Positions 1-64,000 of a stretch of 64,000 nt of DNA are shown here, in pieces (position 1 is the stretch's first letter; every line of letters starts with the position of its first letter). The translations under genes and the position numbers were made by a program. Under the pieces are notes generated by a model. The model did not search any database. It was not told where the DNA came from and saw only the letters and a program-made list of their open reading frames with translations. The stretch comes from Burkholderiales bacterium (lineage in GTDB: Bacteria > Pseudomonadota > Gammaproteobacteria > Burkholderiales > SG8-41): assembly GCA_019635015.1 (NCBI GenBank), contig JAHCAG010000008.1:62001-126000 (forward strand), read 5' to 3'.

Positions 1-692
1 GCAGGTTTGCCGGTTGCGGGATGGATACGTACCAGCGGATGCGCCGGACCCGGCACCTCCTCGGGTTTTGTCGGCATTTTCACCGTCGGACGCAACACTC
101 CGGCGCTGTTGCGGCTGGCATCGTGAATCTGCGAACGCCCCTTGATTGCCACCTTGAGGTCGGCCGGCAGGTCCTCATAGGCCTTGTACTGGTTGTTGAA
201 CCAGGTATCGCCACCGCCGTTGGTCGGGATGACGATCGAATACAGCATGCTGCCTGCCGGCGGCACTGCGACGTAGGAATTGTCGCTGTGCCAGACCACT
301 TCATAGCTGCCCAGTCCGCCGTTGTCCTTGACCGGGTTGCCGTCTTCATCAAGATTGCTGATCAGGCTCAGGTGCGGATGCAGTGGCACCATCCTGCCGC
401 CGATCCTGTAACCACCGGCCACCTGGTATTTGCGCGCGGCCGGTTCCTTGGGTGTGCCGAAAATACCTGCAGCCGCCAGAAATGCCTCGTCGGGCAGTGT
501 TTGTTTGCGCCAGAACAGCACCAGATGATCAGACCAGGCCTTGCGTAGCAATTCGCGCGTAGCGTCAGGGACCGGCTGTGACAGGTCGACTCCGCGGATC
601 TCGGCGCCCAGCGCTGCGCCGCTGGGGATGACCTGCAACTGCTCCGGCTGATTGACGGCATTGGAGCCTGCTGTGCGTTGCGCTGATTTCAT
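1..692 (-). CDS. TauD/TfdA-family Fe(II)/2-oxoglutarate dioxygenase, 3' end cut off by the window
   Basis: Reading leftward from ATG at 692 the frame stays open to position 1, giving 230 residues with the C-terminus outside the window. The sequence has the family N-terminal pattern (GAEIRGVDLSQP, then LVLFWRKQTLPDEAF) and the first two metal ligands as H135-x-D137 in VVWHSDNSY. The distal His and the 2-oxoglutarate-binding Arg would lie beyond the edge. Start choice: GAGGAG lies 8 nt before 692; an in-frame ATG at 698 is too close to it. The family hydroxylates small substrates such as taurine, sulfonates or aryloxyalkanoates; the substrate here is unknown. A palindrome at 880-900 lies in its upstream region. 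Confidence 0.85.
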   Translation of the reverse strand, partial: MKSAQRTAGSNAVNQPEQLQVIPSGAALGAEIRGVDLSQPVPDATRELLRKAWSDHLVLFWRKQTLPDEAFLAAAGIFGTPKEPAARKYQVAGGYRIGGRMVPLHPHLSLISNLDEDGNPVKDNGGLGSYEVVWHSDNSYVAVPPAGSMLYSIVIPTNGGGDTWFNNQYKAYEDLPADLKVAIKGRSQIHDASRNSAGVLRPTVKMPTKPEEVPGPAHPLVRIHPATGKP

Positions 693-879
693 GATCATCT
701 CTCCTCTTTCGGTCTGGCAAATCACTGCGGTGTTCAGGTCATCACCAGCCGGACCTGCGCTGAATGCCGCAGCTGAATTCGCGGCACTGCGATCACCGGA
801 AAAGCCGGTGGTCCGGCGCCTGTTGTAATCCGCGCTGTAATCGGCGCAATCGGCGCTTGTCTGCGGTGGATTACCATGG

Positions 880-900
880 ATTGTATTCAGTGTATACAAT
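880..900. promoter_or_regulatory. Perfect inverted repeat ATTGTAT-N7-ATACAAT, likely regulator operator
   Basis: The 7-bp arms at 880-886 and 894-900 are exact reverse complements around TCAGTGT. TTGTATACAA-like sites are typical operators of GntR/FadR-type (FCD) regulators. The site sits about 190 bp upstream of the dioxygenase start on the minus strand and just past the 3' end of dadA, so it most plausibly controls the dioxygenase. No regulator gene is visible nearby. That it is an operator is inference from symmetry and position. Confidence 0.4.
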
Positions 901-930
901 CTGCGCAACAAGGATATCCGCCCCACCCCC

Positions 931-2187
931 TTATCCCAGGCCGGTGAACGCGAAGTCCACGTCGGGGCGCCGCCCGGAAACGATATCGGCAATGGCCTTC
1001 CCTGAACCGCAGGCGTGGGTCCAGCCCAGCGTGCCGTGTCCCGTGTCGAGAAACAGATTCGGATAGCGCGTGGCGCCAATACAGGGCACGTTTGAAGGCG
1101 TCGCCGGACGCAGCCCGGTCCAGAACTGCGCGCTCGAGGCATTACCCGCACCGGGAAACAGCGACTCGACGCGCCGCAGGATGGCGCGGCAGCGTGTCTC
1201 GTTGAGCGCGGTATCGTAGCCGTTGAGCTCGCAGGTGCCCGCGATCCGCAGCCGATCACCGAGGCGCGAAAACACCAGCTTGTATTCGTCGTCAGTCAGG
1301 CTCACCGTATGAGCACGCGCCGGATCAGCCACCGGCATCGTCACCGAATAACCCTTGGCCGGATAAATGCCCAACCGTATGCCCAGAGGCGCGGCAAGCG
1401 CTGTGCTGTAGCTGCCCAGCGCAAGGACATAGGCATCAGCCTTCATCAGGCGCGAACCCTCGCGATCACGCACCCGCACCCCTTCGATGCGTTCACCGGC
1501 TGTCTCCAGCGCGAGGATCGTGGTGTCATAGTGGTAGCGCACCCCGCGCTGCGTGCACAGCTCCGCCAACCGCACCGTGAACAAATGCGCGTCACCGGAC
1601 TCGTCCGATGGGGTCAGGCTGCCGCCCGCAAGCCGGCCACGGGCCGAGGTCAGCGCCGGCTCGATCGCGACGCACTCGTCTGGCGTTTTCATCTCAAGCT
1701 GGCAGCCGAACTCGCGCATGATGCGTGCCGGCTCCTGCGCAGCATCGAATTCCTGCTGACTGGTATAAAAATGCAGGATGCCGCGTTCCAGATGGTCGTA
1801 GCGAATAGCAGTTCCGGCCCGCAAGTCCTGCAAGGCGTGGCGGCTGTACAAACCGAGATTGACGATCTGGGCAATATTGTGACGGGTGCGCCCTGGCGTG
1901 CATTCGCGCAGGAAATCCAGACACCAGCGCAGTTGCGCCCAGTCCGGACGCGGGCGGAACAGCAGCGGCGCGTCCTCGCGGAACAGCCACTTCAGCACCT
2001 TCAGCGGCGCCGAGGGATTGGCCCAGGGTTCGGCATGGCTGACGGAAATCTGCCCGCCGTTGGCAAAGCTGGTTTCCAGTCCGGCGCCGGGTTGACGATC
2101 GACAACGGTGACTTCATGACCGGCGCGGTTCAAAAACCACGCCGCCGCGGTGCCGACAACGCCGGCGCCGAGCACGATGACTCGCAT
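931..2187 (-). CDS. dadA: DadA-type D-amino acid dehydrogenase (FAD-dependent), under glycine riboswitch control
   Basis: This 418-residue flavoprotein belongs to the DadA branch of the DAO family. It opens with the FAD-binding Rossmann motif VLGAGVVGTAAAWFLNRAG, then VVDRQPGAG and the family block ETSFANGGQISVSHAEPWA. The C-terminal flavin segment WTGLRPATPSNVPCIG...NLFLDTGHGTLGWTHACGSGK is intact. Length matches the family (about 410-435). DadA proteins deaminate D-amino acids and pass electrons to the respiratory chain at the inner membrane. The leader carries a tandem glycine riboswitch, so glycine or a glycine-related amine may be the physiological signal or substrate (inference). ATG at 2187 has AGAGG 5 nt upstream; that site can be sequestered by the riboswitch. 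Confidence 0.88.
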   Translation of the reverse strand: MRVIVLGAGVVGTAAAWFLNRAGHEVTVVDRQPGAGLETSFANGGQISVSHAEPWANPSAPLKVLKWLFREDAPLLFRPRPDWAQLRWCLDFLRECTPGRTRHNIAQIVNLGLYSRHALQDLRAGTAIRYDHLERGILHFYTSQQEFDAAQEPARIMREFGCQLEMKTPDECVAIEPALTSARGRLAGGSLTPSDESGDAHLFTVRLAELCTQRGVRYHYDTTILALETAGERIEGVRVRDREGSRLMKADAYVLALGSYSTALAAPLGIRLGIYPAKGYSVTMPVADPARAHTVSLTDDEYKLVFSRLGDRLRIAGTCELNGYDTALNETRCRAILRRVESLFPGAGNASSAQFWTGLRPATPSNVPCIGATRYPNLFLDTGHGTLGWTHACGSGKAIADIVSGRRPDVDFAFTGLG

Positions 2188-2192
2188 GATGG

Positions 2193-2279
2193 CCTCTCAG
2201 GTCCATGACGGACTCGAACAGTGAGTTAGCAGACAGGGATTACTCCCCGCGCCGCCCTCCCTGTCCGTTTACCTGAGAG
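2193..2279 (-). promoter_or_regulatory. Expression platform of the dadA riboswitch: SD-sequestering pairing and an intervening hairpin
   Basis: On the minus strand the 3' conserved strand of aptamer 2, CTCTCAGGT (2279-2271), is perfectly complementary over 9 nt to ACCTGAGAG (2202-2194), which contains most of the dadA Shine-Dalgarno AGAGG (2197-2193). Between them lies an 8-bp hairpin (2232-2239 with 2258-2265) with no following U-run, so it is not an obvious terminator. The simplest reading is an ON switch: with glycine bound, the 3' strand is locked in P1 and the ribosome site is free; without glycine it pairs with the SD. The complementarity is seen; the mechanism is inferred. Confidence 0.6.
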
Positions 2280-2457
2280 TTTTACAGGCCTCGGCCCGCG
2301 TGCCCCTTCGGTGGATCACCGCAGCTTCGGGTGACCGCTCTCCAGATCGGCTGTACCACCCGCAGTATGTTTGCCTGAGCGATCATGAGGGATTGCGCCT
2401 TCGGCGGAATCACGAAGAAGCACGATGTGCCGCCTTCGCAACTCACTCTCCTGCGAG
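2258..2457 (-). ncRNA. Tandem glycine riboswitch (gcvT-type RNA), two aptamers
   Basis: The reverse complement contains two gcvT-type glycine aptamers in series. Aptamer 1 (about 2457-2365) has GGAGAG, then CCGAAGGCGCAA, then CTCAGGCAAA. Aptamer 2 (about 2345-2258) has GGAGAG, CCGAAGGGGC and ACTCTCAGGTAAACGGACAG. These are the conserved blocks of the class in the expected order and spacing, with a short linker as in known tandem forms. The RNA lies in the leader of dadA, after the 3' end of the MOSC gene. Glycine riboswitches usually raise expression of glycine-catabolic or transport genes when glycine is abundant. Confidence 0.92.
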
Positions 2458-2502
2458 TGGTTTGATTCTAGTTGCCGCGGCTGCGAGCCGCAAGCCCGCC
2501 GT

Positions 2503-3294
2503 TCATGGAATCAGGCCGACACTGTCTCCAACACACACCTCGCCACCGGGACCGTGCGTAAGCATGCCTACGCCCAGCGTTGATTGCGCCTGGTTGAAAC
2601 TCTTCATGAGGCCCTGCATCACCTGCAGGTCGCGCTCACCGGTGTCGGGATTCGCATGGGTGGCGAGGCAGCGCGTCTTGGGCTTGACCACGTCCATCGA
2701 GACTCCGCCGATGCGCAGTCGCCTGCCCAGCCACGAGAGCTCCTCCCAGGCCACAACGCCCTCGATCACGATGTTGTGACGGAAGCGGTGTTCGCTCAAT
2801 CCGGAATCGCCCAGCGCCGCTGCGGCCGAGGCCAGGGTCTCGCGGCTGTGCAGCGTCACCTGACCCGCTTCGTTGTCCTGGTAGCGCGGTGTGACGCCGT
2901 CGCCCACGAGCTTCAGTGGCAGGCGTTCGGAATGACCCTTGAGCGGATTCTCGTCCTGCCCCAGCACGTATTCGGTCAAGGCCTCGACAATACGCTGCCG
3001 GCCCGGCCCCTCGACGGACTCGTCGACCAGCACGCGCTCACCCAGCGCGATACGCAGCTGCCGGCCTTCGTGGTCATAGCGGGTCTGCAGCCGCGCGAGG
3101 CCCGGGGTGTTGGCGAGCACCACGCCCTCGTACTTGCGGCACCAGCGGTCGTCCGCTACCGGCGCGTTGGCAAAGCGCAGAGCCAGCACGCGATCGCCGG
3201 CCACCCGGCCTTCGGGCAGCACGGTCAGCGCGCTGCAATGCTCGGGCGTAAAGCCCTTCAGGGGATAACGGTAGAGAGCGACTACTTGTGGCAT
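2503..3294 (-). CDS. MOSC domain protein with N-terminal beta-barrel domain
   Basis: This 263-residue protein starts with the MOSC N-terminal beta-barrel pattern (VVALYRYPLKGFTPEHCSALTVLPEGRVAGDR...LRFAN) and continues into a MOSC domain. The conserved Cys that binds sulfur or molybdenum cofactor lies in VVKPKTRCLATHANPDTGERD, which fits the family. MOSC proteins are related to the Moco sulfurase C-terminus and to the mARC/YcbX/YiiM reductases acting on N-hydroxylated compounds. No FeS domain is fused here, so it is a simple two-domain form. It lies upstream of the dadA riboswitch in the same direction but seems an independent unit. Confidence 0.8.
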   Translation of the reverse strand: MPQVVALYRYPLKGFTPEHCSALTVLPEGRVAGDRVLALRFANAPVADDRWCRKYEGVVLANTPGLARLQTRYDHEGRQLRIALGERVLVDESVEGPGRQRIVEALTEYVLGQDENPLKGHSERLPLKLVGDGVTPRYQDNEAGQVTLHSRETLASAAAALGDSGLSEHRFRHNIVIEGVVAWEELSWLGRRLRIGGVSMDVVKPKTRCLATHANPDTGERDLQVMQGLMKSFNQAQSTLGVGMLTHGPGGEVCVGDSVGLIP

Positions 3295-3382
3295 GTGATG
3301 GACTTTGCAATGAAGGCTGATGCGCGGCCGGAGGATCCAGCCGCGCTGCTACAATTCTCGCCTCAACCAGACAGGCATCGCA

Positions 3383-4444
3383 ATGAAAATTCTCGTTCTC
3401 CCCGGCGACGGCATCGGCCCTGAAATCACAGATGCCACGCTGGCCGTGCTCGACCGCGCCAGCACAAAATTCAAACTCGGTCTCGAATGGGACATCCGCG
3501 AGATCGGATTCGGCGCCCTGAAAAAACACGGTTCCACCTTCCCCGCCGACATCCAGGATGCCGCGCGCAAGGCACCCGGCATCATCCTCGGCCCGGTGTC
3601 GCACCTCGACTACCCGCCGAAGGAACAGGGCGGCGTCAACCCCTCCGGCTGGCTGCGTGTGCAGCTTGACCTCTTTGCCAACATCCGTCCCGCGAAATCG
3701 CGGATGGGCGTCGGCCTCACCGGCAAGCCGCTCGACCTGGTGATATTCCGCGAATGCACGGAAGGTTTTTACGGCGACCGCAACATGTTCATGGGCCGCG
3801 GCGAATTCATGCCGACCGAGGATGTCGCCATTGCCATCCGCAAGGTCACTGCGAAACAGTCGCGGCGCATCGCCGAAGTCGCCTTTGAGTGGGCACGCCG
3901 GCGGCGCAAAAAGGTCACTGCCGTGCACAAGGCCAATGTGCTGCACATGTCGGACGGACTGTTCCTGCGCGAAGTGCGCGCGGTGGCGAAGAATTATCCC
4001 GATGTGCAGCTCGATGAAAAGATCGTCGATGCGATGGCCGCGCTGCTGCTGCGCATCCCGGACCAGTTTGACTGCATCGTCACCGGCAACATGTTCGGCG
4101 ACATCCTCTCGGACGAAGCCTCGGAGCTCTCGGGCGGCCTCGGACTCGCAGGTTCAACGATGACGGGTGATGAGGCCTGTTGCGCTCAGGCCCAGCACGG
4201 CTCCGCACCGGACATTGCCGGCCAGGACAAGGCCAACCCGGTGTCGCTGATCCTGTCTTCGGCAATGCTGCTGGAATGGCTGGCGGCAAAACACCGGCGC
4301 CCGGAATTCGCTGCGGCCGCGAAGGCCATTGAAGCCGCAATCGACGCCTCGCTGCAGTCGCCCGAAACCCGAACACCGGACCTCGGCGGCAAGCTCGGCA
4401 CCAGAGCCTTTGCTGCGGAAATCGCCAAACGCATTCAGCCCTGA
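3383..4444 (+). CDS. Isocitrate/isopropylmalate-family dehydrogenase
   Basis: A 353-residue beta-decarboxylating dehydrogenase. The N-terminus MKILVLPGDGIGPEI, substrate arginines in LFANIRPAK and LVIFRECTEGFYGDRN, the catalytic Lys in VTAVHKANVLHMSDGLF and the metal Asp residues in TGNMFGDILSDEASELSGGLGLAGS are all present, as is an NAD-binding HGSAPDIAGQDKANP. The family oxidises and decarboxylates 2-hydroxyacids such as 3-isopropylmalate, isocitrate, homoisocitrate or tartrate with NAD(P). No leu or TCA gene is adjacent, so it may be a tartrate- or malate-type paralogue rather than LeuB. The frame opens earlier at 3320, but ATG 3383 matches the family N-terminus. Confidence 0.85.
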   Translation: MKILVLPGDGIGPEITDATLAVLDRASTKFKLGLEWDIREIGFGALKKHGSTFPADIQDAARKAPGIILGPVSHLDYPPKEQGGVNPSGWLRVQLDLFANIRPAKSRMGVGLTGKPLDLVIFRECTEGFYGDRNMFMGRGEFMPTEDVAIAIRKVTAKQSRRIAEVAFEWARRRRKKVTAVHKANVLHMSDGLFLREVRAVAKNYPDVQLDEKIVDAMAALLLRIPDQFDCIVTGNMFGDILSDEASELSGGLGLAGSTMTGDEACCAQAQHGSAPDIAGQDKANPVSLILSSAMLLEWLAAKHRRPEFAAAAKAIEAAIDASLQSPETRTPDLGGKLGTRAFAAEIAKRIQP

Positions 4445-4675
4445 CCGGCAGTCGCGTCACCCGCACACCTCGATCTTGCAGCGCATCAACTGCGCGACGG
4501 GCGCGCCATTCATGCACGACCACTTGTTGTCAACTTCCACCAACCTCCTGCATGGTGATCGCATACGGTCCGGCATACGTCGCGGATTCGTGCGCCAGCT
4601 CGATCCTTCGAGTCGCTCCACCCGCGCGGCGACGCAACCCGGGTACTCTTTAAAGTGATCTTTAACGGAGGAACC

Positions 4676-6136
4676 ATGGATCTCACAGCCCTCGTCAACT
4701 CCCTGTCAGCCACGCTAGGCGCACACCTGCCGAACATCATTGGCGCCCTCGCGATACTGATACTTGGCTGGATCATTGCCGTTGCAACACGCGCGGGATC
4801 GATGCGCCTGCTGTCGCTGCTCAAAGTCAATCAGCGCATAGAGGAGAGCACCGGGCAAAAACTCGATGTTGAGCGCGGCATTGCCTCCGGCGTGTTCTGG
4901 GTATTCGTGCTGCTGACCGCGCTCGGCGTCTTGAATGCGCTCGACCTCGAACTGGTTTCCGATCCGCTCCAGGTGCTTGTCGTACAGATTTTCGGTTATC
5001 TGCCGCGGCTCGCAGCGGGTACGATACTGGTGATCATCGCTTGGCTGCTGGCCACCGTGCTGCGCGCACTGGTATCGCGCGGACTGGCAAAGTCATCGCT
5101 CGATGATCAACTGACGAAAAACGCCGGCATGGAGCCGATGAGCAAGAACGTCGGCAACGTGCTGTTCTGGCTGGTCATCCTGCTGTTCATCCCCGCCATA
5201 CTCGGCGCCTATAACCTGGAAGGACTGCTCGCACCGGTGCAGGCCATGGTCAACAAGGCACTCGGGGTGCTGCCCAACGTGCTTGCTGCGATAGCCATCG
5301 GCTTCGTCGGCTGGCTGCTGGCCAAAATCATGCGCGGCCTGGTTGTCAATCTGCTCGCAGCGGCCGGCGCTGATGAGGCCGGGCACAAGGCCGGGCTCGA
5401 ATCTTCGGTGCAGATATCCCGCGTCACCGGCACCCTGGTTTTCATTTTCATCTTTATCCCGACCCTGATTGCCGCACTCGACGCACTGCAGATCGAGGCG
5501 ATTTCACGCCCCGCCACCGACATGCTGACCCGCATTCTGGGAGCAGTGCCCAACCTGGTCGCGGCCGGACTGATCCTGGTGGTGACTTGGTATGTCGCGA
5601 AATTCGCATCCGCATTGGTCGCCCGTCTGCTCAACGGCATGGGACTCGACAGTGTGCCGGAAAAAATCGGCTTGTCCGGATCGTTTGGCGGGGAACTGAA
5701 ACCGTCCGCGCTCGCCGGCATGCTGATCATGTTTTTCGCGATACTGTTTGCCACCGTCGAGGCGGCGAACCAGCTCGAGTTCACCCAGGTGCGCGAAGTG
5801 GTGACCACATTCATTGGATTCGCCGGCAACATCCTGCTGGGCAGCGTCATCCTGCTGATCGGCTTCTGGCTGGCCAATGTCGCGCACGCCGCCCTCACCC
5901 GGGCTTCGAGCACCAACAGTGCAACCCTTGCCAATGTTGCGCGCATCGCGATCCTTGGCCTGGTCATTGCAATGGGCCTGCGCGCAATGGGCATCGCTGA
6001 TGACATCGTCAATCTCGCCTTCGCACTGGCGTTTGGCGCGGTTGCAGTAGCCGTTGCCCTGTCCTTCGGACTCGGCGGACGGGAAGCGGCCGGCAGGCAA
6101 ATGGAATACTGGCTGAGCAAGCTGCGCAAGGACTGA
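4676..6136 (+). CDS. Mechanosensitive-channel-type membrane protein with five TM-helix repeats
   Basis: A 486-residue, very hydrophobic inner-membrane protein. A segment of the form (L/V)P-N/R-hydrophobic-W-LA-K/R recurs near residues 18-40, 109-131, 199-221, 290-312 and 382-404, a period of about 90 residues. This resembles the conserved TM-helix repeat found in CmpX-like mechanosensitive channel relatives. The C-terminal FGLGGREAAGR is the pore-adjacent motif of small-conductance channels. The large cytoplasmic MscS beta-domain is absent, as in the shorter CmpX/YbdG-like forms. Likely role: ion flux or envelope-stress sensing (inference). ATG 4676 has GGAGG 4 nt upstream, better than the earlier in-frame start at 4655. 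Confidence 0.72.
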   Translation: MDLTALVNSLSATLGAHLPNIIGALAILILGWIIAVATRAGSMRLLSLLKVNQRIEESTGQKLDVERGIASGVFWVFVLLTALGVLNALDLELVSDPLQVLVVQIFGYLPRLAAGTILVIIAWLLATVLRALVSRGLAKSSLDDQLTKNAGMEPMSKNVGNVLFWLVILLFIPAILGAYNLEGLLAPVQAMVNKALGVLPNVLAAIAIGFVGWLLAKIMRGLVVNLLAAAGADEAGHKAGLESSVQISRVTGTLVFIFIFIPTLIAALDALQIEAISRPATDMLTRILGAVPNLVAAGLILVVTWYVAKFASALVARLLNGMGLDSVPEKIGLSGSFGGELKPSALAGMLIMFFAILFATVEAANQLEFTQVREVVTTFIGFAGNILLGSVILLIGFWLANVAHAALTRASSTNSATLANVARIAILGLVIAMGLRAMGIADDIVNLAFALAFGAVAVAVALSFGLGGREAAGRQMEYWLSKLRKD

Positions 6137-6158
6137 GCACGCGGCTCATGCAGGCGGA

Positions 6159-6566
6159 TCAGGCTCCCGGCGGCCCTTTCAGTTCAACGGTGTTGCCGTC
6201 CGGGTCGACCAGGTAGAGCGACAGTCCGGCGCCATCGGCGCCGTAACGCGGCTTGATTTCGCCCGGCACCACGCCGTGGCGGATCAGGTGCGCGGTCAGC
6301 GCGCCCGGATCAAAAGGCTCGATGCGCAGACAGAGGTGGTCCATGTTGCGCCCCTCCGCAGCCGGCGCCGCACCACCCCGGCGGCCGAGTTTGCCGTCCA
6401 CCGCCACCAGGTCAATCAAGGCGCTGCCAGCACGCAACTGCGTCATGCCGAGATCCTCACGCTCCTTCTCCACCGTGCAGCCGAGCACCTCGCAATAAAA
6501 TTTCACCATGCGCGGCAGGTTCACTGCGCGCAGCACGACATGATCGAGGCCTAGGATGCTGAACAT
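6159..6566 (-). CDS. VOC (glyoxalase/bleomycin-resistance) family protein
   Basis: A 135-residue single VOC unit: two beta-alpha-beta-beta-beta modules. Candidate metal ligands are His in ILGLDHVVLRAVN, His in NMDHLCLRIEP and Glu in DPDGNTVELKGPP. The pattern VKFYCEVLGCTVEKE is typical of glyoxalase I-like and fosfomycin-resistance-like relatives. These proteins use divalent metals to act on small metabolites; the substrate cannot be told. It lies downstream of gabD on the same strand, separated by 74 bp that hold an AT-rich stretch and a GC hairpin, and converges with the membrane protein gene upstream in the window. Confidence 0.78.
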   Translation of the reverse strand: MFSILGLDHVVLRAVNLPRMVKFYCEVLGCTVEKEREDLGMTQLRAGSALIDLVAVDGKLGRRGGAAPAAEGRNMDHLCLRIEPFDPGALTAHLIRHGVVPGEIKPRYGADGAGLSLYLVDPDGNTVELKGPPGA

Positions 6567-6586
6567 TCAGGTATCCGGAAATACAG

Positions 6587-6610
6587 CCGCCGCAGCGGTC
6601 ACTGCGGCGG
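6587..6610 (-). terminator. GC-rich hairpin downstream of gabD, possible terminator
   Basis: CCGCCGCAG (6587-6595) and CTGCGGCGG (6602-6610) form a 9-bp stem with a 6-nt loop, 30 nt past the gabD stop. The downstream U-tract on the minus strand is weak (CTGTATTT), so termination may be partial and read through into the VOC gene. Confidence 0.35.
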
Positions 6611-6640
6611 AATTATTCATAACTAATTGATTTTATTGAT

Positions 6641-8122
6641 TTATTTGTTGACGTCGCCGATGCAAAGGTATTTCACCTCGACAAACTCCTCGATCCCGTA
6701 CTTTGAACCCTCGCGGCCGATGCCGGACTCCTTGATGCCGCCGAAGGGCGCGATCTCGTTGGAGATGATGCCGACATTGATGCCGACGATGCCGGACTCC
6801 AGTCCCTCGGCGATACGCCAGATGCGGCCGATGTCGCGGCTGTAGAAGTACGAGGCGAGGCCGTATTCGGTGTTGTTCGCCAGTTTCAGCAGTTCGTCTT
6901 CGGTCCTGAAACGGTACAGCGGCGCCACCGGTCCGAAAGTTTCTTCATGCGTGACCTTCATGTCGGTGGTGACATTGGCAAGCACCGTGGGCTGGAAGAA
7001 CTGCCCGCCCTTTTCGTGGCGCTTGCCGCCGGTGAGCACTTTCGCGCCCTTCTCCAGCGCGTCGGCGATATGTTCCTCGACCTTCTCGACAGCCTTCATG
7101 TCGATCAGCGGGCCCTGCAGGTTGCCGTCCTCGAGGCCGTTGCCGACCTTCATCGCGGCAACCCTGTCGGACAGCATTTTCGCGAATTTTTCGTACACAC
7201 CATCCTGCACGAAGATGCGGTTGGCGCAAACGCAGGTCTGGCCGGTGTTGCGGAACTTGGAGGCCATCGCGCCTTCGACCGCGGACGCGAGGTCGGCGTC
7301 ATCAAACACGATGAAGGGCGCGTTGCCGCCAAGCTCCAGCGATACTTTCTTGACGGTGCTGGCACACTGCTGCATCAGCAGCTTGCCGATTTCGGTGGAG
7401 CCGGTGAAAGTGAACTTGCGCACGATCGGGTTGGTCGTCAGTTCCTTGCCGATCGGTCCGGCGGAACCGGTGATCACCGACAGCACGCCTTTCGGGATGC
7501 CGGCGCGTTCCGCCAGTTCACACAGCGCCAGCGCCGAGTACGGCGTCTGTGACGCGGGCTTGATCACCATCGTGCAACCGGCCGCCAGCGCCGGGCCGGC
7601 CTTGCGCGTGATCATCGCGTTGGGGAAATTCCACGGCGTCACCGCGGCGCAGACGCCGATCGGCTGCTTGATGACGACGATGCGCTTGTCCGGCGCGTGG
7701 GTCGGGATGGTGTCGCCGTAGATGCGTTTGCCCTCTTCGGCAAACCACTCAATGAAGGAAGCACCGTAGGCGATTTCACCGCGCGACTCGGCAATCGGCT
7801 TGCCCTGCTCGACGGTCATCAGCTTCGCCAGGTCCTCCTGGCTGGCCATCATCAGCTCGAACCACTTGCGCAGGATGATCGAGCGTTCCTTCGCGGTCTT
7901 CGCGCGCCAGGCCGGCCAGGCAGCGTTGGCGGCCTCGATCGCGCGGCGGGTTTCCGCAACGCCCATTTTCGGCACCGTGCCGACCGGCACGCCAGTTGCC
8001 GGATTGACCACGGTCAAGGTCGACTTGTCATCGGCATCAACCCAGGCACCGTCGATGTAACACTGCTGGCGGAACAGGCTGGGATCCTTCAGTTCGACGG
8101 GCGGCTTGGCTTTCTGCAACAT
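6641..8122 (-). CDS. gabD: NAD(P)-dependent succinate-semialdehyde dehydrogenase
   Basis: A 493-residue aldehyde dehydrogenase of the SSADH type. Visible hallmarks: NFPNAMITRKAGPALAAGCTMVIKPA, FTGSTEIGKLLMQQC, the catalytic Glu in SLELGGNAPFIVFDDADL and the catalytic Cys in FRNTGQTCVCANRIFVQDG, ending with PFGGIKESGIGREGSKYGIEEFVEVKYLCIGD, the usual GabD C-terminus. It oxidises succinate semialdehyde to succinate, the last step of GABA and related catabolism. No gabT is adjacent. It is transcribed leftward, with the divergent mlaA beyond a 290-bp intergenic region. Confidence 0.9.
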   Translation of the reverse strand: MLQKAKPPVELKDPSLFRQQCYIDGAWVDADDKSTLTVVNPATGVPVGTVPKMGVAETRRAIEAANAAWPAWRAKTAKERSIILRKWFELMMASQEDLAKLMTVEQGKPIAESRGEIAYGASFIEWFAEEGKRIYGDTIPTHAPDKRIVVIKQPIGVCAAVTPWNFPNAMITRKAGPALAAGCTMVIKPASQTPYSALALCELAERAGIPKGVLSVITGSAGPIGKELTTNPIVRKFTFTGSTEIGKLLMQQCASTVKKVSLELGGNAPFIVFDDADLASAVEGAMASKFRNTGQTCVCANRIFVQDGVYEKFAKMLSDRVAAMKVGNGLEDGNLQGPLIDMKAVEKVEEHIADALEKGAKVLTGGKRHEKGGQFFQPTVLANVTTDMKVTHEETFGPVAPLYRFRTEDELLKLANNTEYGLASYFYSRDIGRIWRIAEGLESGIVGINVGIISNEIAPFGGIKESGIGREGSKYGIEEFVEVKYLCIGDVNK

Positions 8123-8355
8123 GGTTCAACTCCTGCGGATGGACGTTGTGTCCGGGACAAGGGATGGTTTTACTTCCCGGATGATCAGTCGAATGAGTAT
8201 AACAAAGGGAATTTGACCAATCTTCGACCAATAAAACGGCACGAAAGGCGTGCACCGGCGTATTCAAGCGCACCGTCGCCGTGCCGTTACTGAAGGGCGA
8301 TGCTGTGTTTTCGCAACAGCGGCGGCATTACGCGGCGAAACGGCAACAGCTTGTA

Positions 8356-8361
8356 TATAAT
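8356..8361 (+). promoter_or_regulatory. TATAAT -10-like element upstream of mlaA
   Basis: An exact TATAAT lies about 50 bp before the mlaA start in the gabD-mlaA divergent region (8123-8411). I see no convincing -35 hexamer at 16-18 bp, so this is a weak call. The rest of this intergenic region shows no ORF or RNA I can support. Confidence 0.3.
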
Positions 8362-8411
8362 CGTCAAATCCGCCTGTTGCGGCACAAAAATACCAGTCAG
8401 GGATGCAAAAC

Positions 8412-9311
8412 ATGCTTTATCTTGCCCGTCGTTTGCGGTCGGCTCTCATCTGCGCCGTGCTCGGCCTCGGCGTGCTGGGCGGATGCGCCAGCACCGGCGA
8501 CCCGCGCGATCCGCTGGAGCCCCTCAACCGCGGCATCTACACCTTCAACGACGGCGTGGACACCATGCTCCTCAAGCCCGCAGCCGAGGTTTACGAGGGC
8601 GTGGTGCCCGGCCTCGTGCGCACCGGCGTCAGCAACGTGTTCTCCAACATCAATGATGTCATCGTCGCTCTGAACAATCTGCTGCAGGGCAAGTTCAGCG
8701 CCGCCCTTTCCGACATCGGCCGCGTATTGCTCAATACCACCGCCGGCCTGTTCGGCATTTTCGACGTGGCGACACCGGCCGGACTGGAAAAAAACGACGA
8801 GGATTTCGGCCAGACGCTGGGCTGGTGGGGCATTGGCGACGGCCCTTACCTGGTGCTGCCTTTCCTCGGACCGCGCTCCACGCGGGACGCCGTGGGCACC
8901 GTGATCTATTTCGCGGTCGATCCGGTGGCAAACATCAATCCGCCGCGTGACCGCAACCAGATTCTCGGGCTGCGGCTGGTTTCCGATCGGGCCAGCCTGC
9001 TCAGCGCCAGCCGTGTCCTGGCGGTGGCTGCGCTGGACGAATACGAATTCGTGCGCGATGCCTACCTGCAGCGCCGCCGCAACCTGATATACGACGGCAA
9101 TCCGCCGCGGGAAAAACTGGATGAGTCCTCGCTTCCCGGAGATGTCATCCCGCAAGCCGCGGTGCCGGCCGGCGGCGGCTCGCTGATCTGGAGCGGCGAA
9201 CTGCCGACGCCCGCCGAGGAGGAAGCGGCACGCCGCAATGCCGGCGGCCTGCCCGGACCCGCCGGCGTCACCGCGATGTCGGCGGCGATCTCCGGCGTCA
9301 GCCGGCGCTGA
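8412..9311 (+). CDS. mlaA: MlaA (VacJ) outer-membrane lipoprotein of the phospholipid-retrieval system
   Basis: A 299-residue lipoprotein. The signal peptide MLYLARRLRSALICAVLGLG ends in the lipobox LGGC, giving a lipidated Cys. The family core DPLEPLNRGIYTFNDGVD, NVFSNINDVIVALNNLLQGK, GRVLLNTTAGLFGIFDVA and YLVLPFLGPRSTRDAVG is unmistakable. MlaA sits in the outer membrane with porins and removes surface-exposed phospholipid, handing it to MlaC and the MlaFEDB transporter. The other mla genes are not here. AGGGA ends 8 nt before ATG 8412; an in-frame ATG at 8403 overlaps that site and is less likely. The C-terminus has an Ala/Gly/Pro-rich tail beyond the usual domain. Confidence 0.9.
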   Translation: MLYLARRLRSALICAVLGLGVLGGCASTGDPRDPLEPLNRGIYTFNDGVDTMLLKPAAEVYEGVVPGLVRTGVSNVFSNINDVIVALNNLLQGKFSAALSDIGRVLLNTTAGLFGIFDVATPAGLEKNDEDFGQTLGWWGIGDGPYLVLPFLGPRSTRDAVGTVIYFAVDPVANINPPRDRNQILGLRLVSDRASLLSASRVLAVAALDEYEFVRDAYLQRRRNLIYDGNPPREKLDESSLPGDVIPQAAVPAGGGSLIWSGELPTPAEEEAARRNAGGLPGPAGVTAMSAAISGVSRR

Positions 9312-9332
9312 CTGCCACCCGCCCGTCCCCGC

Positions 9333-10346
9333 TCAGGATGACGCGGCGGCCGCCGGCGCGCCGCCCGGCGTCACCTTCTTGACGTTGTCCATCACCGCCA
9401 TCGCCGAACTCACCAGCGTCGCCACGTCGGCTACATTGGCCGGCACGATCAGCGTGTTGTTGGTGCGCGCCAGGTGCGCGAAGGCATTGACGTAGAGTTT
9501 TGCCACCTCGAGATTTGCCGCCTGGTTGCCTCCGGGGCCGTTCAGCGCCTGTGCCACGGTGTTGATTGCCCCCGCAGTGGCCTCCGCAATCAGCTGGATG
9601 CGCGCCGCCTCGCCCTGCGCGCGGTTGATCGCCGCGGTCTTGTCACCCTCCGACTTCAGCACCGCCGCCTGCTTCTCGCCGTCGGCCAGGTTGATTTCCT
9701 CCTGGCGCTGGCCTTCCGATTTGGCGATCAGCGCGCGTTTCTCGCGTTCGGCGGTGATCTGCGCCTGCATCGCGCGCAGGATCGAGTCCGGCGGCGTCAG
9801 GTTCTTGATTTCGTAACGCAGCACCTTGACGCCCCAGGTGCGGCCGGCCTCGTCGAGCACCGCCACCACTTGGCGGTTGATCTCGTCGCGGCTCTCGAAA
9901 GTCGTGTCGAGCTCCATCTTGCCGATCTCCGAGCGCAGCGTGGTCTGCGCCAGCTGGGTCACCGCCGAGATGTAGTCGGAAGAGCCGTATGAAGCCAGCT
10001 TGGGATCGGTGACCTGGTAATAAATGATGCCGTCGACGCCGAGCTGCGTATTGTCACGCGTGATGCAGACCTGTTCGGCCACATCCAGCGGCGTCTCCTT
10101 CAGCGAATGGCGGTAGGCCACCTTGTCGAGGAAGGGAATGATGACATTGAGGCCCGGCTCCAGCACGCTGTGGAACTTGCCCAGCCGCTCCACCACCCAG
10201 GCCATCTGCTGCGGCACCTGGCGGATCGATTCGATGGCCACCACCACACCCAGCGCCACCACGAAAAACGGCACTGCAAACGAGCGCTGGTCGAAGGCGA
10301 TCAGCAGGCCGGTCAGAAAAACAACGATGATCAGTTTTGGAAACAT
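9333..10346 (-). CDS. qmcA: SPFH/stomatin-family membrane protein (QmcA/paraslipin-like)
   Basis: A 337-residue protein with an N-terminal membrane anchor (LIIVVFLTGLLIAF and FFVVALGVVVAIESI), then the SPFH/band-7 domain (VPQQMAWVVERLGKFHSVLEPGLNVIIPFLDKV, VCITRDNTQLGVDGIIYYQVTDP) and a long helical region (ITAEREKRALIAKSEGQRQ...AEATAGAINTVAQAL). This matches QmcA/paraslipin proteins that form large oligomeric cages at the inner membrane and modulate proteases such as FtsH. It is followed 42 bp away by an NfeD-type gene placed upstream in transcription, the standard stomatin/NfeD pairing. The start has GGAGAG 6 nt upstream. Confidence 0.88.
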   Translation of the reverse strand: MFPKLIIVVFLTGLLIAFDQRSFAVPFFVVALGVVVAIESIRQVPQQMAWVVERLGKFHSVLEPGLNVIIPFLDKVAYRHSLKETPLDVAEQVCITRDNTQLGVDGIIYYQVTDPKLASYGSSDYISAVTQLAQTTLRSEIGKMELDTTFESRDEINRQVVAVLDEAGRTWGVKVLRYEIKNLTPPDSILRAMQAQITAEREKRALIAKSEGQRQEEINLADGEKQAAVLKSEGDKTAAINRAQGEAARIQLIAEATAGAINTVAQALNGPGGNQAANLEVAKLYVNAFAHLARTNNTLIVPANVADVATLVSSAMAVMDNVKKVTPGGAPAAAASS

Positions 10347-10388
10347 GCCGGTCTCTCCGTCACGATGGTCGGTTATCGGGAAATGCGC

Positions 10389-10820
10389 TTACTGCGGCCG
10401 CGCGGACGACACGCGCAGCGTGTTGCCGTCGACCGCATGGATGTAGAACACCTTGCCGTCCGGCGTGCGTTCACCGGTGACCTGCGCCTCCCACTGCGCA
10501 TTGCGGTATTTGACGCGGGCAAGCCCGTCGGTCTCGCTGATCCAGTTTTCCAGCATCACCGCCTGCCCGATATCCAGTCCCGGCCCCTGCATGGCCTGCG
10601 CCTTTTTCGAGTGGCCGCGGTAACGCCGCACCAGCACCACGCCGGCCACCGAAACCCCGGCAATCACCACGGCCTGCACCCAGAACGACCCGCCGAACCA
10701 GGCGACGGCGGCGGCCGACAGCGCGGCAAGCCCCAGGACCAGCAGGTAAAAAGTGCCGGTCAGCATTTCGATGATGATCAACGCAATGCCGGTCACCGCC
10801 CACAGCAGATACGCATCCAT
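10389..10820 (-). CDS. NfeD-family membrane protein, partner of the adjacent stomatin
   Basis: A 143-residue protein with three hydrophobic segments (LLWAVTGIALIIIEMLTG, LLVLGLAALSAAAVAWFGG, FWVQAVVIAGVSVAGVVLV) followed by a small OB-fold domain (GLDIGQAVMLENWISETDGLARVKYRNAQWEAQ...VFYIHAVDGNTLRV). This is the short NfeD form (NfeD1b/YbbK type) without the serine-protease domain. Such proteins co-occur with SPFH proteins and are thought to help assemble them in the membrane. ATG 10820 has GGGAGGGA just upstream; an earlier in-frame start at 10868 lacks this support. Confidence 0.83.
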   Translation of the reverse strand: MDAYLLWAVTGIALIIIEMLTGTFYLLVLGLAALSAAAVAWFGGSFWVQAVVIAGVSVAGVVLVRRYRGHSKKAQAMQGPGLDIGQAVMLENWISETDGLARVKYRNAQWEAQVTGERTPDGKVFYIHAVDGNTLRVSSARPQ

Positions 10821-10895
10821 TCTTCCCTCCCCCGTGTCAGCGTGCTTCGGTGGCCGAAGCATAACCAAGCCCCGTTTGAGCGTCCACGCCGCCGC

Positions 10896-11693
10896 TCAGT
10901 CCGGCAATTCGTCGAGCCAGTCCGCGATGCGCTGCGCCGCTTCCCGCCAGCGGACGTCCAGCATCATGGCATGCGCCGTGCCCGGCAGTATTTCCATTCC
11001 GCCGCGATGCCATTGCGCAGTCTCCTCCAGTGCCGGCGGCGGAAACAGGCGGTCGTCGGCGGCCGCAAACACTTTCACCGGAATCTCCGCCGGTTCGATC
11101 CAGGGCTGCTGCGGCCAGCCCAGGTCAAACAGCGCCCGCTGCGACTCGTTGCGCATGCGTCGCAGATGGCGCCGGGCCTCGGCTGCCAGCAGAGCGTCCG
11201 AAAAAATCGCCTGCTGCAGCCGCGCAAAGGCTGCAGGAGTTCCCGTGGAATTCTGCAAGCCATTGATTTCAATATATATTTCAGGCGAGTTCAGGGCCAG
11301 CATCAGGCTGCTGCCGAGCAAACCTTGCAGCGGCACCGGCGCCAGCAGTGCCAGAGCGGGCGCCCGCGCGCGCCGCCAGGCGCGCTGGACCACAACGGCA
11401 CCCATCGAATGCCCCAGCAGCACCGGCGGCTCGCCGATGGCCGCGACGGCGGCAAGCACGTCCTCCACATAGTCCTCGATGGAGGCAAAACCGGCCTCCT
11501 CGCCGTCGACGCCATGCCCGCGCAGATCCACCGCCCAGGCGTCGTAACCGAGCCCGGCGAAATACGGCAGAAAGTTTTCATCCCAACACCAGGCGCCGCA
11601 GAAGGCGCCATGCACGAACAGCAGTGGCCTGCCGCGCGCGCGCGGCGTCGCGCGGCGCACGATGCAGTGCGGATGCCCCTTGCCTCGGCTCAA
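10896..11693 (-). CDS. Alpha/beta hydrolase
   Basis: The hydrolase domain is clear: oxyanion loop LLFVHGAFCGAWCWDENFLPYF, AVDLRGHGVDG, nucleophile Ser in VLLGHSMGAVVVQRA, catalytic acid region FAAADDRLFPP and His in LPGTAHAMMLDVRW. Size is about 265 residues. I place the start at TTG 11693, which overlaps the stop of the upstream SirB1-like gene (TTGA); GTG 11660 is an alternative giving 254 residues. No ATG fits. The open frame runs on upstream to 12128, but that part only shadows the neighbouring gene. Substrate unknown; it resembles small esterases and lipases. An AT-rich patch (about 11262-11285) encodes EIYIEI within the cap region. Confidence 0.75.
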   Translation of the reverse strand: MSRGKGHPHCIVRRATPRARGRPLLFVHGAFCGAWCWDENFLPYFAGLGYDAWAVDLRGHGVDGEEAGFASIEDYVEDVLAAVAAIGEPPVLLGHSMGAVVVQRAWRRARAPALALLAPVPLQGLLGSSLMLALNSPEIYIEINGLQNSTGTPAAFARLQQAIFSDALLAAEARRHLRRMRNESQRALFDLGWPQQPWIEPAEIPVKVFAAADDRLFPPPALEETAQWHRGGMEILPGTAHAMMLDVRWREAAQRIADWLDELPD

Positions 11694-12562
11694 TTCAGCC
11701 TTGCCACCACGGCCGCAAGATCGGCCATCTGTGCGCGCACCGCAGCGGCATCGGCCGCACCGGGACATTGCCTGAGGTAAGTGCCGAAATCGCCCAATGC
11801 GGCGCGAAAACATTCCAGCCGCAGATAAAAACCGCCGCGGTCGCGGTATTCCTCGCCGGCATCGTCGGGGTGCAATGCAATCAGCCGTTCGCTCGAGGAC
11901 AAGGCGCGCAGCCAGTCCTCCTGGCGCGCATAAACCGTCTTCAGGTTGCGCAGCATCCGTGCCAGCACTTCCTTGTTCGGAGCTGCACCCAGCAGTTGCG
12001 CCAGCACTGCTTCGTCGATGTTGCCGTCGCCGCCGGCATCGCGCAGGCGCTGCTGCAGTTCCTCCACCCCCAGCGACAGGCCGCGGCTGTAGGGGTCGAG
12101 GATCACCACCCCGTCGCGCAGCGCGCACTTGACCAGGAAATGCCCGGGAAAGGACACACCGTGCAGGCCGAGGCCGATGCGCCGTCCGACCTCGATGTAG
12201 ATCAGACCCAGCGTGAGCGGGATGCCGAGGCGGCGCTCCAGCACTTCGTTGAGGAAACTGTTGCGCGGATCGTAATAATCATCCGCGTTGCCGGCGAAAC
12301 CGAGCTCGTTGAACAGGTAGTGGTTCAGGGCCAGCAGCTTTTCCGCGGTCGCCACGTCGGCGCGCAGGCGCCCGCGCAGTGTCGCCGCCATGTCATGCAG
12401 TTGCCTGAGGTAATCATCGACCACCAGGCCCGGATACTCCTCGGCGGCAATCCACAAGGCGCCTTCGGCCAGCGACACATCCTCGTCGCGCATGCGCGCG
12501 ATCCGGCGCCATTCCGCGGCAGCACGCGCCTCGGGCGAAAATCCCCGCGCCGCATCGCTCAT
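11690..12562 (-). CDS. SirB1-family protein (transglutaminase-like domain plus TPR-like C-terminus)
   Basis: A 290-residue protein with the SirB1/transglutaminase-like pattern LLALNHYLFNELGFAGNADDYYDPRNSFLNEVLERRLGIPLTLGLIYIEVGRRIGL followed by GVSFPGHFLVKC and DGVVILDPYSRG. The C-terminal third (LRNLKTVYARQEDWLRALSSSERLIALHPDDAGEEYRDRGGFYLRLECFRAALGDFGTYL) is TPR-like. Members are widespread in proteobacteria; their biochemical role is unsettled, and the transglutaminase-like domain may be non-enzymatic. Its start overlaps the stop of the upstream gene by 4 bp (12559-12562), indicating translational coupling. Confidence 0.82.
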   Translation of the reverse strand: MSDAARGFSPEARAAAEWRRIARMRDEDVSLAEGALWIAAEEYPGLVVDDYLRQLHDMAATLRGRLRADVATAEKLLALNHYLFNELGFAGNADDYYDPRNSFLNEVLERRLGIPLTLGLIYIEVGRRIGLGLHGVSFPGHFLVKCALRDGVVILDPYSRGLSLGVEELQQRLRDAGGDGNIDEAVLAQLLGAAPNKEVLARMLRNLKTVYARQEDWLRALSSSERLIALHPDDAGEEYRDRGGFYLRLECFRAALGDFGTYLRQCPGAADAAAVRAQMADLAAVVARLN

Positions 12563-13566
12563 GTCCGCCTCGCCAGCGGCAGGTTCAGCAGCAGGTTCTG
12601 CGGTTTCAGGCGCAGGCTGCCATCCGGGGTCATGGCCATGCCGAGGAACACCGGTGCCCCGTGCATTTCCGGTTGCAGCGCGCCGGCATCCGTGAAATCC
12701 ATGCGGAACAGTCCGACGATGCGGCGCATGCGTTCCTCGTCGACTTCCCCGCCGGAGTAGATTTCATTGAGCATCGCAGTCGCCTCGACATCCAGCCCGA
12801 CATGCCAGGTCCAGTCCTCGTCAGGTATCTCGCGGACCGGCGTCACCCTGACCGCAGTGCCGTGAAAATGCCCAACCCAGCGCTCCAGCAGCCTGCACAG
12901 CGCCAGTGAACCCGGCAGTCCGGGATTGATCTGCAGGGCGGTATCGCGGCGCTCGTCGCGATTGAAATAATCCATGTGGTTGCCGTCGTCGAGGACGTCG
13001 AGTTCCAGCGACCGCAGCGGCGCATTGACTTCGCGCAGCATGCGCCCGAGGTTGCCGAGACCGCCGCTTTCCGCATGCAGATTAACCGTCTCGGCATCGG
13101 CAAGCATCACCGCGCCGTCATTGACGCTGACCCGCTGCTGGCGGAAGAACACCTCCGCAGCGCGCGCCAGCAATCCGCTGTCACAGCCCTCGAGCAGGCC
13201 GCGCAGGATGACTTCGACGGTGTGGTGGACAAACGGCGGCGGCACCGCGACATCGTCCCGGAACAGTCCGCTGTAAAAGGCCTCGAGCGTCGGCGCGGCC
13301 AGCAACTGGCCGCGGAAACGCAGCATCACCCGGTAATTTTCGCGGGCATCCGGGTCGGCCAGGGCGTCGATTTCGGCATCACCGACAGCACGGCGGGGTG
13401 TTTCCAGCAGCGATTCATGCAGCCGCCGCTCAACCGCGCAGGATTCCGCCACCGGCGCCAGCTCGGGGCGCGAGTAATAGAGACGAAGATAATCGTCGGT
13501 GACGAGCAGGCGCCCGTCGGGCGCCCGATCGAGCAGGTGGTAACCACAGCGCTGCCAGAAATCCAT
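12559..13566 (-). CDS. Conserved protein resembling DUF6352
   Basis: A soluble 335-residue protein with no signal peptide or membrane segment. It starts MDFWQRCGYHLLDRAPDGRLLVTDDYLRLYYSRPELAPV and has conserved-looking blocks HTVEVILRGLLEGCDSGLLARAAEVFFRQQRVSV and DDGNHMDYFNRDERRDTALQINPG. I recall this pattern from proteobacterial proteins labelled DUF6352; the name is from memory. The 4-bp overlap with the SirB1-like gene and co-directional hydrolase suggests an operon. Function unknown. The sequence DERRDTALQINPG...LCRLLERWVGHFHG may be a conserved ligand site, but this is only a guess. Confidence 0.7.
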   Translation of the reverse strand: MDFWQRCGYHLLDRAPDGRLLVTDDYLRLYYSRPELAPVAESCAVERRLHESLLETPRRAVGDAEIDALADPDARENYRVMLRFRGQLLAAPTLEAFYSGLFRDDVAVPPPFVHHTVEVILRGLLEGCDSGLLARAAEVFFRQQRVSVNDGAVMLADAETVNLHAESGGLGNLGRMLREVNAPLRSLELDVLDDGNHMDYFNRDERRDTALQINPGLPGSLALCRLLERWVGHFHGTAVRVTPVREIPDEDWTWHVGLDVEATAMLNEIYSGGEVDEERMRRIVGLFRMDFTDAGALQPEMHGAPVFLGMAMTPDGSLRLKPQNLLLNLPLARRT

Positions 13567-13626
13567 GATGAATGCCCGATCCAGCGGGCATTATGCCACG
13601 GCAGAGACGGCAGCCGGCGTGCCGGC

Positions 13627-13752
13627 TCAGCGCTGTTTAAGCAGGGACAGCCCTTCTTCGAAATCCGCCGCCATCTCGAATGCGTCATCGAGTTCCGACT
13701 CGTCGGCATCGTCCTCGAAATCGAGGTCCCAGTCGTTGCGATCCATGTCCAT
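13627..13752 (-). CDS. Small acidic protein, 41 residues, unknown function
   Basis: From ATG 13752 the frame reads MDMDRNDWDLDFEDDADESE followed by LDDAFEMAADFEEGLSLLKQR and a TGA stop. About 17 of 41 residues are Asp or Glu. It lies 60 bp upstream of the DUF6352-like gene in the same direction. Coding support comes from the coherent acidic amphipathic sequence and its position; the ribosome site (GGGAA, 8-12 nt upstream) is modest. A second ATG at 13746 is possible. Acidic micro-proteins of this kind could act as adaptors or DNA mimics, but nothing here proves a role. Confidence 0.5.
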   Translation of the reverse strand: MDMDRNDWDLDFEDDADESELDDAFEMAADFEEGLSLLKQR

Positions 13753-13924
13753 TTTCAGATTCCCAGTACTTTTGCCTAGACTGCAGTCTGGCGCAGAAAG
13801 AATCCACGCAAGCCGCGGATTACCGGCGGCTACCGGCCTTTTTTCCGCATTTGGCAGGTTGATGATGCCTCAGGCAGATGAAGAATCCGTGACACCGGGC
13901 TGCGGCACTGAAGTTAGCGGACGG

Positions 13925-13930
13925 TATAAT
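13925..13930 (+). promoter_or_regulatory. TATAAT -10 element of the tRNA-Arg gene
   Basis: An exact TATAAT lies 13 bp before the mature 5' end of tRNA-Arg, the usual distance for a tRNA promoter. A consensus -35 is not evident 17 bp upstream. Confidence 0.55.
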
Positions 13931-13943
13931 CCAATCCACGCGG

Positions 13944-14019
<76 letters not shown>

Positions 14020-14052
14020 ATAAAGACAGGCACACAAGGAATTGGCGCTGAC

Positions 14053-14331
14053 ATGGCACTGGTCGCATGCCCCGGGTGTGCAAAAGAATTCAGTGCTGAA
14101 GCAGCCACATGCCCGCATTGCGGCCATCCAGTTTCAGGCAGCCCAAGCACCATAACAACCCAGGCTTCAGGCCGGGAATGGAAAATCGTCCGGCTGATCG
14201 GCGGCTTGCTGATGGTGACCGGTTTGGTGGCATGGGCAGGCAACTCCACTGATGCCGGGATGGTATTTTTCCTGGGCTGCCTGATTTATCTGGGCGGCAG
14301 GCTCGGGGCCTGGTGGATGCAGCGGACATGA
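14053..14331 (+). CDS. Zinc-ribbon membrane protein, 92 residues
   Basis: The N-terminus carries a zinc ribbon, CPGCAKEFSAEAATCPHCGHP (two CxxC pairs with 13 residues between), as seen in double-zinc-ribbon and DUF2116-like proteins. A linker is followed by two hydrophobic stretches (IVRLIGGLLMVTGLVAWAG and MVFFLGCLIYLGGRLGAWW), so the ribbon should face the cytoplasm from the inner membrane. Its stop overlaps the otnK start (ATGA at 14328-14331), so the two are probably co-translated. It starts 34 bp after the tRNA. Function unknown; coupling to a sugar-acid kinase is odd and may be accidental. Confidence 0.7.
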   Translation: MALVACPGCAKEFSAEAATCPHCGHPVSGSPSTITTQASGREWKIVRLIGGLLMVTGLVAWAGNSTDAGMVFFLGCLIYLGGRLGAWWMQRT

Positions 14332-15587
14332 GCCTGCTGCTCGGCTGCATCGCCGACGATTTTACCGGCGGCACCGATCTCGCCGGCACGCTCTCGGCGG
14401 AAGGCATGCGCACGGTGCAGAGCATCGGCGTGCCAGATGGTCCCGTCGCCGACACCGATGCCGTGGTCATTGCGCTGAAGTCACGCACCGCACCGCCCGC
14501 GGTGGCGGTTGCCGAATCGCTGGCCGCGCTGCGCTGGCTGCGGGCCCAGGGCTGCCAGCAGTATTTCTTCAAGTACTGCTCGACCTTCGACTCGACGCCC
14601 GCCGGCAACATCGGCCCGGTCGCCGAGGCCCTGCTGGCGGAACTTGGCGCGGATTTCACCATAGCCTGCCCCGCCTATCCCGAAAACGGACGAACGGTCT
14701 ATCGCGGCCACCTCTTCGTCGGTGACGAGCTGCTGTCGGAGTCCGGGATGAAAGATCATCCGCTGACGCCGATGACCGATGCCAGGCTGCTGCGCGTGTT
14801 GCAGCCGCAGACCCGCCTGCGGGTCGGACTGATCACGCATGAGGTGGTCGCCACCGGTTCTGCCGCGATTGCGGCGGCCTGCCGGCGGGCAGCCGCCGCC
14901 GGCACCGGCATTGCGATTGTCGATGCCATAAGCACTGCCGACCTGCGGGCCATCGGCAACGCCTGCACCGGCATGCTGCTGGTGACCGGCGGCTCCGGTG
15001 TCGCGCTCGGCCTGCCCGACAATTTCCGCCGTAGCGGCGAACTGCCAGCAACACGCGACATATCTTCCTTTCCCCGCATCGACGGCAGCGCCGCAATCAT
15101 CGCCGGCAGTTGCTCGACCGCCACCCGTGCTCAGGTGGCGCAATGGCTGCGCCACCATCCAGGATTCCGCGTCGACGTGCTGCGGCTGCTCGAGGGCGCA
15201 GACATCAGCGGCGAGGCCCTGGCCTGGGCCACGACCCAGCACGGACAACCCGTATTGATCTACGCCACTGCCGCGCCGGAGGACATCCGCGCAGTGCAGG
15301 CTGCCGCAGGCACACAGGCCGTCGGCGCGCAGATCGAACAGACGCTCGCCGACATCGCCGCGGGACTGGTCAATGCCGGCACGTGCCGGCTGGTGATCGC
15401 CGGCGGAGAAACCTCGGGCGCGGTCGTCAAACGGCTCGGTCTCCGTGCGCTGAGCATCGGGCCGGTCATCGAACCGGGCGTACCCTGGACCTGCAGTATC
15501 GACGCGCAGCCCCTGGCGCTGGCGCTGAAGTCCGGCAACTTCGGCAGCCGGGATTTTTTCGAGAAAGCACTGGCAAGCCTGCCCTGA
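14328..15587 (+). CDS. otnK: Four-carbon acid sugar kinase (3-oxo-tetronate kinase, OtnK)
   Basis: A 419-residue kinase of the former DUF1537 family. The N-terminus LLLGCIADDFTGGTDLAGTLSAEGM, the block YFFKYCSTFDSTPAGNIGPVAEALL, FTIACPAYPENGRTVYRGHLFVGDELLSESGMKDHPLTPMTDA, and the nucleotide-binding LVIAGGETSGAVVKRLG are diagnostic. OtnK phosphorylates 3-oxo-tetronates at O4, in catabolism of four-carbon acid sugars such as threonate and erythronate. The next gene, 7 bp downstream, is the matching decarboxylase OtnC. The isomerase OtnI and dehydrogenase LtnD that normally complete the route are not in this window. Confidence 0.92.
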   Translation: MSLLLGCIADDFTGGTDLAGTLSAEGMRTVQSIGVPDGPVADTDAVVIALKSRTAPPAVAVAESLAALRWLRAQGCQQYFFKYCSTFDSTPAGNIGPVAEALLAELGADFTIACPAYPENGRTVYRGHLFVGDELLSESGMKDHPLTPMTDARLLRVLQPQTRLRVGLITHEVVATGSAAIAAACRRAAAAGTGIAIVDAISTADLRAIGNACTGMLLVTGGSGVALGLPDNFRRSGELPATRDISSFPRIDGSAAIIAGSCSTATRAQVAQWLRHHPGFRVDVLRLLEGADISGEALAWATTQHGQPVLIYATAAPEDIRAVQAAAGTQAVGAQIEQTLADIAAGLVNAGTCRLVIAGGETSGAVVKRLGLRALSIGPVIEPGVPWTCSIDAQPLALALKSGNFGSRDFFEKALASLP

Positions 15588-15594
15588 GGAAGAC

Positions 15595-16227
15595 ATGAAC
15601 GAAAACCGCCTGCGCGAGGACATCGCGGAACTGGGCCGCTCGATCTACGAACGCGGCCTGACCCACGGCAGCACCGGCAACATCAGCGCGCGCTGCGAGG
15701 ACGGCTGGCTGCTGACACCGACCGGCTCCAGCCTCGGCAAACTCGATCCGGCGCGGATCTCGAAACTCGACTGGAACGGAAAACTGCTCTCCGGCGATCA
15801 ACCGTCAAAGGAAAACTTCCTGCATCTGGCGATGTACCGGGAACGGCAGCAGAACGGCGCGGTGGTCCACCTGCATGCAACCCATTCGGTGGCGGTATCC
15901 GTGCTGGCTGACACCAACCCGGAAGACGCGCTGCCGCCGCTGACCGCCTATTACGTGATGCGCATCGGCACGCTGCCGATGGTCCCCTATTACGCGCCCG
16001 GTGACATGGCACTGGCCGGGGCGGTGCGCCGGCTGGCCTCGCGCCATCATGCCCTGCTGCTTGCCAACCACGGGCCGGTGGTCGGCGGCAGCACGCTGGC
16101 GGCTGCGGCGGACGCAATCGAGGAACTTGAAGCCACGGCCAGACTCTATTTGCTCGTGCGTGGTGAAAAAACACGTCACCTAGATGCAACGCAAGTGGCA
16201 AATTTGCGCGTGCGTTACCCAAGCTAG
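15595..16227 (+). CDS. otnC: Class II aldolase-type 3-oxo-tetronate 4-phosphate decarboxylase (OtnC)
   Basis: A 210-residue class II aldolase/adducin-family protein. It has the substrate loop GLTHGSTGNISARCEDGWLLTPTGSSLGKLDPARISKL, zinc ligands in VVHLHATHSVAVS and LLANHGPVVGG, and the acidic residue in PSKENFLHLAMYRER. In this family OtnC decarboxylates 3-oxo-tetronate 4-phosphate to dihydroxyacetone phosphate. Adjacent placement with otnK makes the assignment firm within a family that also includes fuculose- and ribulose-phosphate aldolases. Start ATG 15595 follows GAGGAAG. Confidence 0.9.
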   Translation: MNENRLREDIAELGRSIYERGLTHGSTGNISARCEDGWLLTPTGSSLGKLDPARISKLDWNGKLLSGDQPSKENFLHLAMYRERQQNGAVVHLHATHSVAVSVLADTNPEDALPPLTAYYVMRIGTLPMVPYYAPGDMALAGAVRRLASRHHALLLANHGPVVGGSTLAAAADAIEELEATARLYLLVRGEKTRHLDATQVANLRVRYPS

Positions 16228-16341
16228 GATATCGTCCCGTCATGCCTGACTACGGGAATAATTTGCCGGCAACACTGTTTGCGCGGAATATGCTGCAAGA
16301 CTGTCGCAATACATGACGTTCCTTCAACTGGAGATAACCTC

Positions 16342-16824
16342 ATGAACTTCCAATTCAGATTGCCTACGGCGCTGTTACTGATCAGCATCCTCACCGGCTG
16401 CGCCATTCCATCGGCCATCAAGGTCGGCGCTTCGGCCGATGAGTTGCAGCAGCGACTTGGCAAACCCACGGACATCCACAAGGACGCCCGGGGCGGCGAA
16501 CTGTGGGACTATGCTTACGGCCCTGAAGGCGTCGAGACTTGGCGCTTCGACATTGATCGCAATCGCAAGGTCGGCAGCGCAACACAACTGCTGACGCAGG
16601 AACGCCTCTACCGCGTACTGCCCGGTATCTCGACCACGGATGACGTGAAAATGCTGCTCGGCAGGCCGCGGGATATCGGCCACATTGCCGGTGAAACCAC
16701 GTGGGAATGGCGGGTGGCCTTACCGCCTGAGCTTGGTGTCTTCATCGTGCGTTTCGGCCCCGACGGCAAAGCCAGTGGTTACAACGTGCTCGAAGACATC
16801 AAGACTGACGACTCGATGCCCTGA
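16342..16824 (+). CDS. BamE/OmlA-like outer-membrane lipoprotein, 160 residues
   Basis: The signal peptide MNFQFRLPTALLLISIL ends in lipobox LTGC (Cys19 or nearby). The mature part contains two similar units, SADELQQRLGKPTDIHKDARGGELWDYAYGPEG and TTDDVKMLLGRPRDIGHIAGETTWEWRVALPPE, each like a SmpA/OmlA (BamE-type) fold half. This suggests an internal duplication. Such lipoproteins anchor in the outer membrane and bind envelope proteins; true BamE is shorter and single-domain, so this is a paralogue. ATG 16342 follows GGAG with suitable spacing; an earlier in-frame start at 16279 would bury the signal peptide. Confidence 0.78.
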   Translation: MNFQFRLPTALLLISILTGCAIPSAIKVGASADELQQRLGKPTDIHKDARGGELWDYAYGPEGVETWRFDIDRNRKVGSATQLLTQERLYRVLPGISTTDDVKMLLGRPRDIGHIAGETTWEWRVALPPELGVFIVRFGPDGKASGYNVLEDIKTDDSMP

Positions 16825-16832
16825 AATCCGCC

Positions 16833-18119
16833 CTAGACTCCCGCAAGCTTGGAGTTGGCCGCGGCCAGGCGGCCGACGAGAATGCGCAGGTAGGTGCGGT
16901 CGAAATTGAGGCGGCACAGTTCGGAAGCCCGCTCCAGCGCCTTGACGCTGATCTTGATCATGCGCACCCCGGTCGCCGCGACCACATCGGCCGAACGCAG
17001 GCTGCCCTGCTCGCCCAGATAGGCCATCTCGCCGACACATTCACCGGCCTTGAGCAGGCTCAGCAGCAGGCGGCGCTTGCGCAGCACGCGCGCCTCTCCC
17101 GAAACGATGATGCCGAAAAAGTCGCCGGGCTCTCCTTCGTTGATGATGACATCGTCCTTCGCGTAATCGACCCATTCCGAAAAGCGCAGTACCTCCCACA
17201 GCTCGACGTCGCCGAAGGTCTTGAAGAACGACAGCGTGCGCAGGATGTTGAATTTTTCGGTGTCCAGCACGCCATGTTTGGGCAGCGGCGAGCCGGACGC
17301 GATTGCGGCAAGGTCGTTGGCAAACTGCTCCCAGGTCATGTACCGCACCGTCTGGTCGCGCGCCATCGCGCGGCGAACCACCAGGTCGAGTTCGGTCGGC
17401 ACGTCGGTCCTGAACTCAGAGGGCAGCGGCGGATCGGCATTGAGGACCTGGTGCGCGAGGCCGGCGATGTTGTCCGCGGTGAACGGCAACCGCCCTGTGA
17501 GCATCTGGAACATCACCACGCCCAGCGCGTAGATGTCGGTCTGCAGGTTGGCCGGCTTGTTCATGTGCTGCTCCGGCGACATGTAGGCCGGGGTGCCGAT
17601 GCCGTCGACCACCGTGCGCTCCGTCATCAGCAGCGCCGCCGAACCGAAGTCGGTGACCTTGATGTCGGTATTGTCCTTGACCATGATGTTGGCCGGCTTG
17701 ATGTCGCGGTGGATCACGCCGAGCTGCGAGGCGAAATCAAGCGCCCTGGCGCACTTGTAGATGACCTCGATCACGTCGCCCAGTGCCAGCAGGTTGTCGG
17801 CGCGGGTGAATCGCTGCAGCGTGCCACCGGGCACATACTCCATCACGATGTAGGCATTGTCCTCGTCCGCCACCGCGTCGTAGATTTCGACGATGTGGGG
17901 ATGTATCAGCTTGCCTGCGAGCGAGGCCTCGGTCAGGAACAGGCGGTGCATCAACTGCCCCCGGTTCTCGTCCTTCAGCGCGGTCTGGGACACCAGCTTG
18001 ACCGCGACTTCCCGGTCATTGAAGGCATCGCGTGCCAGGAATACGGTGCTCGTGGCGCCGTCGCCTAGTTTCCTGACGACCTCGTACTTGCCGATCTTGT
18101 TGACGACCGTTTCAGCCAT
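16833..18119 (-). CDS. Ser/Thr protein kinase fused to a C-terminal cyclic-nucleotide-binding domain
   Basis: Residues 11-275 form a Hanks-type kinase: P-loop LGDGATSTVF (19-28), VAIK-type Lys41, helix-C Glu near 64, catalytic HRDIKPAN (137-144), DFG (157-159) and the activation segment ending AYMSPEQ. All catalytic residues are present. Residues about 300-428 form a CAP-type cyclic-nucleotide domain with a phosphate-binding cassette GECVGEMAYLGEQGSLRSADVVA, including the conserved Glu and Arg. There is no extracellular PASTA or membrane segment, so it is cytoplasmic. The eukaryotic PKA/PKG logic is here in one chain, regulatory domain last. Targets are unknown and no PP2C phosphatase is adjacent. 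It converges with the lipoprotein gene. Confidence 0.88.
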   Translation of the reverse strand: MAETVVNKIGKYEVVRKLGDGATSTVFLARDAFNDREVAVKLVSQTALKDENRGQLMHRLFLTEASLAGKLIHPHIVEIYDAVADEDNAYIVMEYVPGGTLQRFTRADNLLALGDVIEVIYKCARALDFASQLGVIHRDIKPANIMVKDNTDIKVTDFGSAALLMTERTVVDGIGTPAYMSPEQHMNKPANLQTDIYALGVVMFQMLTGRLPFTADNIAGLAHQVLNADPPLPSEFRTDVPTELDLVVRRAMARDQTVRYMTWEQFANDLAAIASGSPLPKHGVLDTEKFNILRTLSFFKTFGDVELWEVLRFSEWVDYAKDDVIINEGEPGDFFGIIVSGEARVLRKRRLLLSLLKAGECVGEMAYLGEQGSLRSADVVAATGVRMIKISVKALERASELCRLNFDRTYLRILVGRLAAANSKLAGV

Positions 18120-18278
18120 GGACTGCCGCCCCTGTCAGTGGTGTTCCGCGCATCAGGCGCAGTCCGGCGCGCGCTTGTGCAGCGCCAGCGCACGGCAGCC
18201 GTGATTTAAACCTGCCGCATCCCGAGCGTCAACCGGCCGATGCGCTAACATGCAGCGCATGCAGAAGACCGTGCACGC

Positions 18279-21902
<3,624 letters not shown>

Positions 21903-22027
21903 ACGGCACAACAACAATTACCGGAGGAGAAACGCCCTGCGCCGCCTGCCGCACTATTTGCCTGTGGACTGTCCGGCACTGCCGGCGCCCGGAATTACCC
22001 GGCCCGGCCTTTGCGCATGAATCGCGT

Positions 22028-22270
22028 TCAGGACTTTTCGCGCCGCTCCGCAGCTCCGGGATCGAGCCCCATCAGCCGCAGCGCCCAGGCCGACAGGAAA
22101 CCGATCACCAGCGGCCACCAGGCCTCGAACATCAGGGCCAGCGCCGCAGCTGTGGCATAGGTGATGGCCAGCAGCAGGGCGCCGGGATGACGCAGGCGCC
22201 ACCAGGTGAACAGCAGCGCCAGAGCGAGCAGGACGAAAATGACGGAAAACGTGTAGATGACAAAAATCAT
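22028..22270 (-). CDS. Small inner-membrane protein, 80 residues, unknown
   Basis: The predicted protein starts MIFVIYTFSVIFVLLALALLFTWW, then has two more hydrophobic segments (GALLLAITYATAAALALMFEA and WWPLVIGFLSAWALRLMGL) and ends in a charged tail, so it likely spans the membrane three times. Its start at 22270 lies 75 bp from the divergent MFS gene. A larger frame opens upstream at 22342 but would add a non-hydrophobic leader across the shared promoter. No family recognised. Confidence 0.6.
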   Translation of the reverse strand: MIFVIYTFSVIFVLLALALLFTWWRLRHPGALLLAITYATAAALALMFEAWWPLVIGFLSAWALRLMGLDPGAAERREKS

Positions 22271-22344
22271 TGCAGAACTTTCATGTCGGTCCGCCGATTT
22301 TATTTCATTCACGCCCGCCTGCGCATGAGAAGGCACCCGCAAAC

Positions 22345-23529
22345 TTGAAAACAGCCAATTCCCGACGCTCCCTGACCGCCTGCTGCGCGGCTCACACGCT
22401 GCACGACGGTCTCTCCGACCTTACCTACGTGCTGCTGCCGCTGCTGGCACAGACCTTCGGCCTGTCGCTGGCGCAGGTCGGCATGATCCGTGCCGCGCAC
22501 CGCGCGGCGATGGCCGCATTCCAGATCCCCGCAGGACTGGTCGCCGAACGTTTCGGCGAACGCAATCTGCTCGCCGCGGGCACCCTGCTTGCGGGCGCGG
22601 CCTTTGCCGCGCTCGGTGTTGTCTCCGGCTTCTGGATGATTCTCGTCGCGCTGTTTTTTGCCGGTGTCGGCTCCGCCGTGCAGCATCCATTGTGCTCGAC
22701 CATCATCTCCAACGCCTACCCCGAAACCGGCCGGCGCACGGCACTGGGCACCTACAACCTGTTCGGTGATGTCGGCAAATTCGCCTTCGGCGGATTGCTG
22801 AGCCTGCTGCTGATGGCGGGTTATTCCTGGCAGGGGCCGGTGACCCTCTACGGCATCGCCGGCATGCTGATCGCGGTCGTGATCTTTTTCCGGATCGCCG
22901 GCAGCATGCCGGCGCGTCCGGCAGCCGCCGCATCAGCATCGCGCCGCAGCGGCTGGGGCATCCGCAACCGGCGCGGATTCGCCGCACTGTGCCTGATCGA
23001 AATCGTCGACAGCAGCACACGGGTCGGTTTCCTGACGCTGATCGCCTTCCTGATGATCGACAAGGGACTCTCCACCGGCTGGGCCGCGCTGTCGGTGCCG
23101 CTGATACTCGTCGGCGGCATGGCCGGCAAGTTCGCCTGCGGGCTGCTTGCCGAACGCGTCGGCATCGTCCGCACCATCGTCATCACCGAAATCGCCACCG
23201 GTGCCGGCATTCTCTGCGCGGTTGCTCTGCCGGGTCTGGCGGCATTCCTGCTGCTGCCGGTGATCGGCGTCGTGCTGCAGGGAACATCGTCGGTGCTGTA
23301 TGCCACCACCGGCGACCTCGTCGAACAGGAGCGCCTGTCCCGCGCCTTCGGCCTGATCTACACCCTGGGCTCGGTCTGCGGCATCGCCGCGCCGCTGGGC
23401 TACGGACTCGCCGGCGACCATTTCGGCATCACCAGCGCCATCACGCTGATGGGGCTCGCGATTTTCCTGACGCTGCCCCTTTGCGTGATGCTGCGCCCGG
23501 CGATCAGCCCGGAACCGGTGCGGCTCTAG
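22345..23529 (+). CDS. MFS transporter
   Basis: About 394 residues with twelve predicted membrane segments. The early LSDLTYVLLPLLAQTFGLSLAQVGMIRAAHRAAMAAFQIPAGLVAERFGERN contains an MFS motif-A-like loop, and ETGRRTALGTYNLFGDVGKFAFGG lies between TM4 and TM5. It resembles fosmidomycin-resistance (Fsr)-type or YnfM-like exporters. No ATG fits; I place the start at TTG 22345, with GAGAAGG 11 nt upstream, so initiation may be weak. The frame stays open back to 22270. Substrate unknown. The divergent small membrane protein may share its promoter region. Confidence 0.75.
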   Translation: MKTANSRRSLTACCAAHTLHDGLSDLTYVLLPLLAQTFGLSLAQVGMIRAAHRAAMAAFQIPAGLVAERFGERNLLAAGTLLAGAAFAALGVVSGFWMILVALFFAGVGSAVQHPLCSTIISNAYPETGRRTALGTYNLFGDVGKFAFGGLLSLLLMAGYSWQGPVTLYGIAGMLIAVVIFFRIAGSMPARPAAAASASRRSGWGIRNRRGFAALCLIEIVDSSTRVGFLTLIAFLMIDKGLSTGWAALSVPLILVGGMAGKFACGLLAERVGIVRTIVITEIATGAGILCAVALPGLAAFLLLPVIGVVLQGTSSVLYATTGDLVEQERLSRAFGLIYTLGSVCGIAAPLGYGLAGDHFGITSAITLMGLAIFLTLPLCVMLRPAISPEPVRL

Positions 23530-23574
23530 GCAAGTCGGGCACCCTTGCGTTTTCTGCAGGCCTTGCCGACGTTG

Positions 23575-23620
23575 TTGACCGGACTGGATCCCTGATATAT
23601 ATTGAGAATCATTCTCATTC
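23575..23620 (+). promoter_or_regulatory. hemP promoter with overlapping Fur box
   Basis: A -35 TTGACC (23575-23580) and -10 TATATT (23598-23603) are 17 bp apart. ATTGAGAATCATTCTCATTC (23601-23620) is a strong Fur-box match, with GAGAATCATTCTC as a perfect palindrome. It overlaps the -10 and transcription start, so Fur with iron should block transcription. Placement upstream of hemP is the common betaproteobacterial arrangement. Confidence 0.85.
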
Positions 23621-23645
23621 GTATTCAACCGATCAGGTGATTCCA

Positions 23646-23846
23646 ATGTCCTCCCTGCCCCCGATCCAGACCGCCGATCTGCAAACCGCCAATCCGCCGC
23701 CCACCGGCAGCACCACATCCGATTCACCCCCGGAAATCAGCAGCCTGCGACTGCTCGGCGGTCAGGGCCTGTTGCGTATCGAACACCGGGGCGCCGTATA
23801 CACGCTGCGCGCCACCAGCAAGGGCGGACTGATCCTTACCAAATGA
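23646..23846 (+). CDS. hemP: Hemin uptake protein HemP
   Basis: A 66-residue protein. The C-terminal half SSLRLLGGQGLLRIEHRGAVYTLRATSKGGLILTK is the HemP domain (SxxLfgg..ll.i.H.G..Y.LR.T..gKLILTK), while the N-terminal half is a Pro/Thr/Ser-rich low-complexity arm. HemP is required for, or regulates, haem-uptake gene expression in Burkholderiales and is usually Fur-repressed; the Fur box and promoter just upstream agree. AGGTGA precedes ATG 23646. No bhu/hmu receptor or transporter follows here, so hemP is separated from its usual partners. Confidence 0.9.
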   Translation: MSSLPPIQTADLQTANPPPTGSTTSDSPPEISSLRLLGGQGLLRIEHRGAVYTLRATSKGGLILTK

Positions 23847-24202
23847 CGCCCGGGCCGCCGGGAAAGTCCCCTCGGCCCTTACCCCGCCAGCCCGCGGCTG
23901 CACCTGCGCGATCGCCAGCACCAACCGAAGCCCGGAGATCCGCAATGCCCGCAACCCGCAGCATCCCCAAACCCCACGCCGAACCGTCGCCCGTAATGAA
24001 CGGCACCGCTCATGCAGCCATCGTTCTCTCGCTGATGTCGCACCAGTTGCGCAAACCCTGTCCCCTGCTGATCCGCGCCATCGCCGGCCGGCTGGCCTGC
24101 CTGTCGCAGGCCTGTGGTGACGGCTCCGCAGAGGCTTTGCACAGGCTTGCCGATGTACTGCTGCCGCAGTGGCGGAACATCCCCTTCTCCGTCCGCAGCT
24201 GA
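23843..24202 (+). CDS. Hypothetical protein overlapping hemP, 119 residues
   Basis: The start overlaps the hemP stop (ATGA, 23843-23846), which suggests coupled translation under Fur control. The first 50 residues are Pro/Ala/Arg-rich and unstructured. The rest (VMNGTAHAAIVLSLMSHQLRKPCPLLIRAIAGRLACLSQAC...ALHRLADVLLPQWRNI) looks like a compact helical domain, and an internal Met starting MNGTAHAAIV could be the true start. No family recognised. The tight overlap and plausible helical domain support it; the biased N-terminus counsels caution. Confidence 0.45.
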   Translation: MTPGPPGKSPRPLPRQPAAAPARSPAPTEARRSAMPATRSIPKPHAEPSPVMNGTAHAAIVLSLMSHQLRKPCPLLIRAIAGRLACLSQACGDGSAEALHRLADVLLPQWRNIPFSVRS

Positions 24203-24211
24203 TTCTCCGGC

Positions 24212-24352
24212 ATGAAACGGGCAATGCCACCTGCGGCCTTCGGCGGCGCCATGGCCGCCCTTGCGGCAGCGGGACTGTTCTCGGCACTGATCGACGGCAC
24301 GCTGGGCTGGGAGTATCTGGTCCGCGAAATGTTGCGGCAGTTGGTTCCATAG
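24212..24352 (+). CDS. Possible small membrane protein, 46 residues
   Basis: Nine base pairs after the previous gene, ATG 24212 opens MKRAMPPAAFGGAMAALAAA followed by GLFSALIDGTLGWEYLVREMLRQLVP. It has one likely membrane helix after a basic N-terminus, then an amphipathic tail, a common small-protein layout. TCTCCGG before it is not a good ribosome site, so expression would rely on coupling. It could be the third member of a Fur-controlled hemP transcript; this is inference. Confidence 0.4.
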   Translation: MKRAMPPAAFGGAMAALAAAGLFSALIDGTLGWEYLVREMLRQLVP

Positions 24353-24426
24353 GGTGTCGCGACGGGTTTCCCCTCCGGTCTTTGCGGGCGATAATCCCCG
24401 CCTGAACATCAACCGGAAAAATCCGC

Positions 24427-25233
24427 ATGCTTGATCTCAATGGAAAAATCGCCTTTATCGGAGGCGCCGGCAGCATCGGTGCGGGCTGGGGCAACGGCAA
24501 GGCCACCGCGGTGCTGCTCGCGCGGCAGGGCGCGAAGGTCTTCGGCACTGACCGTGACCCCGCGGCGATGGACGAAACCCGGAAAATCATCAAGGGCGAG
24601 GGTGGCAGTTTCATCGCACATCCCTGCGACATGACCGATTCCGCTGCCGTGAAGGCTGCGGTCGATGCCTGCATCGCGAAATTCGGCCGCATCGACATCC
24701 TGGTCAACAATGTCGGCGGCTCGGCACCCGGCGACCCGGTCAGCATGGACGTCGAAGTCTGGGACCGCCAGCTCGACCATAACCTGAAAACCGCCTTCCT
24801 CGGCTGCAAACACGTGCTGCCCTTGATGGAAAAACAGGGTGGGGGCGCGATCGTCAACATCTCTTCGGTCGCCGGATTCGCCCACCAGGTCGACGGCCGT
24901 GTGCATGTGGCCTACAGCACCGCGAAGTCCGGCCTGCTCGGATTTACCCGCTCGACCGCCATCGCCTATGTGAAGAAAGGCATCCGCTGCAACCTGGTGG
25001 TCGTCGGCACCATGCACACGCCGCTGGTGGAGGAACGACTGATGAAACAACTGGGGCCCGACGCCGCGAAGGACCTTGTGGCCAAACGCCATGCCGCGGT
25101 GCCGATAGGACGCATGGGTGATGCCTGGGATACCGCGCACGCGGTGCTGTTCCTGGCGTCCGACGAGGCACGCTACATCACCGCAACCCACCTCGTCGTC
25201 GATGGCGGACTGACTGCGGCGCGTCCGGGCTGA
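24427..25233 (+). CDS. SDR-family NAD(P)-dependent oxidoreductase
   Basis: A 268-residue classical SDR. The cofactor loop IAFIGGAGSIGAGWGNGKATA is longer than the usual TGxxxGIG, a variant seen in a subgroup of bacterial SDRs. NNVGG, the catalytic Ser in IVNISSVAGFAH and the YxxxK pair in VAYSTAKSGLLGFTRS are present, and the C-terminus LASDEARYITATHLVVDGGLTA is typical. It should oxidise or reduce a hydroxyl/keto substrate that cannot be predicted. It stands between the hemP group and the TerB-like gene and appears monocistronic. Confidence 0.85.
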   Translation: MLDLNGKIAFIGGAGSIGAGWGNGKATAVLLARQGAKVFGTDRDPAAMDETRKIIKGEGGSFIAHPCDMTDSAAVKAAVDACIAKFGRIDILVNNVGGSAPGDPVSMDVEVWDRQLDHNLKTAFLGCKHVLPLMEKQGGGAIVNISSVAGFAHQVDGRVHVAYSTAKSGLLGFTRSTAIAYVKKGIRCNLVVVGTMHTPLVEERLMKQLGPDAAKDLVAKRHAAVPIGRMGDAWDTAHAVLFLASDEARYITATHLVVDGGLTAARPG

Positions 25234-25305
25234 GCGATTGCGCGGCGTGGAACTTGTGGCGCCGCGCATTGCCCAAAGCGCGATCCGTAACACGGGAAAC
25301 CTCAG

Positions 25306-26238
25306 ATGAACGAGCAGGAACGCAAGGCCGTACTGACCCTATGCCTTATGGCCGCATTCGTCGACGGCAGCAAACACGAACGCGAGCGTGCCGAAGTCAA
25401 AAACATCGCCGAGTCGCTCGCCGGCGAAGCATCAATCAACATCTCGGCACTCGTCCAGGACGTACTGCTGAAGCGCGCGTCCCTGCCCCGGTCTGCGGCA
25501 ATGCTGGTCACGCCGGAATCGCGCCAGCTCGCCTTCGAGATGGCGGTCTGCGTCTGCGATGCCGACGGCGCGCAATCACCGGCGGAGCGCGAATTTCTCG
25601 ATGCGCTGCGTGCCGCGCTGGGCCTCGATGCGGCGCAGGCCGGCAGCTTCAGCTCGCAGGCGGAATCCATCGCCAGCGCGCCGCTGGCGCCGGCCATCAC
25701 GGTTGCCGCCGCATCCACAATGACCCGCGCTGAGATGGACAAGGTCATTCTCAATGCCGCCATCCTCAACGGCGCGATCGAACTGCTGCCCGAATCGCTG
25801 GCCACCATGGCGATCATTCCGCTGCAGATGAAGCTGGTCTACCGCATCGGCAAGTCCCATGGCTACGAACTCGACCGCGGCCACATCAAGGATTTCCTCG
25901 CGACCGCGGGCGTCGGCCTGACCTCGCAGTACCTGGAGCAGGCGGGACGCAAGCTGCTCGGCGGCTTGCTGCGCAGCGTCGGCGGCGGCCTGCTCGGCGG
26001 CCTCGGCAAACAGGCTGTCAGCTCCGGCATGAGCTTCGCATCGACGTACGCCCTGGGCCATGTTGCGCGCCACTACTACGCCGGCGGCCGCACGCTGAGC
26101 ACACAGATGCTGCGTGATGCCTTCAACGACATGCTGGGCGAAGCGAAAAACCTGCAGGCACGTTACCTGCCGGAAATGCAGGCGCAGGCGCGCACGCTGG
26201 ATGCGGGGCGCCTGGCCAGTCTCGTGCAACAGGGTTGA
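25306..26238 (+). CDS. TerB-like/DUF697-type protein, 310 residues
   Basis: The N-terminal 115 residues (ERKAVLTLCLMAAFVDGSKHERERAEVKNIAESLAGE...AFEMAVCVCDADGAQSPAEREFLDALRAALGL) form a TerB-like helical domain with its acidic metal-site residues (DG-x-E, DADG-x-E). The second half (MDKVILNAAILNGAIELLPESLATMAIIPLQMKLVYRIGKSHGYELDRGHIKDFLATAGVG...GKQAVSSGMSFASTYALGHVARHYYAGGRTLS) matches the YcjF/DUF697 membrane-associated type. TerB-like domains are linked with tellurite resistance and envelope stress; the role here is unknown. ATG 25306 follows an unremarkable leader. Confidence 0.75.
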   Translation: MNEQERKAVLTLCLMAAFVDGSKHERERAEVKNIAESLAGEASINISALVQDVLLKRASLPRSAAMLVTPESRQLAFEMAVCVCDADGAQSPAEREFLDALRAALGLDAAQAGSFSSQAESIASAPLAPAITVAAASTMTRAEMDKVILNAAILNGAIELLPESLATMAIIPLQMKLVYRIGKSHGYELDRGHIKDFLATAGVGLTSQYLEQAGRKLLGGLLRSVGGGLLGGLGKQAVSSGMSFASTYALGHVARHYYAGGRTLSTQMLRDAFNDMLGEAKNLQARYLPEMQAQARTLDAGRLASLVQQG

Positions 26239-26283
26239 TACGCCCTGCCGGGTGTATTACAAATTATTGATTATAAACAACTT

Positions 26284-27474
26284 TTAAGCCACCCTCCGGG
26301 TGCTGCTGGAAACCAGCCCCGGCACCCGCGAAGCGCGCAGCAGCACCTGGCCCTCGAACATGCGGCGCTGGGTGCGGTAGAACGCGCCCTGCTCGGCATG
26401 CCAGCCGCCATCCTTGCGCTTCACTGTCGCCGCCACGGTCAGGATGCCCGAGGGCATGCCGATGCGGATCGGCGCCTCGACATCGCCGCCCTTGCGCAGC
26501 ACCTCGTTGACCACGCTCCCCTCGATGCGCGCGGCCACCGCCATGCACAGCGACACCGTCAGCGGCAATGCGCGATGCGTCTGGCCGTTGGAGATGACAC
26601 GACCGGTAAGATCGATATCCTTCGCCGAGATGTTTTCACCGGACAGCAGCCTGGCATCCTGCACCGGTGACACGAAACCGATAAAGGGAATCGATTTCTT
26701 TTTGGCGGCCTCTTCTGCATTCGCCGCGATGCCCATCGCCACCGAACCGGCAATGCGGATCGCCGACAGCTTCTGCATCACGGCGGCATCGGCATCCAGC
26801 TGTTCGGGCAGTTCGGTGCCGGCAAGCCCGATATCCTTCGCATTGATCCACACCGTCGCATTGGCGGCATCGACCAGGGATGCGCGGATTTTGCCGATGC
26901 CCGGCACATCCAGGACATCGACGGCATTGCCCGTGGGCAGCAGCTTGCCCGTGGTCGCACCGCCGGGATCGCGGAACTCCAGTTTCACCGGGGAGCCGGT
27001 GCCCGACACGCCGGGAATCGCCAGATCACCATCCACCGCAGCGAGGCCGTCATCCATGCTGAACAGCGCGTGAATGATTTTCTTGGTATTGGTGTTGTGG
27101 ATGCGCACCAGCGCCTCCCTGCCCGACACCCTGACCAGGCTCTCATCCACCGCGAATGGCCCCATCGCCGAGGACATGTTGCCGCAGTTCGCACCGTAGT
27201 CGACCTTGGCCTCCTTCACCTGCACCTGGGCAAAGGTGTAATCGATGTCGGCATCGGACCGTGTCGGCGGCCCGACCACGCAGACCTTGGACAGCGAGGA
27301 CACGCCGCCGCCCATGCCGTCGAGCTGACGGCCGTTGGGATCGGGACTGCCGATCGCGGCGAGAAAAATGTCGTCCCACAGCGCGCGGTCGGCAGGCAGG
27401 TCCTGCTGCTTGAACACCACGGCATTGCTGGTGCCGCCGCGCATGAACACGGCCGGTATCTTGAGCTGTTTCAC
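26284..27474 (-). CDS. PrpF-family isomerase/tautomerase
   Basis: A 396-residue protein of the PrpF family (diaminopimelate-epimerase-like fold). The start IPAVFMRGGTSNAVVFKQQDLP, GSPDPNGRQLDGMGGGVSSLSKV, and the catalytic-site segment VDYGANCGNMSSAMGPFAVDE, together with GIGKIRASLVDAANATVWI and RTQRRMFEGQVL, are characteristic. PrpF isomerises aconitates in the 2-methylcitrate pathway; close relatives tautomerise 4-oxalomesaconate in gallate/protocatechuate degradation. No prp or lig gene is adjacent. The divergent class II aldolase across a 218-bp gap could form a regulon, which would favour the oxalomesaconate-like role (inference). Confidence 0.88.
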   Translation of the reverse strand: MKQLKIPAVFMRGGTSNAVVFKQQDLPADRALWDDIFLAAIGSPDPNGRQLDGMGGGVSSLSKVCVVGPPTRSDADIDYTFAQVQVKEAKVDYGANCGNMSSAMGPFAVDESLVRVSGREALVRIHNTNTKKIIHALFSMDDGLAAVDGDLAIPGVSGTGSPVKLEFRDPGGATTGKLLPTGNAVDVLDVPGIGKIRASLVDAANATVWINAKDIGLAGTELPEQLDADAAVMQKLSAIRIAGSVAMGIAANAEEAAKKKSIPFIGFVSPVQDARLLSGENISAKDIDLTGRVISNGQTHRALPLTVSLCMAVAARIEGSVVNEVLRKGGDVEAPIRIGMPSGILTVAATVKRKDGGWHAEQGAFYRTQRRMFEGQVLLRASRVPGLVSSSTRRVA

Positions 27475-27692
27475 GGGAATCTCCAGTACGGTTTGACTGA
27501 CGGATGATTATAAGGAACGCCGGCGGTTCGCCGGAGCATCGAAATCTGTTCACGATATGGATTTATCAGAGCCTGCCGTGGCCGCATGAGTTGCGCCGCT
27601 TCTCCCGGCATGCCGGATTGCAGTATTCTAGCGCCTCTGACAGCCATGGCTGCGGCACGATCCGCGCCACCATCCGCACAGGAGTCCGTTAT

Positions 27693-28508
27693 ATGAAAAA
27701 ACGTGCAGCCCCCGCCAAACGTCGCCCCGCAACCCGCAAGCGCAGCACCCGTCCCGGACGCGCCGTCAATGCCGCCGAATGGCAGGCCCGCGTCGAACTC
27801 GCGGCCGCCTACCGCCTGACCGCAATGATGGGCTGGACCGACATGCTCGGGACCCACATCTCCTGCCGTGTACCCGGCCGGCATGACCAGTTCCTGATCA
27901 ATCCCTACGGTCTGCTGTTCGAGGAGATGACGGCATCCGACCTGATCAAATGCGATGTCGAAGGCCGCAAGCTGTCGGACTCGCCGTACGAGGTCAACTC
28001 CGCCGGCTTCACCATCCACAGTGCCGTGCACATGAACTGCCCGGGAGCCGATGCAGTGATGCATTGTCACACCCAGTACGGTGTGGCCGTAGCTTCGCAG
28101 AAACAGGGCCTGCTGCCGCTGACCCAGATGTCACTGACCGCACTGTCGCAGGTGCGCTACCACGACTTTGAAGGCGTTGCCGAAGACCACAACGAACGCG
28201 AACGGCTGGTGCGCGACCTCGGCGACGGCAGCATGCTGATCCTGCGCAACCACGGCACGCTGACCGTGGGCCGCAGTGTCGGCGAAATGTTCGCGCGCAT
28301 GTACCGGCTCGAGCGCGCCTGCAAGATGCAGATCACCGCCATGACCGGTGGCGCCGAACTGAACCACCTGCCCGGCGAAATCGTCAAGCATACGATCGAC
28401 CAGGGCAATTTCATCTACGGCGAGAACGGCCGCGGTGCCGGCGGCAAGCTGATGTGGTCGGCGCTGATGCGCAAACTCGACCGGGAATGCCCCGGCTACG
28501 CCTCCTGA
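27693..28508 (+). CDS. Class II aldolase/adducin-family protein
   Basis: A 271-residue protein whose first 25 residues are a basic Lys/Arg/Ala arm (MKKRAAPAKRRPATRKRSTR), followed by the class II aldolase domain: WTDMLGTHISCRVPGRHDQFLINPYGLLFEEMTASDLIKCD, the zinc ligands in AVMHCHTQYGVAVA and LILRNHGTLTVG. It resembles the adducin-like subgroup often next to hydroxyacid or aromatic catabolic genes, rather than OtnC. The basic arm is unusual and may bind nucleic acid or be a disordered leader. AGGAG lies 8 nt before ATG 27693. A strong terminator follows. Confidence 0.85.
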   Translation: MKKRAAPAKRRPATRKRSTRPGRAVNAAEWQARVELAAAYRLTAMMGWTDMLGTHISCRVPGRHDQFLINPYGLLFEEMTASDLIKCDVEGRKLSDSPYEVNSAGFTIHSAVHMNCPGADAVMHCHTQYGVAVASQKQGLLPLTQMSLTALSQVRYHDFEGVAEDHNERERLVRDLGDGSMLILRNHGTLTVGRSVGEMFARMYRLERACKMQITAMTGGAELNHLPGEIVKHTIDQGNFIYGENGRGAGGKLMWSALMRKLDRECPGYAS

Positions 28509-28527
28509 TTCGCCTTCATCTGCCTGC

Positions 28528-28570
28528 GGGGCGCCCCGGCCTTGACGGGCGGCGGCGCCCCTGTTTTTTT
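28528..28570 (+). terminator. Rho-independent terminator after the class II aldolase gene
   Basis: GGGGCGCC (28528-28535) pairs with GGCGCCCC (28554-28561), followed by TGTTTTTTT. It lies 20 bp after the stop codon and separates this gene from the downstream MFS gene. Confidence 0.85.
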
Positions 28571-28595
28571 GGCGATTCTTTCTGAAAGTTCCGAC

Positions 28596-29744
28596 TTGAA
28601 ACCCATTGCCGTTGTCACCCTGCTGACGCTGGCCATGCAGGGCGGCCACATGGGCAGCCGCGTCGTCGCCTCGCTGCTTGCGCTGAGCCTTGGCGCCGGT
28701 CCGATGCTGATTGGCGTCCTGATCGCGTCCTACTCGATCTTCCAGCTCGGATTTGCGCTGGTCGTCGGCCGGATTTCCGACCGCTACGGCTCGCGCTGGC
28801 CGATGCTCGGCGGCACCATCGCCTTCGGCGCCGGCCTGGTGATCCCCGCGGTGTCGCCAACCCTGCCGGCGCTGTTCCTGTCGGCGCCGTTGATCGGCAT
28901 CGGTTTCGTGTTCTTCAACGTCGCGGTGCAGAACCTCGCCGGCACGCTCGGCACCGCCGCCGAGCGCACCCGCAACTTCTCCACGCTGAGCCTCGGCTAC
29001 TCCAGCGGCCACATGATCGGCCCCATCATTGCAGGCCTGATGATCGACCGCTACGGCTTCGGCCCCGCCTACATCGCATTCGCGGTGCTGACGCTGGGAC
29101 CGATACTGACGCTTGCGCTGAGCACCTCGCTGGGCGCCAGCGGCGCGCGCAAGGAGGCAACAGGCAGCAGCGCCTTCGACCTGCTGCGGGTACCCTCGCT
29201 GCGGCGGATGATCATCGTCAGCGGCCTGGTAACCACCGGCTGGGATCTCTACGTGTTCTATGTGCCGATCTACGGCCATTCAATCGGCCTCTCGGCATCG
29301 ACCATCGGCGCCATCCTCGGCGCCTTCGCCGCCGCCAGTTTCATCGTCCGCGTCGCGCTGCCGCTGCTGACCCGCCGCTACAGCGTGGAAACCGTGCTGG
29401 CCACAGCGATGTGCATCGCGGCCCTGCTGTTCCTGCCTTTCACCTTCATCCAGTTTGTGCCGGCACTGCTGGCGCTGTCCTTCGGCATCGGTCTCACGCT
29501 GGGCGTCAGCCAGCCACTGACGCTGAACCTGACCTACAACCGCTCCCCCGCAGGACGCTCCGGCGAAGTCACCGGACTGCGCCTGACCATCAACAACATC
29601 ACCCATATCGCGGTGCCGCTGGCCGCAGGGTCGGTCGGCGCCCTGCTCGGCATTGCGCCGGTGTTCTGGGCCAGCGCCGCAATCCTGCTCACCAGCGGCT
29701 GGCTTACTCACGGCGACCGCGAAGCACCTCAAGCACGGAAGTAA
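28596..29744 (+). CDS. MFS transporter
   Basis: About 382 residues with twelve predicted membrane segments. The loop-2/3 region FALVVGRISDRYGSRWPM is a clear MFS motif A (G-x-x-x-D-R-x-G-R/S-R), and QPLTLNLTYNRSPAGRSGEVTGLRLTINNITHIAVPLAAG lies in the second half. The start is probably TTG 28596 (MKPIAVVTLL), since an earlier in-frame TTG at 28542 lies inside the preceding terminator. The substrate is unknown, but the neighbourhood handles organic acids. It is followed by a terminator facing it from the tct genes. Confidence 0.78.
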   Translation: MKPIAVVTLLTLAMQGGHMGSRVVASLLALSLGAGPMLIGVLIASYSIFQLGFALVVGRISDRYGSRWPMLGGTIAFGAGLVIPAVSPTLPALFLSAPLIGIGFVFFNVAVQNLAGTLGTAAERTRNFSTLSLGYSSGHMIGPIIAGLMIDRYGFGPAYIAFAVLTLGPILTLALSTSLGASGARKEATGSSAFDLLRVPSLRRMIIVSGLVTTGWDLYVFYVPIYGHSIGLSASTIGAILGAFAAASFIVRVALPLLTRRYSVETVLATAMCIAALLFLPFTFIQFVPALLALSFGIGLTLGVSQPLTLNLTYNRSPAGRSGEVTGLRLTINNITHIAVPLAAGSVGALLGIAPVFWASAAILLTSGWLTHGDREAPQARK

Positions 29745-29787
29745 AGCGCAGGTTCCGCCAGCCCCGGCAGCGGTCAGCCGGCATTGC

Positions 29788-29822
29788 CAAAAAAAAACAC
29801 GCGGCACAGGCCGCGTGTCAGT
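29788..29822 (-). terminator. Terminator of the tctBA transcript (possibly bidirectional)
   Basis: ACACGCGGC (29797-29805) and GCCGCGTGT (29810-29818) form a 9-bp stem with a 4-nt loop. On the minus strand it is followed by a run of nine T; on the plus strand only by CAGTTTT. It therefore mainly ends leftward transcription from tctA, with some effect on the convergent MFS gene. Confidence 0.85.
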
Positions 29823-29874
29823 TTTGCTGCGATTCCGTCGCCGGTTGTCCGGCGTCTTAGTTCTCCCCCTTGTA

Positions 29875-31407
29875 CTATGCGGCCGGAGGCTCCTGGTAGG
29901 CCATCTCGCGCTTCTTGCGCACCGCCGGCAGCACCATCACCACCAGCAGCAGGATCGTCAGGCCGAGGAATACCGCGCTGATCGGGCGCGTGAAGAACAC
30001 GGTTGGATCGCCCCTCGAAATCAGCAGCGCGCGGCGCAGATTCTCCTCCATCAGCGGCCCGAGCACGAAGGCCAGGATCAGCGGCGCCGGCTCGCACTTC
30101 AGCTTCATGAAGACATAACCCATCAGCCCGAAGAACACCGTCATGTAGATGTCGAGATCGAGGTTGTTGACGCTGTAGACACCGATCGCCATGAAGGTCA
30201 GGATCGCCGGGAACAGGATGCGGTAGGGCACCGTCAGCAGCTTGACCCAGAGGCCGATCAGCGGCAGGTTCAGCACCACCAGCATTGCGTTGCCGATCCA
30301 CATGCTCGCGATCAGGCCCCAGAACAGCTCCGGACGCTGGGTCATCACCTGCGGACCGGGAGCGATGCCCTGGATGGTCAGCGCGCCGAGCATCAGCGCC
30401 ATCGTGCCGCTGCCCGGAATGCCGAGGGTCAGCGTCGGGATGAACGCGCACTGCGCGGCAGCGTTGTTGGCAGACTCCGGACCGGCCACGCCCTGGATGG
30501 CGCCCTTGCCGAACTCGTCCGGGTTCTTCGCCATCTTTTTCTCCATCGCATAGCTGGAGAACGCGCTGATCGTCGGACCCGCACCGGGCAGCGTGCCGAA
30601 GAACGCGCCGATCGCGGTGCCGCGGACGATCGGACCAACCGAGATCTTCAGATCGCGCATCGTCGGATACAGATGCTCGATCTTCTTGGTCAGCAGTTCC
30701 CGGCTGCTTGCTTCCGCACCCTTCTCGAGGTTGTTCAGAATCTCCGCGAAACCGAAGAGACCCATCGCCACCACGACAAAGCTGAGACCGTCCGCCAGAC
30801 CCGACATGCCGAAGGTGAAGCGCGACATGCCAGAGTTGACGTCCGTGCCGACGATACCGAAAAGCAGGCCGAGGAAAATCATGCCAATGGCCTTCAGCAT
30901 CGAACCGCTGGCCAGCACCGCCGAAGCGATCAGGCCCATGGACATCAGCGAGAAGTACTCCGGCGCGCCGAACTTCAGCGCAACCTCTGCCAGCGGCGGG
31001 CCGGCCAGCGCGATCAGCAGCGTGCAGACGGTGCCGGCAAAGAACGAACCAACCGCGGCAATCGCCAGGGCGGGACCGGCACGACCGTTCTTCGCCATCT
31101 GGTAACCGTCAAGGCAGGTCACCACCGAGGCCGATTCACCAGGCAGGTTCACCAGGATCGAAGTCGTCGAACCGCCATACTGCGTGCCGTAGTAGATACC
31201 GGCCAGCATGATCAGCGCGCCGACCGGCGGCAGGTTGAAGGTCGCCGGCAGCAGCATCGCGATCGCGGCCAGCGGACCGACGCCCGGCAGCACGCCGACC
31301 AGCGTGCCGACAAACACGCCGATGAAGCAGTACATCAGGTTCTGCAGCGAAACGGCTGTCTGGAAGCCCAACGCGAGGTTGGGCAGGAGTGCGGCTATGC
31401 TATCCAT
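29875..31407 (-). CDS. tctA: Tripartite tricarboxylate transporter permease, large subunit TctA
   Basis: A 510-residue membrane protein of the TctA (DUF112) family with about 12 membrane helices. Diagnostic motifs are VGVLPGVGPLAAIAMLLP, GIYYGTQYGGSTTSILVNLPGESASVVTCLDGYQMAKNGRAGPALAIAAVGSF, and FGTLPGAGPTISAFSSYAMEKK, with FIPTLTLGIPGSGTMALMLGAL. TctA is the transport pore, used with TctB and a periplasmic TctC receptor, driven by the ion gradient. Its ATG has GGAG 8 nt upstream and lies 4 bp after the tctB stop, so the two are co-translated. Confidence 0.95.
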   Translation of the reverse strand: MDSIAALLPNLALGFQTAVSLQNLMYCFIGVFVGTLVGVLPGVGPLAAIAMLLPATFNLPPVGALIMLAGIYYGTQYGGSTTSILVNLPGESASVVTCLDGYQMAKNGRAGPALAIAAVGSFFAGTVCTLLIALAGPPLAEVALKFGAPEYFSLMSMGLIASAVLASGSMLKAIGMIFLGLLFGIVGTDVNSGMSRFTFGMSGLADGLSFVVVAMGLFGFAEILNNLEKGAEASSRELLTKKIEHLYPTMRDLKISVGPIVRGTAIGAFFGTLPGAGPTISAFSSYAMEKKMAKNPDEFGKGAIQGVAGPESANNAAAQCAFIPTLTLGIPGSGTMALMLGALTIQGIAPGPQVMTQRPELFWGLIASMWIGNAMLVVLNLPLIGLWVKLLTVPYRILFPAILTFMAIGVYSVNNLDLDIYMTVFFGLMGYVFMKLKCEPAPLILAFVLGPLMEENLRRALLISRGDPTVFFTRPISAVFLGLTILLLVVMVLPAVRKKREMAYQEPPAA

Positions 31408-31411
31408 GTTT

Positions 31412-31858
31412 TTATCTCCACCACCAGAGCGGGAATGCCAGTTCCAGGCCCTTGATGAACAGTGCCCACGAACCGACGATCAGCACGATCGCCACGATGA
31501 TCGCCTCTTTCCAGCGATACTCCCTGCCGGCGGCAGACGCGAGTGTGACCATGACAAAAAGGGCAATGACGAATCCGACATTGTCGATGGCCCAGCCGAA
31601 GAATATGAACGCAAGGCTGATCAGCACCATCGCCTTCCAGGGCCACTTGCCGATGCCTGTGCCCTGATCCTTGAAGCCGGTCGCCGCAATCATCAATCCC
31701 AGCACGACCAGAATAATGCCGATCCATGTGGGAAAGTAGCCGGGCCCCATCCTCGCGGCGGTACCGAACGGATAATCCTGGGCGATGAATATCGCCAAGG
31801 CTCCGAAGGCGATGAACATGACACCGCCCCAGAAATCTTCCTGACTCGTGATTTTCAA
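31412..31858 (-). CDS. tctB: Tripartite tricarboxylate transporter small subunit TctB
   Basis: A 148-residue protein with four hydrophobic segments (DFWGGVMFIAFGALAIFIAQDYPFGTAARMGPGYFPTWIGIILVVLGLMIAATG; AMVLISLAFIFFGWAIDNVGFVIALFVMVTLASAAG; AIIVAIVLIVGSWALFIKGLELAFP), typical of TctB. The RMGPGYFP motif is the family signature. The best start is TTG 31858, preceded by GGAGGGAG. The receptor gene tctC lies upstream on the same strand but 475 bp away, so tctBA probably has its own promoter in that gap. Confidence 0.9.
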   Translation of the reverse strand: MKITSQEDFWGGVMFIAFGALAIFIAQDYPFGTAARMGPGYFPTWIGIILVVLGLMIAATGFKDQGTGIGKWPWKAMVLISLAFIFFGWAIDNVGFVIALFVMVTLASAAGREYRWKEAIIVAIVLIVGSWALFIKGLELAFPLWWWR

Positions 31859-32333
31859 CTGAACTCCCTCCTGATTTCAGAAACAGATACCGGGACGAAC
31901 TCCCCTCCCGGTCCGGTGTGCCGCTCACCTTGCTGGACTGCAGACCTGCTGCGGCAAAATACTGTCCGTGACTTCTTTATTTGACCCCTGAGTTATCAGG
32001 TTTATAGATTACGGAACGGGACTTTACACGAAGCATTCTGCCAAACAAAGCTTTTTTACCCTCTGTACTGTGCTTTTTTGCCCCTTGTATTGTGCGGTGC
32101 ACCATGCGCTTTTGCAGTCCGCGCAAGGTGGTCGCGCAACACGGAACACGCTCTCGGGCGGCGCGGATTCTAAGATGCGAGACTTTCGCGAGGCTTTCAT
32201 TGCTGCGTTTATTTTCCGCAGGCATTTTCGCCCCCCTGCGCAACGCTGTGTGCCGGGAAAAACGCACTTCACGACAAGCGCCGGGCAAACGATGCGCAGG
32301 CATGGTGCATGGCCTGCAGCCCACGCACCATTC
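31859..32333. other. 475-bp non-coding gap between tctC and tctBA
   Basis: No gene is supported here; an open frame of 115 codons on the minus strand (31977-32324) has a basic, family-free composition and no ribosome site. The stretch is more AT-rich than its neighbours, holds a tandem 22-bp repeat (32050-32093) and a small hairpin (CCTGA-TAAC-TCAGG) near 31985-31999. It probably carries the tctBA promoter and leader. Confidence 0.5.
32050..32093. repeat. Two imperfect tandem 22-bp repeats in the tctBA leader
   Basis: Unit 1 (32050-32071) and unit 2 (32072-32093) match at 18 of 22 positions, and all four differences are transitions. Both read GCTTTTTT-R-CCC-N4-GTA-Y-TGT. The 22-bp (two helical turn) period places both copies on one DNA face, as expected for a regulator dimer pair; this is inference. 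Confidence 0.6.
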
Positions 32334-33317
32334 TCAATCCATCATGTCCACGCGTCCGGACTTGATCAGCATGCGCAGCTTGCCGGCCTCGTCATTGATG
32401 AACCTGCCCAAATCTTCCGGCGTGCCACCAGCCTTGACCAGCCCGAGCTGATCCAGCCGCGCCTGGACATCGGACATCTGCAGCACACGATTCATCTCGG
32501 CGTTCAGACGATTGACAATGGCGCGCGGCGTTTTGGCCGGAACCTGCACGCCGAACCACACGGTGGCCTCCGCATTCCTGATGCCCTCTTCCGCCAGCGT
32601 CGGCACGTTCGGAATCACGGCCTGACGTGCGGGCGCTGCAACGGCCAGCACCTTGATGCGTCCGGCCTTGATGTGCGCATCGCCGCTGACCACCGTGGTG
32701 TAGGTGACATCGACACGCCCGCCCATGACGTCAGTCAGCGCCGGCGCAGTCCCTTTGTACGGGACATGCACGATATTGGCGCCGGTCGCCGCGCCGAACA
32801 GCGCGAGGCCGATATGCAGGCTGCTGCCGTTGCCGGATGAAGCCCAGGTCAGCTTTCCGGGATTGGCCTTGGCATGGGCCAGCAGTTCGCGGCCGTTGTT
32901 GGGGCCGAATTTCGGGCTGGCGACGATGATCAGCGGTGAATATCCGATGAAAAACACCGGCGCGAAATCGTTCATCTGGTAAGGCGATTTGCGCCGCATG
33001 ATGATGTTGTTGACGCTGGGCCCCGGATTGGCGTGCAGCAGGGTGTAGCCGTCGGGCGCGGCCTCCGCCGCGATCTGTGCGCCGATCGATCCGCCGGCGC
33101 CGGACCGGTTGTCGATGACGAACTGCTGCCCCAGGCCTTCGGACATTTTGTGCGCAAACAGCCGCGCCGTGATGTCGTTCGAGGCGCCCGGCGGGAAAGG
33201 CACGATCCAGCGCACCGGACGCTCGGGATAGGCGGACGCGCCCTGCGCGGCTGCATCCGGCAGCGCAAGCTGCGTGAGTCCCAGGGCGGCAAGTGCCGCG
33301 AACAGATTCCGTTTCAT
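32334..33317 (-). CDS. tctC: Bug/TctC-family periplasmic carboxylate-binding protein
   Basis: A 327-residue secreted receptor. The signal peptide MKRNLFAALAALGLTQLALPDAAAQG is followed by the Bug pattern YPERPVRWIVPFPPGASNDITARLFA, the ligand-loop GQQFVIDNRSGAGGSIGAQIAAEAAPDGYTLLHAN, and later VHVPYKGTAPALTDVMGGRVDVTYTT. Bug proteins clamp dicarboxylates or other small organic anions. It is upstream of tctBA, so it is the best candidate receptor for that transporter. ATG 33317 follows GAGGAGGAG; the frame extends to 33341 but without that support. Confidence 0.92.
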   Translation of the reverse strand: MKRNLFAALAALGLTQLALPDAAAQGASAYPERPVRWIVPFPPGASNDITARLFAHKMSEGLGQQFVIDNRSGAGGSIGAQIAAEAAPDGYTLLHANPGPSVNNIIMRRKSPYQMNDFAPVFFIGYSPLIIVASPKFGPNNGRELLAHAKANPGKLTWASSGNGSSLHIGLALFGAATGANIVHVPYKGTAPALTDVMGGRVDVTYTTVVSGDAHIKAGRIKVLAVAAPARQAVIPNVPTLAEEGIRNAEATVWFGVQVPAKTPRAIVNRLNAEMNRVLQMSDVQARLDQLGLVKAGGTPEDLGRFINDEAGKLRMLIKSGRVDMMD

Positions 33318-33365
33318 GGCCGGTCTCCTCCTCGTTGTCAATGCCGCAGTGCCGCGGCCTTATCC

Positions 33366-34343
33366 TCAGGCGCGCGTCAGCGCGTCCGGGTTGATCACGT
33401 TCACCGGCTTGCCGCCGGCATAGGCGATGATCTGGTCAAAGATGCTGCTGAATATGCGCTCATAACCCGCGCGCTCGACATAACCGATGTGCGGCGTGCA
33501 CAGGGCATTGTCCAGTTTCAGCAGCGGATGGTTCGCCCCCAGCACCGGCTCGTCCTCGAACACGTCGACGGCCGCCATGCCCGGCCGCCCCAGCTGCAGC
33601 GCTTTTTCGAGGGCACCCGGTTCGACCAGTCCGGCGCGGCTGGTATTGACGATCAGCGCCGTGGGTTTCATCCGCGCCAGGTCCGCGGCGGACACGATGC
33701 CACGGGTCTCGGCGATCAGCCGCAGGTGCAGTGAAATCACGTCGCTCTCCTCGAAGAAAGCCTCCTTGCTGCGTGCGGCGGCATAACCGTCGGCCCGCGC
33801 CCGCGCCAGCGAGGCCTCGCGCGCCCACACCAGCACCTTCATGCCGAAAGCCTTGCCGTAGCCGGCAATCACCGCACCGATGCGGCCGTAGCCGTAGACG
33901 CCCAGCGTCTTGCCGCGCAGGCCATGCCCCACCGTCGACTGCCAGCGTCCCGCCTTCAGCGCCGCCACCTCCTGCGGGATATTGCGCATCGCGGCAATGA
34001 TCAGCCCCCAGGTCAGTTCGGCGGTGGCGTACGAAGGCTGCCCCGGATGCAGGTTGCTGCACAACAGGATGCCCTGTTTCGTCAGCGCCGGCACATCGAC
34101 ATGCGGATACACGCTGTGGTGGCTGACCAGTTTGAGTTTTTTCAGGCGTTCGATCAACGGCGCGCGGATCGGTGTGCGCTCGCGGATCATCACCAGCGCC
34201 TCGGTGTCCTGCAGGCGTTTCGCCAGCGTGTCGACGTCCTTTGTGTGATCGTTCCAGATCGTCACCTCATGGCCCTGCAGTTTGGCAAAGCAGTCGAGTG
34301 TGCGCACGACATCCTGGTAATCATCAAGAATTGCGATTTTCAT
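33366..34343 (-). CDS. D-isomer-specific 2-hydroxyacid dehydrogenase
   Basis: A 325-residue protein of the D-2-hydroxyacid dehydrogenase family. The nucleotide-binding [30 protein letters not shown] and the catalytic Arg ([14 protein letters not shown]), Glu (VDVFEDEP) and His ([14 protein letters not shown]) are all present. Relatives act on glycerate, lactate, phosphoglycerate or hydroxypyruvate; the short variant TPHIGYVE resembles a group found beside Bug/tct genes. It lies 48 bp upstream of tctC and is co-directional with the lyase gene before it, so the block probably handles an imported hydroxyacid. Confidence 0.88.
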
Positions 34344-34385
34344 TCACGACGCTCCGGAAATCATTCAGGTATTTGTTTATATTGA

Positions 34386-35750
34386 CTATTTAAGCCAACC
34401 GCTGGCTTGCTGTGCCGCCACCACCTCGTCGACGATCTCCGGCGCGCGGCCGACATAAGTGGTCGGATCCAGCGCAGCCTTCAGTTCCGCCGCCGACAAG
34501 GCCGCCTTGACCTGGGCATTTTTCATCAGCGCGCTTTCGAAGGAAATGCCGTTTTCGATGCCGTGCATGGATATCTCGTAGACCAGGTCATGCGCCGTCT
34601 GTTTGCCGACCTTTTCCGACAATACAAACATCACGCGCTCCGACAGCAGGAAGCCGCCGAGGCGGTCAAGGTTTTCGCGCATCTGCTTCACATCGACATG
34701 CAGGCCTTCCAGCACGTATTTCATGATTGCCAGCATGCCGCCCATGATCAGGCAGGACTCCGGGATCGCCTTCCACTCGCCGCGCCAGGCCGAACCGTCG
34801 CGTTCGTGTTCGATCAGCATCGACTCCAGCATGTAGGGCACGTTGTAACGCAGCGCGCGGCTGGCGCCGACCACGGCTTCGCAGCTCGAGGGATTGCGCT
34901 TGTGCGGCATGGTTGATGATCCGACCTTGCCGGCGCTGAAGGGCTCGTAGAGTTCGCCGATCTCGGTGTGTTCGAGGATGATGATCTCGTTGGCGATCTT
35001 CGCCAGCGTCGAGCTGATCAGCCCGAGCAGGTTGACGTACTCGGCGAAACGGTCGCGCGCCGGCTGCCAGTTGATGTCGGCAACGCCGAGGCCGAGCCGC
35101 TTCATCAGCCGCTGCTCCAGTTCCTTCGCCTTCGGGCCAAACGACGCCTGGGTGCCGACCGCACCGACCATGCCGCCGACAAACACCCGCGGCTCGACTT
35201 CACGCATGCGTTCATAGTGGCGCCCCATTTCCGACAGCCAGATCGCCGCCTTGTGGCCGAAGGTGATCGGCAGCGCCTGCACGCCGTGCGAACGCCCGGC
35301 CATGGGCGTATCGCGGTGCGCCTCACAGAGCTTCACCAGCGCGTTGCCGATGGCCTTCATGTCGCGCAGGTAGATCGCATGCGCCTCCTTGATCTGCAGC
35401 ATCACCGCGGTGTCGAGCACGTCCTGGGTGGTCGGACCGAAGTGGATGTATTCGCCCTGGCCCCCCTGGCACAGCTTCTGCACCGCCTTCACCGCCGGCA
35501 CCAGCGGATGCTTGATGCGGCGGATTTCCGCGGAAACCGCGTCGATGTCGATTTTCGAGATGCTGGCGTTGGCAGCAATATCCGCAGCCGCCGCCTTCGG
35601 GATGATGCCCAGCTCGCCCTGCTCGATGGCCAGCGCCGCCTCGAAATCAAGCCACTTCTGCACGCGGTTGTGGTCGTTGAATATGGCGCGCAGTTCGTCC
35701 GTGCTCCACAGATGCTTGATCAATGCGTCGTCAAATACTCCGGATACCAT
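34386..35750 (-). CDS. Fumarase/aspartase-superfamily lyase (adenylosuccinate-lyase-like)
   Basis: A 454-residue protein with the superfamily signature GSSTMPHKRNPSSCEAVVGASRALRYN and the His-containing block TPMAGRSHGVQALPITFGHK, plus GEYIHFGPTTQDVLDTA. The catalytic base Ser is in the GSS of the signature. Sequence features are closest to adenylosuccinate lyase and 3-carboxymuconate cycloisomerase-type proteins, but it has no purine-gene neighbours. Its place in the tct block suggests beta-elimination of an imported carboxylate (inference). ATG 35750 follows GGAGG with 5-nt spacing. Confidence 0.82.
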   Translation of the reverse strand: MVSGVFDDALIKHLWSTDELRAIFNDHNRVQKWLDFEAALAIEQGELGIIPKAAAADIAANASISKIDIDAVSAEIRRIKHPLVPAVKAVQKLCQGGQGEYIHFGPTTQDVLDTAVMLQIKEAHAIYLRDMKAIGNALVKLCEAHRDTPMAGRSHGVQALPITFGHKAAIWLSEMGRHYERMREVEPRVFVGGMVGAVGTQASFGPKAKELEQRLMKRLGLGVADINWQPARDRFAEYVNLLGLISSTLAKIANEIIILEHTEIGELYEPFSAGKVGSSTMPHKRNPSSCEAVVGASRALRYNVPYMLESMLIEHERDGSAWRGEWKAIPESCLIMGGMLAIMKYVLEGLHVDVKQMRENLDRLGGFLLSERVMFVLSEKVGKQTAHDLVYEISMHGIENGISFESALMKNAQVKAALSAAELKAALDPTTYVGRAPEIVDEVVAAQQASGWLK

Positions 35751-35781
35751 CACAACCTCCAGTCGGTTTGCGTTTTACAGG

Positions 35782-36687
35782 TCAGGCGGCCAGCGCGCGG
35801 TTTTCCGGAACGTTCATGAACGATTCCATCGCATGCCAGAACTTGTGGCGGTTGATGCCCAGCGTCGCGGCATGGGCAAGGCCTGACACGAACACGAACT
35901 GCTTGTCCTTGCTCGGCAACTTGCCGAAAAAATCGAGCAGGTCGGGCTCGGCCGCAATGCCGTCGTACTCGCCACGGATGATGCACACCGGACAGGTGAT
36001 CTTCACCGGATCAATCACCGGCAGGTTTGCGCACATGTCGAGATAGGTGCCGGTGGGCACCGAGTCACCCAGCGGCAGCTCGGCATCGGCCAGCGCGTCG
36101 GCGGCGATCATCTCCGAAGTGCCAGGCTTGTCGCGGGTGAACATGCTGTGGATGAAGGCGCGGTCGACCTTGCGCCGCGGGCTGGCGCGGTATTCCTCCA
36201 CTTTCTCGCGGCGCTTGACCAGCGTCGGCGAACCCTCGCCGGTGTAGACCAGCGCCGACACCATCAGCCGTTTGACGCGGCCGGGATTCTGCTGCGCGTA
36301 CAGGGCCGCGCGCAGCGCACCCGAAGAGCCGCCGTACATGCAAACCTCGCGTGCGCCGGTTTCGCGTTCGACGATCTGCATCGCCGCGGCGAGATCCTGC
36401 GCGCCGGAGGCAATATCGGAATTGCTGTCGGTGCGGTCCGAGCGGCCGTAACCTTCGTGGTCCACGGTCCACACGTCGTAACCGAGACCGGCAAAATGAT
36501 CCATCAGGGAATAGTCGCTGCGCCCCGGCACGCTGAGGTCGAAACTGGAACGGCCGGAGGCCGAGGAGCCGTGCACCAGGAACAGCACCGGCGCGCCATT
36601 GGGTGAGTCCGCTGCGCGCTTGCGGTACACATACAGCTTGACCTTGCCTTTTTGCGCCTGGTATTCCCCGGCCCTGATCTGCGTCAT
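35782..36687 (-). CDS. Alpha/beta hydrolase
   Basis: A 301-residue hydrolase. The oxyanion loop VLFLVHGSSASGRSSFDL, VWTVDHEGYGRSDRT, the nucleophile motif MYGGSSGALRAALYAQ, the acid in CIIRGEYDGIAAEPDLLDFF and His in FVSGLAHAATLGINRHKFWHAM are visible. The nucleophile elbow GGSSG is slightly unusual (GxSxG with Ser next to Ser). It is preceded in the same direction by the lyase and dehydrogenase genes (31 bp gap), so it belongs to the carboxylate block; a possible role is opening an ester or lactone. ATG 36687 fits; an earlier open extension to 36789 does not. Confidence 0.82.
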   Translation of the reverse strand: MTQIRAGEYQAQKGKVKLYVYRKRAADSPNGAPVLFLVHGSSASGRSSFDLSVPGRSDYSLMDHFAGLGYDVWTVDHEGYGRSDRTDSNSDIASGAQDLAAAMQIVERETGAREVCMYGGSSGALRAALYAQQNPGRVKRLMVSALVYTGEGSPTLVKRREKVEEYRASPRRKVDRAFIHSMFTRDKPGTSEMIAADALADAELPLGDSVPTGTYLDMCANLPVIDPVKITCPVCIIRGEYDGIAAEPDLLDFFGKLPSKDKQFVFVSGLAHAATLGINRHKFWHAMESFMNVPENRALAA

Positions 36688-36806
36688 GCGATGCTCCGTT
36701 CCGTTAATTGAGCGCCGATTATCGCACCGCGGGCCCGGCCACCGCCGCGCAGTCCGAATGCTGGGCGCAGTGTACACTCGCGGCATCAACCGTCACGGAG
36801 CACACC

Positions 36807-37637
36807 ATGGGCGCTGCACCCTCGAAAATCGTCAGCCTGTCCGCGCTGGCCGGCCTTGTTCCGGACGGCAGCGCGCTGGGACTCGGCGGCGTATTCCTGC
36901 ATCGCGGGCCTTTCGCGCTGGTGCGCGAACTGGTCCGCCAGCAGCGCCAGCGCCTCGAGATCATCAAACCCTCCCCCGGCTACGACCTCGACCTGCTGTG
37001 CCGTGCCGGAGCAGTGACCAGAGTGCGTGCCGGCATCGTCGCCATGGAGGGCAATTTCGGCATGGCACGCTGGTACCGCAAGGCCATCGAGCGCAAGGAA
37101 GCACACCTTGAAGAGCATGCCTGAATAACCCTCGTCTCGGGGCTGCGTGCAGCCTCCTTCGGAATTCCCTTCCAGCCGGTCGCCGGCGTGCATGGCAGCG
37201 AACTCGCGCGCATCAACAACTGGCAGACCGTGCGTGATCCCTACGGCTCAGGCAAGGATGTTTATGTGATTCCGGCAGTCCGGCCCGATATCGCGGTAAT
37301 CCACGCCGCCGAGGTCGATGCAGAGGGCAATGCCCGCGTCTACGGCTCGCCGTTCTGGGACCATCCGCTGACACGCGCGGCAAAACGCGTGCTGGTCACC
37401 GCGGAAAAACTGGTGTCCACCGACCGCCTTCGTGAACAGCCGGAACTGACCCTGGTGCCGGGATTCATGGTCGAAGCCGCTGCTGTCGTGCCGCAGGGCG
37501 CCTGGCCGGGCTCGATGCACCCGTACTACGATATCGATTATCCGGCAGTGGAGCACTACATGCAGGATGCCGGCGGCGTGCTGGAAAAACACCTGGCGGA
37601 TGCGCCGGAATTCGGCAATCAGAAAAAATGCCCCTGA
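36807..37637 (+). pseudogene. CoA-transferase subunit A with a single in-frame TGA at codon 106
   Basis: The frame from ATG 36807 encodes the family-I CoA-transferase alpha subunit: LVPDGSALGLGGVFLHRGPFALVRELVRQ, GYDLDLLCRAGAVTRVRAG, EGNFGMARWYRKAIERKEAHLEEHA, then a TGA (37122-37124). The same frame continues ITLVSGLRAASFGIPFQPVA, GVHGSELARINNWQTVRDPYG, IAVIHAAEVDAEGNARVYGS to 37637. Except for that TGA the gene is intact (277 codons) and reads in frame on both sides, so no indel is needed. GGAG is 6 nt upstream of the start. The subunit B gene follows after a DNA glycosylase gene. Likely a nonsense mutation or assembly error; recoding is possible but unproven. Confidence 0.75.
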
Positions 37638-38122
37638 TCCACAGCTTCCCGCCCGTTGCCGATGCATCGGCACGCATCCTGATTCTCGGCAGCATGCCGG
37701 GCAGGAAATCCCTGGAAAAAAAACAGTACTACGCGAACCCGCACAACCTGTTCTGGAAGCTGATGGGCGATTTTTTCGGGGCCGGCCCTGAATTACCCTA
37801 CGAGCAACGCAAGCGATTGCTGAAAAAATCCGGCATTGCGCTTTGGGACGTGATGGCGTCCTGCGAGCGTGAAGGCAGTCTGGATTCCGCGATTGCGGAT
37901 TTCACCCCGAACGACTTCCAGGGCTTCTTCGCGAATCACCGCAACATCACACGCGTATTCTTCAACGGCACCAAAGCCGAACACAGTTTTCGCAGGCGGG
38001 TATTGCCGGCACTGACTGCGCAACCTCCGCAATTGAAATGTTTGCCATCCACCAGTCCGGCACATGCAACGCTCAGTCATGCGCAAAAACAGGCGGCGTG
38101 GCGGGTTTTGATTGAAAGTTAA
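37628..38122 (+). CDS. Uracil-DNA-glycosylase-superfamily DNA-deoxyinosine glycosylase
   Basis: A 164-residue protein. The motif ILILGSMPGRKSLEKKQYYANPHNLFWKLMGDFF is the signature of the family-6 hypoxanthine/deoxyinosine DNA glycosylases, and the C-terminal LPSTSPAHATLSHAQKQAAW carries the second UDG motif. Such enzymes excise deaminated adenine (hypoxanthine) or other lesions. The start overlaps the end of the CoA-transferase A frame by 10 bp, and subunit B starts 26 bp after its stop. This places a repair gene inside a CoA-transferase pair. Confidence 0.88.
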   Translation: MPLIHSFPPVADASARILILGSMPGRKSLEKKQYYANPHNLFWKLMGDFFGAGPELPYEQRKRLLKKSGIALWDVMASCEREGSLDSAIADFTPNDFQGFFANHRNITRVFFNGTKAEHSFRRRVLPALTAQPPQLKCLPSTSPAHATLSHAQKQAAWRVLIES

Positions 38123-38127
38123 AATAT

Positions 38128-38157
38128 ACAATAAAATCAAATACTTATATGAATACC
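38128..38157 (+). repeat. AT-rich dispersed repeat, copy A
   Basis: Positions 38128-38149 are identical, over 22 bp, to copy B (51144-51165); the core is AAAATCAAATACTTATA (38133-38149). A longer version, 38133-38157, matches copy C (minus strand of 56481-56505) at 24 of 25 positions. The copy fills the gap between the glycosylase stop and the CoA-transferase B start and supplies that start codon (ATG 38149-38151). Confidence 0.8.
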
Positions 38158-38886
38158 CGGAACTGGACAGCATTCTCCTTCATCGTCGTCAACCTCGCAC
38201 GCCAGATCCGCGCCGGCGAAATCACCTTCAGCGGCGTGAACTCGACGCTGCCGATGCTCGCCTGCCTGCTCGCCAAACGCGCCTACGATTTTCCGTTCAC
38301 TTACATCAATGTGGCCGGCGGCGTCGAGCCTCAACCGGTCACCGTGCCGCAATCGAGCAGTGATCCGGCCATCGTCCACGGCTCGCCGGCGATTTTTGCC
38401 AACCAGGATTTCTACGACCTGTGCGCACGCGGCGGCCTTGATCTCGTTTATCTGGGCTGCGCGCAGATCGATGCCGAAGGCCGCACCAATGTCTCCGCCA
38501 TCGGCACCTGGGAAAACCCCAGGGTGCGCCTGCCCGGAGGCGGCGGCGCGGCAGTGATGCTGCCGACGGCGAAACGTGTCGTGACCTGGCGCACGGATCA
38601 CACAACACGCGCCCTCGTCGACAAACTCGATTTTGTGACGGCATCCGGCAACATGACCGCGCTGGTGACGCCGCTGGCCGTGTTTACACGCGAACCCCGC
38701 CCGGGCTCGCGCTTCATCCTCGAGTCATACCATCCGCAAACCACCATCGCCCACATCGCGGCACATACCGGATTCCGGTTTGATGCCGGGCAGGCACAGC
38801 CGGCGGCACCAATGACCGTGCGCGAGCACAACGCATTGAACGCGCTCGATGCCGGCGGACAATTCTCCGCCGCGGTGAATCACTGA
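38149..38886 (+). CDS. CoA-transferase subunit B
   Basis: A 245-residue beta subunit of a family-I CoA-transferase (glutaconate-type). It contains FIVVNLARQIRAGEITFSGVNSTLPMLACLLAKR, YINVAGGVEPQP, LCARGGLDLVYLGCAQIDAEGRTNVSAIG and LPGGGGAAVMLPTAKRVVTWRTDHT. The catalytic Glu of this class lies in the subunit B chain, but I cannot fix it with certainty. The partner subunit A gene is broken by a TGA. Its first residues (MNTRNW) are encoded by the AT-rich repeat copy A, so the original start may have been replaced. Confidence 0.85.
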   Translation: MNTRNWTAFSFIVVNLARQIRAGEITFSGVNSTLPMLACLLAKRAYDFPFTYINVAGGVEPQPVTVPQSSSDPAIVHGSPAIFANQDFYDLCARGGLDLVYLGCAQIDAEGRTNVSAIGTWENPRVRLPGGGGAAVMLPTAKRVVTWRTDHTTRALVDKLDFVTASGNMTALVTPLAVFTREPRPGSRFILESYHPQTTIAHIAAHTGFRFDAGQAQPAAPMTVREHNALNALDAGGQFSAAVNH

Positions 38887-38951
38887 GGTGCCGTGCTAGC
38901 ATAACGCCCGCACTTTCACGCAGAACTGTTTCACACACCCCCCCAGTCCAC

Positions 38952-40094
38952 ATGCTCCCGTTGCAAGGCATCCGCGTCGTCGAATTCTGCCAGGTGCTGG
39001 CCGGCCCTTTTGCCGGCTGCCTGCTCGCCGATATGGGCGCCGACGTCGCCAAGATCGAATCGCCCGAGGGCGACCTGATGCGCCAATGGCCGCCGATCCT
39101 TGACGGCTACAGCCAGTATTTCGCCTCGGTCAACCGCAACAAGCGCTCGGTCGCGCTCGATCTGAAGACTGATGCCGGCCGCGCCGATGCGCGCCGCCTC
39201 GCGCTGTCGGCCGACATCCTGCTCGAGAATTTCCGCCCGGGCGTGATGGCGAAATTCGGCCTTGATTACGCATCGCTCGCCAAAGATCACCCCGCCCTCG
39301 TCTACTGTTCGGTATCCGCCTTCGGCCAGACCGGCCCGCGCGCCGGCGACGGCGGCTTCGACATGACGGTGCAGGCAATGAGCGGCGTGATGAGCGTCAC
39401 CGGAGAACGCGACGGCCGCCCGGCGAAGTGCGGCATTCCGATCGCCGATTTCTCCGCTGGCCTCTATGCCGCTTTCAGCGCGGCCGCCGCGCTGCACAAG
39501 GCCCGCAGCACCGGACAGGGCGATTACATCGATGTATCGATGTTAGGAGCCATGCTCGGCATCGCCAACCTGCAGACCAGCGAGCTGTTCGGCACCGGCC
39601 GCGATCCGGTGCGGCTGGGTTCCGCACATCCGATGAACGCGCCCTATGCGGCCTTCTGCTGCCGCGACGGTTATTTCGCGCTGGCCGCCGGCACCAACAA
39701 GCTGTGGGAAGCAGCCTGTGAAGTGATCGGCAGGCAGGATCTGACGCAGGACGACCGCTTCACCTCGCCATCGCTGCGGGCGCAGCACCAGGACGCGCTG
39801 CGCGAACTGCTGGAAGCGGAATTCGTCAAATACGATGCCGCCGACCTGCTGGCACGGATGAACGCGCACGGCGTGCCCTGTGCGCCGCTGTACAATTATT
39901 CGCAGGTGCTGGCGGATCCGCAGGTCACACACATGGAATGGGTGCAGGACCTGCCACTGCCCAACGGTGTCGCCAGCAGAACCGTGATCTCGCCGCAGCA
40001 GGTCTCCGGCCGGCGCCTCGGCGTGCGCCGCGGACCGCCGGCGCTGGGCGCGCATACCGCCGAAGTACTCGCAGAATGGAAGGAAAAATCATGA
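38952..40094 (+). CDS. CaiB/BaiF family III CoA-transferase
   Basis: A 380-residue protein. LQGIRVVEFCQVLAGPFAGCLLADMGADVAKIESPEGDLMRQWPP and NRNKRSVALDLKTDAGR are the family hallmarks; the nucleophilic Asp is D137 in GDGGFDMTVQAMSGVMSVTGE. Family III enzymes transfer CoA between carboxylates, using formyl-CoA, succinyl-CoA or carnitinyl-CoA as examples. It overlaps the next gene by 4 bp (ATGA, 40091-40094). The surrounding genes (enoyl-CoA hydratase, family-I CoA-transferase) suggest an acyl-CoA degradation route. Confidence 0.92.
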   Translation: MLPLQGIRVVEFCQVLAGPFAGCLLADMGADVAKIESPEGDLMRQWPPILDGYSQYFASVNRNKRSVALDLKTDAGRADARRLALSADILLENFRPGVMAKFGLDYASLAKDHPALVYCSVSAFGQTGPRAGDGGFDMTVQAMSGVMSVTGERDGRPAKCGIPIADFSAGLYAAFSAAAALHKARSTGQGDYIDVSMLGAMLGIANLQTSELFGTGRDPVRLGSAHPMNAPYAAFCCRDGYFALAAGTNKLWEAACEVIGRQDLTQDDRFTSPSLRAQHQDALRELLEAEFVKYDAADLLARMNAHGVPCAPLYNYSQVLADPQVTHMEWVQDLPLPNGVASRTVISPQQVSGRRLGVRRGPPALGAHTAEVLAEWKEKS

Positions 40095-40705
40095 AAAACA
40101 CCGCCCGCTTCCGCCATTTCATCGCGGAAATGACCCGACTCGTCGAACGCAGGGGGCATGACGAAAAAACCATGCACGAGGAAGGCGGCCGCCTGCTGGG
40201 CGAACTCATCAGGCACGACGACTGGCTGCCCGACGAATGCGCGCAGCCGCATCCGCAGTTCTACCAGCAGTACCTGCTGCACTGCGATCCGCTGGAGCGC
40301 TTTTCCGTGGTCAGTTTCGTCTGGGGGCCCGGCCAGAAAACCCCCGTGCACAATCACACCGTCTGGGGACTGGTCGGCATGATGCGCGGCGCCGAGGATG
40401 CGCGGCGTTTCTCGCACACCGGACCCGGCAAACCGATGGCCGCCGGCGACACCGAGCGCCTGCTGCCGGGCCAGGTCGACCGCGTCTCACCGACCGTGGG
40501 TGATATTCACGAAGTGTCCAATGCGCTGTCCGACCGGCCGTCCATCAGCATCCATGTCTACGGCGCCAACATCGGCGCGGTCAGCCGCCACGTCTTCGAT
40601 CCGGCCACTGGCGCCGAAAAACCCTTCGTCTCCGGCTACTCGAGCCCGCAGCTGCCCAATTTCTGGGACCGCTCGGCGGAAGTGCGTGCGGGTATACAGG
40701 GCTGA
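40091..40705 (+). CDS. Cysteine-dioxygenase-type thiol dioxygenase
   Basis: A 204-residue cupin of the CDO type I family. The metal ligands His87 and His89 in GQKTPVHNHTVWGLVGMMRG and His140 in GDIHEVSN are present, and RPSISIHVYGANIGAVSRHVFDP is typical. Fe(II) enzymes of this class oxidise cysteine to cysteine sulfinate or 3-mercaptopropionate to its sulfinate. Bacterial members with this HNH-type site often prefer mercapto-acids, which would suit a neighbourhood of acyl-CoA enzymes (inference). Start ATG 40091 overlaps the CaiB stop. Confidence 0.85.
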   Translation: MKNTARFRHFIAEMTRLVERRGHDEKTMHEEGGRLLGELIRHDDWLPDECAQPHPQFYQQYLLHCDPLERFSVVSFVWGPGQKTPVHNHTVWGLVGMMRGAEDARRFSHTGPGKPMAAGDTERLLPGQVDRVSPTVGDIHEVSNALSDRPSISIHVYGANIGAVSRHVFDPATGAEKPFVSGYSSPQLPNFWDRSAEVRAGIQG

Positions 40706-40717
40706 AAGTCAAAAGCA

Positions 40718-40823
40718 GCCACAGAGTGCACAGAGAACACAGAGAAAATCCGAACCCGAAAAATGCAGCCATCTCCCATGAATTCCTCTGTGTTCTCATT
40801 TTTTTCTCTGTGCCCTCTGTGGC
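40718..40823. repeat. Inverted CACAGAG-type intergenic repeat
   Basis: The left arm (40718-40748) holds three CACAGAG units in GCCACAGAG-GCACAGAG-ACACAGAG order, and the right arm (40785-40823) holds their complements (CTCTGTG three times, ending CCCTCTGTGGC). The arms can fold into a long imperfect hairpin around about 36 nt. CACAGAG-rich intergenic repeats of this kind recur in many proteobacterial genomes. It fills the gap between the dioxygenase and the hydratase gene. Confidence 0.8.
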
Positions 40824-40841
40824 CAAGGTTTTAATCACCTC

Positions 40842-41567
40842 ATGAGCGACGAACTGCTGCGCAGCCACGACGGCCATGTCACCCGGTTGACGCTGAACCG
40901 GCCGCAGAAAGCCAACGCGCTGTCGGCCTCGCTGGTCGAGGCGCTGCTCGACGCAGTCGAATACGCCGCCACCGACGGCACGCGTCTGCTGATACTCGAC
41001 GGTGCCGGCCCGCATTTCTGCGCCGGGTTCGACTTCAGCGACCTGCAGGAACAGAGTGATGGCGACCTCGCGCTGCGTTTCATCCGCATCGAGACGCTGC
41101 TGCAGGCGCTGCATCATGCGCCGCATGAAACCCTGGCGCTGGCCCACGGCCGCGTCTTCGGCGCCGGCGCCGATCTTGTCGCCAGTTGCGGCCTGCGTGT
41201 CGCCGAACCCGGCACCAGCTTCCGCATGCCCGGACTGCGCTTCGGCGTGGTGCTCGGTACCCGCCGCCTCGTTCACCGCATAGGCGCCGACCGTGCCCGC
41301 GACATCCTCTCCAATTCGCGCAGCTTTGATGCCGACACAGCGCTCGCCGACGGTTTCCTGACCCGCGTTGCCGCGCGCGGGGACTGGCCGGCGCTGATCG
41401 CAGAAGCAAAAACCGCCTCGGACATGTTGACACCGGCTGCCGCCGCCGCCCTGCACCGGCGCAGCATCGAGGACAGCCGCGCCGAAGACATGGCAGAACT
41501 TTCCCGCTCCGTCAGCACGCCGGGGCTCAAGGAACGCATACGCAGATACCGGGAATCCGCAAAATAA
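40842..41567 (+). CDS. Enoyl-CoA hydratase/isomerase family protein
   Basis: A 241-residue crotonase-fold protein. LTLNRPQKANALSASLVEALLDAVE, the first oxyanion-hole segment GPHFCAGFDFSDLQE and the second AHGRVFGAGADLVASCGLRVAEPGTSFRMPGLRFGVVLGTRRL are clear. The second catalytic Glu of classical hydratases is not obvious (MPGLRFGVVLGT), so it may be an isomerase or a non-hydratase member. It fits the acyl-CoA cluster formed with the CaiB-type transferase. It starts 19 bp after the CACAGAG repeat; no strong ribosome site is visible. Confidence 0.85.
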   Translation: MSDELLRSHDGHVTRLTLNRPQKANALSASLVEALLDAVEYAATDGTRLLILDGAGPHFCAGFDFSDLQEQSDGDLALRFIRIETLLQALHHAPHETLALAHGRVFGAGADLVASCGLRVAEPGTSFRMPGLRFGVVLGTRRLVHRIGADRARDILSNSRSFDADTALADGFLTRVAARGDWPALIAEAKTASDMLTPAAAAALHRRSIEDSRAEDMAELSRSVSTPGLKERIRRYRESAK

Positions 41568-41583
41568 AGGAACGAGAACCATC

Positions 41584-42579
41584 ATGAGCAATACATTGCC
41601 CGCAACCATGCAAGCCGTCGAAATCTCCGCGCCCGGCGGCCCCGAAGTCCTGAAACCCGTCACCCGTCCGCTGCCGGCGCCGAAGCCGCACGAGGTGCTG
41701 ATCAAGGTGGCCGCGGCCGGCATCAACGGCCCCGACATCATGCAGCGCAAGGGCCTCTACCCGGCCCCCGCCGGCGCCTCCGACCTGCCGGGTCTCGAAG
41801 TGTCCGGCACCGTCGTCGCGACGGGTGCCGGCGTGAAGCGCTGGAAAACCGGCGACCGCGTGGTCGCCCTGACCAACGGCGGCGGGTACGCCGAGTACGT
41901 GGCAGCGGATGCGGAGCACTGCCTCGCCGTTCCGCAGGGCCTCGACATCATTGATGCCGCAGGCCTGCCTGAAACCTATTTCACGGTCTGGAGCAACGTC
42001 TTCATCGGCGCCGGACTCAAGGCCGGCGAAACCTTCCTCATCCACGGCGGCGCCGGCGGCATCGGCACCACCTGCATCCAGCTCGGCAAGGCCTTCGGCG
42101 CGAAAGTCATCGCCACCGACAGTCCGGAAGCGCGTTGCAACATCTGCCGCGACCTCGGCGCCGACCGCGTGGTCGACTACCGCTCGGAGGATTTCGTCGA
42201 AGTCGTGCGCGCCGAAGGCGGCGCCAACGTGATCCTCGACATCGTCGGCGGACCGAACATCGAGAAGAACTTCAAGGCGGCGAGCCATGATGCGCGCATC
42301 ATCCAACTCGCCTTCGGCGCCGGCTCCAAGGTGGAGATCAACCTGATGCCCGTGATGCTGAAGCGGCTGGTCTACACCGGCTCGACGCTGCGCACGCGTC
42401 CCGACGCCTTCAAGGCACGCATAGCGCGTGAACTGGAATCACAGGTGTGGCCGCTGATCACCGCCGGAAAAATCCGCGTGGTGACACACAGCAGGCTGCC
42501 ATTGACCGAAGCGGCAAAAGCGCATGCGCTGATGGAGTCCAGCCAGCACACGGGCAAGATACTGCTGAAAGTCGCCTGA
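41584..42579 (+). CDS. NAD(P)H-dependent quinone oxidoreductase (zinc-free MDR family)
   Basis: A 331-residue medium-chain dehydrogenase/reductase of the zeta-crystallin/PIG3 type. GPDIMQRKGLYPAPAGASDLPGLEVSGTVVATG, VVALTNGGGYAEYV, PETYFTVWSNVFIGAGLKAGETFLIHGGAGGIGTTCIQLGKAFGAKVIATDS and LDIVGGPNIEKNF are diagnostic, and the zinc-binding Cys residues of alcohol dehydrogenases are absent. These enzymes reduce quinones or enoyl groups with NADPH. It lies 16 bp after the hydratase gene, so it is co-transcribed with the acyl-CoA cluster, where it could act on an unsaturated acyl intermediate (inference). Confidence 0.88.
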   Translation: MSNTLPATMQAVEISAPGGPEVLKPVTRPLPAPKPHEVLIKVAAAGINGPDIMQRKGLYPAPAGASDLPGLEVSGTVVATGAGVKRWKTGDRVVALTNGGGYAEYVAADAEHCLAVPQGLDIIDAAGLPETYFTVWSNVFIGAGLKAGETFLIHGGAGGIGTTCIQLGKAFGAKVIATDSPEARCNICRDLGADRVVDYRSEDFVEVVRAEGGANVILDIVGGPNIEKNFKAASHDARIIQLAFGAGSKVEINLMPVMLKRLVYTGSTLRTRPDAFKARIARELESQVWPLITAGKIRVVTHSRLPLTEAAKAHALMESSQHTGKILLKVA

Positions 42580-42613
42580 ACGGCGGCAAAAAAGGAAAGC
42601 GGAACAGCCGCCC

Positions 42614-43582
42614 TCAGGCGGCTTCGGCGAAGCCGCTGTCCGGCAGCCTGCGGCGCAGCAGCGAGATGTCCCGCGCCTCGGCAATGGTGCGCGCGTAATC
42701 GATGTTCCGGCGCGCAAAGGCGTAATACAGGTTCTGGCCTTCAAAGTGGCGGTCGATGAAGCGGTAGACGCCACCGAGATCCTGCTCCAGCCGCTTGTGG
42801 GCGCCGTTGAAAAATCCCGGCGTCTTGAAGATCAGGTCGGCCGGCGATTCGAACACCACTTTCTCCTCGCCCTTGTCATCGACCTGGCGGGCGATGCCGC
42901 CAAGCACGAACTCCGGATACAGGCGATCGTGGCATTTCTCGAGATAACAGCGGTCCGCCATCTGCGCCAGAATGTCAGCGCTGCCCAGCAGATTGCCGAC
43001 CATCCGGTACTGGGGATCAATGTTGATGCTGTTCACCGGGACTTCGTAACCGGTGAAGTGCACGATCCGGGCAGCCGGACCGGCCAGTTCGCCCAGCCCC
43101 ACTTCGGGCAGATACCAGGACATGAACTCCGCGCCACGGCCGACATGAGTCCGCGTGTATTCGGCGCCATGCCGCTTTTCGATGTCGTCAAGCCGCCGCA
43201 GATAGCCGATGTCGTGGAACAGCGCGCTGACCGTGCCGAGCTGGAACAGGCGCTCGTTCATGACCAGCGGACTGGTCGAACGCACGCAGCCGTCCATCAG
43301 CCGCGCCATCGCCAGCGTCACCTCAAGGATGTGCTGGATGTCGTGGTAATCGGTCTCGCAGGCGTGATAACCCGGAAACTCGCCGCGGTAAAGACGGCCG
43401 ATGTCGGCAAATACGCGCAGCAGCCCCGAGGGAAACTCACGGCGGTAGAGTCGCTCGTAGATCTGCGCCACCTCGAAAGAAACCGGCAGCGGATCCGTGG
43501 TATCGACCTGGTTGGTGACATCGCGCGTGGCGTGGCGCCCGTCTGCTGCGATCAGAAATGGATCCGGCTGCATATGCATCAT
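42614..43582 (-). CDS. HD-domain metal-dependent phosphohydrolase
   Basis: A 322-residue protein with an HD domain: ligand pair in ETDYHDIQHILEVTLAMARLM (His80, Asp81, His84) and the HD in VSALFHDIGYLRRLDD (His123-Asp124), then a distal VGRGAEFMSWYLPEV and ARIVHFTGYEVPVNSINIDP with likely further His ligands. This is the layout of HD-type phosphohydrolases and cyclic-nucleotide phosphodiesterases; no HD-GYP motif is seen. No signal peptide. Substrate unknown. It lies in a run of signalling-type genes. Confidence 0.8.
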   Translation of the reverse strand: MMHMQPDPFLIAADGRHATRDVTNQVDTTDPLPVSFEVAQIYERLYRREFPSGLLRVFADIGRLYRGEFPGYHACETDYHDIQHILEVTLAMARLMDGCVRSTSPLVMNERLFQLGTVSALFHDIGYLRRLDDIEKRHGAEYTRTHVGRGAEFMSWYLPEVGLGELAGPAARIVHFTGYEVPVNSINIDPQYRMVGNLLGSADILAQMADRCYLEKCHDRLYPEFVLGGIARQVDDKGEEKVVFESPADLIFKTPGFFNGAHKRLEQDLGGVYRFIDRHFEGQNLYYAFARRNIDYARTIAEARDISLLRRRLPDSGFAEAA

Positions 43583-43740
43583 TTTTGTTGTATCCGGTTA
43601 TAGTAACTATAATGTCCCGGCACTTGCAATGCCGGGAATACCCGCCGCTGCCGTCTCCCAAAGATGGCCGGCGGAATGCGGGGAGCCGGGTCAGCAGCCG
43701 GCCTTCGACAAAACTGTCCAATAAATCACGGTGTTAAGCC

Positions 43741-46700
43741 ATGCACCCGCAAACCGTCTACGCCAAGACCTCCAAGGGCGTCCTTGATTTCAAGAACAAG
43801 ACCGCCAAGCTTGATCGTCAGTCCGGAAACATTTTTCTTTCAGTCGATGGCAAGTCCACGGTCGCCGAACTGGTCACCAAGAGCGGGCTCGCGATCAAGG
43901 ACCTTGAGTCCGTCCTTGAAGATCTGACCAAGTCCGGCTACATCAAGGTCTTTTCCTCGCCCGCCGAACGCCCGGCGGCGAAGCCGGCCGCCGCGGCGCC
44001 CGCAGCTGCACGCCCGACCGCCCCGCCACCGCCGGCCGATGACGGCGGCATGGACCTCGATTTCACTTCCCCCGAGGCCGTGGCCAAGATCAACGCCGAA
44101 GCGGAAGACCGCAAACAGAAGGAAGCACAGGCAAAAGCCCGCGCCCAGGCCGCAGCTAAAGCAGCAATGGAAGCCAAAGCCAGGCAACAGGCGGAAGCCC
44201 AGGCCCGCGCAGCAGCCGAGGCCCGTGCCAGGGCGGAAACCGAAGCCAAGACCAAGGCGGATGCCGCGGCCAAGGCTGCAGCCGAAGCCCGCAGCAGGGC
44301 CGAAGCCGAAAGCAAGGCGGCAGCAGACGCCACCGCCAAGGCCGCCGCCGAAGTCCGCCTGAAGCTGGCCCAGGAGGCCTCCAACAAGGCTGCCGCGGAA
44401 GCAAAGGCGCGCGCGGAAGCCGAGGCCCGCGCCAAGGCCGAGGCGATCGCCAAGGCCACCGCCGAGGCGAAAGCGAAAGCCGAGGCCGAAGTCCAGGAGA
44501 AGGCCGAGGCCGAGGCCAATGCCCACGCCGCCGCGGAGACCAAGGCGCGCGAAGCCCTCGAAGCCCAGATGAAAGCCATGGCGGAGGCTCTCGCCCGCGC
44601 CCAGGAATCCGCCAAGCGCGAAGCCGAAGCCCGCCTGCGGATGGAATCGGAGATCAAGGCCCGCCTCGAAGCGGAGCGCAAGGCACTTGAGGAGGCCGAG
44701 GCACGCGCCAAGGCCGCCGAGGATGCCGTGGCGCAGGCGCGGCAGATGGCCGAGGAAGCCGCACGCGCCAAAGCCGCAGCGGAAGCCCGAATGGCCACCC
44801 AGGGCTCCGACCCTGCGGCGCAGGCCAAAGCCGAGGCCGCGATGAAGGCGCTCGAGGAAGCCAAGGCCAAGGCGCGCAGCGAAGCCGAGGCCCGCGCCGC
44901 CGCCGAAGCCCGCGCCAGGAGCGAAGCGGAAGCACGCCAGCGCGAGGAAGAGCAGCGGCGCATCGCCGAGGAAGCCGCCCAGAAAGCCCGTACCGAAGCC
45001 GATGCCAGGGCCAAGGCGGAGTTGCGCGCGCTCCAGGAACAATCACGCAAGGCTGCCGCCGAAGCGGAGACCCGGGCCGAAGAAGAACGCCGCGCCCGCG
45101 AGGAGATGGAATCGCGGGTTGCCGAGGAGCGCCGTGCCCGCGAGGAAGCCGAAGCCAGGGTCGCCGCCGAACGCGGACTGCGCGAGGAAGCCGTGCGCCA
45201 GGCGCAGGCCGAAGCCGAGCAGAAAGCGCGCGCGGAGGTTGAAGCCGTCATCGAAACCGAGCGCCGCAAGCGGGAAGAAGCCGAGAAAAAGGCGCAGGCC
45301 GAAATCGCCGCGCGCACGGTTGCCGAGCGCAAGGCGCGCGAGGAAACCGACCGCCAGCTGCAGATCGCGCAGAAAGCGCGCGAGGATGCGGAGCGCCTGG
45401 CGCGCGAAGCCGCATCCGGCGAAAGCGCGGAAGCGAAACGCGCGCGCGAAGAAGCGGAACAGCGCGCGCAGATGGCCGAGGCCGCCGCCGTCAAGGCCAA
45501 GGCGCAGATGGAAGCCGAGCGCAAGGCGCGCGCCGAAGCCGAGGAACGCGCAAAAACCGAAGCCGTCGCGCGTGTCGTGCGCGAACAGGAACTGCGCGAA
45601 AACGCGGAAAAAAACGTCAAGTCGCGGGTCGAGGAAGAACTGCGCGCCCGCGCCCGCGCCGAAGCCGAGGCCGATGCCCGTTACCGCGCCGAAGCCGAAG
45701 AACGTGCCAGGGCGGCGGCGACCGACCGCAAGCTGCGCATGGAATCCGAGGCGCGCGACGCGGCCTCCTCCTTCCGTGCCGACAAAAAGCCGGGCCGCAA
45801 GGGACTGGCGGCCGTCATCGGCCTCGTCGTGCTGCTCGCCGGCGGACTGGCCACCCTGCAACTGATGCCGCTGGCGGGTTATGTGCCTGCGGTGCAGGAA
45901 CTGGTGGCGCAACGACTTGGCGGCCAGCCGGTGCGCATCGCCAACATGCGCTACACGGTTTATCCGGAGCAGGTGCTGCGGATCGAGCGCATCAGCATCG
46001 GCAATGCACAGCAGATCAAGGCCGACAACGTGACCATTCCGATGATGCCCTGGAGCCTGCTGCTCGGCGAACGCGAATTCGACACCATCACTGCCAATGC
46101 GGTGAGCATGGATGCCTCCGGCGTGCAGTTGCTGCCGGGGCTCGCCAAAGCCGGCGGCAACCCCGAACTGCAGGTTCGCCAATTGCGGATGACCGGGGTG
46201 AAAATCAGCGGACTGCCGCTGGACATTCCGCAGTTCGACACCACCGTCACCTTCGGACGCAACGGCGCGATGCAGAGGACGCGCATGACCGACGGCAAGA
46301 TGACGGTCGACCTCACACCCAAGGACAACAGCCTGGCGCTGAATGTCGAGGCCCGCGAATGGCGTCTGCCGGCGGGTCCTGCCCTGCAGTTCACCGATCT
46401 CTCGGTCTCCGCGCAGATCGTCGGCAGCGGGGTCACCGTCAACAGCATCGAGGGTCGCATCGGCGGCGGCCGCGTCAAGGGCGCGCTGAAAGCCGCCTGG
46501 GACAGCGGCATCGCCGTGGAGGGTGAATTCAACCTGGAAAACAGCAGGCTGCAGGAGCTGCTGCCGGCCTTCACGCGGGATTTCTCGGGCAATGGTTCGG
46601 TCAGCACCAACGGCAGCTATGCGCTGCGGGGCAAGGATCTAGATTCCCTGTTCGACGGCGGCGCGGCGGAAATCGCCTTCACGGTCAGCAACGGCGAACT

Positions 46701-46995
46701 GAACAACGTCGATGTGGTGCGGGCCATCCAGTCGCCGACCGCCAGCGGCACCCGCGGCGGCAAAACGCGCTTCGACACGCTCAGCGGTGCACTCAGCGCC
46801 AGCGGCGGCCGCATCAGCTACAAGCAGCTGCAACTGACCTCGGGTCCGTTGAACGCCAGCGGAACTCTCAACATCGGAGCCGACGGCACGCTGGCCGGCC
46901 GCATCAATGCTGAACTCGGCTCAAAGGGCCTGGTGGTTGCGCGCGGCAACCTCAGCATCACCGGCGCCGTGCGCGACCCGCTGCTGCGCCCCTGA
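43741..46995 (+). CDS. Membrane protein with N-terminal module, giant Ala/Glu/Lys/Arg coiled coil and AsmA-like C-terminal domain
   Basis: A 1084-residue protein in four parts. Residues 1-72 form a compact domain (AKTSKGVLDFKNKTAKLD...STVAELVTKSGLAIKDL, then GYIKVF) that aligns without gaps to the N-terminus of the response regulator at 49550. Residues about 75-110 are an Ala/Pro linker. Residues about 115-675 are a very long charged Ala/Glu/Lys/Arg coiled coil. A membrane helix follows (GLAAVIGLVVLLAGGLATLQ, near 685-705). The last 380 residues are AsmA-like with repeated beta units (VRIANMRYTVYPEQVLRIERISIGN, VKGALKAAWDSGIAVEGEFNLENSRLQELLPAF). The coiled coil and N-domain would be cytoplasmic and the AsmA part periplasmic. 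Function unknown; AsmA-like domains often aid lipid handling. Confidence 0.8.
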   Translation: MHPQTVYAKTSKGVLDFKNKTAKLDRQSGNIFLSVDGKSTVAELVTKSGLAIKDLESVLEDLTKSGYIKVFSSPAERPAAKPAAAAPAAARPTAPPPPADDGGMDLDFTSPEAVAKINAEAEDRKQKEAQAKARAQAAAKAAMEAKARQQAEAQARAAAEARARAETEAKTKADAAAKAAAEARSRAEAESKAAADATAKAAAEVRLKLAQEASNKAAAEAKARAEAEARAKAEAIAKATAEAKAKAEAEVQEKAEAEANAHAAAETKAREALEAQMKAMAEALARAQESAKREAEARLRMESEIKARLEAERKALEEAEARAKAAEDAVAQARQMAEEAARAKAAAEARMATQGSDPAAQAKAEAAMKALEEAKAKARSEAEARAAAEARARSEAEARQREEEQRRIAEEAAQKARTEADARAKAELRALQEQSRKAAAEAETRAEEERRAREEMESRVAEERRAREEAEARVAAERGLREEAVRQAQAEAEQKARAEVEAVIETERRKREEAEKKAQAEIAARTVAERKAREETDRQLQIAQKAREDAERLAREAASGESAEAKRAREEAEQRAQMAEAAAVKAKAQMEAERKARAEAEERAKTEAVARVVREQELRENAEKNVKSRVEEELRARARAEAEADARYRAEAEERARAAATDRKLRMESEARDAASSFRADKKPGRKGLAAVIGLVVLLAGGLATLQLMPLAGYVPAVQELVAQRLGGQPVRIANMRYTVYPEQVLRIERISIGNAQQIKADNVTIPMMPWSLLLGEREFDTITANAVSMDASGVQLLPGLAKAGGNPELQVRQLRMTGVKISGLPLDIPQFDTTVTFGRNGAMQRTRMTDGKMTVDLTPKDNSLALNVEAREWRLPAGPALQFTDLSVSAQIVGSGVTVNSIEGRIGGGRVKGALKAAWDSGIAVEGEFNLENSRLQELLPAFTRDFSGNGSVSTNGSYALRGKDLDSLFDGGAAEIAFTVSNGELNNVDVVRAIQSPTASGTRGGKTRFDTLSGALSASGGRISYKQLQLTSGPLNASGTLNIGADGTLAGRINAELGSKGLVVARGNLSITGAVRDPLLRP

Positions 46996-47008
46996 ACAGA
47001 CAGGCAGC

Positions 47009-47041
47009 AAAAAAAACCGCGCCCGAAAGCGCGGTTTTTTT
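47009..47041. terminator. Bidirectional rho-independent terminator
   Basis: AAAAAACCGCGC (from 47011) and GCGCGGTTTTTT (to 47040) form a stem with a CCGAAA-type loop, flanked by A-runs and T-runs. It ends the coiled-coil/AsmA gene on the plus strand and htpX on the minus strand. Confidence 0.9.
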
Positions 47042-47056
47042 ACGGCATTCAGGACA

Positions 47057-47932
47057 TCAGCGCTGGTTGCGCAGCGCGGCAATGCGCTCATCCAGCGGCG
47101 GATGCGACATGAAGAACCGCGCCATGCCGCCGCCACCCGAGATGCCGAAAGCCGCCATCTGCGCCGGCAACGCCGTCTGCTCGTGGTTGCCCTTCAGGCG
47201 CTCCAGCGCGGCGATCATTTTCTGGCGACCCGCCAGGTCGGCGCCGCCCGCATCCGCTCGGAATTCACGCTGCCGGCTGAACCAGGCGACAACCATGCTT
47301 GCCAGAACGCCCAGCACCAGCTGCGCGACAAGTGTGGCGATGAAGAAGCCCGGCCCCTGCCCGCGCTCGTTCTTCAGCAGCACGCGGTCGACGAAAAAAC
47401 CGATCACGCGCGAGAGGAAGATGACGAAGGTGTTGAGCACACCCTGGATCAGGGTCAGCGTCACCATGTCGCCGTTGGCGACGTGGCTCACCTCGTGGCC
47501 GAGCACGGCTTCCGCCTCGTCCTGCGTCATGTTCTTGAGCAGCCCGGTGCTGACTGCGACCAGCGCGTCATTGCGGTTCCAGCCGGTGGCAAAAGCATTG
47601 ACGTCGGGCGCGTCGTAGATGCCGACTTCCGGCATGCCGATGCCGGCACGTTCGGCCTGGCGCTTGACGGTGTCGACCAGCCAGCGCTCGGTCATGTTCG
47701 CCGGCACCTCGATCACGTGCACGCCCATCGACCTCTTGGCCATCCATTTCGAGATGAACAGCGAAATGAACGCGCCGCCGAATCCGAAGAGCGCCGCGAA
47801 CACCAGCAGCCCCTGCAGGTTGAGCCCGGTCTCGTTTTCCAGCGCCGCGTCGATGCCCAGCAGCTGCATGGTCAGGCTGAGCACTGCGAGAATCGCAAAG
47901 TTGGTGGCGATCAGCAGAAAAACACGTTTCAT
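47057..47932 (-). CDS. htpX: HtpX zinc metalloprotease
   Basis: A 291-residue inner-membrane M48 protease. Two N-terminal membrane helices ([21 protein letters not shown] and [20 protein letters not shown]) precede the zinc motif HEVSH (His146, Glu147, His150) and the region [24 protein letters not shown], with two further helices and the distal Glu in REFRADAGG. HtpX degrades misfolded membrane proteins together with FtsH. Its usual stress-regulated promoter is not visible here. Confidence 0.95.
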
Positions 47933-48094
47933 AGATTTTCAGGCTCCACAATGAATGGTTGGGCAACAACCCTTAGATAAGGCCGGGGCATGCAAGTTCA
48001 AGTGCCGCTGGCGCCCCGGAGCATAATCATAATTGCTTGTTTTTGTTGAAAAAATATTACGAACCGGCGCACAAGCCGGCGGCGGAATTGTAGC

Positions 48095-48544
48095 TCATGC
48101 CGGTGCGCGCACCTGCAGCCAGAAAGTCACCGGCCCGTCGTTGGTCAGCGTGACCTTCATGTCCGCGCCGAACTCGCCCTGCGCCACCGGCGCATGCAGC
48201 GTCCCAGCCGAGGCGACGAAGTGATCGAACAGCAGCCGCCCCGTTGCCGGCGGCGCCGCCGTCGAGAATCCCGGCCGCAAACCCCTGCGCGTATCCGCAG
48301 CCAGCGTGAACTGCGGCACCAGCAGCAGGCCGCCGCCGACGTCACGCAGCGACAGGTTCATTTTGCCGCCGCCATCCGTGAACACACGGTAATCGAGCAG
48401 GCGCTCCAGCAGCCGGTCCGCTTCATTGCGGGTGTCACCCGCCTCGACACCGAGCAGCACCAGCAGGCCGCGGTCAATGGCGCCGACGATCCGCCCGTCG
48501 ACCACCACCTCGGCCCTGCTGACACGTTGCAGCAATCCGATCAT
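48095..48544 (-). CDS. dtd: D-aminoacyl-tRNA deacylase Dtd
   Basis: A 149-residue protein. [55 protein letters not shown] is the Dtd start; the catalytic cross-subunit motifs are [21 protein letters not shown] and [12 protein letters not shown] (NxGPVT). Dtd removes D-amino acids, and glycine mischarged on tRNA-Ala, from tRNA. Its ATG follows directly on the stop of the DUF3025 gene (TGA-ATG), indicating coupling. It is a small coincidence that dadA, also a D-amino acid gene, lies in the same window. Confidence 0.94.
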
Positions 48545-49369
48545 TCACATCCCTTCATGGATTAAACGTGCGCGCTTTTGGTCCGCGGACAGGCGTCCGG
48601 GCCGGAACTGGTCGCGGTCGTCGTAATACTCTTCCCGACCGTTGTCCCCGCACCAGCCCGGAATGCCGAGCAGCGGCAGCGGCGCCAGTTCCTGCGTACG
48701 CTGCATGGTCGCCGGATCGGCGAGGTGAGCGGCAAGCAGCACATCCACCTGCTGCAACCGCGCAGTCGCCGGCAGGCACAGGATCTGCGGCTCCGCACGG
48801 AACAGCAGGCAGCGCCCGGTGATGCCCTTGTAGGGTGCCAGCACCTTTTCGCACAGCGCATGCCCGAAGGGCAGGAACTGCATGCCGTCGGCGACCCGGG
48901 CGCGATGTGTCCAGAACATTTCCTTCCAGCGAAACCCGCGGAGCATGTCCGCCAGATCCGCATCCGCCGACAGCACGATCATTCCGCTCTCGTCGAACAG
49001 CGTCAGCGCATCACGCACCGGGCCGCGTCCCCGCGCCACGGCCGGCGCCGCATGATGCCGTGCATTGAGCGCGGCCTTGGCCCGCGGAAACGCGAGCCAG
49101 ACCAGCACGTTGAACAGGTCATGCCAGCTGCGTTCGCGGAACTCCAGTTCGCCGCGCTCGTAGAGCCGGACTTCATAGGACAAACCGTCCGCCGCCGGTG
49201 CGACCAGGCGCAGGGGCAGGCCGGAGGCCGTCAGCACGCCGGCCGCGGCCAGCGCCTGCTGCAGGACGGCGCGCGACGGCCAGTCGTCTCCATAAACCGG
49301 CGCCGCCGCGCTGCGCAGGGACTGCAGCAGCGGAAAAGTGTCGGCAAAACGGTCGCGCCAGGCATCCAT
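48545..49369 (-). CDS. DUF3025 family protein
   Basis: A 274-residue soluble protein with blocks that I recognise from DUF3025: SYEVRLYERGELEFRERSWHDLFNVLVWLAFPRAKAALNARHH, LTLFDESGMIVLSADADLADMLRGFRWKEMFW, FLPFGHALCEKVLAPYKGITGRCLL and PLPLLGIPGWCGDNGREEYYDDRDQFRPGR. Function unknown in the family. It is immediately upstream of dtd with no gap, so it is translated with it. It is divergent from the response regulator gene across a 180-bp gap. Confidence 0.82.
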   Translation of the reverse strand: MDAWRDRFADTFPLLQSLRSAAAPVYGDDWPSRAVLQQALAAAGVLTASGLPLRLVAPAADGLSYEVRLYERGELEFRERSWHDLFNVLVWLAFPRAKAALNARHHAAPAVARGRGPVRDALTLFDESGMIVLSADADLADMLRGFRWKEMFWTHRARVADGMQFLPFGHALCEKVLAPYKGITGRCLLFRAEPQILCLPATARLQQVDVLLAAHLADPATMQRTQELAPLPLLGIPGWCGDNGREEYYDDRDQFRPGRLSADQKRARLIHEGM

Positions 49370-49549
49370 GGGCGCGAGTGTACGACGGGCGGGACGTTTT
49401 GCAGTACACTGCCGCCCTTTCCCGGACTCCCATGCCCCTGCAAATCAGGGTAAAGGGGGTTCAGAGCTTCGTTTTTCGGAACAGCGGGAACACCGCATCG
49501 CCGGACGGGTCCATTCCTGCGAAAGCAAAATCACCGAGCAGCCATCACC

Positions 49550-50320
49550 ATGACCGACACCCTCGCCTACCGCACCACCGCCAAAGGCAGCGCCGAGATC
49601 GCCGCAAAACCCGGCACGCTCAAGGCCGGCACCAAGGGCCTGCTCGCTGCAGTCGGACAACGCGCGACGGTTGCCGAACTGCGCGCGCGTTTCCCCCGTG
49701 CCGGTGACATCGGCGGCGCGCTGGCCCTGCTGGTCAAGGATGGCTACCTCGAACTGCTGCCCGAAAAGACACCGCCGCGCGCCGTCCGCGAACTGGAAAA
49801 CTTCCTCAGTGAAAGACCGAAAGAACCGACGCTGCAGCAGCTGCAGCAGGCGGAAAGCACCATCTCGGGTGCACGCCGGCTCAAGGCCGGCTATCAGATC
49901 AGCATCCTCAACCGCCCCGGCAAACCGGTGGCGCCGCGCGGCGGCGACAAACACGTCGTATTGGTCATCGACAGTCATGAAGCAGAAGCGCTGGCCGCCG
50001 CCCGCGGCCTGATGCAAAACGGCTTCGACGTGCGCGGCGCGGCCACGCGCAGCGAAATCGCGGCGGCTCTGGGCAAAACACCGCTGCCCGACCTGATCAT
50101 CATGGATGTCGACCTGCGCGATGCCGTCGGGCTCGACGTGCTCGGCAAGATCCGCGAACACGCGGAATTCAAAGATACGCCGATCATCGTCGTCACTGCC
50201 CGCGCCGAACGCGATGACATCGTCGCCGCGCTGGCCTACGGCGCCTCGGGCTACCTGAACAAGCCGGTCACGCCCAAAACGCTGGTGCGTTACACGCAGG
50301 ACGCGCTCGGCCTCGACTGA
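49550..50320 (+). CDS. Response regulator (REC) with an N-terminal module shared with the AsmA-like protein
   Basis: A 256-residue protein. Residues 1-72 align without gaps to residues 1-72 of the protein at 43741 (shared Y7, T10, K12-G13, K20, L24, V35, TVAEL at 40-44, and a K-x-GY near 63-66). After a linker, residues about 133-254 form a REC domain: acidic Asp141, phospho-acceptor Asp186 in DLIIMDVDLRDAVGLDVLGKI, Thr in PIIVVTARAE and Lys in SGYLNKPVTPKTL. No DNA-binding output is C-terminal, so the N-terminal module is the likely partner or output domain. No histidine kinase is adjacent. Confidence 0.82.
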   Translation: MTDTLAYRTTAKGSAEIAAKPGTLKAGTKGLLAAVGQRATVAELRARFPRAGDIGGALALLVKDGYLELLPEKTPPRAVRELENFLSERPKEPTLQQLQQAESTISGARRLKAGYQISILNRPGKPVAPRGGDKHVVLVIDSHEAEALAAARGLMQNGFDVRGAATRSEIAAALGKTPLPDLIIMDVDLRDAVGLDVLGKIREHAEFKDTPIIVVTARAERDDIVAALAYGASGYLNKPVTPKTLVRYTQDALGLD

Positions 50321-50329
50321 GGCCGGCAC

Positions 50330-51136
50330 TCAGTTCCTCAGCAGCCTTTCGAGCTGCAGCAGCATCACTTCGGCCGCGGCGCGGCCCTCGGCGATGGACT
50401 CCTTCGCGCGGTGGTACTCCATCGTGCCGATGTCATCGAGCAACGGCGCGATCAGCGCGTCCGCCGGTTCCCCCGCCAGACGGCTGCGGGTGATGCGCAC
50501 CTGCATGATGTTGATGCTCTCGGCCACCACCTCGATCATGTTCAGCGAGGCATTGCGGCGCGGCGCGCCGGCACGCTGCGCCATGCGGCCGCCGCCGAGA
50601 TCGACTCCGATCACGAAATCGGCACCCATCGCGCGGCAGAGTGACACCGGCACCGGATTCACCAGCGCGCCGTCGACCAGCAGGCGGCCATCGAGTTCGC
50701 AGGGTGTGAACAGGCCCGGCAGTGCGATCGAGGCGCGCACCGCATCCACCGCGCCGCCCTCGCGCAGCCACACCTCGCGACCGCTGCGCAGGTCGGTGGC
50801 CACCGCACCGAAAGCCAGCGGCAAATCCGAAATCTGCCGCTCCAGCAGGTTGTCGCGCAGAAAGCTGATCAGCTTCGCGCCCTTCAGGAAACCGCCATTG
50901 AAGCTGATGTCGAAAAATCCCAGCACCTTGCGCCAGGTCAGACCCAGCACCCAGTCTTCCAGCGCATCCAGTTGCCCTTCCGCGTAAACCGCGCCGACCA
51001 GCGCGCCGATCGAGGAACCGCAGACGATCTGCGGCCGGATGCCCGCCTTGTCGAGGGCTCGCAGCACGCCGATATGGGCCCAGCCGCGTGCCGATCCGGC
51101 ACCAAGCGCAATCCCGATTCTGAGTTCGTTTTTCAT
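50330..51136 (-). CDS. Patatin-like phospholipase (RssA-type)
   Basis: A 268-residue patatin. The oxyanion loop ALGAGSARGWAHIGVLRALD, the nucleophile elbow CGSSIGALVGAVYAEG (Ser42) and the catalytic Asp in LLVDGALVNPVPVSLCRAMGADFVIGVDLGGG are intact. It matches RssA-type bacterial patatins, serine acyl hydrolases. Its start is 8 bp from the AT-rich repeat copy B, which fills the 32-bp gap to the preceding hydrolase gene. It converges with the response regulator gene. Confidence 0.9.
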   Translation of the reverse strand: MKNELRIGIALGAGSARGWAHIGVLRALDKAGIRPQIVCGSSIGALVGAVYAEGQLDALEDWVLGLTWRKVLGFFDISFNGGFLKGAKLISFLRDNLLERQISDLPLAFGAVATDLRSGREVWLREGGAVDAVRASIALPGLFTPCELDGRLLVDGALVNPVPVSLCRAMGADFVIGVDLGGGRMAQRAGAPRRNASLNMIEVVAESINIMQVRITRSRLAGEPADALIAPLLDDIGTMEYHRAKESIAEGRAAAEVMLLQLERLLRN

Positions 51137-51143
51137 AAAATTA

Positions 51144-51165
51144 ACAATAAAATCAAATACTTATA
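51144..51165 (+). repeat. AT-rich dispersed repeat, copy B
   Basis: A 22-bp exact match to 38128-38149 (core AAAATCAAATACTTATA). It lies in the 32-bp gap between the alpha/beta hydrolase stop and the patatin start, opposite in strand to both genes. Confidence 0.8.
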
Positions 51166-51168
51166 AAT

Positions 51169-52005
51169 TCACTGCGGGATGGCCCCATGGAGGAATTTCG
51201 CCACTGCGGCGACCTGCTCAGGCTGGCCGAATACAAAAGCGTCATTGTGCCCGCCGCGCATCTCCAGCAACTGGCCACGCGCGCCCGCAGCCGCCTGCAG
51301 ACGCTGCCCGTGCGCGAAAGGCACGATCTCGTCATCCCGGCTGTGCACCACCAGCACCGGTCCGCGGTAGTCCTTCACACCCTGCAGGGTGTCATAACGG
51401 AAACGGCTGATCCACCTGACCGGCAGCCAGGGATAGAGTTCAGCGCCGAGATCATTGACCGAAGTGAAGGTCGACAGCAGCAGCAAGGCCCGCGGCTGCA
51501 CCCGTGCCGCAAGTTCCGCCGCCACCGCGCCGCCCAGCGATTCGCCGACCAGCACGATGTCACCGGCGGCAAGGCCGCGTTCGTTCAGCCAGCGCCAGGC
51601 CGCGCGCGCATCGGCGTAGGTGCCCTCTTCATCCGGCGAGCCGCTGCTCTGGCCGTAACCGCGGTAATCGACCAGCAGCACGCCGTAGCCCATTGCCGTG
51701 AAATGCGGCAGGTACATGATGCGGTCGGCAATGCTGCCGGCATTGCCGTGCAGCAGCAGCACTGCGCCACGCGCCTTGTCCGTCGTGGCCGGCACCCACC
51801 ACGCCGCCAGCGTCTCGCCGTCTCCGGTCTTGAGGCGCAGATCCTCGAAACCCAGTCCCGCAGCGGCCGGCGTCGCCGGATTGTTCCGCCCGACCTGGGG
51901 GAAATACACCAGCCGGTCCTGCGTCAGCCAGACCCAGGCCACAACGATGGCCCAGGCCGCGACGCCAATGACGAGGATCCGCAGCAGGGAGTTCAGCGCA
52001 GCCAT
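51169..52005 (-). CDS. Alpha/beta hydrolase, BEM46/YfhR-type
   Basis: A 278-residue protein with an N-terminal membrane helix (LLRILVIGVAAWAIVVAWVWLTQ), then LVYFPQVGRNNPATPAAAGLGFEDLRLKTGDGETLAAWWVP, the oxyanion loop LLLHGNAGSIADRIMYLPHF, YRGYGQSSGSPDEEG, nucleophile in VLVGESLGGAVAAELAAR, acid in LVVHSRDDEIVPFAHG and His in RGGHNDAFVFG. This matches the membrane-anchored BEM46/ABHD13-like group. Its N-terminus overlaps the srkA 3' end by 13 bp, so the two are coupled. Substrate unknown. Confidence 0.85.
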   Translation of the reverse strand: MAALNSLLRILVIGVAAWAIVVAWVWLTQDRLVYFPQVGRNNPATPAAAGLGFEDLRLKTGDGETLAAWWVPATTDKARGAVLLLHGNAGSIADRIMYLPHFTAMGYGVLLVDYRGYGQSSGSPDEEGTYADARAAWRWLNERGLAAGDIVLVGESLGGAVAAELAARVQPRALLLLSTFTSVNDLGAELYPWLPVRWISRFRYDTLQGVKDYRGPVLVVHSRDDEIVPFAHGQRLQAAAGARGQLLEMRGGHNDAFVFGQPEQVAAVAKFLHGAIPQ

Positions 52006-52973
52006 TGCAGCGGCGGCTCCTCCAGCGCCGCGGACTGTTCGCGCAACGCAAGGATATGGTCCTGCCAGTAACGCTGGGTGTTGAAAAACGGGAAACTCGC
52101 TGGAAAGGCCGGATCGTCCCAGCGCCGCGCCAGCCAGCCGGCGTAATGCACGATGCGCAGCGTGCGCAACGCTTCAATCAGCATCAATTCATTCGCATCA
52201 AACTCGCGGAATTCGCAATAACCCTCAAGCACGGACAGCAACTGCGCCTGCTGCGACTTGCGGTCACCCGACAGGCACATCCACAGGTCCTGCACCGACG
52301 GCCCCATGCGTGCGTCGTCAAGGTCGACGAAATGCGGTCCCTCGTCGGTCCACAACACATTGCCGGCATGGCAGTCGCCGTGCAAGCGGATCAGGCGCAG
52401 CGCACCGGCGGCTTCCCAGCGCCGCTCGATGCGTTCGACCACATCCTCGGCGACGCTGGCATAGGTGTCGTAGAGATCGTCCGGCACAAAATCAGTGTCG
52501 AGCACGAACTGCACCGGCTCGTAGGCAAAGGATTCGATGTCCAGCGTCGGCCGGTGCGCAAAGGGTTTGACCTCGCCCACCGCATGGATGCGCGCGATGA
52601 AACGCCCCATCCACTGCAGTGTTTCCGGATCATCGAACTCCGGTGTGCGCCCGCCGCGGCGCGGTGTCAGCGCAAACTGGAACCCGCCGTGTTCGTGCAG
52701 CGTGCGGCCATTGAAGGCCAGCGGCGCCACCACCGGCAGCTCGCGCGCGGCGAGTTCGGTGGCGAAATCCTGTTCTTCCTGGATGGCTTGCGTGCTCCAG
52801 CGCTGCGGGCGGTAGAACTTGGCAACAACAGACTGGCCGTCGTCCAGCCACACCTGGTAAACGCGGTTCTCATAACTATTCAGCGCCTGCAGCCGGCCGT
52901 CGCAGCGGACATTGCAGCAGGACTCGATGGCATCGAGGATCAGTTCGGGATTCAGTGCCGCATAGGGTTTCAT
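51993..52973 (-). CDS. srkA: Stress-response kinase SrkA (RdoA/YihE family)
   Basis: A 326-residue APH-type kinase. NSYENRVYQVWLDDGQSVVAKFYRPQRWSTQAIQEEQDFATELAARELPVVAPL is the SrkA N-lobe; the catalytic loop LHGDCHAGNVLWTD and metal-binding HFVDLDDARMGPSVQDLWMCLSGD follow. SrkA is a Ser/Thr kinase protecting cells against stress-induced death, often beside dsbA or, as here, a separate envelope-protein gene. ATG 52973 fits; an open extension to 53096 has no support. It overlaps the next hydrolase gene by 13 bp. Confidence 0.93.
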   Translation of the reverse strand: MKPYAALNPELILDAIESCCNVRCDGRLQALNSYENRVYQVWLDDGQSVVAKFYRPQRWSTQAIQEEQDFATELAARELPVVAPLAFNGRTLHEHGGFQFALTPRRGGRTPEFDDPETLQWMGRFIARIHAVGEVKPFAHRPTLDIESFAYEPVQFVLDTDFVPDDLYDTYASVAEDVVERIERRWEAAGALRLIRLHGDCHAGNVLWTDEGPHFVDLDDARMGPSVQDLWMCLSGDRKSQQAQLLSVLEGYCEFREFDANELMLIEALRTLRIVHYAGWLARRWDDPAFPASFPFFNTQRYWQDHILALREQSAALEEPPLQWLR

Positions 52974-53052
52974 GGCGCGCACTGTAGCAGTTTCGGGGGA
53001 TCCGACCGGGACGGACCGGCTTTTTGCAGGGCGAATGACGTTTCTGCGCCGC

Positions 53053-54402
53053 CTATTCGTTGTGGTGTGCTGATGCCGAATCCTGCTTTTTGACATCCAG
53101 AACCATGCACGCGATCAAATCCCCCGCCACATTCACTGTGGTGCGGCACATATCGAGGATACGATCCACGCCGATAATCAGCGCAATGCCGCTTGCCGGT
53201 ATGCCGATGCTGCCGAGGAGCATGGCGAGAATCACGATGCCGACTCCGGGAGTGCCCGGAGAGCCGATGGATGCGCCGACCGCAAGCACCACGATCAGCA
53301 GGAGTTCGCCAAAATCGACATCCACCCCGAAAACCTGCGCCAAAAACAGCGTCGCGACAACCTGGTACAGGGCGGTGCCCGCCATGTTGATGGTGACGCC
53401 GAGCGGAATCACAAACTGCGCCAGCCCCGGGCTTATGCCCAGCTTGTCTTCCGCGGTGCGCAGCGACACCGGCATGACGGCGGCTGAACTGGAAGTCGAA
53501 AACGCCAGCAGCAGCACCTCCGAAGAAGCGCGCAAAAAAAACAGCGGCGATTCGCGGCGTTTCAGGGCATAAATCAACAGATACATCACAACCACAGCTG
53601 CCAGCCCCAGCAGCACGGTCAACACATAAACCCCCATCCCGAGCAGCGCATCGAGTCCCAGTCGCGTGGTGATCTGCGCCAGCAGGCCGAATACCGCCAG
53701 TGGCACCAGGAACATGGCCCAGTGCACCACGACCATCGCCACAGCCTGCACCGCGCGCAGCAGATCAAGCAACGGCCGGGCATTGTCTTTTGACAGGGAC
53801 ATCAGGGCAATCCCAAGCAGCGCGGCAAACAACACGACCTGCATCATGTTTTGCTCGACCCCTGCACGCAGAGGGTTGCTCGGCACCAGATCGACGATAC
53901 GCGCCGGCAGGTCACCCAGCTTCAACTGGCGGGTTTCGCCCACCACACCGTCCGGCGCCGACTCCGAAACACTGGCGATCAGCTCACGATCGACATAATC
54001 ACCGGGGCGGATCAGCAAGGCCACGGCAACGCCAATCACCACGGCAGCCACGGTCGTCAAAAGAAAAAACACCACTACGCGCGCCCCGGTGTCGCGCAAC
54101 TGTGTGACACTGCCACCGGCCGCCATGCCCAGGACAATGGAGGCCACTACCAGCGGGATCACGATCATCTGGATCAGCGCCAGAAAAACATGTCCGGGCA
54201 TTGCCAGCCAGTTGGTGACCGTGTGCGCCGTCGCAGGTTCCAGCCAGCCGGTGCCGGGCCCCATCGCAACGCCGGCCGCAATGCCGAGGAACATCGCAAT
54301 CAGCACCTGCAGCCACAGGCGCGCACGCACAAAACCCGTCAGCTGGGTATGCAACTCGCCCAGACTGCGTAATGGCAAGCGTTCCTTGGAAGATGAACTC
54401 AA
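53053..54402 (-). CDS. Dicarboxylate/amino acid:cation symporter (DAACS family)
   Basis: A 449-residue transporter with about eight helices and two hairpins. Family marks include ARLWLQVLIAMFLGIAAGVAMGP, GHVFLALIQMIVIPLVVASIVLGMA, AFSTSSSAAVMPVSLRTAEDKLGI (the serine-rich HP1 motif), and INMAGTALYQVVATLFLAQVFGVDVDF (the NMDGT-type motif here NMAGT, with Asp replaced by Ala) plus SIGSPGTPGVGIVILAMLLGSIGIPASGIALIIGVDRILDMCRTTVNVAGD. It imports C4-dicarboxylates or glutamate with Na+ or H+. The Asp-to-Ala change is in a cation site residue and may alter ion coupling. It follows the DUF2863-like gene by 25 bp. Confidence 0.88.
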   Translation of the reverse strand: MSSSSKERLPLRSLGELHTQLTGFVRARLWLQVLIAMFLGIAAGVAMGPGTGWLEPATAHTVTNWLAMPGHVFLALIQMIVIPLVVASIVLGMAAGGSVTQLRDTGARVVVFFLLTTVAAVVIGVAVALLIRPGDYVDRELIASVSESAPDGVVGETRQLKLGDLPARIVDLVPSNPLRAGVEQNMMQVVLFAALLGIALMSLSKDNARPLLDLLRAVQAVAMVVVHWAMFLVPLAVFGLLAQITTRLGLDALLGMGVYVLTVLLGLAAVVVMYLLIYALKRRESPLFFLRASSEVLLLAFSTSSSAAVMPVSLRTAEDKLGISPGLAQFVIPLGVTINMAGTALYQVVATLFLAQVFGVDVDFGELLLIVVLAVGASIGSPGTPGVGIVILAMLLGSIGIPASGIALIIGVDRILDMCRTTVNVAGDLIACMVLDVKKQDSASAHHNE

Positions 54403-54427
54403 GATCTGCGTCCAGAATCAGAACAAC

Positions 54428-55513
54428 TCAATGCCGCGCCGGCTCCCGCCCCAGCGCTTCCAGCATCCTCCCCGCCACAAACACCGAGCCGCCCGCCAAG
54501 CGCTCCGGCAGCACCTGCTGCAGCACTGTCACCGTAGTGACCCGACACTCTGCCAGCGTGGTCAACAACAGCTGCGTCACCTCCGCCACCTCGTCCTGCG
54601 GCTGCAGCGGCCAGGCAAAACCTTCGAACAGCGAATCGTCGAGCGGCGTGCTGAGGCTCAGCCGCAGTTCGCCGGCGCCGCCGTCGAGGCGGTGCGCCGA
54701 CAACACGGCTTCCGGATCACCGACGGCCATGCGGAAGCGGCGCAGCGTGTTGCCGAGGAAGAGGCTCAGCGCGGCTTCGAGCTGGGCACGGCGGCCGGCC
54801 TGGGCCGCGAGCAGCAGCGGCTGCGGCGGGCGCGGCATCGGCAGGATTTCGAGACCGGGCTGGGCGAGCTGGCGCGCGAGTTCCTTCGTCAGTGCCATGC
54901 CCCAGGTGCCGATGTTGGAAGCCGACTCGAGGAAGGATGGCAGATGCTGCGGCGTGATGCCGGCGCCGGTGATGAAACGCAGATGGACCTGCTCGCGGCT
55001 GCCGCTGACATTGACCGCTTCGGGCTGAAGCATATCCAGCGGTGCGCGCCGCGCGGGGTCAGTGGCGGACTGCCACAGCGCCGAGGGTGACAGGGCCTCC
55101 AGCGCCTCCGCACTGACCAGCGCGTTGCCGAGACCGAAGTTGCGGGTGACGCCGACGGCGCCGTGCTGCTCAAGCAGTGCAGCGACCTTGGCGACCCCGG
55201 GCAATGCGCCGGGCACCGTTGCCGGCCGGCGCGCACCGGCAACGATCACCAGCGGAATTGCAAAAAAGCGCAGGCCGATGCCCTCGCCATTGCCGTCAAG
55301 CACCATGGCGAGCGAACGTGCGACACGCCGGGCACGGGCTGGCGGCTGCGCACACAAGACGGCACGGATGCCCGCGTCGTCGCCAGCCTGCAGCGCCTGC
55401 TGCAGGGCGTAACACAACACCGCGTCATCAGCCTGTGCCGCTGCCACATGCAGGGCATGGCCAGGAATTCCGGCAACGTCCCGCGGGTCCGGCAGTGTTT
55501 CCGTATTGCTCAA
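54428..55513 (-). CDS. DUF2863-like conserved protein, 361 residues
   Basis: A soluble protein with no membrane segments. Recognisable parts include FFAIPLVIVAGARRPATVPGALPG, NFGLGNALVSAEALEALSPSALWQ, and the C-terminal LSLFLGNTLRRFRMAVGDPEAVLSAHR...LRLSLSTPLDDSLFEGFAWPLQPQDEVAEVTQLLLTTLAECRVTTVTVL, which recalls Burkholderiales DUF2863. The assignment is from memory of that C-terminal pattern. The start is TTG 55513 preceded by GAGAGG, 11 bp after the tctC stop, so it is expressed with that gene and with the symporter after it. Function unknown. Confidence 0.62.
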   Translation of the reverse strand: MSNTETLPDPRDVAGIPGHALHVAAAQADDAVLCYALQQALQAGDDAGIRAVLCAQPPARARRVARSLAMVLDGNGEGIGLRFFAIPLVIVAGARRPATVPGALPGVAKVAALLEQHGAVGVTRNFGLGNALVSAEALEALSPSALWQSATDPARRAPLDMLQPEAVNVSGSREQVHLRFITGAGITPQHLPSFLESASNIGTWGMALTKELARQLAQPGLEILPMPRPPQPLLLAAQAGRRAQLEAALSLFLGNTLRRFRMAVGDPEAVLSAHRLDGGAGELRLSLSTPLDDSLFEGFAWPLQPQDEVAEVTQLLLTTLAECRVTTVTVLQQVLPERLAGGSVFVAGRMLEALGREPARH

Positions 55514-55524
55514 TCGACCGCCTC

Positions 55525-56511
55525 TCAGTCTACTTTTGCCCCTGAAGCCTTGACTGCCTTGCCCCATTTGTCGATTTCGGAACGGATATAGGCGGTGAAC
55601 TGCTCCGGCGTGTCGCCGACAAACTCGGCACCCTCGGCGATCATGCGGTTGCGCAGGTCCGGCGCCTGCAGCGCCTTGGTCGATTCGGCATGCAGCTTCA
55701 TGATGATGTCGCGCGGTGTGCCGGTGGGCACCGCCATGCCGAACCAGGAACCGGTCTCGAAGCCCTTGAGCCCCTGCTCGTCAAGCGTCGCGATGTCCTT
55801 CGCCGCATCGACGCGTTTGAGGCTGGTCACGCCCAGTGCGCGCAGGCGTCCGCTGCGCGCATGCGGCAGCGTCGACACCATCGCACCGAAATAGACCTCG
55901 ATGTGGCCGGCGATGATGTCGGCGATTGCCGGTGTTGCGCCCTTGTAGGGAACATGCACCATTTTCACGCCGGCCATGGACTTGAATATCTCGCCGGCGA
56001 GGTGGTGCGGACTGCCGATTCCGGTGGAGCCATGGCGCAGCGCGTTCGGATTGGCCCTGGCAATGGCAATCAGCTCCTTCGCATTTTTTGCCGGCAGCGA
56101 GGGGTGCACGACGACAATGCCCGGCACCTTGGCGAAGTTGGTGACGTAGGCGAAATCCTTCAGCATGTCGTAGCCGAGTTTCGGATACAGCGTCGGGTTG
56201 ATCGCGTTGGCCACTGTCGGCATGAACAGCGTATAGCCGTCGGCCGGCGCCTTCGCGCCGAGTTCGGTGCCGATATTGGTGCCGGCGCCGGGCCGGTTGT
56301 CGACGATCACCTGCTGGCCCCAGGCCGCAGCGAGTTTCTGGCCCACGGCGCGCGCCAGCATGTCGGAAGTGCCGCCGGGGGTGTAGCCGACGATGTAACG
56401 AATGGTGCGGTTGGGATAATTCGCCGCACCCTGGGCCTGCACCGCACCGGCAGCCGCCAGCAGGGCTGATGCAGGCAACAGGTATTTATATAAGTATTTG
56501 ATTTTAAACAT
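55525..56511 (-). CDS. Bug/TctC-family periplasmic receptor with a repeat-derived signal-peptide start
   Basis: A 328-residue secreted receptor. The Bug pattern (YPNRTIRYIVGYTPGGTSDMLARAVGQKLAAAWGQQVIVDNRPGAGTNIGTELGAKAPADGYTLFMP, VHVPYKGATPAIADIIAGHIEVYFG, FGMAVPTGTPRDIIMKLH) is complete. The signal peptide starts MFKIKYLYKYLLPASALLAA, and its first 9 codons are the AT-rich repeat copy C, unusual in this GC-rich DNA. GGAGG lies 7 nt before ATG 56511. No tctAB lies beside it, so it is an orphan receptor, perhaps serving a TctAB elsewhere. Confidence 0.9.
   Translation of the reverse strand: MFKIKYLYKYLLPASALLAAAGAVQAQGAANYPNRTIRYIVGYTPGGTSDMLARAVGQKLAAAWGQQVIVDNRPGAGTNIGTELGAKAPADGYTLFMPTVANAINPTLYPKLGYDMLKDFAYVTNFAKVPGIVVVHPSLPAKNAKELIAIARANPNALRHGSTGIGSPHHLAGEIFKSMAGVKMVHVPYKGATPAIADIIAGHIEVYFGAMVSTLPHARSGRLRALGVTSLKRVDAAKDIATLDEQGLKGFETGSWFGMAVPTGTPRDIIMKLHAESTKALQAPDLRNRMIAEGAEFVGDTPEQFTAYIRSEIDKWGKAVKASGAKVD
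56481..56505 (-). repeat. AT-rich dispersed repeat, copy C (inside a tctC coding start)
   Basis: On the minus strand 56505-56481 matches copy A (38133-38157) at 24 of 25 positions, including the core AAAATCAAATACTTATA. It encodes KIKYLYKY, residues 3-10 of the receptor, so the element is translated here. Confidence 0.8.
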
Positions 56512-56638
56512 TTTTATATCCTCCCGAACAAAGAAAAAAACCGCCACCCCGGATGCCCTGGAACACCCGGATGCGACGGCGCGCCGTTTGACGGGCCGCG
56601 CGGCCAAGGCGCGGCACCATCATCACCGGTACAACACC

Positions 56639-57601
56639 TTACTCGACTTTTGCGCCCGACTCCTTGACCACCTTCGCCCACTTCGCGAAATCGGCCTTGA
56701 CCACGCGCGCAAATCCTTCAGCGCTGCCGCCGACCGCATCGGCACCCTGCGAATTGAGCCGCTTGACCAGCTCCGGATTGTTGAGCGCGGTGTTCAGCTC
56801 GGCATTGATCCGCCGCACGATGTCGGCCGGTGTGCCCGCGGGCGCGAAAATGCCGAACCAGTTGACCACTTCATAACCCTTCACGGTCTCGGCAATCGCC
56901 GGCAGTTCCGGGAAGGCCGCCGAGCGCTTCGGACCGGTGACTGCAAGCCCGCGCAGCTTGCCGGAACGCACATGCGGCGCCAGAGGCACTGCGCTGGCAA
57001 TTGTCAGACCGATCTGGCCGCCGAACATGTCGGTGATCAGCGGCCCCGTGCCCTTGTACGGGATGTGCTCCATGCGGATGCCGGCCATGCTCTTGAACAG
57101 TTCCACCGCGAGGTGGCTCGACGAGCCGCTCCCGGCGGAGCCGTAGTTGATCTTGCCCGGATTGGCTTTCGCGTAATCAATCAGCTCTTTCACGTTTTTT
57201 GCAGGCAGCGAGGGTCCGGAGGCCAGCATCAGCGGCACCGCGACAAACTGCACCACCGGCGTGAAATCGCGGATCGCGTCGTACGACACCTTTTTGTAGA
57301 GGTGCGGATTGATCACGTGCGGGATCGAGGAAAACAGCAGCGTGTAACCGTCTGCATTGGCCCTGGCCGCGATTTCCGTCGCAATCAGGCCGCCGGCGCC
57401 GCCGCGGTTGTCGACCACCACCTGCTGGACGATGCGCTCGGACAGCTGCTGCGCGGCAATGCGGCCGAGTATGTCGGCGGCGCCGCCCGGCGGGAAACCG
57501 ACCACCAGGCGCACAGGTCGCTCGGGATAGGTGCTTGCAGCGCTGGCGGGAAACGCAACACAGGCGGCGGCGATGGCGGTCAGGACATGGCGAATCTTCA
57601 T
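56639..57601 (-). CDS. Bug/TctC-family periplasmic receptor
   Basis: A 320-residue receptor. The signal peptide MKIRHVLTAIAAACVAFPASAAS is followed by YPERPVRLVVGFPPGGAADILGRIAAQQLSERIVQQVVVDNRGGAGGLIATEIAARANADGYTLLFS, VKFQ-type and MEHIPYKGTGPLITDMFGGQIGLTIASAVPL and WFGIFAPAGTPADIVRRINAEL. This is a second orphan Bug protein. It follows the GGT gene (57684) in the same direction by 82 bp and precedes another Bug gene by 127 bp. The ligand is unknown; proximity to GGT suggests a glutamyl-type or other amino-dicarboxylate (inference). Confidence 0.9.
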   Translation of the reverse strand: MKIRHVLTAIAAACVAFPASAASTYPERPVRLVVGFPPGGAADILGRIAAQQLSERIVQQVVVDNRGGAGGLIATEIAARANADGYTLLFSSIPHVINPHLYKKVSYDAIRDFTPVVQFVAVPLMLASGPSLPAKNVKELIDYAKANPGKINYGSAGSGSSSHLAVELFKSMAGIRMEHIPYKGTGPLITDMFGGQIGLTIASAVPLAPHVRSGKLRGLAVTGPKRSAAFPELPAIAETVKGYEVVNWFGIFAPAGTPADIVRRINAELNTALNNPELVKRLNSQGADAVGGSAEGFARVVKADFAKWAKVVKESGAKVE

Positions 57602-57683
57602 TTCAGCTCCTCGTAATTGTTGTCGGGATTCAGTGACTGCAGGCAGGCTTTAGCAGCAATCATGCCACCACCCTGCCGTCGCA

Positions 57684-59405
57684 TCACCAGCCCAGCACGT
57701 AGGCCGGACGCCGCGGATCGGCACCGCCGTGCAGCACGCCCTGAGCGTGGTCATTGACGATGGTGCACACCGACCCGGCGAGCCAGGTCATGTCGTCCCA
57801 CCAGTAGATCTTGTGCCCCATCGCCGCCAGCACATCCCCTGCAGCCTTGTCGATGCGCGACTCCAGGTACAGGCGGCCCGGGAAATAGGGGTGCGGCTCG
57901 AAGGAGCCCGGATAGCTGTAATTGGCGAAGCGCGGCGCCTCCACGGCGTCCTGCACCGACATGCCGAAGACATTGATGTTGAGGAACACCTGGATCATCG
58001 CCTGGATCTGCACATCGCCGCCGGGCGTGCCGAAAGGCATGTAGGCCTTGCCGTTCTTCAGCGCCAGCGCGGGATTCGGCGTCAGCCGCGGGCGCTTGCC
58101 CGGCGCCACCGAGGACGGATGTCGCGTATCGCCCCAGGACTGCGTGCCGCGCCCCGAACACACGATCCCAACGCCCGGAACGATGGGCGTCTTGTCGGAA
58201 CCGTCGGAAGGCGTGGCCGAGAAGGCATTGCCGTGGCGGTCGATGACACAGAGGTACGAGGTATCACCGGGCCCCGGCGCCTCGTCAGGTTGCGGCTCGG
58301 GCATGCAGATGTTGGCCACCGTCGACAGCGATTTCGGGTCGCCCGCTGGCGGCATTTCCGGCCAGGCGCGGTCGTCGCGGATCAGCGTGCGCCGCCAGGC
58401 CGAGTATTTGTCGGACAGCAGTCCCGCCAGCGGCACCTTGACGAACTTGGGATCGCCGAAATACTGGTGGCGGTCAGCGAAGGCGAGTTTCAGCGCCTCG
58501 GTGACCACGTGGATGTACTGCGGCGTGTTGTGGCCCATCGCCTTCAGGTCGTAACCCTTCAGGATGTTCAGCGCCATCGGCAGCGCCGGCCCCTGCGACC
58601 ACGGCCCGCAGGCGTGCAGTTCGATGTTGCCGAACTTCGATTTCACGGTCGGCTCGAAATTGACCTTGAAATTGGCGAAATCCTCGTAACGCATCAGGCC
58701 GCCCTGCCCGGTGATCCATTTCGACACCGCCTTCGCGATATCGCCCTTGTAGAAGGCGTCGCGCGCGGCCTGCAGGCCGGCCTTGCGGCCGCCGCGCTTA
58801 GCCGCGCGGCGCTCTTCGTCGGCCATGTATTTCAGCGTGCGGCCGAGGTCGGCCTGCACGAACACCTTGCCCGGCACCGGCGGTTTGCCGCCGGGCATGA
58901 ACACCTTCTTGCTCGAGGGCCAGCGGCCATAGTACTCGGTGTTGGCACCGATGAAGTCCGCCATCAGCGGATACATCGGGAAACCCTCGCTGGCGAAGCG
59001 GATCGCCGCCGAGGCCACCTCGCCGAAACTCATGGTGCCGAATTTCGACAATGAGGTGATCCAGGCGTCCGGCGCCGCCGGCACCACGCAGCGCTCCACA
59101 CCCGGCGGAATCTTGCCGCCGTATTTTTTCATGAAGTAATCCGGCGTCACCGCGGCCGGCCACACGCCGAGGCCGTCGATCGAATGCACCTTGCGGTCCT
59201 TCGCGGTGTAGATGATCTGCGGCGCAACACCGCCGATGTTGACCTTCTCGGTCTGCAGCACACCGATGGCAAGCCCCGCCGCCACGCCGGCATCTATGGC
59301 GTTGCCGCCGGCCTCGAGAATTTCGAAAGCCGCGTGGGCGGCAAGATAATGGCCGGCCGCCACGACGTGGCGGGTGCCCATGATGGTCATGCGTTTCATC
59401 GACAT
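57684..59405 (-). CDS. Gamma-glutamyltransferase family protein
   Basis: A 573-residue Ntn-hydrolase. It has the N-terminal GNAIDAGVAAGLAIGVLQTEKVNIGG, the processing/catalytic Thr382 in GDTSYLCVIDRHGNAFSATPSDGSD, and the later TPNPALALKNGKAYMPFGTPGGDVQIQAMIQVFLNINVFGMSVQDAVEAPRF. It lacks an obvious signal peptide at ATG 59405, so it may be cytoplasmic, unlike classical periplasmic GGT. The family cleaves or transfers gamma-glutamyl groups but also includes acylases. A Bug receptor follows it, and a mirrored Bug-GGT pair is divergent across a 200-bp gap. Confidence 0.88.
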   Translation of the reverse strand: MSMKRMTIMGTRHVVAAGHYLAAHAAFEILEAGGNAIDAGVAAGLAIGVLQTEKVNIGGVAPQIIYTAKDRKVHSIDGLGVWPAAVTPDYFMKKYGGKIPPGVERCVVPAAPDAWITSLSKFGTMSFGEVASAAIRFASEGFPMYPLMADFIGANTEYYGRWPSSKKVFMPGGKPPVPGKVFVQADLGRTLKYMADEERRAAKRGGRKAGLQAARDAFYKGDIAKAVSKWITGQGGLMRYEDFANFKVNFEPTVKSKFGNIELHACGPWSQGPALPMALNILKGYDLKAMGHNTPQYIHVVTEALKLAFADRHQYFGDPKFVKVPLAGLLSDKYSAWRRTLIRDDRAWPEMPPAGDPKSLSTVANICMPEPQPDEAPGPGDTSYLCVIDRHGNAFSATPSDGSDKTPIVPGVGIVCSGRGTQSWGDTRHPSSVAPGKRPRLTPNPALALKNGKAYMPFGTPGGDVQIQAMIQVFLNINVFGMSVQDAVEAPRFANYSYPGSFEPHPYFPGRLYLESRIDKAAGDVLAAMGHKIYWWDDMTWLAGSVCTIVNDHAQGVLHGGADPRRPAYVLGW

Positions 59406-59605
59406 GCTCGGATCTCCGGGAAAAATGCCCAGGCTGCGGCAGAACGAAGTGATTCTAACCCCTGACAGGGGCGAGCCCGGGGCCGGTAGCCACGAATTGG
59501 ACATTTTGTGCGGGATGCCCACAGCCACACGAGGCACGGTAAACTTGCAGCTACATCAACGGCCGGCGCCGCATCGCGTACCCGGCCCCACCCCGAGGAG
59601 ATCCC

Positions 59606-60574
59606 ATGAAGTTCCGCATGCTCTGCATTGCCGCTGCCGCCGGCCTTTCCGCCGCCAGCCTTCCCGCCTTCGCGCAAAACTACCCGGTGAAGCCGGTGCG
59701 AATGATCATCCCCTTCGCGCCCGGCGGCAATACCGACATCATCGGCCGCATCTTCGCGCCTAAAATGGCGGAAATCCTCGGCCAGCCGATCATCATCGAC
59801 AACCGCGGCGGCGCCGGCAGCATCATCGGCACCGAAGCCGCGATGCGCGCTGCGCCCGACGGCTACACACTGTTGCTCGCCTCCGCCGCGCACACAATCA
59901 ACCCGGCGATGGTTAAAAAACTACCCTACGATTCGATCAAGGACTTCACGCCGCTGGGCGTAGTTGCCGACGTGCCCACCGCCTTCGTCATCCACCCCTC
60001 GCTGCCGCCGAAGAACGTGAAGGAATTCGTGGCGCTGGCCAAGGCGCGGCCGAATGACATTTTCTACTCCACCGCCGGTCAGGGCACCGTCGGCCACCTC
60101 GCCGCCGAACTGCTGATCTCGACCACCGGTGCCAAACTCACCGGCGTCCACTACAAGGGCAGCGGCCCGTCGATGGTGGATCTCGTCGGCGGCCACGTGC
60201 AGACGCAGTTCCCGAGCATGCCGGCTGCAGTACCCTACGTCGCCCAGGGCCGCCTGCGCATGATCGGCCAGACCGGTGAGAAACGCTCGCCCGCGGCACC
60301 GTCCGTGCCGACATTCATTGAGCAGGGCTACAAGGACTTTGTCGTCTCCAGCGGCTTTGCGATGTTCGGCCCGGCCAACCTGCCCAAGGCAATCGCCGAC
60401 CGCGTCAATTCCGCAATGGCGCAGGCACTGAAGGATCCCAAGGTCAACAGGACCCTCCTGGACCAGGGCGCCGAACCCAGCGGCAATTCCCCCGAGGCGC
60501 ATGACAAGTTCAACCGCGCCGAGATCCAGAAATGGATCAAGGTCGTCAAAGCAGCCGGCATCCAGCCCAACTGA
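59606..60574 (+). CDS. Bug/TctC-family periplasmic receptor
   Basis: A 322-residue receptor. The signal peptide MKFRMLCIAAAAGLSAASLPAFAQN precedes YPVKPVRMIIPFAPGGNTDIIGRIFAPKMAEILGQPIIIDNRGGAGSIIGTEAAMRAAPDGYTLLLASAAHTINPAM, VHYKGSGPSMVDLVGGHVQTQFPSM and FAMFGPANLPKAIADRVNSA. GAGGAG lies 7 nt before the ATG. It is divergent from the GGT at 57684 and followed by a terminator and a second GGT. It is the fourth Bug protein in the window. Confidence 0.92.
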   Translation: MKFRMLCIAAAAGLSAASLPAFAQNYPVKPVRMIIPFAPGGNTDIIGRIFAPKMAEILGQPIIIDNRGGAGSIIGTEAAMRAAPDGYTLLLASAAHTINPAMVKKLPYDSIKDFTPLGVVADVPTAFVIHPSLPPKNVKEFVALAKARPNDIFYSTAGQGTVGHLAAELLISTTGAKLTGVHYKGSGPSMVDLVGGHVQTQFPSMPAAVPYVAQGRLRMIGQTGEKRSPAAPSVPTFIEQGYKDFVVSSGFAMFGPANLPKAIADRVNSAMAQALKDPKVNRTLLDQGAEPSGNSPEAHDKFNRAEIQKWIKVVKAAGIQPN

Positions 60575-60610
60575 AATCGCCTGCTGCAGCGCACACGGTG
60601 CGCTAAAATC

Positions 60611-60640
60611 ACGGGGTCCCGCAGGACCCCGTATTTTTTT
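60611..60640 (+). terminator. Strong rho-independent terminator between a Bug receptor gene and GGT
   Basis: ACGGGGTCC (60611-60619) pairs with GGACCCCGT (60624-60632), then ATTTTTTT. It sits 36 bp past the receptor stop and only 20 bp before the next ATG, so a GGT promoter would need to be upstream of, or inside, this element. Confidence 0.88.
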
Positions 60641-60660
60641 CAAGACATTCCGAGAATCCC

Positions 60661-62250
60661 ATGACCCCGTTCGATTTCCAGTTTCCCTACACCTCGCAGC
60701 GCATGCCGGTGCTGGCACGCAATGCCGTTGCCACCTCGCAACCCCTTGCCGCCCAGGCCGGCCTGCGCATGCTGCTCAAGGGCGGCAACGCGGTGGACGC
60801 CATCCTCGCCTCCGCAATTTCGCTGACCGTGCTGGAACCCACCAGCAACGGCATCGGCAGCGATGCCTTCTGCATACTCTGGGACGGCAAGAAGCTGCAC
60901 GGCCTCAACGCCTCGGGTCGTTCGCCCGCGGCGTGGACACCGGATCGCTTCAAGGGCGCGCAGGCGATGCCGCAGCGCGGCTGGGATTCGGTGACGGTGC
61001 CGGGCTGCGTCTCCGCATGGGCCGAGATGTCCGCGAAATTCGGCAAGCTGCCCTTCGCCGACCTGTTCGAGCCGGCGATCAAATACGCCACCGACGGCTA
61101 CATGGTGACGCCGACCATCGCAAGGCTGTGGGCCAACCAGGCACCGGAACTGAAAAACCAGCCCGGATTCGCAGAGGCCTTCATGCCACGCGGCCGCGCA
61201 CCGCTGCCCGGCGAAAAATTCTCCTTCCCGGCACAGGCCAAGACGCTGGCGCGCATCGCCGAAACCAAAGGCGAAGCCTTCTATAAAGGCGACCTCGCCG
61301 AGAAAATCGTTGCCTGGGCACAGCAGCATGACAGCGCGCTGACGCTTGACGATCTCGCCAGCCACGCAATCGACTGGGTCGAGCCGATCGGCATCGACTA
61401 CCGCGGCTACACGCTGCACGAAATTCCGCCCAACGGCCAGGGTATCGCCGCGCTGATCGCGCTCGGCATCCTCGAGAATTTCGACGTCGCCAAGCTGGCG
61501 GTCGACTCGGCCGACAGCATGCACCTGCAGATCGAGGCGATGAAACTCGCATTTGCCGACATCAACGAGTACGTATCTGATCCGGCGACGATGCGCGTCA
61601 AACCGTCGGAGATGCTCGACAAGGATTACCTGAAGAAGCGCGCGCAGCTGATCGACATGAAGAAGGCGCAGGAGCCGGCACACGGCAATCCCGCCAAAGG
61701 CGGCACTGTGTATCTCACCGCTGCCGACGAGTCCGGCATGATGGTGTCGTACATCCAGTCCAACTTCGCCGGCTTCGGTTCCGGCGTCGTCGTGCCGGGC
61801 ACGGGCATCAGCATGCAGAACCGCGGCTTCGGCTTCAGCCTGAAACCGGGCCACGCCAACATCGTCGCCCCGCGCAAGCGTCCCTTCCACACCATCATCC
61901 CGGGTTTCCTGACGAAAAACGGCAAGCCGTTGATGAGTTTCGGCGTGATGGGCGGCTCGATGCAGGCGCAGGGCCACATGCAGGTGGTCTCGCGCATGGT
62001 CGATTACGGCCAGAACCCGCAGGCTGCAGCCGACGCACCGCGCTGGCGCGTCGACAGCGGTCTCAAGGTCGGCATCGAGCACGGCGTCGCCGCGGAAACG
62101 GTCGCCGAACTGCGCGCCCGCGGACACGACATGCCGCAGGCCGACCGCTGGTCCACCGACTTCGGCCGCGCACAGCTGATCTACAAACTGGAGGACGGCT
62201 ACTTCGCGGCCTCGGAGCGCCGCACCGACGGCCAGGCCGTCGGTTTCTGA
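60661..62250 (+). CDS. Gamma-glutamyltransferase family protein
   Basis: A 529-residue Ntn-hydrolase. [51 protein letters not shown] is the classical GGT start; the catalytic/processing Thr349 is in [45 protein letters not shown], and [55 protein letters not shown] follows. No signal peptide is evident. It belongs to the same family as the GGT at 57684, but the two differ in length by 44 residues and are clearly diverged. Neighbours are a Bug receptor upstream and a gamma-carbonic anhydrase downstream. Confidence 0.9.
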
Positions 62251-62266
62251 GTCCGGAAACAGACCG

Positions 62267-62791
62267 ATGAAATACTCCCTCGGCGAACGCAAGGTGGTGT
62301 GCAAGGGCGATTACTGGATCGCCCCCAATGCCGTCGTCATCGGCAGCGTCACGCTGGAAAACAACGCCAGCATCTGGTGGAACTGCGTGCTGCGCAGCGA
62401 CAACGAGACCATCACCATCGGCGAAAACGCACAGGTGCAGGACGGCTCGGTGCTGCATGCCGACCCCGGATTCCCGCTGACCCTGGAAAAGAACGTCAGC
62501 GTCGGCCACATGGCGATGCTGCACGGCTGCACCATCGGCGAGGGCAGCCTGGTCGGCATCGGTGCTGTGATCCTCAACGGCGCAAAAATCGGCAGGAACT
62601 GCCTGATCGGCGCGCGCGCATTCATCGGCGAGGGCAAGGAAATCCCCGACGGCTCGATGGTGCTGGGCATGCCGGGCAAGGTCGTGCGCCAGCTCTCGCC
62701 CGAGGAAATCGCACGCATCAACCGCATTTCCGAGCACTATGTGAAGAATTCGCAGCGCTACCGCAACGAACTGAAATCCGACGAATCCTGA
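62267..62791 (+). CDS. Gamma-carbonic anhydrase family protein
   Basis: A 174-residue left-handed beta-helix protein. The hexapeptide-repeat region [45 protein letters not shown] and ISVGHMAML-type [46 protein letters not shown] hold His64, His81 and His86, the three metal ligands. Family members hydrate carbon dioxide or act as PaaY/CaiE-like acyl-CoA enzymes. It lies 16 bp after the GGT stop, so they may share a transcript. Confidence 0.9.
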
Positions 62792-62811
62792 GCGCCGCGA
62801 GGGAGGCCGCC

Positions 62812-63042
62812 ATGACCGCGATGAGCAAATTCGGGTTCCGCATCAAGACCCGCGGCGGCATGGTGGTGGAAAACCTGATGGTGCAGGCGCGCGACCAGGC
62901 GGAGGCTGAAAACCGCATACGCCAGATCTACCGCCACTGCGAAATCCTCGAATGCAGCACGCTGGCCCCGGACACGCGCGGGGAAGGCATGGATCTCGAG
63001 GGAATGATCTCGCTGATCAGCCGCCAGGAAGAACCGCGCTAG
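62812..63042 (+). CDS. Small conserved-looking protein, 76 residues, unknown
   Basis: The protein starts MTAMSKFGFRIKTRGGMVVE, then NLMVQARDQAEAENRIRQIY, RHCEILECSTLAPDTRGEGM and ends with LEGMISLISRQEEPR. It looks like a compact alpha/beta domain with a Cys pair. GGGAGG lies 6 nt before ATG 62812. It follows the carbonic anhydrase gene by 20 bp in the same direction. I recognise no family. Confidence 0.7.
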   Translation: MTAMSKFGFRIKTRGGMVVENLMVQARDQAEAENRIRQIYRHCEILECSTLAPDTRGEGMDLEGMISLISRQEEPR

Positions 63043-63052
63043 ATCCCCGGCG

Positions 63053-63952
63053 TCAACTGCCGGCGCGGCGCGCGTGCACCAGGCGCAGGCTGGCAGCAAC
63101 ACCGCGGCGCGCCGCGGCATCCTGCCCAGCCGACAGCGCGGTGCGTGCGCCCGGGGGCGCCGTTCGCACCGCCGGTGCTGCGGCAGGCGGCTTCAGCTGG
63201 ATGAAACCGGAAACCAGCAGTTCCTCGAGCAGGGCCGCGTAATCGCGCGCGCCGCGGCTTGCGGGCGCGTGTTCGAAAACATCCTGGTTCCCGGCCGGAC
63301 TTTCGGCGAGGCTGACGTTCTCGGCAATGCGCGTTGCGCAGACTTCATCGCCGTAACGGATGCGCAACTGGCTCTCGATGTCAGTCGACATGCGGCGCCG
63401 GGAATCGTAGCGGGTGATCAGGTAGCGGCGCGGCACACGGCGCTTCAGCACCTGCTCCAGCGCCTTCAGCGTGCGCTCCATCTGCAGCGCCCCCTTTATC
63501 GCCAGGTAATCCGTCGAGATCGGGATGATCACCCCGTCGGCGGCAAACACGCTGCCCAGCGATAGCACACCCAGCATGGGACAAGCATCCATCAGCACCG
63601 GACGCGTGACCGGTTCCTTCTCGAGCGCGACAGCGAGGCGCGTCAACACCGCTGGCCCCTTGCCAAACTGCGTATCGACCTTCGACAGCTCGATATGTGA
63701 AGGCACCAGCCTCCAGCCGTTGCGCGTGGTCATGGACAGCGAGGCGAGCGGCACGCCATGCGCATACAGGCCGTAGAGGCTGGCATCGGCACGCGGCACC
63801 GTTACGCCGCAAACATCGGTAAGGTGTCCCTGGGGATCGAGGTCGATGACCAGCGGATCGGCACCGCGACGCTGCAGCAGGCCGGCCAGATTCAGCGTCG
63901 TTGTCGTCTTGCCGACACCGCCCTTCTGATTGAACACCGCAATGCGCGCCAC
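63053..63952 (-). CDS. ParA/Soj-family ATPase
   Basis: A 299-residue P-loop ATPase. The deviant Walker A KGGVGKTTTTLNLAG is at the start, VIDLDPQGHLTDVCG follows, and later VLMDACPMLGVLSLGSVFAADGVIIPISTDYLAIKGALQMERTLKALEQVLKRRVPRRYLITRYDSRRRMS is typical. Residues from about 245 are a Pro/Ala/Arg-rich tail (PPAAAPAVRTAPPGARTALSAGQDAAARRGVAASL). GTG 63952 with GGAGG 5 nt upstream is the better start; the frame extends to 63985. No ParB or parS is visible, so it is an orphan, perhaps positioning a cell component rather than partitioning DNA (inference). Confidence 0.85.
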   Translation of the reverse strand: MARIAVFNQKGGVGKTTTTLNLAGLLQRRGADPLVIDLDPQGHLTDVCGVTVPRADASLYGLYAHGVPLASLSMTTRNGWRLVPSHIELSKVDTQFGKGPAVLTRLAVALEKEPVTRPVLMDACPMLGVLSLGSVFAADGVIIPISTDYLAIKGALQMERTLKALEQVLKRRVPRRYLITRYDSRRRMSTDIESQLRIRYGDEVCATRIAENVSLAESPAGNQDVFEHAPASRGARDYAALLEELLVSGFIQLKPPAAAPAVRTAPPGARTALSAGQDAAARRGVAASLRLVHARRAGS

Positions 63953-64000
63953 CGGAACCTCCGCAATATCTGTGTATCTGTGCAACCGGACATGAATCGG

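Follow-up and report, generated by a model that had tools for sequence, protein, structure and literature searches.

The dadA gene on the minus strand of the window, the whole 64-kb stretch of DNA analysed here, is preceded by a tandem glycine riboswitch, which is very likely to act as a translational ON switch. Two aptamers, two mutually exclusive pairings of one strand of the second aptamer, and a predicted OFF fold common to 11 leaders have been computed, and they describe a device in which glycine probably turns dadA on. Judging from its sequence, the leader would be a standard tandem glycine riboswitch, putatively glycine-binding, with both the RNA and the mechanism being of known kinds.

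A first-pass annotation of this DNA had proposed two gcvT-type glycine aptamers on the minus strand before dadA, to be checked by a covariance search with the Rfam model RF00504. Both aptamers have been recovered, although this particular search reveals only the first one. Aptamer 1 (2463–2353, minus strand) scores 52.1 bits (E = 8.1e-08), well above the RF00504 gathering score of 32 bits. Aptamer 2 (2354–2251, minus strand) displays the GGAGAG, CCGAAGG and CTCAGG core motifs of the RF00504 gcvT element but, in contrast to aptamer 1, it falls below the Rfam threshold, the sole Rfam match at this position being RF03166, with 19.1 bits. It is recognized by a held-out covariance model, R1, built on ten relatives with the window sequence left out (108.9 bits, E = 6.2e-28). 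In the clade model, the P2 and P3b helices of aptamer 2 covary, with compensatory changes at seven pairs and a covariation score reached by none of 500 shuffles. The two aptamers adjoin and have one expression platform in common, as is characteristic of a tandem arrangement. The entire leader extends from about 2463 to 2188, so that the interval 2193–2457 initially delimited begins slightly inside the element. The 2.89 Mb genome, that of an uncultured Burkholderiales bacterium and 80% complete, yields no other RF00504 match.

The link between aptamer and gene expression would lie in the P3/P3a helix of aptamer 2, the predicted glycine pocket (ACC/GGU, GA/UC and GGG/CUC). According to the RF00504 consensus, its 5′ strand is ACCGAAGGGG (2303–2312, minus strand), which is invariant in ten relatives, and its whole 3′ side is CTCTCAGGT (2279–2271, minus strand). 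This latter segment is also exactly complementary to ACCTGAGAG (2202–2194, minus strand), the strand that covers the dadA ribosome-binding site, where the Shine–Dalgarno (SD) motif GAGAGG (2198–2193) stands 5 nt ahead of the ATG at 2187. Since CTCTCAGGT makes up the entire 3′ side of P3/P3a, pocket and SD helix are mutually exclusive in the predicted structures, the same nine nucleotides pairing in one or in the other. Within the 64 kb, ACCTGAGAG is found on the minus strand only at 2194, and once on the plus strand, where it corresponds to the complement of the aptamer.

Folding calculations show the SD buried by default. In the unconstrained ensemble, the mean unpaired probability of GAGAGG is 0.067 and the OFF pairs mostly reach 0.9–0.97, with values of 0.58–0.97 per pair for ACCTGAGAG itself. 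In the minimum free energy fold, the sequestering stem is lengthened by CGGACAG (2261–2267, minus strand), which shares nucleotides with the 3′ side of P1 in aptamer 2 and pairs with CTGTTCG (2221–2215), and it includes a spacer hairpin (2223–2259, minus strand) showing compensatory changes at alignment columns 41–43/53–55. The fold of the 2290–2158 region has a z-score of −2.85, and none of 200 shuffles is equally stable. When aptamer 2 P3/P3a is imposed, GAGAGG is partly freed, its unpaired probability rising to 0.54; forcing both P1 and P3/P3a in ViennaRNA yields a poor fold, with a value of only 0.26, and such energies, derived from secondary-structure models, are a rough guide only.

The following scheme can be proposed. 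At low glycine, CUCUCAGGU, which supplies the 3′ strand of the pocket helix in aptamer 2, would pair with ACCUGAGAG over the dadA SD, the stem would be lengthened by CGGACAG/CUGUUCG and the spacer hairpin, and translation of dadA would be blocked. At high glycine, aptamer 2 would fold with the help of aptamer 1, thereby drawing CUCUCAGGU into P3/P3a and freeing the ribosome-binding site. The SD-sequestering ON design put forward in the first-pass annotation, as a prediction, is well supported by the sequence, by the folding and by conservation in relatives.

Regulation might alternatively be mainly transcriptional, through intrinsic or Rho-dependent termination, the SD pairing then being secondary. 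In the window's bacterial family, the gcvT leaders L007, L011, L015 and L020 indeed carry terminator-like GC-rich stems ahead of U-rich tracts. In the dadA leaders of Limnobacter and Cupriavidus (L093, L096, L097, L104, L049–L053), an SD complement accompanies a U-tract hairpin, which suggests that these are under control at both levels. However, neither a terminator-like site nor a U tract is found on the minus strand of the window between aptamer 2 and the ATG, and a T6 tract is present there in only 5 of 66 relatives. Termination as the main mechanism is thus considered unlikely, and translational control is retained as the preferred reading.

Further insights were obtained by comparing the leaders of close relatives. 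In this family, dadA is found behind tandem aptamers in the window's genus, and a second genus contributes two further genomes with this arrangement. Each of the 11 same-type leaders examined folds individually into an SD-sequestering stem, the ten relatives having diverged spacers, variable in length as well as in sequence, and the helix is found unprompted by RNAalifold. Conservation in homologous dadA leaders, which had been suggested as a check, is indeed observed, the 9-nt pairing being kept in most same-type relatives: the exact complement measures 9, 12, 7, 7, 9, 8 and 9 nt in L001, L003, L005, L006, L008, L009 and L010, respectively. Local variations include G–U replacements in L005 and L012, a register moved by one nucleotide in L034 and L035 (ACCTGGAGA, with one bulged base), and a weaker pairing in L006 and L014. 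Covariation lends no support to the SD helix within this clade, where the aptamer side never varies, which makes the test uninformative. Swapping the SD windows among leaders likewise makes no difference (−17.8 kcal/mol for own and −17.4 kcal/mol for foreign windows), as expected with a nearly invariant aptamer strand. At one locus, L033, the 700 nt ahead of a same-type dadA (protein identity 76%) contain no glycine aptamer core; the element has apparently been lost there recently. This metagenome-assembled genome is labelled Bordetella parapertussis and looks like a misnamed bin, as also for L036.

Could the aptamers be genuine and the 9-nt complement a coincidence? With purine-rich SD sites and an aptamer strand rich in CTCTC, some complement is expected, and many other Burkholderiales dadA leaders have no significant one. 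Against this, among 1872 unrelated SD-like windows just 5 show an exact complement of at least 9 nt to the aptamer 2 segment, as do 2 of 3000 dinucleotide-shuffled leaders, and most relatives, despite the divergence of the spacers, retain ACCT (2202–2199), which lies outside the minimal SD. The complement initially reported over the dadA ribosome-binding site is exact as well as rare by chance, and a fortuitous origin appears very unlikely. An OFF switch, in which glycine binding would expose another SD-blocking element and repress dadA, has precedents in the tandem glycine OFF riboswitches of sodium-alanine symporters (discussed in PMC13104608), but it is the least probable reading, since dadA is catabolic, as are the targets of known ON switches, and since the SD partner is the pocket strand of the aptamer itself, so that glycine-stabilised folding competes with SD pairing.

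The translational ON switch preferred here would add dadA to the genes under this mode of control by tandem glycine riboswitches. A scan of a genome collection, made with a dadA alignment, detected glycine aptamer cores upstream of 66 out of 80 dadA loci, a proportion that is no unbiased frequency because these loci are the closest relatives by sequence. The aptamer-bearing loci include Variovorax, Acidovorax, Cupriavidus, Limnobacter, Polaromonas and Rubrivivax, and no core was detected at the Marinobacter dadA loci of the scan. On the dadA tree, the distribution of aptamers requires at least seven gains or losses. The platform varies: only 25 of 73 Burkholderiales dadA leaders have an SD significantly complementary to the aptamer 2 segment and own pairs are no stronger than swapped ones, which indicates that the SD-pairing platform is not universal. 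Variovorax uses TCAGGTACC/GGTACTTGA, Limnobacter and Cupriavidus the two elements mentioned above, and in other leaders no platform was found.

The association reaches beyond a single type of enzyme. A second DadA subfamily, NF009074 (PRK12409), also lies behind tandem glycine aptamers (L002, L021), and another divergent DadA, at L004, which is likewise preceded by a tandem pair, has an 11-nt SD complement, GTTCCTAACAG, to a different stretch of aptamer 2. These divergent proteins (genomes G066 and G025) show 37–38% identity to the window DadA. That aptamers recur in front of two DadA subfamilies suggests a place in glycine metabolism for some genes annotated as D-amino acid dehydrogenases. 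The recurrence of glycine aptamers before dadA seems to have been little noted: dadA was not found as a glycine-riboswitch target in the portions of the literature searched, and a prior listing is possible in supplementary regulon tables, which lay outside the scope of this search.

The regulated gene itself (931–2187, minus strand) encodes a 418-residue protein of the FAD-dependent D-amino acid dehydrogenase family. It matches PF01266 and belongs to the DadA subfamily NF001933 (519.4 bits for a cut-off of 383), and its score for the glycine oxidase ThiO (TIGR02352) is 128.5 bits, below the cut-off of 250.8. By eye, its neighbours are a MOSC-domain protein upstream (2503–3294, minus strand) and a TauD-like dioxygenase fragment downstream (3–660, minus strand), because of which dadA looks monocistronic.

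What this DadA does with glycine can be approached through the glycine cleavage system. Neither gcvP nor any over-cut-off gcvT is present in the seven same-genus dadA-riboswitch genomes tested for both, some of which are 99% complete. Malate synthase A is present in such genomes, being split over two contigs in the fragmented genome of the window. Within the family, a single one of the 13 dadA-riboswitch genomes has gcvP, compared with 27 among the other 61 (p = 0.014 by Fisher's test, a statistic that ignores phylogeny). On a wider scale no association is seen, with gcvP in 26 of 37 genomes with the dadA riboswitch and 6 of 12 without (p = 0.30); absence of the cleavage system was thus rejected as a general explanation of the dadA switch, the link vanishing across Burkholderiales. 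A GcvH match is found in 74 of 74 genomes, including G000, where no recognisable gcvT or gcvP accompanies it, so that GcvH alone is no sign of the system. Such a GcvH, retained without gcvP and gcvT and away from other glycine cleavage genes, is observed at G000:C42:104044-104409 (in L111) and in L112, perhaps for lipoate metabolism.

Since members of the genus have the switch and lack gcvP, the regulated DadA may, on genomic grounds, be a glycine-oxidising route; its role would be to help remove glycine, or amino acids whose levels rise together with it. The use of glycine by DadA is favoured by the aptamers found on two DadA subfamilies and by a lineage without gcvP or true gcvT, and it is possible as well that glycine signals a surplus of serine or alanine. 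For E. coli DadA, a KM above 500 mM and a kcat/KM of 0.275 per M per s for glycine, a very poor glycine oxidation and a preference for D-serine over glycine are reported (PMC9436414); these are the only kinetic data found, and they describe another enzyme than the window DadA. A more speculative proposal, which we regard as rather doubtful, is that DadA, under riboswitch control, serves as the main glycine degrader in this and related lineages devoid of the glycine cleavage system, acting as a glycine:quinone oxidoreductase to give glyoxylate, then converted to malate by malate synthase A. If true, glycine riboswitches would mark a Burkholderiales DadA family retuned to glycine.

Compared with the system of E. 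coli, the DadA proteins have the NF001933 subfamily in common and are 43% identical over 412 residues. The genomic context is different: dadA is followed by dadX in E. coli, unlike the main gene clusters downstream of the relatives' dadA, which by eye show no dadA-dadX alanine operon, a candidate organisation that was accordingly set aside. E. coli also gave no match in the RF00504 control search, unlike the genome of the window.

The closest mechanistic parallel is the gcvT riboswitch of Neisseria gonorrhoeae, in which nucleotides of aptamer 2 P3a, P3 and P1 occlude the start region, a repression that is relieved by mutations (PMC13104608). Both systems have two aptamers, a single platform and a translational ON design (predicted in the window), and in both, for the window again as a prediction, low glycine leaves strands of the aptamer 2 pocket and of P1 paired with the sequence immediately before the start codon. 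The gonococcal element differs in that it controls gcvT-gcvH, through another platform sequence, and was established by mutagenesis, whereas the window switch is a computational prediction. The gcvT riboswitches of the window's own family also place tandem glycine aptamers before a single gene. One family thus has stems of two kinds as platforms, terminator-like ahead of gcvT and SD-sequestering ahead of dadA, which makes it useful for platform comparison.
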